Shown piece after piece: positions 1 through 64,000 of a DNA stretch of 64,000 nucleotides. Source of the stretch: Xiphias gladius (Eukaryota > Chordata > Actinopteri > Istiophoriformes > Xiphiidae). Position numbers and translations under genes: made by a program. Every line of letters starts with the position of its first letter. Position 1 is the first letter of the stretch. Location of the stretch: assembly GCF_016859285.1 (NCBI RefSeq), contig NC_053417.1, forward strand, positions 19,150,706 through 19,214,705, in the 5' to 3' direction. The notes beneath the pieces are model-generated. The model did no database searches and was not told where the DNA came from. It saw only the letters and a program-made list of their open reading frames with translations.

Positions 1-2107
1 TCTCTGGATTTTATGCATTGCACTGCTGCCACATGACTGGCTGATTGGATAATTGCCTGAATAAGTAGATATACAGATGTTTCTGTTAAACTGCTCAGTG
101 GGTGTGCATTTCTACTCCATTTCAGGATGTTGCACTGTACTTTTTTTACTCAACTACATTCATATGACAGCTATAGTTATACTTCATATCAACATAATTT
201 GGAAGAGTTTGTAATGACGTATCTGTCAAGTCACAAAATGTTCATACTGAATGTATTTGCAAAATTCTTTTTAACAAAATATTTAATTTTTTTCCCCCTA
301 CAATATCTGCTCTCACAACATATATCCACTTGTAGCAACTAAAGGAAAGATGGAAAGATTGTGGTCTTGGTTAGTTATTAAAAAAGTCAAAAGTATAGCT
401 TGACAAACACAAGATTTTTGAGGCAAATACCGATTTACATATTTGAGAGTTACAAAAAATCCTATAATGATATATCAGCTGATACTGATTTTCTATTCAC
501 AGCCCATGTTTTAAACGTATTTCTGGCATTTCTGTACTTAAATTTCTTGAAATTTATTGGTTGATGTATACACTGTTACTTTTATATCTGCCATCAGCTA
601 ATTACAGCCAATATATTAACCTTGGGAATTTACCACCTATAGGCAACTCCACTTTGACTACATGCTACACACCATGATAATGAATTCTTAAAGGATACTC
701 CAGGATGTTCAAAATATTCTAAGCAATACTATATACTATACTATACTATACTATACTATACTATACTATACTATACTATACTATACTATACTGTACTATA
801 CTATACTGTACTATACTAATGAATTACATGACCCAGTTAAAGGTGTAGACACACTGATATGGAATGAAAAACGGAATGGGAAAACAAGAAAAGCCAATAA
901 CTGTTTTCTACAGAAAACAAAGTGAACTTAAACATTTGTAGGAGCAAACCTGTAGAACCATTGAACCATTTATGACAAATACCTTTTTCATCCTCACAAT
1001 CACTCCTGTTGAGCTTATTGATTAGACCCCATCCATTTTTATTGCGAATGAACAGCGTGCAGTATCCAGGGATCTCATAAATCTGTCAACTTGCCCTCTC
1101 TGTTAAAAGAGGCAGGAATAAAATAAGATTGTATTTCTATTCAGGTGTGATGCCAGCTTGGCTCTGACTCTGAGTGCTTAGTTCATATTGTGTTCACAGT
1201 CCACTGTGCCTGCCCTTGCACCCCAAATGCCACGTCATTATTCGCCCTTGTGGTGTGATGGTGCAGCTCAAATCGTGACCTTTAAAAAGCTGAAGGTCCT
1301 TGTCCCTTTCTTGTATGGTCTAATACACAGAAGAAGTTGAAATTCCTGACAAATACAGTGTCTCACTCATGCAACCATAGGTTTTTTAGTTTATTAAGAT
1401 GTTAAGCAGTTAATCCAATATTTTCTCTTTAACTGTTAACACTTTGTTTTGTATTTTCTTTCTGACATCTCAAAGTCTGATTCAAGGTGTACCAGGCACA
1501 GTAATGCTGACAATCTTGCAATGTCAGTGTCCACAACTCAAAACTTTGTGCCCTAATGCTATGTTCTAAATTCTCCTCCTCTGGGTTTTTCATGGTAGAT
1601 AAAGCATATTATTTATGAGTTTGTTTTGTTATTGCACTCAAACAGTGCAGGCAACATAGAACAGATTTATAGATGTGATATTAAAACTGATCTTAAACCA
1701 GCAGTTAGTTTCATTTTCAACATTATGTTGCTAGTAGCAACCACTGCTGGCAACATTCCATAGCAGCTAAAATGATGATGTTCCATCTGCCATTTTGTAA
1801 AATCTGTGACCAAGTAAATAATGACAAACATCTTTAACTCACTTTCTAAATGCCCTTGTTAAAACCGTAATACATATTATTCTTTCTTCTTGCTATTTTG
1901 TGACTGTTGTTTGTATTTTGAAATATTAAATTAGCTTCCATCAGTGCTAAGCTAGCTGTTATACTAGAGGTTGAAGACTAATGTGTTGCTAATATGACAT
2001 ACTGTTAACTGTTAACTTTTTGTTGGGCAAACTGTTCTATGTATTTTGCTCTGCTTATTTTTACTCATGATGACTCTCAAATTAATTACTGTGTTGTACG
2101 TACTGCG
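1..2107. other. AT-rich intergenic DNA, no gene seen
   Basis: No open frame here has splice sites or a recognisable protein family. The only structured part is the pentanucleotide satellite listed separately. The rest is AT-rich single-copy-looking sequence. Confidence 0.6.
725..830. repeat. (CTATA)n pentanucleotide satellite
   Basis: About twenty tandem copies of CTATA run through this stretch. Near the right end two copies carry an A-to-G change (CTGTA). The array is simple sequence and has no coding potential. Confidence 0.95.
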
Positions 2108-2952
2108 GGGACTTAAAACGAGACTGTAACTTTTGAAAACACAACTTTATTCTTACTAACAAAAATTCACTTATGTAGCTAGCGACCATAAGCGACTGGA
2201 TATTAGTTAATGTTAGCTAGCACTAGCTAATAAAACTGGAGGTTAGCTAACTGGCTACCATAAATCCACATTCACGTCATACAGACTTACGGTTTTTACC
2301 AGTTTTCCCACTTAAATAGCATTCACGTCAACATGTTGTAACTGCGGCTTGGAAAGTTGAATATTTTTGAAAGCTCTAATCTCACTTGGCACTAAAAAGT
2401 CCATAAGTACTATATTAAAAAATGGGGTATTTTTAAACATCACACATCTAGCTCTGTAGTCAAACAGCTCAGCGTTATTACACTTTGTTCAATTTCTGTA
2501 TAGCAGCCATTAAAAGTATTTTTTAGCTAACTTGCTTGCTAATGAGTAGGATATGACTTTCTTTGAAGAAATGTAGCCAATGTTTGTGTCTTTCTTCGCT
2601 TTGTTATTACATTTATTGATTGAGACAGCTGGATCTCCAGCAATAAGTGAGAAGCAGTAGCACAAGAAGACTGACAGCTGCCATCTTGATTTGTCTTTTT
2701 TACGTGAGTACTTGCAAGTCATAAACATGGGATTCTGTCCCATCATTACTCTCCCTTCCGCATGATGTGAACACGGCATAAGTGACTGGATGTTAGCTGA
2801 TGGTAACTCACAATAATTGTGGTAGCTGATTTACAAAATAAAGCTAGATGCTTTAAAACTGACATGAGCAAGTTTGCTGACTTTGGGTTACTGTTACTAT
2901 CTGATTATCGAAGGGGGCCAAGGCAAAAGTTAGATATAGTCTCGCTTTAATG
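2108..2952. mobile_element. Non-autonomous DNA element with terminal inverted repeats
   Basis: The left end at about 2111-2133 (CTTAAAACGAGACTGTAACT) is matched, inverted and with a few changes, by the right end at about 2926-2950. The interior is rich in TTAGCTAGC-type motifs and has no transposase frame. The size of about 845 bases and the inverted ends suggest a MITE-like element. The target-site duplication could not be fixed by eye. Confidence 0.5.
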
Positions 2953-3942
2953 TTGTTCTTCGATTGGTGATACTTAGCATGAGGGACAATGTAAGTTGTT
3001 TGACAGTTATTCTATACTTTTGTGACTCCAGCTTTCTTGTTGCTGTATTAATTCAATTTTACAATATCTTTGATCTAATTCTTATGGCATCTCTGCTTTT
3101 TCTGATGTGTAATCACTATCATTGACTTTGTTGTGTTATGTCCAATACTTTTTTCACAATTGCTTCCATAAAACTTCAAAGATCAACTGCTGTCTTCAGC
3201 CTTTAATGGGAGTCTGTTTAGCTGGCTGCATAGCTGTGCACCAACAGTATAAGCATGGTGAGGGAAGAAGAAAAAAAGCATTGTTTGGTTTAACCTACAC
3301 AGTTTCCTCTTGTTGAGACGTTTTTTTCACTTTTCACAGAGGACATTCATAGCCAAGCACAGGCGTAAATAATAAAATTGATGACGGCTGAATTTAGCTG
3401 CTTTGGTTTTGGAGTCCTGCATTGTAGAACAGATCATTAATGTTACCAGTAACACCTGTGCTTTTTCGATTTTGCTAAGTCAAAATGTCTGCTGTTAAAC
3501 AGGCCTATATCTTTCACTGTGAATTGAACATTTCCAGGCTTTGGTCTGTTCAAACAAACAAACAAACAAAAAAACACAGACATAAAAAAAAACCAAAAAC
3601 AAACATTTCACCCTCTCACCAGAGGATAAAATGAGAACAGTGTCAAACTCAATATACTACTAGTTTCGGTAGTAGTTAAATACTTTCAAACAACAGGCCT
3701 TAGGGGAATACCATGTCAGCCAGTTGATACAATAGAAAAGAATAAAGTCCTCCAGAGGCAGAAAAGTTTTTGTCCTGCACATACACATTAGACTTTGCTG
3801 CACATGTGTGTTTTCCCAGATGGATCCTATTCAATGATGTGTTAGCAAAAAAAATCTACTAAGTCTGCTTACAGCCCGACTGGATTTCAGAATTTATCCT
3901 GTTGAATGTACTGTATGTTCACAGACATAGCCACTGAAAGAA
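2953..3942. other. Intergenic DNA, no gene seen
   Basis: This stretch contains an A-rich tract around 3550-3600 and otherwise unremarkable AT-rich sequence. No splice-flanked coding exon was recognised. Confidence 0.55.
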
Positions 3943-4228
3943 GGGTTGAAAGTAACAATTTTTGCTATAGATTAATCCACTGGTTATTTTCTCTATTAAT
4001 CAATTAATTGTTTGGTCTATAAAATGTTGCGAAAACATGTTGTGAAAAAAAATGCCCATCGTGTCTTCAATTTACTTGTTCTGTCTGACCAACAAGCGAA
4101 ATCCTAAAGATATTCAATTAACTGTCATTTATGACAAAGAAAAACAGCAAATCCTCACATTCAAGAAACTGAAACTAGAGAATATTTGGCATTTTCACTC
4201 GACTGATTATCAAAATAGAATATTCTGA
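3943..4228 (+). repeat. MITE-like repeat family A, copy 1
   Basis: This belongs to a dispersed family seen at least seven times in the window. Shared hallmarks are an ATTAATCAATTAATTG-like start, TTTGGTCTATAAAATG, and an inner segment near CAAATCCTCACATTCAAGA. The copy is diverged and is followed directly by a Tc1-like fragment. Confidence 0.65.
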
Positions 4229-4229
4229 G

Positions 4230-4428
4230 ATGTTTCCAAATCATGGCCAATCAATTAAATTTACCACAAGTGGACTCCAATCAAGGTGTAGAAACATCTC
4301 AAAGATGATCAAGAGAAATGGGCGGCACCTGAACTACTGTCATAGCAAAGGGTCTGAATACTTATGTCAATGTGATATTATATATAAAAAGTGAAGGGGT
4401 CTGAATTCTTTCTGAATCCACTGTATAT
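4230..4428 (+). mobile_element. Tc1/mariner-type terminal fragment
   Basis: The sequence contains 'ggtctgaatacttatgtcaa' and then 'ggggtctgaattctttctga', followed by a CCACTGTATA end. This resembles the terminal parts of fish Tc1-like elements. No transposase frame remains. Assignment rests on recalled similarity of these ends. Confidence 0.55.
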
Positions 4429-4439
4429 GCACACAACAC

Positions 4440-4609
4440 TCGGAGCCACACACTTTGACGTTTATGAAAGGCCGTTTTTGCTCCTGGGTGAGATGTTCTT
4501 GATGGAGAGAGACAAGAATGACTTTGAAAATGATGCTCTGCAGGGGCTGCGCTCAGTCCGCGGTAAACCTTCTTGTCTAGTGCTGAAAGTGTTTGACACG
4601 GACGTATGA
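4440..4609 (+). pseudogene. Coding-like segment of unknown identity
   Basis: I do not recognise this segment. One plus-strand frame is open from 4391 to a TGA at 4607-4609. Its translation has the uneven, non-repetitive composition of real protein, for example HFDVYERPFLLLGEMF and SCLVLKVFDTDV. Reading through the TGA continues as IYRHKMNLWQ for about 18 more residues to the next stop. It starts just after a Tc1-like end and has no clear acceptor or initiator. It may be a fragment of a lost gene or part of a mobile element. Confidence 0.25.
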
Positions 4610-5217
4610 ATCTACCGGCACAAGATGAACCTCTGGCAGACCAACAGACCTACTGCACCAAATTCCTCCATCCCTTGACCAAAACAGCTAATACTGAAAA
4701 ATCAGCAGTGAATCAGGGGAAATGAGGAAAAAAGTCTGAACTGGATGAGCAGATGGAGGTTGAAATATGCAACCCCAGGAGTTGCAGTGTGTGAGAGCCA
4801 AAGTGAAGGTGCTATGAGGTAGACAGATCCTTGACTGGAGCACATCCACTTGTTGTTTCCATTAATTTTCCTTTTTTTCCCCACATTCAACATGTGGAGC
4901 ATTTGAGTCTAACCAACCTTTACGTAATACTCAGACATTAAACCAAAACTAAAAGGGTTTTCTAGTTCAAGAGTTTCCTCTGTCCATCTCTCCTCACAAA
5001 CAAACAAAGCCAGTGAAAGGACCGATCATTTATCTCTGGATCACTGAAATGACATAATCTCATTTCCTTAACTTTCCCTAACTCACACGTGTGCGCTCAC
5101 ACATTCACCACCCACGCTGTCACTCGCACGCAGATAAAAAAATTGACACACACACACCGCCACGCACTCTGACACATGCTCCTCTCTCATCAGTCTGTGG
5201 CAGGTTTCGTCACTCAC

Positions 5218-5324
5218 CCTGGCTGTTGGGTCCCCCCTCTCCTTCCTCGCAGTCCGTCATGTTGTTCAGCATCCTCTTCACCTCCTCAGGCTCTGCACAC
5301 TGAGCACGGCTCTTGAGCTTGTTG
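5218..5324 (-). CDS. Possible isolated coding exon of an unidentified gene
   Basis: On the minus strand a good acceptor (ttttttctcag) precedes a 107-base open segment that ends at a strong donor (GG|gtgagt). One frame reads NKLKSRAQCAEPEEVKRMLN and then an acidic, glycine-rich stretch. This has protein-like composition, with no stop and no repeats. I cannot name the family, and no companion exons were recognised within 10 kb on either side. It could belong to a gene with large introns that extends out of the window to the left, or be a chance open stretch. Confidence 0.35.
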
Positions 5325-7550
5325 CTGAGAAAAAAGCTCTGGGTAGGCTGGACCCAACGACAAAATATACGTTACTTCTGCTTCCTGCCGCCCCTTTCCG
5401 CTTGCCTCAGGTAGCTCACTTTAAATTAAAAAAAAGAAAAAAGAGAGAAGAGAAAGATAAGCTATTTTGTATCCTGTCTTTTACTTGTCTTGTCTGTTGC
5501 GTGATTCCCTCCGTCTCTCTTCAGGAGGAGGATGGAGAGACTGAGAGCGGCTGCAGGGGAGAGTTGATGATGGTGCTCGGTGTCACTCACATGCACGCTC
5601 TCGGTCTCTGTGCGCCACTCGCCCCCCAGTCAGTTTAAGCCCGCTGAATACATTCATCATGTATTCAGAAGGTATTATCCCTCTCTTCCTCCCACCCTTC
5701 CTCCCTCCCTCTTTCTCTCCCTCACGCATGTTCATCATCATCCATCTCATCATCAGAGAGAGGGATGGATGGAGAGGGATTGAGAGACACAGGAGATGCA
5801 CGTTAGATGACAAAGTACTGCCTCCTGAGATTAAGCATCTCCTTTGATGTTCTTTTCAGATGGAAGACGAGATTCCATTTTATTACTGTGTATTCATTCC
5901 TCTTTTGTTGTTTTTCCCCCCACTCTGCTTTTTATTTTTTCCTCGGTCCATTATCTGTGGAAGGGCTGCAGGCTGCACTTTTATAATTCCGTGAACTTAA
6001 AATGCAAGCCTCTCACTGCTGCCACACATACTGGTGTGTGAGCATACTTTTGGTCTCCATCTTTTCATTTCAAATCTTAATCTAAATGAAAAAAACTGAA
6101 AGACAAGCACTTGGGTGCTGCTCTGAGTGACTTCGTAGACAGTAGAGGGAAACCTATTGTAGTTATGCTGCATCCTTTTAACATTTCATCTCTAACTTTT
6201 ATAGATTCTGGTTAAAAAAAGAAAGGAAAATTAAGTTTGCATTAAAAAGTTGTGTCAAATGACCCACACTTTACCTTCTACTGACAGTTATATCAATTTT
6301 AAACATGACAATGTTTTACCATGACTTAACCTTTCTGACTATAAGTTAGAGATCCATCAATAACTTGTAATTATTGCACAAGAGGTCACTGAAAGAACCC
6401 AGAGCTCCAGTGAAATTGCAATTTGCGAGGAAGGAAGCCTCACACAGCCAAAGAGAGGCGGTTTATTGAACCGAAAGGACAGATTTGTGAGAGGAGAAGA
6501 TGAATGAGAGGCAAAAATGGTGATGGGGCAGAGCTGATTAATTGGGAAAAGAGGAGAAAATAGCGAGAAGATCGAGGGAATAAAGTAAAGTGAGGAGAGG
6601 CTAGATGATGAGGCAATAATGGAAAAGATAAAGAAAGAGACATTCAGGTGGCTGTTAAAGACTAAAAAACTGCAGGTCCATGGATTATACAGTCTTGTGT
6701 GGTGCATGTGTCATCCCACACTGAAGTTTAGAGAGCATCACTAATCCACACCACCTGCCTAGTGATAAAAACATCATGGCCAAAAACACAACTGGCATTT
6801 AAGGCATGTAATGGATGAAAGGAGAGAAAAAAAAAAGCTTTTTCCAAACCATTAGTATTTGTATGCTTGACATTATGTCACAGTGAACTGTGTGCCCATC
6901 TCTGGTTAGATGATCTCTGTGTTTTTGGCAGATGTTCAGATAGACTTTATCCTCACTGACTGAAACCAGCTACAGACTCCATCATGCTCACTTGTGTCCC
7001 GTCGTGGTGCTCAGGCCTGTCTGATATCTTAAACATAATGCATTCTTCAAGATCCACTGTAATTACTACAAGACACATGAAGAAGCTGTCATGATATTAG
7101 AGTGACAGGAAGATGAAGGAGGAGAACTGATAGAAGGAAGGCAATTATGGTGAAATTGGTAGATTGGTAGTAGATTGAAGCTGGAAGATGGTTACCGAGT
7201 GGGTCACGAAAGGGACAGAAGTAATTTATAAGGATATTGGAGGCATTTTAAGCTATAATCGAGCATCTTACTCTACTGAGAGAGGCACATTGAACTGGTG
7301 ACACATGGAGAAGATAGACTATATGCTAGACATGAAATTAAAGATTTGCATGAGGTGGATAAAAGAGAAGATCAGGGTTATCAACACCACAAATTACTCA
7401 AAATTTCTTTTCCATACTGCAAACACCCCTCAAATGGCCATTGAATACCAGATTTAAAATGGAACAAGTTCCATGATACCTGGGTTTTGCAGTACGAGCC
7501 GTGACACTTTACTGATTTTTATTTATATGCAAAGCCCATGTTGGAACATT
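5325..7550. other. Intergenic DNA, no gene seen
   Basis: This region contains a pyrimidine-rich stretch with TCCC and TTCC runs at about 5680-5735 and an AG-rich stretch at about 6480-6660. The open frames across these are low-complexity artefacts. No exon was recognised. Confidence 0.55.
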
Positions 7551-8280
7551 GGGTAACACTTTATTTTACGGGTCCGCAAATTCCAATTTATATTTCAAAT
7601 AATCACCTAAAAAGTTTCCCGGAAAGAACAATATAATTTGGTACTAATTATAGGTAATATAGATAGATTGATCAGTTCATACACATTCAGTTATTTTTAA
7701 ATGGTAAGCTAGCACAACCTTAACACTGTTATTCAGAGGAAAGCAGGTGGCTCCAAAATGTGAAATGTGTGAACAAACAAACATTGATTCAGCATAAATG
7801 AAGAAAAGAGTAATGAATATCGGGGTCATGTTTTTTCATTAAATATCACTTGCAAGTCGATAATAAACTTGACTTTACTATTGACTGAACTAACTTATAT
7901 TACAGTCTCAGAACTTTTTCTCTATTTTTCCTGTAATTAGTACCAAATTGCACTGTTTTTTCAACTTTCAAGAAATTATTAGGAAAGAACAGCCCTGTAA
8001 AAGAAGCAATATCGAAAACTGTCATCTTATATCTCATGTTTTCTGCTCTATAACTCTGGCCCCAATTTAACCAGTATCACCTAAAAAAAAAAAATAAAAA
8101 ATAAAAAATCACAAAAAACTTAAATATCCCTCTGTAACTTCATGAATAATCTCAATATTGCTTTAAATGAGCCTGTACCCAATTTATTGCCTGTTTTTCT
8201 GTTCTATTAAAGACTTTGTTTTGTTTAATTTCTGAGTGTACCTGTTCAGAGGGCGCTATAAATAACAATCAATTCCTAAT
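7551..8280. repeat. Dispersed repeat with internal inverted segments
   Basis: The left end begins GTAACACTTTATTTTACGGG, a motif common at the edges of teleost non-autonomous DNA elements. TTTGGTACTAATTATAGG at about 7638 is answered by its near reverse complement, CCTGTAATTAGTACCAAA, at about 7930. There is no coding content. The boundaries are approximate. Confidence 0.4.
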
Positions 8281-9626
8281 TTCTACGTGTGATGGAAAAC
8301 TTCTTTAAAAAGTTGATATGTCCTTGTTGCTGTCGCTAACCCCAAGTGGCCAGGAATCTGCTAATTATGGTGGAATTTAATTAAATTTCAAGTACAGCCC
8401 CAACTCTTTATCTCTGTCCCTATAATGCTCTAAAATTACATGCACCATACAATGTCTGCAATATAGGCTGTAGGCTGCATGTACATCCAGTATGCGTGTG
8501 GCCTAACCCACCATTACCCTGCCCTGTCAGTGAGTGGGCTGTTGGCTGGGCTTTGATTGGCAAAGAGCCTGAGAGCCCTCTTCATCTGGGCCAAGCGGCT
8601 TTAGCTCTTAACCCACGAGCACCTCCCTCCCTCCCTCCCTCCCTCCCTCCCTCCCAGCCCGTCTGACCTGCTGCTGCTGCTACACATGTGCCTCTGGATA
8701 CTAGAGTTTACAAACTAATTCACACTTATGTTGGTGTTCATAACCATGAAAGCACATGTAACACACATGTATTATCCACAAAGAAAGCACAAGCACACAA
8801 ACACGCTTGCATGCACACAGACACAAACACAACAGAGTGAACTTTCTGATGCCCTAATCCTACAGATTAAGGCCATGGAGCGTTGGGCTGAAATCCACTT
8901 TTTCTTTTTCCTGATCAAGCACAGGGCCTGCTCTGCTGCTCCTTGTTCTTTATTCGGCTCTAGCAGCTGAGCACTGAGCTGTTGTCTAACCCTTGTCACA
9001 CCTCTTCAGCTGAAAAAAATCTTTACACCAGCTGTTGACACAAGGAAACAAAAAACAGACCATTTTATTCAGTGTAGTTGGCTGTATTTAGATAAGCAGT
9101 TTAATCAGAGCTTTTGTTAAACACCTATCTATTTTGAGAAAAACTCAGGGACCAATATCACAAGAGAATCAATGATGGCAAGTAAAGAATCTTTACTATA
9201 ATCTTCAGAAACAGGCAAAGAAACCAGGCAGGCAACAGTACAAATGGCTAGCAGGCAGAATCATAGTCAAAACAGGCAGGTACGCAAACTAAGGTCTGGA
9301 GAACTTGGCAACCACCCAACTAGCGATTGGAAATGGAGGCATACACACAGAGGGGGTGATTAGGTAAATGGAAACGTGTGTACAGGAGCGGAGAGGCCAA
9401 CAGGCAGGGAACCGGGCAGAGGGGAGTGGCTGGATATGAAATGACATGAGAGTTAGTGACAATGAACTGGCAGAAACATAGATGGCATGTGAGAACCATG
9501 ACAACACCAGTACAACTCGGCATTTACTCCAGTATGGAGTAATTCACATCCAATACAATATCTACAACACACACAGCACAACAGTAAGAGTCGTGTTTTT
9601 AGCCACAGTAGACCAGTCCAGAAGGA
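8281..9626. other. Intergenic DNA, no gene seen
   Basis: A short TCCC satellite is listed separately. The rest has no recognisable exon. The open frames over 8728-9000 are not flanked by convincing splice sites. Confidence 0.5.
8623..8655. repeat. (TCCC)n microsatellite
   Basis: About eight uninterrupted TCCC units are present. The complementary strand is (GGGA)n. Confidence 0.9.
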
Positions 9627-9995
9627 AATATCTCAACAACTAGAGGATGGACTGCCACAAAAGCTTCTACAGACATTCATGGTTCCATGAGGATAAATCC
9701 TACGGATTTTGGTGAATCCCTGACATTTTATCTAGTGCATCCATGAGGTTCACATTTTTGATATTCTGTGAAATGTGTAAAAACTGTTTGACTAATTGTC
9801 ATGAAGTTTGGTACACACATTCATGTCCCTCTCAGGATGAATTGGAACGACCCTGGTGATCCTCTGACTTTACATCTAGTGGTATCATCACTTTTTGATC
9901 TTTCCATTACTTTTATTTATAACTCAATACCTGCAGAACTATTGACATTCCCATCAGCCTCAGCTGTGCTTTGTGTTTAGTGATAATTAGTCAAG
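9627..9995 (+). repeat. Dispersed teleost-type repeat, 5' part
   Basis: The stretch begins ATATCTCAACAACTAGAGGA and contains two related half-units that each include a 'cattcatg' motif followed by 'aggat(g)aa'. It ends CAGCCTCAGCTGTGCTTTGT. This pattern is a dispersed fish repeat that I recall in long and short forms. What appears to be its downstream half is at about 27040-27210. Confidence 0.55.
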
Positions 9996-10147
9996 TCAAT
10001 TTTGTTTGTATAGCACCTTTCATACACAGTGGTAGTTCAAGTTTCTTAATATTGGCATAAAAGCCAATGATCAGCATGATAAAATCATTTTAAAAGATAA
10101 AGGGAAAATAAGGAAATACAACAATTAAAAATGAGCACCAAATAAGC

Positions 10148-10293
<146 letters not shown>

Positions 10294-10948
10294 CCATTTG
10301 ATGCTTGTTTCCATCTCTTCATCTCCATCATGAACATCGTCATCAGTGACCAACTTAAACCTTTCTTTTCATTAGTGGCCATGCTGCAGCCATAGACTGT
10401 ACTGTCTGGAACACACAGAGCTGTTGGTGTTGAAGCTGACAGAGTGCAACATGCAAAGTTCCCATAATGCCTACAGGGGCCGCTTTGTCATTATTGGCAA
10501 CGCTGTCCTGGGAGATTTAAGATTTACGACTGATATAGGGCTCTGGGAGCAGTCGAGAGGACGGATGAGAGACAGAGCTAGTCTGAATCTGTCTCCAAGC
10601 TTGACTCTGCCAGGAAATCCAAAGGCAGATTTGATCTCTGGTCCTGTCATCCAAATCATCTGTCTGTCATCACTAGCATTCAACAACAGGGAGAGAGATA
10701 TATACATATGCCCCTCCTGCCCCTGCCACCTGCCAAACATCCATCCTCTCAACCCTAAAAGCACTTTAGGCACAACCACTGTTAGAGGAGGATTCAGGCT
10801 TGGCCATCATTTTAGACTTATCTATATTTCAAGAAGCACAGATTGATAATATAACCTGGTACCCTTGTACCTGGTTTCTGTTAGTAATGTTTTACCATTT
10901 TTAATTTTTGCAGGTGTCAAATATTAAGATACGAAAAGTTCTTTTACT

Positions 10949-11800
10949 TTAAAGGAATAGTTTGACATTTTCGCTTTTTTTTGCAAAGAGTTAGATGAGA
11001 AGATTGAGACCACTCTCATATTGGTCCATTAAATGTGAAGCTACAGCCAGCAGCCGGCTAGCTTATCTTAGTATAAAGACTGGGAGCAGGAAGACTAATT
11101 TTTGTCTTGCATTTTTAATTTTTTTTATCTTCTAACCATTTTGAGGCTGTGGCTGTACAGATACCATGGTTACAGGTGTCTTCCTTGTCTATGGCGAGGC
11201 TAGTGGAAAATGTGCCGTGTTCTTTAACACTGTCCCCATGTCACTCTGCTCTTCAGTAATACAAAAAAACTGAGTCTCCTCAGTATCTGCAGTTATCGCT
11301 CTCTGTCGATCCTGCTCACCCAGCATTACCAGAGCTACCTGTGTTCACCACCGCTCAACAGCAAATCATTCAGAAGGTGGACTCACTAACTTGTTAACTA
11401 AAATACTGTTCAGTGTCTGGGTTCAGCTTGAAAGGAAAAGCTAAACTGTCGGATAAAATACAGTTGACATTTCTTTAGCGAACATCTAACGGACGATTTA
11501 GATGGACCACCGACATTAATCCTGGAACTCCTTTTGAGTGCAACACGAAAGATAGCCAACTGAAAGTAACGTTACGTTCAAGACCGGCATGGTGCCTGCA
11601 TTTTTTTTTTAATTCTGAACCCAAAGTAACAAAATCTGCCTAGCACCACCTTTAAAGCTCACTATTTAAAATGATATATCTTGTTTGTTTAACCTGTACA
11701 AAACCTGAAGTATAAAAATGACAAATTGTGGTTTTATGGGGGGTTTATGTGCTGGACTATCTCTTGATCTAGGAGCAGTAGCTTCCTGAACTCTTGTCAT
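10949..11800 (+). repeat. MITE-like repeat family B, split by about 525 bases
   Basis: The left part (about 10949-11095) starts AAAGGAATAGTTTGACATTT and includes AAAGACTGGGAGCAGG. The right part (about 11622-11800) includes AAAGTAACAAAATCTGCCTA and TATCTTGTTTGTTTAACC. In other fish copies I recall, these halves are contiguous. The sequence between them (about 11096-11621) therefore looks like a later insertion. It has no recognisable frame. Confidence 0.5.
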
Positions 11801-14792
11801 CAAGTATTTCTTTGAGTATGAGGTAGCTTACCTGCATTGCTATAATGATATCTATTTTTGAGCAGCTCTGAATAGGTGTGAAATTATAAAATAAATGATT
11901 GATGAATAAAAAAAAACACACAATCTAAGACACTAAAATCCTTATGACTGGAAAGTCTGACGTCAAAAGTTACAGTGACTTTTATGAGTTATTACCAAAG
12001 CCAGTTTAACAGTAATACAGCAATTATTCATAGACATTTCAGTCAATTTTATAGCAATGTACACAACATAAAAAGGCATACATTTTGGCATGGCGTGATT
12101 TCGTGGTTTGTGGTAATGAGGTGAGGCTGATGTGATTAGAGCATTGCAGAGAGACATGAGAGTCTGACCGCAAAGATCTCAGAGACAGCACATACCATCT
12201 GGCTCACAACGGTAACTAAAGTAAACAGAGAAAAAACAGTGATAGATACAGATGGAATAAGAATTATCTGAACACATTCATACAGGCATCATTGATTTAA
12301 TGCATGCAAGACTTTCCACGTTATCATGGAAGAACAGCCATATCTTCAAGGTTTAAAGTTGCCATATCTGATTTTTTTTTTATGGGCACTTGGGTGCAGC
12401 GGAAACAAGTCGTGAACACATCACTGACATTATAATTAACATTTAAGTTGAAATGGCGAACTTGTCAGTTGCCTAGTTTTTACATGTGCAGCAGACACAA
12501 AACAACGTTAGCATTCACTTCGAGTGGAGTTTCTGGATTCCCTACATCCAATCATTTTCAATGAAGAAAATGTTTCGTTTGGCAAAGCATCATCCGATTT
12601 ATAAGACAATTACAATGTCTAAAAATCTCTGTGATAGATACATTGTGTACACTACAACAATTTAACTTAGAGAGGATCTCGTGTTACAAAATGAACGTAA
12701 TAAATAATAAAGTAATAAAGTACTGCAACATCCTGATGTAAATGATCCACTGCTCTGACTGCATCTGGAAATGTTCTTGTATTTCCATATCACTGGTCAT
12801 AGAGATGGACCTTCGACAAAATCCACATTCAGGACATTCCATGTGCATGTCTTCACATTGATAATAAATAAAGATACTACGCTACAAATAACTGAAGATG
12901 ACGGGCTGACACTTTCGTGATTTATTAATTGGACTTTCACCAAAGCGATTTCTACTGCCTCTCTTTGGGAAAGCCAAAGAAAATAGATGATAAGGGGATG
13001 GAAGAGAGGGAAGAAGTCCTAGTAAATGAATTATGCAAAACAATGGGAGATAATCATGCTGACACTTTATGTCTCCACCTCACTTACAATGTCAATATAT
13101 TTGCATGTGAGCAAGACACTTTTTTTGTTTTGGGCAATTCTCTTACAGTGATGCAAAACTGCAACTGAATGAACACAGTTGTACTTAGAGCCCACACTGG
13201 CAAGTACTGCCCCTGAATCCCTGATGCAGTGTCATGTGGAGCAGTAACCCTGTGATCTCAAATGTTTTGAATTTTCTGTGTCGTATGGCTGTAGCCTTTA
13301 TATTGTTTTATGGTTTTGCCCCCTGAATGACCCCAGTTAGATCTTTGCCATAGGGATTCTACAAGATTGGCCCCAGGGGCTTCAATAACGCTAGGGGGTC
13401 ACTGTATTGAACAGTATGGATTTCATATATAGGTATAAAGTATGCTTTTTTAAAAAGGTACTGCGAATGCGAGAGAACTGCATTTAATGAATTCAAATGT
13501 CATACACCAAGTCACTGGATGAAATGTGTTTGTAGAGTTTGAAAATCGGAAGCAGCAAATATATTTGTTTATATGACAAAATGATAAATGGCAATAGAAC
13601 AAATAATAATTCATTATACTGTAATTGGATCTTGTGACACTGAGGCTGACACAGTTCCTTTTTTCATTTAGATGTTTTAACTGATTTGACTTCTGTCAAT
13701 TAGCTGTGAGAACCGTATATTTTCCTTGTCGGTAACACTGCTACTATGAGTCAATATGAAAATCCAAGACAAGTTTATCTAGTGCTAGATCATAAGCTCA
13801 ACTGACTAGGAGTTGGGTAGCAAAGAGCAGCTAATAGATGAAAATAAGCAGGCAACATCTGGAACAGATCAATAAATGCACTCCCATGTTGTAGAGCGCC
13901 AGATGGATTTAGTTATATTATGGGACTGGTGGATATAGATATGCATACAATTACTGTTCAGGGATCTGTTTAAAGTCTGTCTCTTGTTCTCATTACCTAA
14001 TATTTTAATGGCACTCTTTTGGTGCTGAAATCTATAGAAACTTAAGATACAAAATTTCCATTTTAAATTCCAATAATGATACGTCATTGTGTGCTATATC
14101 TAAAACATGTCTATTGGGAAAGACAAATGACTTTGTCTGTGGTTGAGTGGCAGACGAACTGTATGGTTTTATGGTTCTTTTGTCTGTTTCGCCTTTCACC
14201 TCCTACGGTATGTGTTTTACAGTTAAAGGATTAAATAGAAATAGACACTGCAAAGCAGCTTTAAAGGAGCTGATGTGTTTTGGCTCATAGTCCAACTTTA
14301 GTGTGACCACGGGGCAAGATAGTGAGATTACATTTACATTATATTGAACTATAGTGTCTCCACATTGTGCAGATGGTGCTGAATCTCTGTCCTCAAATAA
14401 TCTTCCATCCATCCCCGATTCAGCCACATCAGTCCCACGAGAACATAATCGGCCCCTAAAAATATTCTGAATTGATCTGCCTTCGTCATAAATTTATTTT
14501 ATGGTTTTTTTTGTGTGTCCCTAATCAAAGTGGTTAAGCACTTTTGGTAAGGAAAAATGTCAAATCGTGTAATCCTTTCTAGCACCGCAATCCTCTCAGA
14601 ATGATGACGTACTATAGACTGTCTGATGGATCAGTGTCTGGCAGCACCATCTCCTGCCTTCACTCCATGTATCCTCAAATGCCTGAAGTGTAGGTTGGTT
14701 GAATAACATGCAGGTATTGCTAGTCTTACTGTTAGTGTTAGTGTTGTCATGCTTTGAATGAAAGTCCTTCATCTCTGGGAATAATTTGACAG
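11801..14792. other. Intergenic DNA, no gene seen
   Basis: About 3 kb of AT-rich DNA without splice-flanked coding exons, tandem repeats or recognised mobile elements. Confidence 0.5.
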
Positions 14793-15195
14793 AAGCTCGG
14801 CCAAGGAGAGTAGAGATGAGCAATACAAGTTAATCCCAACCAATTCTGAAGGTCATATTCCTTGCAGAGTGTATTTAAACCCATGCAAAACTCATACAAA
14901 ACTTACTACATGTCAAAATAAAGATATCCATCATGTGAACACAGCACCTATTCCATAAGGATTCTATAGGGTATGAAATCCTGGACATTTAACCACATTA
15001 ACCTAGGTCACGTTGTATATTTCATGCCGTACTTTCCCAGGAGCCCTTCAGAAGATGAAGGGACCCTGTGTTATGACTGTTCACTCCCCTGACCGGGGTC
15101 TCCATCCATCTTATCTTTACAGCCTTGGTTGTTATTACAATAGCCATTGGGGACTGGGTCACCTTTACTCTATAATCTGCACAGCAGTGCTTGAG
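14793..15195 (+). repeat. Dispersed about 400-bp repeat, copy 1
   Basis: This segment is repeated in the same orientation at 31676-32083, inside eif2d intron 5. Both begin AAGCT(C/T)GGCC(A/G)AGGAG and share long matching blocks, including CATGCAAAACTCATACAAAA and TTGTATATTTCATGCCGTAC. The right edges diverge after CACAGCAGT. Both copies keep an open frame, but it has no ATG and many replacement differences. I therefore treat the family as non-coding. Confidence 0.8.
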
Positions 15196-15211
15196 ACCGT
15201 AAGAAGGGAAA

Positions 15212-15955
15212 ATTCCTTTACACATTTCCACATTTTTACTCCACTACATTTATCAGCAGCTTTAGTTACATTACAAATGAAGAACATTGCATACAAAATA
15301 TATGAAGAGCTAATAAAATATGATATTTTATTATAAATTAAACTACCCAACAATATATATTGGTATATAATAGAGCTAAAATGATTAGCTCATTAGACAA
15401 CTGACATAAATTGTCAAACATAATTTTTTATCATAAAATTCCAATTATTTCATGGTTCCAGCTTCTTAGATGTGAGGATTTGCTACTTTTCTTTTTAATA
15501 ATTTTGATTTATTTGTAGTCATTTTGAGGTTTAGAATATTAGATGGACAAAACAAGCATTGTGAAGGTATCACTTTGGGTAACAGTGATGGGGATTTCTC
15601 ACTATTTTCAGAATTTTTTCAAAGAGTCATCCATAATGAAAATAATCATTATTTGCAATCCTATGTAAAATTGTTAAAAAGCAAACAAGCAACAGCAGTT
15701 GCTTGTAAAATGCTGTTTACACATGAAGACATAAGTAATAGTAATCTAATTATATAATAACAGTATAATACTCACAGGGAACATTTTTCTGCATTAAATA
15801 AGTTTACTTTTAATACTTTAAGTACATTTTCTTGAATATATTTCCATACTTTTAATTAAGTAACATTTTCAACGCAAGACTTTTACTCAAAGTATTTTTA
15901 CAGTTTGGCATTGTCTGGAAGAAAAGGATCTGAGTACATCCTCCGCCACTGATAA
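15212..15955 (+). repeat. Nested pair: repeat family C interrupted by family A
   Basis: The outer parts (about 15212-15372 and 15666-15955) contain TTTTTACTCCACTACATTTA on the left and ACTTTTACTCAAAGTATTTT near the right end. This is a pattern I know from dispersed fish repeats. Between them, about 15373-15665 is a family A copy in inverse orientation (TGGTTCCAGCTTCTTAGATG). The arrangement implies that A inserted into C or that the two are habitually joined. See 34781-35475. Confidence 0.55.
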
Positions 15956-17699
15956 ATACAGTCACTGTAAAGCTCAGAGAGTTCAAATGCGGCTACATCA
16001 CACACTGTGGCCTGAGATGTTCCCATTATGACCTCTGTGACACAGATCCAACACTTTTTGAAAAATGTATGGCTTTAAAAAGCATTGAATCGCAGGTGTC
16101 CTGGAATGGAATTCATTACTGTTTAGGCTAAGACGTAGGACGTAACCCTGTCCATACCACCGTTTCACCGCTTCAGAAATTTGTTCCTGCTGTGCTGGAT
16201 GGTCAGCAACAGAGGGCGACACAGACTGTGTGTAAGCTACTTCCCCGGCTAATCGCTGTTGATTATTTGCACCTTTTTATTAGAATGATTCATCATTTTA
16301 CATCAGTACTGTGCTCAGTCCTGGGTGTAGGTATAGAGCAGAGTATTATACTTGTCAGTTACGTGTCTCCTTTATTCATATCAAACTATCCGAGGATTTA
16401 GTCATGTTTATTTTTCTGTCTCGTTTTACATCAGCCTCCTGTGAGTTTCTGCCTTGAGGTTTTCACTGTTAAGCCCTCACGACAGCTCACTGAAATTTAA
16501 ATTTGGACACTCATCTGGGTCGACTGTTGTGATTCACAGCAATCATACCCCAGTTAGCACTTAGACACCGTGAGATCTTCAGCTCTCTCTGTGTGAGCCA
16601 CATGAGAAGTTCAAAAGACTGCTAGTGGATTATCAGATGCTATAAAAAAAACGGATGAACAAGATGAATATTTTCTGTAACTATATCTAAATTATTTTGG
16701 TTTTGTAATCCTCTCAGCTGTAAATTGGACTGGCAGTGATGCATGATGCACCTCAGTGATCCTGACGTAAGCACAGAAGAAGCATCACCACACGCCGGTT
16801 ATGCAATCAGCAAGGCTCTTATCTAAATTGAAACTGATGCAAGTGGAGAAAAAAAAAAACACATAAAAACATGATCTAATATTAGACATGCAACAGTCAT
16901 AGAGTGACTCAAAATTGCTTGTCTTCTTGATAGTTTTTAATGCATAGAAAGTTGTTTTAAAATATGGGAGGCAAGTGGCAAAACAATTGCAATAAATTTC
17001 CACATATTTTAAATTACTTCAAAGTTGAATGGTTTTATAGCTAGAAAAAGAATGTCTACAAGCCTACATGAATTGGGAATGGACTGCAGGCTTTACTGTA
17101 ACAGGAAAAGTAAAACAATAATAATCTGCCACAATAAACTGACACCATATACACCAACATCATTTAGTAACAGGCCAGTTACTGCCAAATACAGATTTCA
17201 CAAATGTTTATAAACATCTTTCCTAAAGACTGGCTTACAGCCTTATATAACCTCCGCACCACGTAGTAATCACAGTCATACTTTTGTGCAATGTTGCTGG
17301 CACAGCATCAGTAAACTCAGATATCTCCTCAGTGAATGGCTGTGGGGAGGAGCAGGGACCCCTGCTGTTCGCTGAGCTAAGTAGGGCCAGATCGCTGTGG
17401 GCAGCCTGGGAGGAAGCCAGTACGTGTGAATTATTGGGCTAGATGAACCCCTATGCTGCCAGAAAGATGAAATCCCTTTCAGATGAGCCCTCTATCTCTG
17501 TAGAGAGCAGATAACAGAAACCTGGTTTCCACGGCAACAGGACACCATGTCTAACATAGCAACCAACACAGTTGTCTGAAGGTGTTTTTCTTTCTCTTCG
17601 TTTCTCCATACTTTTTATTTTTTCTGCTCTGTCAGACACACACATCTGCTGCGAAATCCCTGGCAACCTACAAAACAATCGAAAAATTGCATAATTTTA
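15956..17699. other. Intergenic DNA, no gene seen
   Basis: No exon, tandem array or mobile-element end was recognised. Confidence 0.5.
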
Positions 17700-17895
17700 T
17701 AGGAACAGATGGAAAAGAACAGATAGTTAGATGAGAAGATTGATACCATTCTAATGTCAAGTCCAATAATTATGAAGCTAGAGCAGGGAGATAGTGTTCA
17801 CTAATTAACATGTCAGATCTTGTTTGCTTAATTCATACAAAAACAGAAGTGTAAAAACGACAAGCTGTGGTTTTACAGTGGGTTATGTCATTGAT
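17700..17895 (+). repeat. MITE-like repeat family B, copy 2
   Basis: It contains TTAGATGAGAAGATTGATAC, then GTGTTCACTAATTAACATGT and AAGTGTAAAAACGACAAG. These match the order of motifs in the copy at 10949-11800, but the middle part is deleted. Confidence 0.6.
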
Positions 17896-17914
17896 GGATT
17901 ACACAAAACCAATA

Positions 17915-18280
17915 CAAACGGATGCAAAACATCCTCAAAGAGACACAAAATGGCCACAAAGAGATGCAAAACATCTACAAGAGGTAGAGCGGGTCGTCCA
18001 CTAACCAGGAGGTGGGTGGTTTGATCCCTGGCTCCTCCAGTCAACATGTTGAAGTGTCCTTGGGCAGGATACTGAACCCCAGATTATCCCTGACGGCCGT
18101 GACGGCCATTATGTATGAATGTGTGTGGTATTGCAGCGTAAACCACTTTGACTGGTCGATATGACGGAAAAAGGGCTACATATGAGCAGTCTATTTGCCA
18201 TTACAAAGACATGCAAAATGTTCTCAAAAACAACCACAAAGAGACATATAAAATCTACAAAGAGGCACAAAATGACACGG
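17915..18280 (+). mobile_element. tRNA-like SINE inserted in a 20-bp minisatellite
   Basis: The core at about 17985-18150 has a B-box-like GGTTTGATCCC, then GTCCTTGGGCAGGATACTGA and ACCACTTTGACTGGTC. This layout is typical of a common teleost SINE-like repeat. On both sides (about 17920-17980 and 18205-18275) are diverged units of ACAAAGAGACACAAAATGGC. The SINE therefore appears to sit inside an older minisatellite-like repeat. The small open frames here are artefacts. Confidence 0.55.
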
Positions 18281-18439
18281 CTGTGTGGTTTGTGCTTGTT
18301 TTGTATTACTTTCAGTCTGGGTGTCTTGCTTCTAAATAGGAGGGTTGGGGGCCCTTTTAAATGTCTCAGGGGCCCATTGCGTCATAATTGTCCATGGGTA
18401 ATGTGCTCCATTATTTCTTTGCACTGTGTTGGGACTTGC

Positions 18440-18778
18440 ATCAAGCTAACCTAAGCTAAAGGGTACTGGCTCTTGCATCATATTTAATGTGTAGAGGAAT
18501 GAGTTGCCGCCACTTCACCTGCCAACGACAGCTGCTCAAGTAACAAAGGACCAGTTGGAAAAAAACAACAACTCGGCAACTAATTAACTGGAACAATCTT
18601 CTTCAGTCCACCAGAATATTCTTCCAGTTAGTGAGGAAGTGTTGCCGAGTTGTTCTTTATTTGCTTCATATTTAACGGACAGATTCAACAGTGGTATTGA
18701 TCTCGACGTCTTTTCTAACTGACAGCAAGAAAGCAAATAAGCGTATTTCCAAAAATGTCAAACTATTGCTTTAGAAAA
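18440..18778 (-). repeat. MITE-like repeat family B, copy 3, with internal hairpin
   Basis: The right end carries the inverted family B terminus (TTTCCAAAAATGTCAAACTA), and CTAACCTAAGCTAAAGGGTA marks the left part. Between them is an inverted repeat. AACAACTCGGCAAC at about 18568 is answered by GTTGCCGAGTTGTT at about 18641, and TTAACTGGAACAAT is answered by ATTCTTCCAGTTA. The loop is about 20 bases. Confidence 0.55.
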
Positions 18779-19744
18779 GGGGACTTAAAGACGAATGAAC
18801 TCGTATTATGTGAAAAGGGATAATAACCTCAAAACTAACCTTTTGAGACTTTTGAACAAATTTGATTTATCTCACAGAGAAGTGTCAGAGAGTCTCTGCA
18901 GCATCACAGCAGGTGGGACATGAGAAAAGGGAGCTTCTTTTCCTCAAAAGAGCATGCATTGCTTGCATGACAGTGCTTTAACACTTTATATATTGCTCTA
19001 CTCGTCTCCTAGAAATTCTTGACTTCTGAGTCAGGCTCTCTCCAAAGTCAAACCTCAGTGTAAGAGGTTTGGAAAAGTTTTCCAACACCAGACAAACAGA
19101 TGGGGATGGCTTCAGAAAACATGATGTGCACAGATGAGAGGGTCAGAAAAAACACTGTTCAATGACTGGAAAAAGAAGAAAAGTGGAGGTTATTTCTCAA
19201 ATTTAACTGTCAACTGTCAGTGGACTTATATATACTCAATATCCTGTCAGTGGACTTATACTCATACTGCAACTTTATCAGAAGGTGGGCCAGACTTTTT
19301 TTCCTACCATGAATGAGCTACCTCCAAGCACAAAAAAACCTTTCATTAATATTAATGCACCATGTTTAGACTAAACCCTTTCTGTTGTCCTGACTCAGTG
19401 ATTTACTATTTGTTCTCCTTATATTCTTGGAGGTCTTTCCTGACTAATCATTTCATCAAAACCCAAGATATTTCTATCCAACTCTGTGGATTCCTCTGGG
19501 AAACCTTGGGCAATACTGACGCACGTCTGCAGTGTTTTGCATGTGAGTTTATGAAACCAGGTCTGCATTAAAGGATATATGAATAAATTTTCCTCAATTT
19601 TTTTTTTGCATTTCACACACTAATATCCATATTCTCCAACAACTAAACTGGCCATTAAACTTCAGTTTGACAAAACTATAATCCATACTTCTAGGTTGTT
19701 ATGCAATATCTCATAGAAATGCATAAAAGCAAGAAAAGCTAGAA
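18779..19744. other. Intergenic DNA, no gene seen
   Basis: A short local duplication of TGTCAGTGGACTTATA occurs twice within 19212-19262. Nothing else was recognised. Confidence 0.5.
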
Positions 19745-20220
19745 AACATACTGCATAAAAGTTTCAGGCACTTGAAGTGAGGATGCTTCAAGAATAATGT
19801 CCTGAATAGTTTTTATCATTTCACTACATTCAAACCGCAGTAAAGAGAAAAAATTGAAATCAAATCAGTATTTGTTGTGACCACGCTTTGCATTTAAATC
19901 AGCACCAGTTCTCCTGCTTGTGTACAGTTTTTAAGATACTTGGCAGGTAGGTTTGTCCAAGCATCTTGGAGAACTTGCAACAGTTCTTCTGTGGATCTAG
20001 ATTGCTCACCACGGAGACCTTGCTCCAACGCAGCTGAGGCTGTATAATTGCAGCTTCAGTTAAAGTTGAGTCCATCACTTTAAAAACAAAACAAAAACCT
20101 GACAAAACCAAAATTAAGACTCGGAGCAAATTCCGTGAGGAGCCTGAAAGAATTTATCACAGGAGAAATGTAAAAATTCCTTTGGTGTGGTGAATTCACC
20201 AAAGCGAAACACCACACAAA
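19745..20220 (+). mobile_element. Tc1/mariner-type element fragment
   Basis: The sequence includes AAAGTTTCAGGCACTTGAAG, TTGTTGTGACCACGCTTTGC, TGGCAGGTAGGTTTGTCCAA and CATCTTGGAGAACTTGC. This order of motifs matches what I recall from the region upstream of, and antisense to, a fish Tc1-like transposase. The transposase catalytic part is absent, so this is a dead fragment. Confidence 0.5.
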
Positions 20221-20557
20221 ATACTGGGTGTTTGAAATAGATTCTTGTTACTTTTTTTTACTGTATCCATATTTGTTTGTGTTTAATCCAGTGTTTTTCA
20301 TAAATAGGAAGTAAACCACTTATCAGGACATTCAGTTATCCCAGGACTTAACAATGCCGGTTTACATGACCTGAAAGTGGCTGGTTAAAGAATAGGACAG
20401 GGGGAACACTTGCCAAGACCTTATCAAAAACAGCTTGGAGCCCCTGTCTCAGGCCCCTGATCCTCAACTATTTCAGTGGAGCTGCTCAGCTTCCTGGTGT
20501 GAACAAAAATATGGGTCAAAAACTGTTGTATGTACTGCTACATTGTCGTCTCTCCAG

Positions 20558-23500
20558 CTGCCAGAATGGGACCAACGCCTGCTACCAACTTATCTTCAGT
20601 ACAGTTCATGGCCTCTACAAGGATCTCTATGCTTACAGAGACAGCATGACTGATGTCATTGTCCAGTATCTCATCACTGAACAAAAAGGTGCACTTTTGT
20701 GTGCACAGGGCAACAGGAAATTGAGTTTATGATAGAGGACCTATTTTAATTCCACTCCAAATAATAGGTTGTATATGTCTTGGAGCATCACAGTTAGTGA
20801 CCAAGGTTACAGAGGGAGTACTTTAGTAATTATACTTGAAAAGTAACTTTAATAGGGATTTCTTATAATGTTCCTGTTGTCACATCAGTCAAATCAACAG
20901 TCACCCAATTATTGTTTTGTAAGGGCAGGCAGCCTACTGTTTTTCAAATAGCGGATATGTAATTTTTGTGGGAAAGTCCAGCCCATTGTTGTCAAGTATT
21001 TTATTTACACATAAACGGAAGACCGTCAAGATAGTTTGTAGAGAGAATTTGACAGCAGTCATTCGACAGGATGTACTGGCTTAGATAATTAAACCTTCCA
21101 CGCCCCCCCTTCACATAGCCACTTTTTCTTCCATTTCCTTCTTTCCCCAGTGAGGATAGAGTGCCGTGAGCTGGTGAAGAAGATCGCCATCTACAGAAAC
21201 CGTCTTGCCATCCAGCTGCCAGAGAAGATCCTCATCTATGAGCTCTATTCAGATGACTCCTCAGACATGCACTACCGCATCAAGGAGAAAATTTGCAGGA
21301 GGTTTGAATGAAACTTGCTGGTGGTCTGCTCCCAGCATATCATCCTGTGTCAGGTCAGGAAGAAGAGTACCTTGGCCATAAAAAAAAAAACCCCCACATA
21401 ATTCACAGATTGCGCAAGAGGCTGTAGAAACATATGAGCACATGACGGAGGCAGACTGAGTGAGTGTTCAGCCATTCACTACTAGCCCAAACAGTGCAGA
21501 GAAAATTGATAATATCATGGAATTGCTGGTTTCCCAGATGTTTCTGCCTACTTTGCAAAAGGCCTCAGCTGTGCATGTGCATGCTCTGTCTCTTTCCCCT
21601 TCTCAACCTTCTTCAAAGTAGATGAAGTGAGACAGTTGAATGAAAGGGAAGGAGCAGTCTGTTAAACCAGTGGGTGTCTCTTGGGGTTCTTCTCTGTTTT
21701 TTGTCCCTATGTGTTTGACAGATGCTCGTAGGGAGGAGGAGCAGCCATAACACAGAGGTTATTTCCTTTTAAATCTGTCTGTGTGTGACAGAGGTGCTTC
21801 AGATCTCTCTCTAACACAAATGCTCGTGTTTCATGGCTCAGACAGCTTTTGGGCCCTATAAATGGGCTGTGCATTGCCTAAGCAGCTTTCTGGCATTGAA
21901 CCATACTTGGTCGTTTTTAACAGAACAATATCCTAAGATTTCTCAGACATTTAAAAGTGTTTTTTAAATAATGTAAACGGTGAGATTAACAAACTGTGAA
22001 CTAATGAAAACAGAATGATCTGGTCATACTGAACCAGTCATTGCTTCATGTGTAATATGTAATTGTGGTCTCACCTTTTCCATTCTGCTCTGGTGCAGGA
22101 GAAGAGGCTCCAGTGCCTGTCCTTCACCAGTGTCAGGGAAAAAGAATGGGTGATGGAGTCCCTGATTCGCTACATCAAAGTGATCGGTGGTCCGCCAGGC
22201 AGAGAGGGCCTACTAGTAGGGTTAAAGAATGGAGCTGTGAGTATTTCAAGAAAATTCATTCCCATATTAAGTAATCTTAGAAATTTATCTCATGCTCAGA
22301 AGCCAATGGTCCAGGAATTTGTCCATTTTTCTTCTTGAAGAAGATGAGATTTATTGTATGTAGATGGGACTGCAAGTCATAAAATACATCCCTTGTAGAG
22401 TTTACATTTATTATAATTAAAGTAAAGTAAAGTATATGGATTTAACTAGCATTAGCACCGATGTTCTATTCTGATCGTGTTCTGCTGGTCACTGTTTTTG
22501 TGATGTAGATCCTGAAGATATTTGTTGACAACCCGTTTCCCATCACACTGCTGAAGCTGTCAACGTCAGTGCGCTGCCTGGACATGAGCGCCTCCCGCAA
22601 TAAACTGGCTGTGGTGGATGAGCACAGCACTCTCCTGGTCTATGACATCAATAGTAAAGAACTGCTTTTTCAGGTCAGCTGGCAGTGGAGAGAGTAAAGT
22701 GTATGGCTGAGGAAGCTAATATGGCTGATTTTAAAATACATTTCAGAGTTGCAGTGGAGTGGAATAAAATAGAAATATGTGTGTGTGTATAATTATTTGC
22801 CTTAAGCACAGGTACATATTTTACTCATGTACTCCTGCCTGGTCTATGTTCCACAATCACCTCTAGACCATTTCCCCCACTGCCCACCTTTACCCGCCTC
22901 CTTTTCTTTTGCTCTCACTGTAGGAGCCTAATGCTAACAGCGTGGCCTAGAACACCTCTCTGGCAACGGGTACCTTAACATCAAGGCTAGCAACTTCCCT
23001 GTACACCAGCAGAAGATGCAAGGCTTTATGGTCGGCTACAATGGCTCTAAGATCTTCTGTCTCCACGTCTATTGCATGTCAGCTGTGGAGGTGCCTCAGG
23101 TGTGTAGCATGTTGTCAGCTTGTCCTATCGTGAAGGCAATGACAGCGTTCCATGTGGTCATAATATAGATTTGAGAGCACGTCTATGCCAGTGGCCGGTG
23201 TATCTTAAATATCATGGTACTTGCTTGTACTACAAAGAAAATAACTTAATTGGACTGCTTTGCTATTAGTTACTGAGACAAGTATGTGGTGAAGGTATGA
23301 TTTTGTTGGTGGTCCTCTTCCTACTTATTAATTAATTTGCTGCTGTTTTTACACTGTTAATTTTGTAATGACTTTTAACGGTGGTATTTTTGCTCGGTCC
23401 AGTCAGCACCCATGTACCAGTACCTGGAGAGGAAGATGTTTAAGGAGGCCTATCAGATCGCCCGTCTGGGTGTGACAGACAGTGACTGGAGGGATTTAGC

Positions 23501-24796
23501 CACAGAAGCCCTGGAGGGACTTGACTTTGACACTGCCAAGAAGGCCAGTCAGACACACACAAATTGTTGTGATCGAGACCAGTTTTATCAGCCTTTTCAG
23601 TTTTTACTGCTTTTATCTTCACAGGACAATACAAAATTACAAGTAGCATTAACTCCTCCAAATGTGGTGATAGTACCTTGCCTGTACCTTAGCCTTATTC
23701 TTGGGCTTCATGTCAGCTGAAAAGACTCACCATCAATTAATAGTATGTACTTTACCCAGGCAGCCAAATATATACACTAGCGATGTCCATATTGTAACTT
23801 TTGAGGTAGGGTTTTCAAGAAGCTGGTTTCTACAAAAGATAACACAAAACCTGAAATTTTAAGAGGCTATCTTCTAAACTATTTCTTTTACTTTCCCATT
23901 TTCAGGCCTTCATTAGAATCGGAGAACTGCGCTATCTGGACCTCATCAATAGCATTGAGGTAATAGTAACTCTTCAGAAAAAGAAAAAAATTCTTCAATA
24001 TAGTATAATGCCAAGTATTATCTATATCTATTCTGGCCAGAGCGGACATCATCAAAGTTGGACAAGGCTGAGGGGAAACAAGGGCCATCACAGTTATTGT
24101 CATCATGCATTTAATTGCTAGGGCTTTTCTCTGGGCTCTACTTCAAAACTTTAAACAAGGGAGGAACTTATATCCTTACTGACCTACTTCGGTCCGGTCC
24201 ACACATATGTGCAAGCAAACATTTACATGCAGTTGAGCTCATGCACATTCCTTCGAAATATTGCATGCAGAGCAGAGGGAAGTCTTTGAACTTGGCTAGT
24301 GCCAGGAAAATGTTTCTGCTCTGTTCCCTTTTGAAAATGGTGACATACATCATTGAAAGTGTGCTTTCTTTCAGTGACAGGAAATAAATGTTTCCTGCTT
24401 TCTATAGAAATATTGTTTTTTCTCTAATTTTTATTATGACTGACAGTGAAAGAGTTTAGTGTGGGTTAATCAATGAAACTCATTGCACCAAGCAAACCAA
24501 TAGTTTTTAGTCCCTTCCGCGTTGTTTTACTCATTGTGTGGGTGAACACGCATGTATAACTGGTGTGTGTGTGTATACATGCACGAGTGTTTATCTCTGC
24601 ATCTATGCCACTGTTTGTGTTGACTGATTTGCAGGAGAGGAAGAAGCGGGGTGAGAACGACAATGAGCTGTTCCTGGCAGACGTCTTTGCCTACCAGGGG
24701 AAATTCCATGAGGCAGCCAAACTTTACAAACGTACTGTCCATGAATCTAGAGCCCTGAGCATGTACACTGACCTGCGCATGTTTGAGTATGCCAAG
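20558..24796 (+). pseudogene. ift122: IFT122 internal fragment, unprocessed pseudogene
   Basis: Eight exons encode the middle of IFT122, the WD-repeat/TPR subunit of the IFT-A complex that acts in retrograde ciliary transport. Exons are 20558-20688, 21151-21353, 22099-22236, 22509-22673, 22924-23099, 23403-23543, 23906-23959 and 24635-24796. Telltale stretches are [71 protein letters not shown] and [20 protein letters not shown]. They correspond to about a quarter of the roughly 1,200-residue protein. Lesions are an in-frame TGA at 21309-21311 in place of a conserved Cys codon, TAG at 22948-22950 in place of Trp, a 22-base deletion at about 22957, and a GC donor after 23543. No exons for the N-terminal WD40 part or the C-terminal part were found on either side. 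Introns are kept, so it arose by genomic duplication and not by retroposition. The fragment and the gene family are secure; the duplication history is inferred. Confidence 0.9.
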
Positions 24797-26460
<1,664 letters not shown>

Positions 26461-26466
26461 TTTATT
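26461..26466 (-). promoter_or_regulatory. eif2d: Polyadenylation signal for eif2d
   Basis: TTTATT on the plus strand is AATAAA on the minus strand. It lies about 95 bases past the eif2d stop codon, a sensible distance for a short 3' UTR. Confidence 0.55.
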
Positions 26467-26558
26467 ACATGAAAGGTGAACAGTTTGTTGTTGTTATGTT
26501 TACATACAGTAAAGCAGCTTTAAAAGAAAGTAAACAGCTTGTATAGCAGGTAGAAATG

Positions 26559-29500
26559 CTACTTCTTCTTGCCACCTTTCAGAGCTTTGTCTAGTCCTTG
26601 GATGTACTTGCGAGGAATTTGATAGTGATCTAAAATTTAAATAAAAGATTAGACAAACTTAATTTCTTGGTACAAATAAAGCAATTGAGAGAAACAATTG
26701 AGAGAAATTGTGAGATATTTTAAGTATTATTAAGTTTCAAACCTAAAAGTAAATTGCCAGCTTGGTGAATCTGGTTGCCTTGGATCTGGACCAGGACTTT
26801 ATCCTTGGCCCCAGGGATGGGATGTAAGACGGAGCTGGCCTGGACTCTGTACTGCAAAGCAGTGGCCACAACAGCAGGATCCAAACCGTACACTTCCAGG
26901 TTTTTTATTAGAGTCACCTACAGAATACCACATGGAAACTGTTATACCAATAAATCAGCCAGGCTGATAGAAAAACTGATAATTTTTGGGAACCCTTAAC
27001 TGTTAATCTCATGGCATCGTTAGGTCAAAATTTAAATTTTGCAATTTAAACATGCTAAACTAAGATGGCAAAAATAGTCAACATTATATCTGCTGAACAA
27101 ACAGCATGTTAGCATTGTCACCGTGAGTATGTTAGCATGCTACAGTTATCATTTAGCTCAAAGCACAGCTGTTTCTAAATACAGCCTCAGAGTATTTAGC
27201 ATGGAAGTTGACTGTAAACTAGTGAATATAAAAAGACTTTTGAAAAAATCTACAATGGTCTATAGCTGGGAAAATGAAAGAGATTGTAGCTTAAGTTGTC
27301 ACCTTTTTATTGGAGCCTCGAGAAGCCACAGAGATCTCTATGGGCTCAATGTGGCCCTTCTTTATTATGGGTGTTTGTCCAGGGAACATAACTTGATAGC
27401 ATTCTTGCATTCTTCCCAACGTCCTGTGAAAATGAGGTTTAATTGGTTAATCAGCACCAAATGTTGGATGATAGAGAGATGGACACTGGCAGAGGATAGG
27501 AGATACTGTTGAATTGTGTCTACTAATTTATCTACTGTACATGTCCGTCTAACATAGCAATGTATAGCATGTGATTATCAAAAACACATGTAAACTAAAA
27601 TTGTACTTATACTTCTTTCATTCACATTCAGTGAGATAATGTGAAGGTCTGCACTTGAAATGTTATTGCTACCTTCAAAGGAGATGATAACCAAGCCATG
27701 CAATCTTCATTTACCCAAAGTAATAAGGACTGCCCTGAAAAAGTCTTTGCTACATCACAAATATATATATGTCTAGCGTTTCTGAAAAGACACGAACACT
27801 GGACCTTTCTTCACCTTGCTCTGTTGTCTTCGCTATCAACAATCTCTCCTGGCCAAGCAAATCACAGCAAATCTTGTGGTCTCCATGTGGTATCTTCGTA
27901 GCCCACAATGTGTATTCACATGTTTTGAGGAGGTGCATGTCAGCCTCAGCAGCACCTCCAGTGGAGCTACAGACCTTCTGCAACACCCTGATGCAGACGT
28001 ATAAATCTGGCTTAAAAATAGACACTCCCACTTCACTCATCAAAGTCATCAGAAATCCTTCAAATAGATGACGACACTGTTAATTCTTAAAAACTCCCGG
28101 GATTGGAAAAAGAAATGCAAGGGAGGTCTTTGCTTTTTTCCGGCCAGGGCCACAGATTATATCACTGCTGCTCAGACTTAAAAGCAGCAGTGATACTGTT
28201 GTTTACATATCAGATCTGGATTAAAGGTGGCATTAGGGTGATTATTTTATCCCATGCTCCTCCCACAGTGATGATGCTGACTGCCTCCATCTGCCGGAAT
28301 TAGTAAATACAGTATGTTCGCTGCTGACTCAGGCTGGTATAATGGATGATGGTATTCAAGAACTGAATGGAATGGGTAATGACAGCATTTTTGTTCAATA
28401 TTGTACATGGTCCCTTAAAGAACAAAATGAGATATAAAATAATAAAATAAGTCTTAACCTGCTGAAGAGGTCATCCCACTTGAGAGACTCTACCTCCTGG
28501 TACTCTGATTTCTCCAGCAAGCAGTCACATAGAGTCGGGTTTATGGTCACGTAACTGTCAGAGGTGAGAAAAGCTTATTAAGGTACTTGTAATGGGGGGG
28601 GGGTCACATCATACAGTTGATGGCTCTCAACATGTCAACAGGAAACGTGCTGTCCAGGACCATGACAGATTTTATTTAATTTCTCACGTCAGTCATTACC
28701 AATTTGTTTCACATCAGATGATGCACAAATTTTCATGAGAAACATGAGATGTCTCCTCAGTTTCTGAGTCACATTTAAGCATTTTAGCCAGTTATAAAAA
28801 CATCATATGTCCTGAGGTCAGCTCTATATTTGTTCAGTGGCCACTAAGCCTGTCCTTTAACTACTGCATCCAGTTATGAATAAACTGGCAGGGTGGTTAT
28901 ATTTAAACCATCACTGAGCTCAGTGTCTTCAGTGTTGTGTTGATTATTCCAAGAATGGAGATTCCTCTTCCTCTTGTGTCAGCTGACAGACACAGAGTTT
29001 GATTGTCAGATGCAAATTCATTAAATCATTCTTAGAACATCCTCATAGACAAACACAAAATACAGCAAAACCATGAGCTCTACCAAACTCTGTTGGTGGA
29101 GGTAACACTGACATTATGTGCTGATATCTGTTGTTTTCAGATGCACTCTATGTCGTCAACACACCGATTTCCCTTAAGAGAATTTAAGCACCTACTTACT
29201 TTTTATTATTTTCAACCACCAGTTCATTCTTCTTCACATACTCCATGACAATACTTCTCACTTCAGCAGGCTGCAGGATTGTTCCTTTCCTGCAGGGAAC
29301 CAAAGCACAAATGTATCAAGGTATCTTCAGTTTGAGTTTCCATATATTTTTGTAATGCTACTGAATTCAATTCAATTCAATTCAATTCAATTCAATTTTA
29401 TTTATATAGTGCCAAATCATAGGTTTATCTCAGGGCAATTTTAATATAGAGTAGGTCGACAGTGTCGCAACATCATGCTCATGCTCATATACACGCCTTA

Positions 29501-32500
29501 AACTCATATTTAAAACGGTCAGAGAAACTTTCCAACTTCAGCAGATGAATGTGCAAACAAACTGTGCACAGAGAAGGTCAAACATCCAAGAGAAGTGGTG
29601 TTGTGCATGCTGGCTCACTGTCACACTGTCATTTCTTAGTGGGATTCTTGAATAAAACTGAACTACTGTTAAGGTTATTAGTAACATCTGCGCTTTTCCT
29701 ACCGCGACATGTCAGAATGACTGTACACTACTTTCTATCAGCTCTCCCCCAAATGCAGAGCGTCATATTTTATAGATGCGGAAAATAACAGTCTCATGAC
29801 ACTGTGGTTGTCAGTAATGACACAAAATGATTCTGCAGCATGAAAAATTTCAATTTAGTGCCTAGAGAGAAAACTATTGAGTGACTATTATAGAGTATAT
29901 GGAGTAGTAAATGAGTGAGCAAAGGACTGATTTGGAAAAAGTTTTTACGATAAAGAATTGTGTGGGAATATTGTCTTATTCCCTCGCAGGAAGCTCAGAG
30001 GTCGAGGTCAGCTACAGCGCAGCCCTCCCGGAGCTGGTAGGGATTTTCAGTCTCATTCAAGTGAACTTGAAACTTGTGGATGTTTGCTTACACGCAGGAT
30101 TACACTCTCCCTTCTATGTCCCCCCACTGTCAGAAGGGGAAGCAGAAGCATGCACTCACACACACCCCACCTCTTGTTTGCATCCAGAAAGAGAGGCTCC
30201 AGCCGAGCAGACACCGAGTACAGATATGTGATCTCAGGAGGATGGTACGGAGTTTCTCCTTCCTGAACAGGAGCTGCTTCACCATCCGTTTCCTTAGGAA
30301 CGTTGAACAAACGCAGTCTATAAAGTGTTAGAGTAATGCAACAGAAAAAAAAGAGGGCCTTGTCAGTGTGGATGTGGACAGGTTGTGAGTTTGAATCTCA
30401 ACCAAGAACTACCTTAAGGTTAGGCAGGGCTTGACTCACTCTGGATTTTTCCAGTCGACCTCCACAATGCTCTCCACACCCTTGGCCAGTTCTTTCACTC
30501 GCACAAGGTTGTGCTGCTGCTGCATGGCCTGAAGAAACTTGGACAGCTGTTTGGGGAAAAACAGTGAATAGATGCCTAGTGGAGGAGTTATAAATTAGTC
30601 TATTTATATGTGTAAATGTCACATTCTGGTCATCTGCTATACCTTTTTATAGCTGGATTTCTTGATATCAAGTTGCTTTCCACTTGGGCTGAAAAAATAC
30701 AACGTAATTTTCAGTACTAAATTTAATTCCTCCCCAGCACTTCTTAAAAGATGAACTGTACTTTACCAGCAGGAGAACATGTGGTTGCGGAGAAATGTAC
30801 TGGTCAGTAGAGGGAGCTCTGATTTCTTCACCTTGCTCTTAAGGGCATGCAGAAAACACTGCACGAGTAGGGCATCCATTACCTCTGTGAAATCAGGGTA
30901 CGGTATCTGCGTCAAAAACTTCTCTCTCTCAACAGGCTCATGTTTTGCCACATGCGAAAATATTATTCTTCACTTGAATTAACAAAACAGAACCATGGTC
31001 ACATTGCCCCATAAACCATTTAGTAGTGAATATGTGAAAAATTGATTTCAAGCTGAGATAACAGGACTTATGAAGCTGTGGATAAATCTTATTAAAAGAA
31101 CATTTTGCATAACTGTGGTGGTAAGTTCTTCAAAGTGAGATGTACAATCTGAAATAATTCCCTTTTAAATTAAATTTTAACAAACGTGATGGGAGATGTG
31201 ACTAAATCTGGTACCTTGTGGCGTTTTCTGCTCGTCCTGGTTTTTATCGTCTTCCTCATTGCCCTTTTCACCCTTCTCTTCCTCCTGCTCAGCTAGACTC
31301 AGCTCCTCAATACGAGAAAAGACTGGATCTGTGACCGTTTCCCCAGGAATCTGCTCCTCCTCCACACACTTCTCAACCTCCTCCTTCTCTTCGTCCTCCT
31401 CATTATCCTCATATTCTTCTCCATTCATCCCATGTCCTTCGCTATCTGCATCCGATAAAGTAGGAGGACCTGACTTATCCCCAAAAGCCCTAAAAAAAAA
31501 AAAGGATATAAAAAACCACATGTGCAACGTTTACTCGACTCGACTTAGAGAATGATTGAACATTAAAAAAAAAGAAAAGAAATGGGTGAGTGATTGTGAT
31601 AAATGTGATGTGAATCTTCTGAGCTGGTTAACCCGTGATGGAAGACCCAGATGTTTTAAGCAGAAGCGTTTCTTGAAGCTTGGCCGAGGAGAATAGAGAT
31701 GAGCAATACAAGTTAATGCCACCCAATTCTGAAGGTCATCTTCTTTGCAGAGCATATTTAAACCCATGCAAAACTCATACAAAACTTGCTACATGTCAAA
31801 ATAAGGATATTCTTCATGGGACCACAGCAGCTATTCATGCATGTGTGAAGGTTCTATTAGGTACAAAATCCTAAACATTCAACCACATTAACCTAGCTCA
31901 CATTGTATATTTCATGCCGTACTTTCCCAGGGGCCCTTCAGAAGCTGAAGGACCCCTCTGTTATGACTGTTCACTCCCATGACCGGAGTCTCGGTCCTTC
32001 GTATCTTTACAACCTTGGTTGTTATTACAATGGCCATTGGGGACTGGGTCAGCTTTGCTCTATCAACTTCACAGCAGTCCCTGAGATGGACACAGGAGTG
32101 GTGCGCTTAGGGCCTACTTATACTTTCCACCTGAAGAAGGAAAAATATGCTTATGAGTGAGGCTAAACTGTCCGGGGGCAACTGTCCTAAGGGTAGCTCA
32201 CCTGGAAGGTTACACAAGCCATATTACTGTCTCATCTTGATTTACTGGCAAGAATAGATAAAATGCATAATCATCACCAATGGCTGAGGGCTGAAGACAG
32301 GTAATAGCAATGGCGATGTAACTGCATTGTTTGCTGTATCTATTGCAAGTGCAAACTTGTTGATTAATTTGGATCCCTGGAAGGCCACAACTTATGGGGA
32401 TCTCAATAATCAATAGACAACAGCAATATCACTCTCACATCTCTCTGGTAAATATACAGCTACAGCCCCTAGATGGTTAGCTTAGCTTAGCCCAAAGACT

Positions 32501-34421
32501 GGAAACAGGGGGAAAAAAAGCTAGCCTGGCTCTGTCCAGTTACAGTCTTAAAGGTAAGCTAATCGGCTGCTGGCAGTAGCTTCATATTTGATGAACAGTT
32601 ATGAGAGTGGTATCGATCTTTTCATCAAACTTTCGTCAAGCTAAGACGACACATATTTCCCAAAATGTCATACTCTGCTGGAAATGGTCATTCACACAAT
32701 GTAAGGGGATGGAAGCTACTCACCAGAGATTATCCATGTATGTGTGGAGAACACACACTCCTCTTCCTTTCATGCCTGAACTGCGCATATCTGCACTGGA
32801 CACTGCAGCTGTGCCGACTGCAACAGGGGCTCTACAATCAACCAGGAGAACAGTGTCACAATTTAATCTGTGAGGAACGTGTTAGAAATCTTTCCAAGTC
32901 TTTTAGAATAACTTACCTATTGTTCACTAATGTAACAGCACAGCAGTCGCCCTGTGTCACATCGGGAAGACCACTTGTAGGCACCACTACGCCTGGCAGC
33001 ATGAGATCTTTGGGGAAACACAGTTTTTTTTACTTAACGTCAATTTAAATGTTCAGTATTAAACATCAGACCAGGTCTTGATCATAGAAAAAGGAACATA
33101 CCTGCTCCGCCGATCAACTTCTGAAGCACAGGAGGCCATGTCCTGAATGTTGGCAGGAGAGCAGGGTAGCGCCACAGCACATACACTGAAAAATATAACA
33201 ATGCAAAGTCAAAATAAGTCACTTAAAGGAGCTTTCAGCATCACAGCAACTCAGTCATCTCAGTGTTACTTAATAGCCAGCTTACTACCTGTAGGATGAA
33301 GTCGTTTCTCTAGTTCAAAGAACAGTGGATTTTTGTGAAGAACATAAAGTGTCACAGCATCGCCTTTATGTGCATAAATCTTCACTACATTTAATTCCTC
33401 TTTGTTGGGGACCAGCTCCGACAGCTCTTCAGCAGAGAGTGAAGGAAAGGCTGCAGATACGTCAGCTTTGAGCTTTCTCCTAAAGACAGTAACAAAAACA
33501 AGTCTCATTCAGTGGGTAATGTCACACTTTCAATACCTACTGCTACAGATAAGGTACATATTTTGCATATTTTAGAGATGCAATATTTAATACAAGGCCT
33601 GCTTGCCAAAGAAATATAAATGTCCTCTGAAATTTTGGTGTTATTTGTGCCCTCTTTCTATGAATGCTGAGTGATTGGTGAATAATCTGTCCCAGTGAAC
33701 AGGAATTTGCAGGCATTTACCTACTAAATCAGTGCGACTCTAGCCACCAGGGCTGAGCGATATCATAACCAGAAGTTGCTATTCATCCTGGAGCTGAAAC
33801 GATTAATCAATTAGTTCGTCAAAAGGAAAATAACTGGCAACTATTATGATAATGAAATAATAGTTTAATTACTTTTTCAAGCAGTAATGCAAAATATTTG
33901 ATTGTTACAGATTCTCAAATTTGAGATGAATTTGATTTGTTGGCTTTGCACTGTTAATTTCGAAAGAAAAGTCTTGTATTTAATTACAGCATGAACAAAA
34001 ATTCTAAAATAACATTACAATGATAAACAATATTTAGCTGGATACTGACACACTGTCAGCTAATCATGTGCTGATTTTTTCCATCTCAGTCCAGATGCTG
34101 GGATTTACAGGAAATTCAAGATAGCTAAATACAACTAACTAGCAAATACACACAGCTTGGGTGTGAATCTATTACACACGGAGCGTCGTGGACAAACATG
34201 AAGTTTAACACAAGCAGTACGCTGGGAATGTCAGTTGAGGTCTTCGGCGGCCTTTAGATGGTGAGAGTATTTTGCAATAATTGACTACATTGAAAAAAAC
34301 ACAGAATAAATGGCTCCGAGTAAAAGTAACTATTTTGGTTTGAGCTGGCTGCAGCACTGACTCACCTGTCTGATCCTTTTATCACCGTGTTAGATTTGAC
34401 ACGGAACGGTTTGGCAAACAT
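26559..34421 (-). CDS. eif2d: Eukaryotic translation initiation factor 2D (ligatin)
   Basis: eIF2D binds the 40S subunit, can deliver initiator tRNA independently of GTP, and helps recycle post-termination complexes in the cytosol. Coding exons, 5' to 3', are 34366-34421, 33289-33479, 33102-33187, 32917-33007, 32724-32831, 31215-31489, 30767-30884, 30643-30688, 30440-30546, 30171-30317, 29200-29289, 28459-28554, 27303-27423, 26743-26917 and 26559-26629. The start reads MFAKPFRVKSNT and the end ALKGGKKK. Domains in order are the N-terminal DUF1947/PUA region (about 1-170), a very acidic linker (about 177-268, exon 6), winged-helix and SWIB/MDM2-like segments (about 270-470), and a C-terminal SUI1 domain with GAKDKVLVQIQGNQIHQAG. 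Exon phases close everywhere except exon 3. There the sequence has two bases too many in a TG run, and a TGA follows in the shifted frame at 33114-33116. Without them the product is about 591 residues, near the human length as I recall it. The ATG has A at -3. Confidence 0.93.
27040..27215 (+). repeat. Dispersed teleost-type repeat, 3' part, in eif2d intron 13
   Basis: It contains ATGCTAAACTAAGATGGCAA, GCATGTTAGCATTGTCACCG and TTTAGCTCAAAGCACAGCTG, in an order I recall from a common fish repeat. Its 5' half is represented at 9627-9995. It is intronic and non-coding. Confidence 0.55.
29362..29470 (+). repeat. (ATTCA)n tract with dispersed-repeat tail, in eif2d intron 10
   Basis: Several ATTCA units are followed by TTTTATTTATATAGTGCCAA. 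This combination recurs widely in fish genomes at the edge of a dispersed repeat. It lies between eif2d exons 10 and 11. Confidence 0.7.
31676..32083 (+). repeat. Dispersed about 400-bp repeat, copy 2, in eif2d intron 5
   Basis: It matches 14793-15195 in the same orientation over its whole length, by eye at roughly 85 percent identity. It lies antisense to eif2d within intron 5. Confidence 0.8.
32440..32700 (-). repeat. MITE-like repeat family B, copy 4, in eif2d intron 5
   Basis: It contains TTAGCTTAGCTTAGCCCAAA, ACTGGAAACAGGG and AAGCTAGCCTGGCTCTGTCC, and ends near ATTTCCCAAAATGTCATACT, the inverted family terminus. Its right edge lies within about 30 bases of the exon 5 donor of eif2d. 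Confidence 0.65.
33790..33960 (-). repeat. MITE-like repeat family A, copy in eif2d intron 1
   Basis: It starts GAGCTGAAACGATTAATCAA and continues with TTAGTTCGTCAAAAGGAAAA and a diverged inner part. Orientation is opposite to the copy at 3943. Confidence 0.6.
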
Positions 34422-34780
34422 CTTCTAAGAAAACGAACAACTACTGCAACAAGCTCAACATGTCCGCTTCTGAAATAATGTAACCGTTTTCAGTACACCA
34501 GCAAAGATAACCTAAAACAACGCCTATGAACCGGAGACACTGACTAGCATGTTTCTTATTTTGGATTTACACTGATCAACTGTTCCTCTCTGGGTATGAT
34601 GGTCCGACGCATATTTATTTCCGATGTGAAACTGTAACTCGACAATTGGACATAACGTTAGTTCCGCGAGACGAATGAAACACATAGATTATTATGACGA
34701 CAAAAATGAGTTTATCTATTTATTTATACTTCTGTTTTAAACTTGTCAGTAATATATCGCCCCCAACCCAACACAAGTAC

Positions 34781-34955
34781 AGCTGAAACGATTTGTTCAT
34801 TAATCGATTACTTGAGTGACGGAAAAATAATTGGCAACTCTCTTGATTATTAGTTTAAGTTATGGAAAAATGCCAAATATTTCTTGGTTCCAGCTTGCAA
34901 AAAGTGAGGATTTGCTACTTTTCCCTTTAATTATTTGAAAAATAGTAACTTGTTT

Positions 34956-35008
<53 letters not shown>

Positions 35009-35475
35009 TTGAGGTTTGGACTGTTGGTTGGACAAAGTAAGCATTGTGAAGGTGTCACTTTGAACTTTAGGTAATTGTGACAGTCATTTATCACTACTGT
35101 CTGAAATTTTACAAAACAAACAATCTATTGATTAATCGTGAAAATAATCAGCAGATGCATAATGAACATAATCATTAGTTGCAGTGTTATGCAAAACAGT
35201 TTTAAAAAAAAAAAGTGGCTCCACCTCAATCAACTACATCAGCAAAATCCTGCTTTTCCATTAATGCACGAGTAATGATAATCAAATGATATATGATGGT
35301 GTTACACTCACAGGGAGTGCATTTTCTGCATTGAGTGGTTTTGCTTGTAATACTTTAAGGACAGTGAGGACGTTCCAGTTCAGGATTTTACTTGTAATGG
35401 AGATTTTTTTACAGTGTGACACTAATACTTTTACTTGAGTCCAGGATCTGAGTGCTGCCCTCCATCACTGATCAG
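34781..35475 (-). repeat. Family A copy adjoining family C, with (AAT)n
   Basis: About 34781-35187 is a family A copy in inverse orientation. It starts AGCTGAAACGATTTGTTCAT, contains TTGGTTCCAGCTTGCAAAAA, and ends ATCATTAGTTGCAG. A pure (AAT)n tract at about 34957-35008 lies inside it. About 35205-35475 is family C (CTCACAGGGAGTGCATTTTC, CTTTTACTTGAGTCCAGGAT). It lies in the region between the divergent eif2d and mapkapk2 starts. Confidence 0.6.
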
Positions 35476-35734
35476 GATTTGCCCAGTGCAGTTGTAAAAA
35501 CTGCTTCGAGCACAGTCAGATGACTAACGTTTGGAGTGCCCCCTTGTTGAACAGTGTCCAGCAGAGAGTCAACCGCTCAGCAGTTAATCAAAAATACTGC
35601 TGCAGCCGTGACAACCCATCGCCAGAGCTACAAAGAAAACGTCCTTGCTCTTTGCTAAGGAGTCACAGCGAGACGTTGAGCCGCCACGGAGGGATCCTGT
35701 GAGTAAAGAGAGACCGAGGGAGGGAGGAAGTGTG

Positions 35735-36375
35735 TTTTGTATGTACTGAAGTAGGCTACCTTTGAATAGGTGATGCGTCCACTTACCTTTGTACATACCG
35801 AAGTCGGCTATCTTTGAGTGGTGGTGCGTTCACTTACAAATACCCTTTGTACACCAAAATAAGCCGGTATATGCAGTTTTTTAAACGCTGGTAAACCCGC
35901 TAAAAAAAAAAACAGAAAAAGAAAAAAAAGGGCGATTGGCTAGTTTCCCATTGCCTTTTTTTTTCTGGTGTATCAGTTCAACCTCACAAACGCGCTGGAA
36001 AACAGGTTTATTAAAGAGTATAACGTAGCACGGGGGGCAGTGACTGTGACACATCAGACACTTTTGTTACATCTTTTACTTCAGTCTCTTCAAAACTCAA
36101 AGCATGCGGTGTTGCACACGAGTAACAAAAACAATAAACAGGCTATTTACGGACCAATCTCCAGAACCATATGATGCGGTGATGCTTTCACTCACTTCTG
36201 GTTGTACTGAAGAAGGCCACGTTTGAGTGGTGATGCGTGAACTAATCTACACACACATACCTGAGTGCATCTGAGAAGTGATGATTTCACTTTGCCTTCG
36301 TACTTAGCGAAGTGCCCTCAAATAGTGGCGTGTTCACTCGCAGACGTAGACACACTGGGGTGCATTTGAATGGTG
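35735..36375. repeat. Degenerate minisatellite upstream of mapkapk2
   Basis: Units of about 50-60 bases share the pattern GTACTGAAGTAGGCTACCTT, then TTGAATAGGTGATGCGTCCA, then CTTAC. Two units adjoin at about 35738-35850. Further diverged units occur at about 36204-36245, 36300-36345 and 36355-36380. About 350 bases of unrelated sequence lie between the two groups. Confidence 0.55.
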
Positions 36376-36603
36376 ATGTGACCTGTTATCGTCAGTAAAG
36401 AGGTGAACAAACTGCATAGTCAGTGACCACGAAAGTCTGAACCGAACGAGCAAAGTGAATCACGTCAACACGATTTCCACCTCTTTTCTGCGTGACTCGG
36501 GTATCTGGTTTTTCACAAAAACCTGCGGGCCTGGTAGTCCCAAAAGGCCTGACTTGGGGTTTGGGGTGGCAGCCGGGTGGCAGAGTGAGTGACACCCCCC
36601 CAC

Positions 36604-36609
<6 letters not shown>

Positions 36610-36648
<39 letters not shown>
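36610..36648. repeat. (CA)n microsatellite
   Basis: A short pure CA tract about 430 bases before the mapkapk2 start codon. Confidence 0.95.
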
Positions 36649-36649
<1 letters not shown>

Positions 36650-37076
36650 ACCGGCACGCCCCTGCCCGGCCGTCGGACAGAGATGCTGCTTTAACGTCCA
36701 CCATTTCAGCCCGGAAGTTTGGCCTTTTTTTTTTTTTTTTTTTTAAATCGATCAAATGACAATCATATTTATGTAATGTTATTTATGGAGTTAAATTAGC
36801 GGAGCCAGCCGCTAAACTGCCTCGCCGTGTGACGGGGAACCGCAGTTGGAAGCGGACTTTCTGGACAGCCACCCGGCCGGTACAGCTGCCCGTCGCAGGA
36901 CTTGAGTCAGAGCTGCGTCGCTGCCCTGCTAGCGGTGGGCTAATGTCACACAAGGACAACAAGAGCCATCTGTTGGGTGCAACGCCCAGCCAAGACAGTG
37001 ACTTGCAGTGAGGCGAGACAAGGATCGCACCTGTTGGACACCCCTTTGTCTCACTCATGTGTGGCCGTCAGTTAAC

Positions 37077-45243
<8,167 letters not shown>

Positions 45244-45636
45244 CGAAATAAAGACTTTTTAATATGTATTTCGTTTCACACAGACACAAACACACACATG
45301 CAAAATATTTTTTAGGAACAAAAGCTTTTAAGAAGAGTTTTGGGGAAACTGGAAATTATCAATGCTTTTGTAATACAGTATGTTTTAGCTGTTTTTATTT
45401 TCTTCTGTAAAACTCATGATTTTATTCTCAAAATTTGAAAACATGAAATCCTTCTAGGCATTTTGGTAAATGTGCTTAAAGGACGCTTTCTATGCAAGTA
45501 TTCTGTATGTGCACTAAGGCTAATTCTTACATCCTACCAATCGCATACAACATTAAAAGCAGTTACCAGTTTTAATGTTGTGGCTGATCAGTGTATATGT
45601 GCACCGTATTTTGATCATTTTAAATATTTTGATATA

Positions 45637-47030
45637 CAGTGGCACGAAAAGGTTTGAGCCCCCCTGGTCAAATTTTCTGTTACTGTAAATAGATAATCGA
45701 GTAAATGATGAACTGATTTCCCAAAGGCATAAAGTTAAATATGACACATTTCTTTAATATTTTAAGCAGAATTACTTTTTTATTTCCATCTTTTACAGTT
45801 TCAAAATAACAAAAAAGGAAAAGGGCCCGAAGCAAAAGTTTGGGCACCCTGCATGGTCGGTAGTTAGTAACACCCTGTTTGGCAAATATCACAGCTTGTA
45901 AACACTTTTTGTAGCAGCTAAGAGTCTTTCAGTTCTTGTTTAAAAGGATTTTCACCCATTCTTCCTTGCAGAAGGCTTCTAGCTCTGTGAGACTCTTGGG
46001 CCGTCTTGCATGCACTGCTCTTTTGAGATCTATCTACAAATTTTTGATGTTTAGGTTGGGGACCGTGAGGGCCTTGGCAAAACCATCAGCTTGTGCTTCT
46101 TGAGGTAGTCCATTGTGGACTTTGAGGTGTTCTTAGGATCATTATCCTGTTGTACAATCCATCCTCTTTTCATCTTCCGTTTTTTATAGACGGGGTGATG
46201 TCTGCTCCCAGAAGTTGCTGGTATATAATTGAATCCATTCTTCCCACTACCAGTGAAATGTTCCCCGTTCCCACTGGCTGCAACACAAGCATAAAGCATG
46301 ATCAATCCACCCCTGTGCTTAACAGTTGGAGAGTTGTTCTTTTCATGAAATTCGGCACCCTTTTTTTTGCAAACATACCTTTGCTCATTGCGGCCAAAAA
46401 TTTCATCAGTCCACACATCTTGTTTCCAAAATGCATCAGGCTTGTTTAGATGATTCTTTGCAAACTTATGATGCTGAATTATGTGGTGAGGATGCAAGAA
46501 AGGTTTTCTTCCGATAACTCTTCCAGGTGTGGCTGCATAGATGAACAGTGCACCACCTCTCCAGAGTCTGCTAAATCTTCCTGAAGGTCTTTCGCCTATC
46601 AAGAAATCCTACAAGCAGTTCTCTTGGAAAGTTCTCCTGGTCTTCCAAACCTCAACTTGAACCCCACCGTTCCTGTTAACTGCCATTTCTTAATTGCATC
46701 ACGAACTAAAGAAATGGTTACCTGAAAACGCTTAGCTGGCTACTTATAGCCTTCTCCTGGTCTGTGGGCATCAATAATTTTTATTTCCGGAAATGCTAGG
46801 CAGCTGCTTCGAGGAGCCCATGGCTGCTGATTATTGGACAAACTTTTGCATGGTGCTCCTTTCCCTTTTTTTACTGTAAACTTGTACAAAACAAATCAAT
46901 ACACTAATCTTGCTTAAAAATCTGAGAAGAATGATTCCACTTTAGCTTTATGCCTTTTGGAAATCAGTTCATGTTCTGCTCACTTAACTATTTAGACCAC
47001 TGGTGCACAAATGTTTTAATACTTAGTATG
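45637..47030 (-). mobile_element. Decayed Tc1/mariner transposon
   Basis: The left end CAGTGGCACGAAAAGGTTTG follows a TA dinucleotide. GAACTGATTTCCCAAAGGCA at about 45711 is matched, inverted, by TGCCTTTTGGAAATCAGTTC at about 46950, so long terminal inverted repeats flank the element. On the minus strand 46051-46602 keeps the C-terminal half of a Tc1-like DDE transposase. WTDEIFGRNEQRYVCKK and IVQQDNDPKNTSKSTMDYL are visible. The expected SPDLNPIE-type third-acid motif is destroyed: the frame reads RSPT then stop at about 46052, as though a base were lost. The N-terminal part is broken by several stops. The element cannot encode an active transposase. Confidence 0.8.
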
Positions 47031-49700
47031 ACATCTGACTTTGTTGGCAACTCATAGATTAATTTCAGGCTGTTTTTTGGACTGCTAGTCTGTTCTCAGT
47101 GTTGAAAACCATTTAAACAGACTTTTTGCCTTAAGGGTGTTTTGTCTAAAACAAAACAAAACTGTGCCTCTTCATGTTTCTATAGCATTATATTTCTCCA
47201 CAGCAGGAATACGAAAGTAGTAAATGAAGGCTGTTGTGTGAAAGTCAAGGAAAGAAAAGTGAATGGCTGTTAACTTTTAGATCAAGGGAGTATTTTAAAG
47301 AAGTGCATTGGAAAATGTCGCACAGCACTATTATTCTGTCTGTCTGTTATGCTGGATTAAATCTCTTGATATTCTCTGTGGTTTTGTGTTGTTTGATCAG
47401 TTAGCCATTCATGGTTAGCGTCCAAAGTCCAATAAATGACTACCCACTCAGTTATTTCTAATAAAGGATATTTTGAATGAATGGGGTATAAAAGATAAAA
47501 GCTGTAGAGTTTGCCATAAGCTCCACTGGCTATTGTCACAAAGGTCTCCTTTCACCAATCATATTTGTTTTTGAGCTTATAAACTGTAGTGAGGTTTCAG
47601 GAAAACACCACATTGCATATCGTGTTGTGCTGAAATGAGCTAACAGGCCAACATGTTTCTAGTTGCAGCTATGTAACAATAATCAGGGCACAGTAATGTT
47701 TCTTGTAATGTCCATGACATTTTTCAACTAAAGATTACAATCACATGTGGAGGGTAAAATAATTTATCATCATCTAAGCTACAAAATTAAAGAAAAAAAA
47801 ACTAAAAAGTCTTGAAGTAATAGTGGGAAGCTCACAGTGAAGCTTCAAAGTGAGACCTGAAGATTGGGTGGAAATCTGCAACCTTTTTAACGCAGGAAAC
47901 ATTGGCTAAAGGCTAAACATCAGGTATCTTTAAAAAAAAAAGTTAAAAATGTTAGCATGCATGCATGAATTTAGAGGTATTGTACCATAAACTTAAGACA
48001 AATGATGATCTGTGGGTGGTCATGGCACTCCATCACAGCAGTTTGTTAAGAAATATGTACAGTAGAGCCATGGTATGGCCAAAACCTTCCTCAGTCTAAA
48101 AAACTATGTATGTTTAAATGTGGCGTTTAAGTTAGTAAACACATTAAACACAAGTGTAGTCTAATAACCCTAACCCTTTAGATTGAATGCATGCACATAA
48201 ATAAATATCACCACTCTCTCATCTCATTTTTAAAGAATTCCCATGCCCGAAAGTGAATGGTTTAAACTTTACCTTATGGTACAGCTCACAACAGCAGAAC
48301 GGCTTCAGGCTCAATGTTTAATTGTGTGCTGTCCTATAACTGTAACTATACAGACTTTTCAGGCTGTACTTGGATCCATGAATAAATAACGCCCACATAC
48401 TATGTTTTGAATTAAACATGATGTTCCAATTTCAAGATAATACTTTCAGCTTTTGCATCCCATTTTAATGTGGACTTTCCTTTCGAGACACACACACAGA
48501 AAAGCAAAGTTGTCTTGCCAGATACAAAATCTAAATTTCTTTCGTATTGAGTGGATTATGGGGAGATTTGGACATTATCTGTTCATAATTCAATGATAAA
48601 TTCAACATCAAAATTGATTTGCTAGAAACTTTGTAATTTCTCCCACTGATTACTGCTACATTGGAAAAATTGGTGGGGAAGCATTTCCTTTTACAATTAA
48701 TGTTGGCAGCACAGTTATAACACAGTGATAGGCATAGCTTCTTAATCATAGAATAAAATCACTTCGAAAAAAAGACTATTGGCAGTTAAATATTTGGTTT
48801 TTAGTTTCAGACTAAAGTGTGTCTTTATGGCCAAAGAATGTGATATGACTATAAATATGCCTAGTCTCTTGTGAAAAAAAGAGTCTCTAATCTGTTTGTC
48901 CTCAGGTTCCCTCTCCTCTCAAATGGGATGTAGCTGTTTGGTGATTAAGGCCTACTGATCGCAGTACAAAATCAATTTTCAAATAAGCACATTCTTTTGC
49001 ACTTTTTCAAAGAGGGGCAGCAGACTGGGCAAATCGTGTTTATCCCTTAAACTCTGCCTCCAGTTTTCCTGCCCCAGTGGAGGGCATGAATGGCAGGGCC
49101 CATTCTGAAGACAGTCTGCAGGATGCTGCAGGATGATAATGGCTCTCTTCTGTCTGCAGGCGCCAGCACAAACATATGTTAACTTTCTCCACAGTTTGAA
49201 CACTGTAATTGACAAAAGTAGTAGTAGTACCTACAAAAGTAGTGAGTACCTGGAGCAGGCAGGAACAGAGAAAGCAAAGAAACAATGTTTAAGGAGAGTG
49301 ACTGTGAACAAATAACAGGGTTTGTCATAGTTAGTACATGTTGAAAAATACAGTATAGAATAGACGAAAGCACACTGCGATTTAATTGTTACATTTTAAA
49401 CTAAAACTAAGCTGCATTGTTTTATTTGGAAAGTAACACCACACTAATTACAGCGTCTAGTCTGTTTCGTTAAATTTTCTATACCATAACCCCTCACTAG
49501 CTCCATAACCTCCACACCACAACAGTAAACAGCGACCCAGACTTGGAGTGGCTGTGCTGGCTGTGCTAATGACAAGGCATGACACAGTAAGGGAAAACAA
49601 GGTTGTTAAAAAGCAGATGTCTATACCAGTTCACAGATGGGATTGATATTGACATGGCTGGAGGTGATATGTTCTAGCATAGGTTCTACGTGGAAAAATG
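47031..49700. other. Intergenic DNA between mapkapk2 and fmod
   Basis: No exon was recognised. I looked for an il10-like cytokine here because of its linkage to mapkapk2 elsewhere, and saw none. Confidence 0.5.
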
Positions 49701-49721
49701 TATGTGCTCTAATGAGACCGG

Positions 49722-49858
49722 GTGGCTGGGGCTGGGGCTGCAGATGGAGGGAGAGGGGGGTATTTTTACTCTTTGCCAACTACATATTCCGCTCAGTCTA
49801 AGCAAGACACAGGTGACGTGAGCAAGGAAGGAGGCAACGTCTTTGATCAACCAACCGG
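49722..49858 (+). promoter_or_regulatory. fmod: Possible fmod promoter and 5' non-coding exon
   Basis: The fmod ATG lies six bases after an acceptor (ttttccattag), so a separate upstream non-coding exon is required. A candidate ends CAACCAACCG|gtaggt near 49858. It is preceded by a purine-rich stretch and GGGGTATTTTTAC. The exon start is unknown, and the assignment is inference from splice-site appearance and spacing. Confidence 0.3.
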
Positions 49859-50073
49859 TAGGTATACTGTACCTACTTTATTTTTAAAAAGTGGAGCAAA
49901 GAGAATATATCTGTCTTAAATTGCTAGATCAGTGTACTACAGTGTTAGTTGCAAAATATTTCATATTATCAGTGATTACAGTTTTGGGATTGGGTAATCA
50001 GGAAATATCCTAAATTTGTCATCATATTGACTTTAAATTACATTTTTCTTCCTTGGGTTTTCCATTAGTGATC

Positions 50074-53000
50074 ATGCGGACAGTGGAGCTCATCCTCCTA
50101 ATGGGACTAGTGGATCTGAGCATCGGCCAGCCTTACAGTCAGATCCAATGGCTTTCCATTCTGCGAGGGCGGCGGCGGCACGCCGGCTTGCAGGCCGAAG
50201 ACGTGGACTGCCCCCTGGAGTGCGACTGCCCCTCAGCCTTCCCCACAGCTATGTACTGTCACAACCGCAACCTTCAGCATGTTCCCTACGTCCCCTCACA
50301 TATGAAGTATGTCTACCTGCAGCGTAACCAGATCACAGGCATCCAGGACGGCGTGTTTGACAATGCTACCAACTTGGTCTGGGTTGTGTTGTTTCACAAC
50401 CAGCTCAACTCAGACAAGATTGGCAAGAACATCTTCATCAAGCTCAAGAACCTGGACCGGCTTTTCTTGGATCACAATGAGCTTACCCGTGTGCCTCCTA
50501 ACTTGCCCAAGTCTATCAGAGACCTACGGCTTGGTCACAATAAGATCTCAAAAATCCTCCCCAACTCATTCGAGATGATGGCCAACCTCAGTACCCTTCA
50601 GCTCCAGGAAAATGTCATAGAGGATGTTGGAGGTGTGTTCAAGGGACTGAAGTCCCTGACCATGCTGGATATGAGGAAAAACAAGCTGAGAAAAATTCCT
50701 GTCAACCTCCCTGAGAGCCTGCAGCAGCTCTATCTGGAGTTTAATAACATAGAGAATGTGCCAGTGGGGTTTTTCACCACGTATCCCAAGCTGCAGTTTG
50801 TTCGTTTGGCTCATAACAAGCTGACAGATAAAGGACTTCCATCTAGTGTCTTCAACATCAGCACACTGGTTGAGCTTGACCTGTCCTTTAATAAACTGGA
50901 GAAGATCCCTGTGGTCAGTAGAAACCTGGAGAACCTTTATTTGCAAGCCAATAAAATCAAAGGTAGGGACACATCTCTGTTACTTTTTTTACATACTCTG
51001 TTTAGATATTTGACGCTATGACATCTAAAAGTAGTTGTGAGCCAAAACCCATTGGAAATACACTATACCGCTAATAACTGTAATAACTGTAATAACTGTA
51101 GTGTTTTTAACTCTTATTTTTAACAATCAAAAATAATATCAAATATTTTGAAAGCCAAAATCTTTTTACAGTGAAACCGGTCTTAACCTGTGTAAAGGTT
51201 TTTTTTTTGTGATTGAGGTATTGCAGAACAAAATTGTAGACCAAGCACATAGGAAGCTCCACCCTGGGAACAGGAGAAGAGACAACAACCAATCTAGGCT
51301 AATAACAAACACGAATAAAGATAAACATTCATGTAAATATGAATGGACCATAGTCAAGCCAGCCAATAAGAATTACAAACAGGTGGACAAAATTTTTCCA
51401 ATTGCGCCCCTCATCCACACCCACTCCAACACCACCAGCCACCCACCCTTAGCTCTAATACCAATACAGTCAGTTTCAGAATAACCTCTTGGCCTTTAGC
51501 CTTGTAGAGACACATACAGTATCCATGACCATACACAAGGTTTTAGAAATACAGAGAACCAAAAAATGAGAAGAAGACTTCGGAGGGCAAAAATTGGATA
51601 ACAATACCTTTTAAAATATGTCAGTGGGGATTATAGAAATGTGTATCAAACAGTACATAAAAGTTAGCAAAATTATCTGATGAGCAAGATTTTTAGGTGA
51701 GGAGAAAATAGTGTTCCAGACTGATGGCTAATTCCAATCAATGGTGATAGACTGAAAATCTTTTTCCCAATTTATTTTTTTACTGGAAGTGGTTTAGTGT
51801 CACAAGAAGAAAGTTTTTTTTTTATAAACCGAGGCTACCAGTTTAGGCCTGGTAGTTATTTGAGCTACTAAGGGTGTTGGGCTAAGAGTGTATCCCAAGG
51901 TACTCAATACTTTTTAAAAGCTGTGTGGAGCTGAAGATAAAAAGAAAAACATGAAAATCCTGGAAGAGACTAGCACTCCTTCAAATCTTGGAAAGAGTGA
52001 AGACCTTTATCATTAAAAATGTCGCCTACCACATGAATGCCTTGTTTAGACCACGGAAAAAAGAAAGGTGTGGACCTAGACAAGAGTGCATTAGTATGTT
52101 ACTCTAGTAACCTTAGATTATGGTTTATACTTGTCTTATATAGTGGCATAAGTATTGATTTTGACCATTTTATTTTCTGACCAGATAAGGAGCCAAACTT
52201 ATGGAGTCCAAGATATACAATAGAACATCATCTGCATAAATGGAAATATGATGAGATGTCCCTTTGATTATGATGGGAGGTATGCCATGATTTTCCCTAA
52301 CTACCTGGGGCTAAGTTATTATCACTTAGTACTGTAGGTTTATTGACTAAGTGGGACACACTATGCTGCTCACTGAGCAATTAACAACATACAAATCTTA
52401 CAAATCTTAAATGGCAGAAATATGGGTTAAAAGTTTAAACTGTTGTGCACGTTTGACCCTCCCAAAACGACCCACTGGATTTGGTAAATGAAGTCGCAGA
52501 ATAAATTTAAGGGACAAAGGAAGTAGTGTTTATATATATAAATACTATTTTGAACTAGAGTGAAGTTCAGACATATAACAGTTCACCCATACTCTTTCCA
52601 GCTGCCTTGTTTTAACAACATCATTTAACTGTATTTGGAACATCCTCCGGCTTCAAACCAGATTTAGTAGATCAAATTTCTAAAACTTACTATTTTTTCT
52701 GTTGTCTCCATTTCTTAAAGTTGGATTTGTGTCTTGTGTCAGTGTCTTGGCTGAGCTTGAAGCAAAGTTGAAAAATTTCAACCATTAGATTACAGCAAAG
52801 GCAGGATTTTCAAATTGTATCAGACTTTGAAATGTCGCCCTTTCCTCTGAAGTAGGGGTTTTCCATAAACACTTTCCCCAGTGGAAGCTCATACACAATA
52901 CAAATAAAAAAAGTTCACAATGAAGAAACACAATAAAAATATATGCAGTAAAGTGTATATTATAAAATAAACTTTATGAAAATAAAAACTACAGAAAAAG

Positions 53001-53447
53001 TTTGACTGAGTGTAATTAAACAAGGGGAGACATTTTTCTATTGATTGGATGGTGTTACTCCGTGGCTTCCAGAATAGCTGTAATATAGAAATATGTGAGC
53101 CAAATCTTGCCTTTTAGCACAGACATACTTAAAAGTCCCAGGAGGAATATACAGCAGTATTCAATTTTATTAAAGTTGGCTTTGTTTGATTACACATGTG
53201 ATGTGAATGCATGCTACTTAACATGACTCAAAAGAATGACAGACTGTGAGACAACACATAGCCTACCTTTATTTCTCTCTTCTTGTGTCTTTCAGAGTTC
53301 TCCCTAAGTAGTTTCTGCAGCACAATCGACATGACAAACTTCTCCAACCTGAGAATGCTGCGTCTGGATGCCAATGAGATCAGCGCCAGAGACATTCCTG
53401 CTGAAGCTGCTTACTGTTTGCGGCGTGTTGCCTTTATTGATGTGTAG
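50074..53447 (+). CDS. fmod: Fibromodulin, class II small leucine-rich proteoglycan
   Basis: Fibromodulin is secreted, binds collagen I/II and regulates fibril thickness in connective tissue. Coding exons are 50074-50962 and 53296-53447, giving 346 residues with phase closing. A hydrophobic signal peptide occupies about 1-18. The class II cysteine cluster is present as CPLECDCPSAFPTAMYC (C-x3-C-x-C-x9-C). Leucine-rich repeats follow, for example LDRLFLDHNELTRVPPNLP, LQQLYLEFNNIENVP and LVELDLSFNKLEKIP, then the C-terminal ear repeat and a cysteine pair (SSFCSTID, AAYCLRR). Sequons include NAT, NLS, NIS and NFS. The intron falls between NLENLYLQANKIK and EFSLSSFC, the usual place in this family. 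Between the signal peptide and the cysteine cluster there is only a short basic segment (LRGRRRHAG) with a single Tyr. Mammalian fibromodulin has a tyrosine-rich, sulfated stretch there. Lumican and PRELP fit less well. An AATAAA at 55478-55483 could end a long 3' UTR. Confidence 0.92.
51860..52265 (-). mobile_element. L1-like LINE relic in the fmod intron
   Basis: Minus-strand translation gives the reverse-transcriptase motif FHLYADDVLLY at about 52215-52245. Further on it gives GLHSFQDLKE, a GVPW-like VPWDTLL and FFFYLQLHTAF, segments I recall from the C-terminal part of fish L1 ORF2. They lie much closer together than in an intact ORF2, and stops break the frame, so an internal deletion and decay are inferred. 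Flanking intron sequence (about 51170-51860) may contain further L1 3' sequence. Confidence 0.55.
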
Positions 53448-56127
53448 CGCTTCCTGATCTCTCCCACTGGTGTGTCATAACTCAATCAGGGTGTTGCTCC
53501 TTCTGTGACACCCCCACTCATTGTCACTATATTTACATTATATCATTCACTGTCCTCTCTATCAAAGCATACATATAATGTATGACATAATGTTTTTTTA
53601 AACTGTTATGAGAGCTATGATTATTATTCCAAATGATCAAACTGTTCCCTTATTAGTTAACAGGAAATACCACAGTTGTATAAACATGTATCTAGATGAA
53701 AGGCATGTGGATGACCGAGAGCAATGAACAAGATCCTTTCAACAACCTAATTAGATTATCAGTTCCAGTATTCTGGCAAAAATAATACAGAAAGTATTAA
53801 GTTGTAGCTGATGACTACAAGTTCTGCTTGTGTAATGTCTGGCATGGTATAACCTAATCAGTGTGAGATTCAGTTTGGATCTTTGCCTCCGCCATGTGGC
53901 ACAAGGTGATATAACAGTAGGTTGAGCAGTGACAAATTTCATTATTATTATTTGGCTCACTTATTATTTGGCTCACGATTAATGATATTGAGTTTACTGT
54001 TTGTTGTTACATCTTTAGAATAATTTTACTTTAAAGAGTGTTTGTTTCTTTAACTGATGAAAAATATGCATTCCTTCTTCAAATGAGCCTCTGAATTATT
54101 CAAAGATAGTCATATGTTGGTTTCAAGACTGGTTTTACTGTATTATCTGTTATTTAATGTTTTATTTTTGGGGTTTTTTTTTAGTAACTGTGTTTCAGTA
54201 ACTTAAAAAATTTGTTTAGGTTGGGATTTCTGAGCCACTGTGTTTTGTACTGTATATCTCATAGCAGTGTGTCCTTGACAGACAGATTAAGTCAGTAAAC
54301 TAATATCAATATTTTTAACCTTTGAATTGACATGACTAAGTTTGTATCCACCAAGCCAGAAAGCTATAAATTATACATTTTTGTGTAACGTTAATCTTTT
54401 ATCTAGGAATCCATCCTTTTGTACCTATTATTACATTTGAGGGTAAAAAAAAAACAGTTTCCAGTGTTATTTGCTTCCCTAAGCATTCACGGTGATACTA
54501 TTAAATTGTATTATATTATTATGTTGATATTACAGCGATATATTTTTAGCAAGAACAACATGTTCGGTTTCCTCTTATTTGAAGATAAAAGGGGCAGAGA
54601 GGTTATGAGAGAGAAACAGGTGGCAGCCCTCTTGACAATAATTCTAACTGGTATTAGGGAGTTCCCACACATTAATTGTTGAACACAATTTACCTTTTCA
54701 TCGCCCACAGCTGAGATTAATCCTCTGTAGGCACATAATCGAATTATAGAAATACTTTCCTTGTTTGGTAATGGAGGAGTGTCTTGGGATGAAAAATGGA
54801 TTACTGCCATTGCAAAAGTGGTCTGCACACTGATAAGCAGTAGCCTGTGAAATTAATTGTGTTATAGATCATGTTATATTGCAGGCTTCACATGGTTCTG
54901 CAGAGGCTGTGGGGTAGGGCTTTGATTTTCTTCCCTCTTCTGCTTCCTACACAGATTCTACAAAAACAAAGTAGAGGCGAGCACACATGTAAATGATCAC
55001 ATGTGGGAATCTTTTGACAAGATTTACTGATGTGGCCATCTGCGTGACACAGACACATGTTTCACTTTGTGGGGAATGTTTAACCTGACATTATGAAATG
55101 TATTATTATAAAACATTAGGCCGGGCTAACCATGAGGATTGAAAGTCATGACAGCATTAAGGAATACGCATGCACTTAGCCCATATTCTCTGTCATCATT
55201 ATACTGTTACTTATTGCCATGCAATAATAATTAAAGTCATGCATGCATATGAGTACTCTAGTAGCTGTTGTAACTTTAACTGTAGTAGCACATTATTCCC
55301 AACAAATCCTGTCATTCCCTGTGCGGTGAAGACATTACTTATGAAACTGCAGCAGCGACTGGTGTGCATCTATCAAGATCTTTTCTCCACCTCTCTGCCA
55401 GTAACAAGAGCTTAGTCTGTTTGACCAATAACAGAATATTCTCCAGAGTTCATGTTGAAACTATTCATCCTGTTTTCAATAAAACTGGATTTACAAATTT
55501 TAGCTCATAACTTTCAAAAATAGTCTCCATGAAGACTGTGTATTGATCAGCAGTGTAGGCTGATAATGAATGGAACTAAACCACTTTCCAAAGCAGAGGG
55601 AAAGACCATTTTGGCAAGGATAAAAGCATTTTTGACTCCTCATAAAATGTTAATTCAAACAGTATATAGGCTATCAAGTGGCTTAAATCTTTCAATGAGG
55701 CCATTACCTCTTTAGATGTGATTATATTGTGCTCATGTATGAATGCACTGGTAGCTGGACAGCTTGAGAGCAATATATTTTGGATATGGTATTGATGGTT
55801 AACTTTTATTATCAATACGGTAATTGAATAGAGTGAAACTAATAAATAACTTGTGAAATGTTTGGCAAACAACATTACAAACAGTTAAGCCGCAGAAATT
55901 GGAGACACATTATTCAACATTCATAACTAGTGTAAAAATAAAACTTTTTTTTAGTGAAGTTGAAAAGATATCTGCAAAAGATAGCACATAACCGTAATAT
56001 ACACAGCACATTATCCAGATAAGGTACATCTTTGCTTTCAGTCAAAATGAAGCTTCAGATTAAATAGGAGAGCGTGATACATTACATACACTATACTGAT
56101 ATGTTCGTGATGGAAAAATATACAGCC
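53448..56127. other. fmod 3' region and fmod-csf1 interval, no other gene seen
   Basis: The interval is AT-rich. It probably includes the fmod 3' UTR on the left and the csf1 3' UTR on the right. AATAAA on the minus strand at 55805-55810 is a candidate csf1 poly(A) signal. No coding exon was recognised. Confidence 0.5.
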
Positions 56128-59100
56128 TCACAAGTGTTCTGTCTGCTGCCGCAGTGACGTGCTCTTTACCACCTGAGGAGAGAAGAAAAAAACTGAAAAT
56201 ACAAAGAATACAAAGACATACTGTAGGTGCAGTGCATACTTTACACTGAGGCTGACACAGGTGTTAGTTTAAGATATTTAATCTGTGCTGGCTCCAGCTG
56301 TTTAATGACCATAGCCCTTTGATGTAGGTTAGAAGGATACTCACATTATTGTGGCTCCAGCTCTGTGTCCTGCAGGTTTCTGCTTTAATCCAAAAGAAAA
56401 AGGGATGCATTAGGATGACTCCAATAAACTTGGAAAGACCAGTCATTTTAATTTTTATAGGACAGCATGTTCTTACCTTGAGTTTGTGTAAGATCTTGAT
56501 CTGTGAGGGTCGTGAGCTTTCTGTTAGGACACATAGTGTGAGTAACTACAGTGTGAGTGACAAAGTAACAGAAACACCTCATTTTATTAAATTCTGATGT
56601 AACTAAAACACTTGAAAACTATGCTACAGTTCTGACTGATGAAAGAGCAGGAGGCAGGCGACTGACAGGGTTGTGTGCAACAATTGAGACCAATTTGGGA
56701 AAAATGTGACAGTACTGGAAGATACTGGGCATATAAAAGGACTGGCCAGTAGAAGGTAATGCTGCAAGCAATAGAAAAGTCTCTATGGTCGATCCATTTT
56801 TTTCACCCTCTGTTAAAACTTCACTGCGGTGAGCCCAAGCTGCACCACAGCCTCCATTCTCCTTGAACGAGTAAACTGCAAACTTTTTACAGCCACCCTT
56901 CAAATATACAGTGGGTGAGTGTTTCCTGGTCAAAAGATACATTTTCAAGTTTTTGGAAATGTGATGTTTATGTCATTTCTTTCTCATCCCTGTAGACAAA
57001 GCAAAGCTAGATATTGATTCTCAAATGTTGGGTTGTGACCCAAGATGGGTCACGGGATCTTTTTAAGTCTTTTCAGTTTTATACTTTGACACAATGATTC
57101 TCACTGCAGGGAAACTGGGCTGTAGTGATGGGAACTCCAGGTCTTTTGAAAGAGGCTCTGGAGACTACAAAGAGCCATATGTGTGGATCCTGCTTGGACT
57201 CTAATGTAGTTATAGGCCTGACTCCAATAACGTTTTTGTATTAATATTCCAGTATTGCGCAAAAGGTGCGCAAAAAAGAGCCTGCCTTTGTCAGAGGCAG
57301 TTTACGGTCACGTTATTTTTAAGTCTCATAGCATTCAGCTTGTAAATATCTATATATTACAACACAGCCTAGAAAATGTTTGACCATCTGCCTTTGCATG
57401 GGACACTAAAATCAACAACATGGACTCCTTTATTTGACTGTGCAGGATTACACTCTTGCAAATATACTCAGAAAAGGTAATAGACCAGCTGCATACTGCA
57501 ATTCATTGTTAATTCAGCTGACGACAATTAAAAAATTATTGCGCATATATAAACACCACTATATATAATTTAATGTGGCATGGCAATTCATGGTGACAGA
57601 CCAAATACAGCAACTGACACGATATGCTGATTCTGTAATTTTTAAACAGTATATTCACAGACATGCACCTGCCCCTAATAACGTGTGATTTCCAGTGTTG
57701 TCCATTTCCTCACACAGCATTATAAGCCCTCTCCATCCCTCTGTAGTCGCAAATTGTCACTGAGCACAGAGATGATGTTAATTAAAGTCAGAATGGGTTT
57801 AGTCCTTAGAACTTAGGCTTTGAGAGGCAGTTGGTGGGGTACCATGTACCCACACACTATGGCATTAGCAGGAGAGGCAGGAAATAGAGTGAGCAGGGTC
57901 ATAGAAAACGTGGCCAGCCGGCTAGTATAATCATTCTGCAAGTGGAGAATTATCCACCTCATCAAGCCTTTAATGTGGTTACTCTCTATCTGTGTTCTTG
58001 CATTCACTGCCAGCCATACAGCATCCGTCCTACTGTGCCGCGTGTATTATATCACTGCATGCAATCATCTTAACAAAGACATAAAAAAATTAATATTTCC
58101 TGAACGAGACATCATTCCCACCTGCTTTGTCAAGATGTCTGGTCTTGGTATTTAAAGCTCAATCAATCAGCTCTTAACAAGACAACCCAATACTCCTAAC
58201 TATATACTGCATCTAGGTCAGATACAGAACATAAATTTCTCCACGTGGATTAAAGGATAAAATGTAGCCTATCGAACTTGATAAAGTGAACACTAAACAC
58301 AGCCATAGCCGCTTATTAACTCTCATCCGCCAGAAAGGAGCTGGTTCCTATGTGACCACGTTTGGTTTCCTCACAGATAACATGTTAAGGAAGCATGCCA
58401 CAGCCTGTATAGAGACCTAATATAACTAAACCAAGGTCGGGTTGTAATTCAAAAAAATAATGTTTCTGCTTTTTTTCCCTTTTCATCAAAGACTGTACTG
58501 TTAGCATATTATTCCTTTCTAATTTACGTATGTTTTTACCAGGAATACTCTGCAGCTCTCACTGTTTCAGCGCCTTTATTTAATGGGGTTCTTTAGCTCA
58601 TATCAAACCTTTTGTCATTAAAGCATGGTTGCAGCAGTATTCATTAAAATAAATTAGAGTTGTTTAATCTTAAATAATGTTAAGGTCATAGCTAAAGCTT
58701 AATGAATAAGGACAAATGTGGAGGGCTGGTACTTCTGCACGTACTTTATTGCCTTGGGAACCTTTATTGCCAAAACAGAAGCGCCGGTACCTTTTGTGTG
58801 ATGAGACAGTAGAGAGTAAGTATGAACAGCAGTCCTCCGCAGATGGAAGCTATGATGAAGCCAAGCTTGTACAGGTCTCTGACTGGTCTTCTCTGAGAAG
58901 CCTTCACCGAATTCCTACCATAACTGTCTGTAGAAGAGAACAGGAAATCTGTGATTGCAATAGCTCCACACATCTGCATAATTCATTACAGGTCTTTCTA
59001 GAAGATTGAGATTCCCACCTGTAAAATATGTGGATGACTCTCTGGATAGCTCTGTAGTAGAGCTAAAGGTTTCTGTGTATTCGTGCTGGCAACTCCAGTC

Positions 59101-61692
59101 CACTGGTGCATCGCTGGTCGTTACCAGCTCCCAGTAAACAGACAGCACCTCTGAAGCCCTCTGTAGCGCCTCTGAAGGAGACCCACTGTAGAGCGTCTCA
59201 AAACTCTCTGGCTTATCCTGCAGCAGATTCCCAGAAACATACCTTAAATATTTTCAAGTATTGCAGATTGATCTCCTTGTGCTGGGCACTTCCTCACATT
59301 ATTTCTTTGTCATGTTTTAAATGATAGAAAATGTAAACCTTCACCCCTGAGAAATAGGCTACTAGTACACCACTCAGAAACACACACTCACCTCGACCTC
59401 TTCATTCAGCTGTGGCACACATTTCTGAGAATAGATGTTGAGGATGAGCGCTCTCAGGGACTGAACATAGTCATCATTGACTGAACCCCGGCTATATTTG
59501 AAGTGGGTGGTGAGGAGCTCAAGGATCCAGGGTAAAGCAGCTTTTACAAAGCAACATTTGCTCTGTGGGAAATCAGAGTGTAAGGCACATGAGGTACATG
59601 GAAGGTGCATGAAAGCACGATACAGTTAATGGAAGGTTTGATTCAAAGGTTTCTGAAAGAATCAGCAACAATAAACAAATATTACATTACCAAACTTCTC
59701 CGTTCTATGAATGTGTAGGTTATCGAGCACCCACTTCTCAACTGGTTGTCCATCTGCAGAAACAAAAAATGTTTGGTGGTGTGATTGACTTTTCTGCTTC
59801 TGTTTTAACAGCTGTTTTTAATGCTGTTTCAACACCTACCAGATGCCTGACTGTAAGCAGGTGCTCCCTAGTGATGGAGTGTCTGCATGGACCAGGGACC
59901 AAAGCCATATTCAAAGGGAAGCTCAGGAACATAAGCACACACAGACACTTTACCTGCAACTGACACAACCATTCATCATCTTAATTACCTTCACATCCCT
60001 AAACTCTTCAAGAAGGGTCTGGCACACATTTATTCAGCTGTAAAGTACAATTCAAGTAGACATTACTCAAATAGATTATGCATCCTAAAATAGCAAAGTG
60101 AAGAATACTCTCAACCACCAACTCAGAGCCAATGTGGCATCCTGACCTAGACCATTTCAATATGAGTGCACTTCACATAGCAGTCTCACTCTGATTCAGT
60201 GATCCCTCCCAAATTCTGATAATCTTTCCTTAATAAGAGAGCTTTCTTGTAAATTATTTTACAAGGAAAACCAAGTTTTAAAAAAAACTTAAATGGAATT
60301 TCCTCCTAATTTGTGCCATAACAGTATAACAGTAGGCATCTGAGCAACTTTTACCCTCCCATCGAACATCTAGTGGTTCATGGACAATGCTGTTCAGTTA
60401 GGGTAAAAACAATACCTTATTTCTACTACTGCACATTATTTCTGCTTCTCGACCCGAGTCCTGGCGAAGTATTGGGAATTGAGTTGAGTTTGGGCAACAT
60501 GTACAGCATGTACAACTCTTTGCTGCGATACTACCAGTGAACGATGTTTAACGCTGCGTGACCTAAGAGGAACCCAGCCGGGTGTTAGATTGGTCCCAGT
60601 TATTCTCAAATAGTGCCCTCTACCATGGAAGCTTGGCCAGTTAGAGCAGCATGCACAGGCTCCTCCTGTAGCCAGTGCTGTCTGCTATCAAGCACCTTTT
60701 GGCAACTGTAACAATAAAATGGGCTCCAGATGGACACAATCCTTCTACACAGGATTAAAACATGGGGACAAGCATATGTTTCTCACGCTGCGGGCAATAT
60801 GTCTGCACTTGAATGTATTCTGATCTAATCATGCCCTTGACTCACTTGACCAGTGAGTTTGATGCGGCTTTCGCAAAAAATGGTCAGGACAAATGCCAGC
60901 GAAACACTGAACTGAAACAGTAAAACGTGATTTATTTGTTGCTTGGTCGACTTCTGAAGTGCATTAAAGCGCAAATGACAATTCTTTGAAAGCTACCAGA
61001 GAACAGAAGTATTCTTTTCATCTGTTCCTCATATAATGTTGAGCTGTACAGTTTAACTCATTTAGGGTTTCAAAACATGTAACATAAACTTCATGCAGAT
61101 CTTGTAGATTATATGTCATGATTTACCATGACTCTAAGTTGCTCAGTATGCTGCAAATGCAGATCAATTTCTGGGATCCAAAGGAAAGGAAAAAACATTG
61201 TGCCATCACGATTTTAACCAGCTATCAAAGCAAATTAAAAACAATAATCTTGAAAAAGTGACATTTGAAACAGAGAAGGTAAAAAAGTGATTCTGAAAGT
61301 AAAACAAGATGCTACGTGTGAACTGAAAGACTATCATGCCAGCCGCCAAGCCTTACTGGGAACCCACTTAATGACTGATAATGACACATAATCAAATTAA
61401 TGTAATCTAATGAAACTATTGATGTTACTGGTATGTGGCAAATGCAGGAACACATGATGGAAATGTCACCTATCACATGATTTGTTTTCTCCATGCCATC
61501 CATGACATCTATGTAGGTCAGCAAACCGCACAATCAAGTATCAAACTTCATACTCAGAGTAACACTTGCATGCCCTGTTCTTTTCTTGCTTTGTACTGAG
61601 TGTATTGTTGGAGTTTTTACTGCAATGATTATAGAAAAGTTCTCACCTACCTTAGTTTTGCTCTGAATCAGGGTTGACACAAGGATTGTCAT
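56128..61692 (-). CDS. csf1: Macrophage colony-stimulating factor 1, short teleost form
   Basis: CSF1 is the four-helix cytokine that binds CSF1R and drives macrophage growth and differentiation. Teleost forms are made as membrane precursors. Coding exons, 5' to 3', are 61651-61692, 59840-59953, 59691-59753, 59392-59562, 59019-59217, 58791-58927, 56477-56520, 56345-56369 and 56128-56172. All phases close and give 279 residues. A signal peptide (CLCVLMFLSFPLNMALV) is followed by GPCRHSITREHLLTVRHL, GCSITYTFIERRSL, VKAALPWILELLTTHFKY, LILNIYSQKCVPQLNEEVE and PVDWSCQHEY. These match the CSF1 helical core and its cysteines. A transmembrane helix lies at about 218-239 (LGFIIASICGGLLFILTLYC), with a 40-residue basic tail from three tiny exons. 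The long Ser/Pro-rich spacer of mammalian CSF1 is missing, which fits the short fish paralogue often called csf1b or MCSF2. The tail exons are less certain than the rest. KCC in exon 4 adds an extra cysteine. Confidence 0.9.
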
Positions 61693-61740
61693 CTGGTATG
61701 TGTTTGACAATGGAAAACACCAGACTCCTCTGTCACACAC

Positions 61741-63439
61741 ATTGAAGCAAAGAGATCCTTTTCATATATTCAGTTCCACTCCACAGAAAGGAATTTGCTG
61801 TTAAGTAAATTTGACACTTCGTCATGTGGTGCTGTTCTTCAAAGCATTGCCTGATGTGCTCCTCTAGCACAGAGTGAGTTCAAACCAAGACTAACTGTCT
61901 CAGCTGACAGACGGCCCTTTTTAAAGACCTCCCCTCTCGTCTGTTTGACAAGATACGGCATCCCGGTCTCTGCAGATGTGTATAACTTTTTTTTTTTTTG
62001 GGCTGTTAATTGACTGGATAATAGGTTTTTGTTCAACAAGTGTGACAAGAGTCCTCATAAATCATTTAAAATGAAAAATTGGACAAAAAGAGCTTATGGG
62101 AGCTTTAACATGGTGCTGGTTAAATCTGTACTTGTTCTTGAAAGTCTATCCCTTGAAAGCAACATGCATTTAAATCACTGTTCCACATATGAACCCTCAG
62201 AATAACAATTTAGATCACGGGCCTTGCCTCCTCGTTTTCCTCAGGAGAATAAATGCTGTGTTCAAGTGGAGCTACCTCAGTGAAACTGAGCCAGACAAAT
62301 AAAATGCATTCAACGCTTTAGAAGATCTGAAAATCACTGCGGGGCACTGCAGAGGTTGTTAGAAGCATGCTGCTCGAGGAATACAGAACTTTTCACTTTT
62401 TTTTAATCAATGTCATGTTACATCAAAAGAAAACTGGGTTTATTGGGTGAGTATGTACTTCTATTTGCAAGACCTGACTTAACCCAAGAGAGAGGGAAAT
62501 ACACAAATAGACATTCAGATAAACTCCTTTATGAGCTATTTTTGATGGGGAATTCTGCTCATAACATATTAACGGACTTCATCAGAGAGGAAACAAAACA
62601 TTTGGCCTGGGATCTATTAACACAGGAAGTGACTTCTTGCACTTTGTATTGTGAACACTTAACATCATAAATTCATGTATCTGAATCATTTATGGTGTCA
62701 TACTGTGGAACGTACTGTTTTTGTTGTTTAGCATTGAAATAACTGGGTATTTACACAATTCTTGAAGTACCAGAGAGGAAAACTTTATATATATTTATTT
62801 ATTTTTTTTTTTTTTCACATCAAAACACACAATTATTACAAAAGATGTTTTATGTACACAAAGACATTCACATATGTATACAAATGCCTAATATATACAA
62901 TACAATACAAATTACCTACATATATGTGAAGGTCATGAATTTAGTAGAAAGTAAACTGAATTACCTTAAACTGAAATTTAACCAAAAAAAGCTGTTTCAT
63001 ATTATAACACTGGAAGGGGCCATTCTGCATAAGCAGCACTTAACTTTTAATTAGCAAATTTGGGTGATAATTCTGCAACGTCTGTACTAAAAGTTAGAGT
63101 GGAGGACTCATATTTGTAACTATTTTTAAACACCAAAACCAACAATAATTACGTCCTTTCTAACAAGCATTGTGTATCCAAAGCCTGATATATCTTATTC
63201 TTCTGAGTCAGTCCCACAAACACCACACTGTTACTCATTATAACATCAAATTTGTATTACTTCTCTGCTGAAAATAGTCCCAAATAAATTCACAATTTCC
63301 TCTTTTTTTAGTAACATTGGCCAAAGACTACAGTGCCGGAGTCATGTAGGACTACTGAAGAACATGGCCACCTGAACCAAAGCTTGCAAAGGGATATCCA
63401 GATTCCATAGAAATTCCATAGATAGAATATTCTTTACAC
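61741..63439. other. Intergenic DNA upstream of csf1, no gene seen
   Basis: This is the region 5' of csf1 on its strand and may contain its promoter. No TATA box or other motif was convincing. A-rich and T-rich tracts are present at about 61990 and 62800. Confidence 0.45.
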
Positions 63440-63992
63440 TGTTGAAATTACAGCTGGGTGTCGACAGCGAGCCCCTCCAAGACTGGAATTACGTTTGCAT
63501 GACAAGTGAATCGCAGCATGCCAAACAAGCAGAATCCACAGCCACCCCAGTGGAGGGGAACAAGAAGGGTGAAACAAGAGTTTTGTCTGCCATGCAAGCT
63601 TCTCAGGGAAAAGCCATTGAAGAAATTGGCCAGGTTAGCAGACTACTGATGAATGCCTGATGAAAACTGCCCTCTGAGGCCTCTGCTACTTGAGCTACTT
63701 GAAGTGGGAGAGAGTGCTGGTAGCCACGAGGAGAAAATACAGAAGCGGATAGGATGGGGTGTGGGGAGGCTGCAAACTCTCTTTCTTCCCAGATACGACA
63801 AGAGAATGGGCAGAGAAGAAGAAGAAGTTTATGGAGGTGAGGAAGAAGTTTCATGCCCTGGACATACGCTTCACCCTGGAATATCCAGCAGAGCTTTGCC
63901 TCACTTGGAAGGAAAAACAAATGAAATTTGATTTGATCACCGTAAAGCATTGGAGTTTTTGAACAAAGACAAAGGTTCTGAGGGTTGGTCAT
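63440..63992 (+). mobile_element. L1-type ORF1 relic running off the right edge
   Basis: In one plus-strand frame about 63765-63930 reads LSFFPDTTREWAEKKKKF, then VRKKFHALDIRFTLEYPAEL and LTWKEKQMKFD. These match the C-terminal domain of L1 ORF1 proteins in order and spacing. After KFD the frame must change to continue as HRKALEFLNKD, so a frameshift is present. The upstream open frame 63442-63660 may be the N-terminal part of the same ORF1. This copy is dead or truncated, and its 3' continuation lies outside the window. Confidence 0.6.
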
Positions 63993-64000
63993 TGAACACA

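Follow-up and report, generated by a model that had tools for sequence, protein, structure and literature searches.

Genes and repeats in the window

The window is a 64-kb stretch of genomic DNA (C18:19150706-19214705) that carries part of an ift122 gene on its plus strand. We found that eight consecutive exons (20558-24796) match residues 340-736 of human IFT122 in colinear order with their introns kept, as the initial annotation had claimed, and that these exons have AG acceptors in 8/8 cases and GT donors in 7/8. The fragment is identical to human IFT122 at 323 of 389 readable codons. The identification as IFT122 is not a chance match, since exons C-H, translated and joined, match human IFT122 (PDB chain) with an E value of 5.7e-132. 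The interval 20558-24796, proposed initially as the full extent of the fragment, proved too narrow: homology to a second ift122 locus in the same genome, referred to here as the parent, spans ~20530-25745 and reaches into a ninth exon, with BLAST limits at 20530 and 25741 (Table 1). A tblastn search of the whole 64-kb window with human residues 1-1241 returned no further IFT122 piece better than E 0.8, which agrees with the claim that the other exons are absent, except that the start of the ninth is present at 25729.

Table 1. Features of the ift122 copy, in window coordinates
Feature	Position	Strand	Remarks
Whole duplicated block (ift122 partial pseudogene)	20530..25745	+	counterpart C18:19708773-19713862, minus strand; ends uncertain by ~10 bp
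Exon A (human 340-383)	20558..20688	+	3 + 8 bp of parental acceptor region/first codons missing just upstream
Exon B (human 383-450)	21151..21353	+	in-frame TGA at 21309 (human C436)
Exon C (human 451-496)	22099..22236	+	0 codons different from parent
Exon D (human 497-551)	22509..22673	+	
Exon E (human 552-617)	22924..23099	+	TAG at 22948 (human W560); 22-bp deletion after 22956
Exon F (human 618-664)	23403..23543	+	GC donor common to parent; C638R at 23463
Exon G (human 665-682)	23906..23959	+	
Exon H (human 683-736)	24635..24796	+	G717V at 24737
Exon I remnant, ~15 bp	25729..25745	+	acceptor CAG to CAT (25726-25728), then breakpoint
207 bp in window copy, absent from parent	23627..23833	+	parent has short tandem CTTCACAGGA here
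Low-divergence tract one	22055..23626	+	23/1554 aligned sites differ; 19/934 noncoding (2.0%)
Low-divergence tract two	25213..25608	+	3/396 sites differ (0.8%)

The fragment is convergent to eif2d, whose exons (34421-26580, minus strand) are colinear with residues 1-578 of human eIF2D, except that human residues ~178-259 were unmatched in the window. A mapkapk2-like kinase gene lies on the plus strand (37140-45216), and its exons match human MK2 residues 43-391. Ten chosen open reading frames were compared with Pfam. Four were matched: a leucine-rich-repeat protein, two pieces of eIF2D type and, below the Pfam cut-off, part of a kinase. The remaining six matched nothing. The leucine-rich-repeat protein (50014-51018, plus strand; Pfam LRR_8 and LRRNT) is presumably fibromodulin-like, judged by eye. 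An open reading frame on the minus strand (46054-46608) resembles by eye a decayed Tc1-type transposase and had no Pfam match. Several repeats were also observed. The segment 18559-18662 is 71% identical to its own reverse complement, and the adjoining 18663-18772 matches 42769-42874 at 75%, pointing to a likely palindromic repeat element. The open reading frame translations of 15007-15190 and 31897-32080 are visibly alike and represent an interspersed repeat.

The parental ift122 and the origin of the fragment

Across the genome (690,834,319 bases in 1298 contigs, searched at the DNA level), the segment maps to two places: its own position in the window and C18:19709679-19713823 (minus strand). 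A search of this kind is blind to a distant third ift122. A longer query (17001-27000) extends the parental match to C18:19708773-19713862. The other matches of the longer query, among the best 39 of 4424 first-look candidates that were scored and beyond which further matches may exist, were short and corresponded to a dispersed repeat (window 19749-20009) and a CA repeat. The two ift122 copies thus lie 532,323 bp apart on the same contig in opposite orientation.

We examined 50 kb around the parent (C18:19690001-19740000), which contains colinear counterparts of human residues 15-187 and 248-1240, interrupted by a few short gaps; the parental exon G was seen in the alignment. A candidate start exon (MRAVLAWKETIREQ) is followed by a GT donor, a stop codon follows DEPN, and the 388 codons compared with the fragment contain 0 stops. 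No counterpart was found in the parental stretch for human residues 188-247, which we take to be a segment optional in human isoforms, or for a few shorter parts of the protein. The parent is therefore best described as a complete-looking ift122, its frame having been read in pieces rather than end to end. Upstream of its second exon, a translation at C18 ~19717740-19718000 resembles by eye a Tc1-type transposase.

Just beyond the 3' end of the parent lies an intron-containing rhodopsin gene (C18:19693310-19696318), pieces of which match human rhodopsin 1-332; if the animal is a teleost, this is presumably exo-rhodopsin. A rhodopsin query returned one match only in the window, at E 0.71. One report includes ift122, h1-8 and plxnd1 in the set of genes that flank rhodopsin genes in Xenopus and in ray-finned fishes (PMC10339062). 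The initial annotation's statement that IFT122 does not normally adjoin eif2d in human agrees with this. By that account the parent has the neighbourhood described and therefore sits in the ancestral place, whereas the window copy adjoins eif2d and the mapkapk2-like kinase.

The initial annotation offered two readings, a segmental duplicate of ift122 or a second ift122 from the teleost genome duplication that was eroded to its middle. Pseudogenised ohnologues exist in fishes, and the teleost genome duplication is roughly 300 million years old. An ohnologue of that age would show strongly diverged introns on a paralogous chromosome, whereas the introns of the two copies can be aligned and both lie on one contig, 532 kb apart and inverted. 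Furthermore, noncoding sequence is 91-99% identical by stretch, far too similar for such an age, and the ancestral rhodopsin neighbour, as far as the available text of PMC10339062 describes it, adjoins the parent and not the window copy. Intron identity thus refutes an ohnologous origin, to which we give next to no credence.

Segmental duplications are defined as spanning at least 1 kb with at least 90% identity. The copy spans ~5.2 kb, and 4464 of 4682 aligned sites are identical to the parent, a count that omits gaps, the CA repeat and the 207-bp segment; single BLAST pieces have 87-94% identity. The 218 differences comprise 199 at 3512 noncoding sites and 19 at 1170 coding sites. Introns of fragment and parent align throughout, and seven of them are retained between the eight exons, as expected of an unprocessed and not a processed pseudogene; the view that the fragment was copied as genomic DNA was therefore correct. 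The proposed check, a second and complete ift122 with closely matching introns, led to the complete-looking inverted locus described above. Because the introns align with those of the parent, the fragment is a segmental duplicate rather than an ohnologue, and we are highly confident that it is a truncated, dead one. It is an ordinary unprocessed pseudogene, well explained, whose history is unusually readable. The 207-bp segment likely reflects a deletion in the parent, judging from the short parental tandem at this position.

Similar copies on one contig, both taken from a single assembly, could also arise if an ift122 haplotype had been misplaced during assembly. We consider this very improbable, since the copies differ at 218 of 4682 aligned sites and additionally by indels, neither stretch contains an N, and outside the block only four short repeat-like matches connect the window with the 50 kb around the parent. 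Moreover, stops and a frameshift are confined to the copy that lacks the gene ends.

A 5.1-kb stretch inside the complete gene, comprising an intron end, eight exons and the start of a ninth, was copied as DNA. The copy lies inverted at a distance of 532 kb, in the spacer that follows eif2d, and its sequence, place and orientation are read directly. Target-site duplications were sought at the two junctions, and the longest shared word was 6 bases. The dispersed repeat at 19749-20009 is ~250 bp long, with dozens of copies of 76-80% identity among the matches listed; it stops ~500 bp short of the junction and is unlikely to be causal. At rates of 3-10e-9 per site and year, the 8% noncoding divergence found outside the low-divergence tracts corresponds to roughly 4-14 million years, to be read as a rough scale only. 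Titles and abstract beginnings, mostly from outside subscription journals, reported no ift122 duplicate or pseudogene in fishes. No relatives of exons F-H were confirmed in scans of viral contigs and genome contigs (7 and 58 pattern matches).

Lesions and loss of constraint

The initial annotation described the exons as retaining correct phase, a description that fails on three counts: the C436 of human and parent is replaced by TGA at 21309, the W560 of both by TAG at 22948, and exon E measures 176 bp instead of 198 owing to the 22-bp frameshift deletion. With two stops and a frameshift, the fragment cannot make IFT122. Its edges are damaged as well. Eleven bp (3 + 8) are lost relative to the parent at the 5' edge of exon A, which makes the AG at 20556-20557 a different one from the parental acceptor, and the ninth exon (exon I) has lost its acceptor AG and is cut off after ~15 bp. 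The two stops, the 22-bp deletion, the lost exon I acceptor and the missing ends are all absent from the parent. In contrast, the GC donor after exon F at 23544 is common to the fragment and the apparently functional parent, and so marks a GC-AG intron and not a lesion. An estimate of age from lesions alone (~4% divergence, interval 0.8-11.6%) had counted two stops and a presumed change of the donor from GT to GC. Because the parent has the same GC donor, this estimate was discarded; direct comparison of the two copies replaces it. The gene content of the fragment, which lacks a start, the N-terminal propeller and the C-terminal exons, suggests that it was probably never a working gene.

Over the 388 codons compared, fragment and parent differ at 18, and 12 of these change the residue, stops included. 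At the 12 amino-acid-changing codons the parent agrees with human at 11 and the fragment at 0; the twelfth encodes Q in human, R in the parent and G in the fragment. Across the full set of 388 codons, identity with human is 333 for the parent and 322 for the fragment. Differences between fragment and parent amount to 13 at 914 nonsynonymous sites and 6 at 250 synonymous sites. This substitution pattern shows that the fragment evolves without protein constraint, as expected of a pseudogene. We also compared mismatches to human at positions identical in human IFT122 and the PDB chains 8bda_L and 8hmc_A, which we take to be from Chlamydomonas and Tetrahymena (8/128), with mismatches elsewhere (58/261). 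We rejected this difference as a sign of current constraint; it shows long past constraint and is explained by a recent origin from a constrained parent.

The fragment is convergent to eif2d and lies ~0.8 kb from its last matched exon, an arrangement that would suit a piece co-opted as a noncoding RNA or as an antisense partner of the 3' end of eif2d. Given that protein constraint is absent, we regard such co-option as highly unlikely, and a dead duplicate remains our preferred reading.

Divergence mosaic and comparison with known systems

Divergence between the two copies is distributed unevenly (Table 1). Outside both low-divergence tracts, 177 of 2182 noncoding sites differ (8.1%), made up of 81/1055 left of 22055, 86/994 in 23834-25212 and 10/133 right of 25608. 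The four longest identical runs measure 293, 267, 252 and 234 aligned sites. In 10000 uniform shuffles, the longest run had a mean length of 124 and never reached 293. When near-gap sites were removed, the noncoding counts of the five stretches in order were 65/825, 12/844, 52/837, 2/376 and 8/107. On the same sites, a 500-site scan had a minimum of 3 differences and a 700-site scan a minimum of 8, each reached in 0 of 5000 permutations; the 300-site scan is weak, its minimum of 0 being met also in 1 of 5000 permutations. Constraint acting on the parent alone could reduce divergence to no less than half, because the copy is free of it. Both tracts lie below half the outside rate, with P = 0.0004 (tract one) and 0.00007 (tract two), for tracts chosen after the data had been inspected.

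Tracts of reduced divergence beyond chance are expected of interlocus gene conversion, and the mosaic probably reflects such conversion after the duplication, in a comparison that has no outgroup and with tract borders set after inspection. Exchange of this kind between the inverted copies would have homogenised at least two stretches with the sequence of the live gene. Eight differences lie within 22289-22362, between two identical runs, which suggests more than one conversion event; tract one was probably converted in more than one piece. Transfer from gene to copy is the more likely direction, because the gene is intact, and transfer from copy to gene is possible if it took place before the lesions arose. 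The largest low-divergence tract contains the TAG, the 22-bp deletion and C638R, which by their position are probably younger than the conversion of this tract.

A segmental duplicate could also have acquired a mosaic without any conversion, through local mutation rates, two copying rounds or divergent parental haplotypes. The lack of an outgroup, the post hoc choice of tracts and the variation of mutation rates along chromosomes speak for such an account. However, noncoding divergence falls from ~8% to 0/381 (22363-22916) and rises again, beyond the twofold change that constraint on one copy allows, and the permutation results at 500 and 700 sites oppose it too. A haplotype difference of 8% within a species would be exceptional. 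We therefore judge an origin of the mosaic without conversion to be unlikely and favor gene conversion, to which local mutation-rate differences could add. A further idea, that ift122 keeps exchanging sequence with its dead inverted copy 532 kb away, we consider doubtful.

These results settle an ambiguous annotation at the window locus, where gene finders could wrongly predict a second ift122 or a linkage of ift122 with eif2d. In exons C-F, reads or primers could mix both loci. The pair also shows a gene-conversion signature between inverted copies that lie half a megabase apart. If exchange is ongoing, the pair could refresh the pseudogene and, in the reverse direction, seed broken ift122 alleles; furthermore, recombination between the inverted copies could flip the interval from rhodopsin/ift122 to eif2d.

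Gene-pseudogene pairs that undergo conversion include CYP21A2/CYP21A1P, SBDS/SBDSP1 and GBA1/GBAP1. In these pairs, as in the ift122 pair, a dead relative is similar enough to exchange tracts with a live gene. They lie closer together, whereas the ift122 copies are inverted and 532 kb apart, and the transfer of lesions into the live gene was not seen for ift122.

An internal-exon duplicate of a ciliary gene has a parallel in human HYDIN2, which the accessible parts of one report describe as a 364-kbp duplicate with 79 internal exons of the ciliary gene HYDIN (PMC5345166). HYDIN2 is without the promoter and seven terminal exons and has a lost splice acceptor and a frameshift, and gene conversion of ~2 kbp, with HYDIN as donor and HYDIN2 as recipient, was found in 2 of 2981 people (PMC5345166). 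According to that description, both cases involve duplicated internal exons of a large ciliary gene, missing ends, a lost acceptor, a frameshift and, for ift122 probably, conversion. They differ in that HYDIN2 spans 364 kbp on another chromosome and is transcribed as fusion transcripts (PMC5345166), whereas the ift122 copy spans 5.2 kb on the same contig in inverted orientation. As far as HYDIN2 is described there, the ift122 copy looks like HYDIN2 on a smaller scale.
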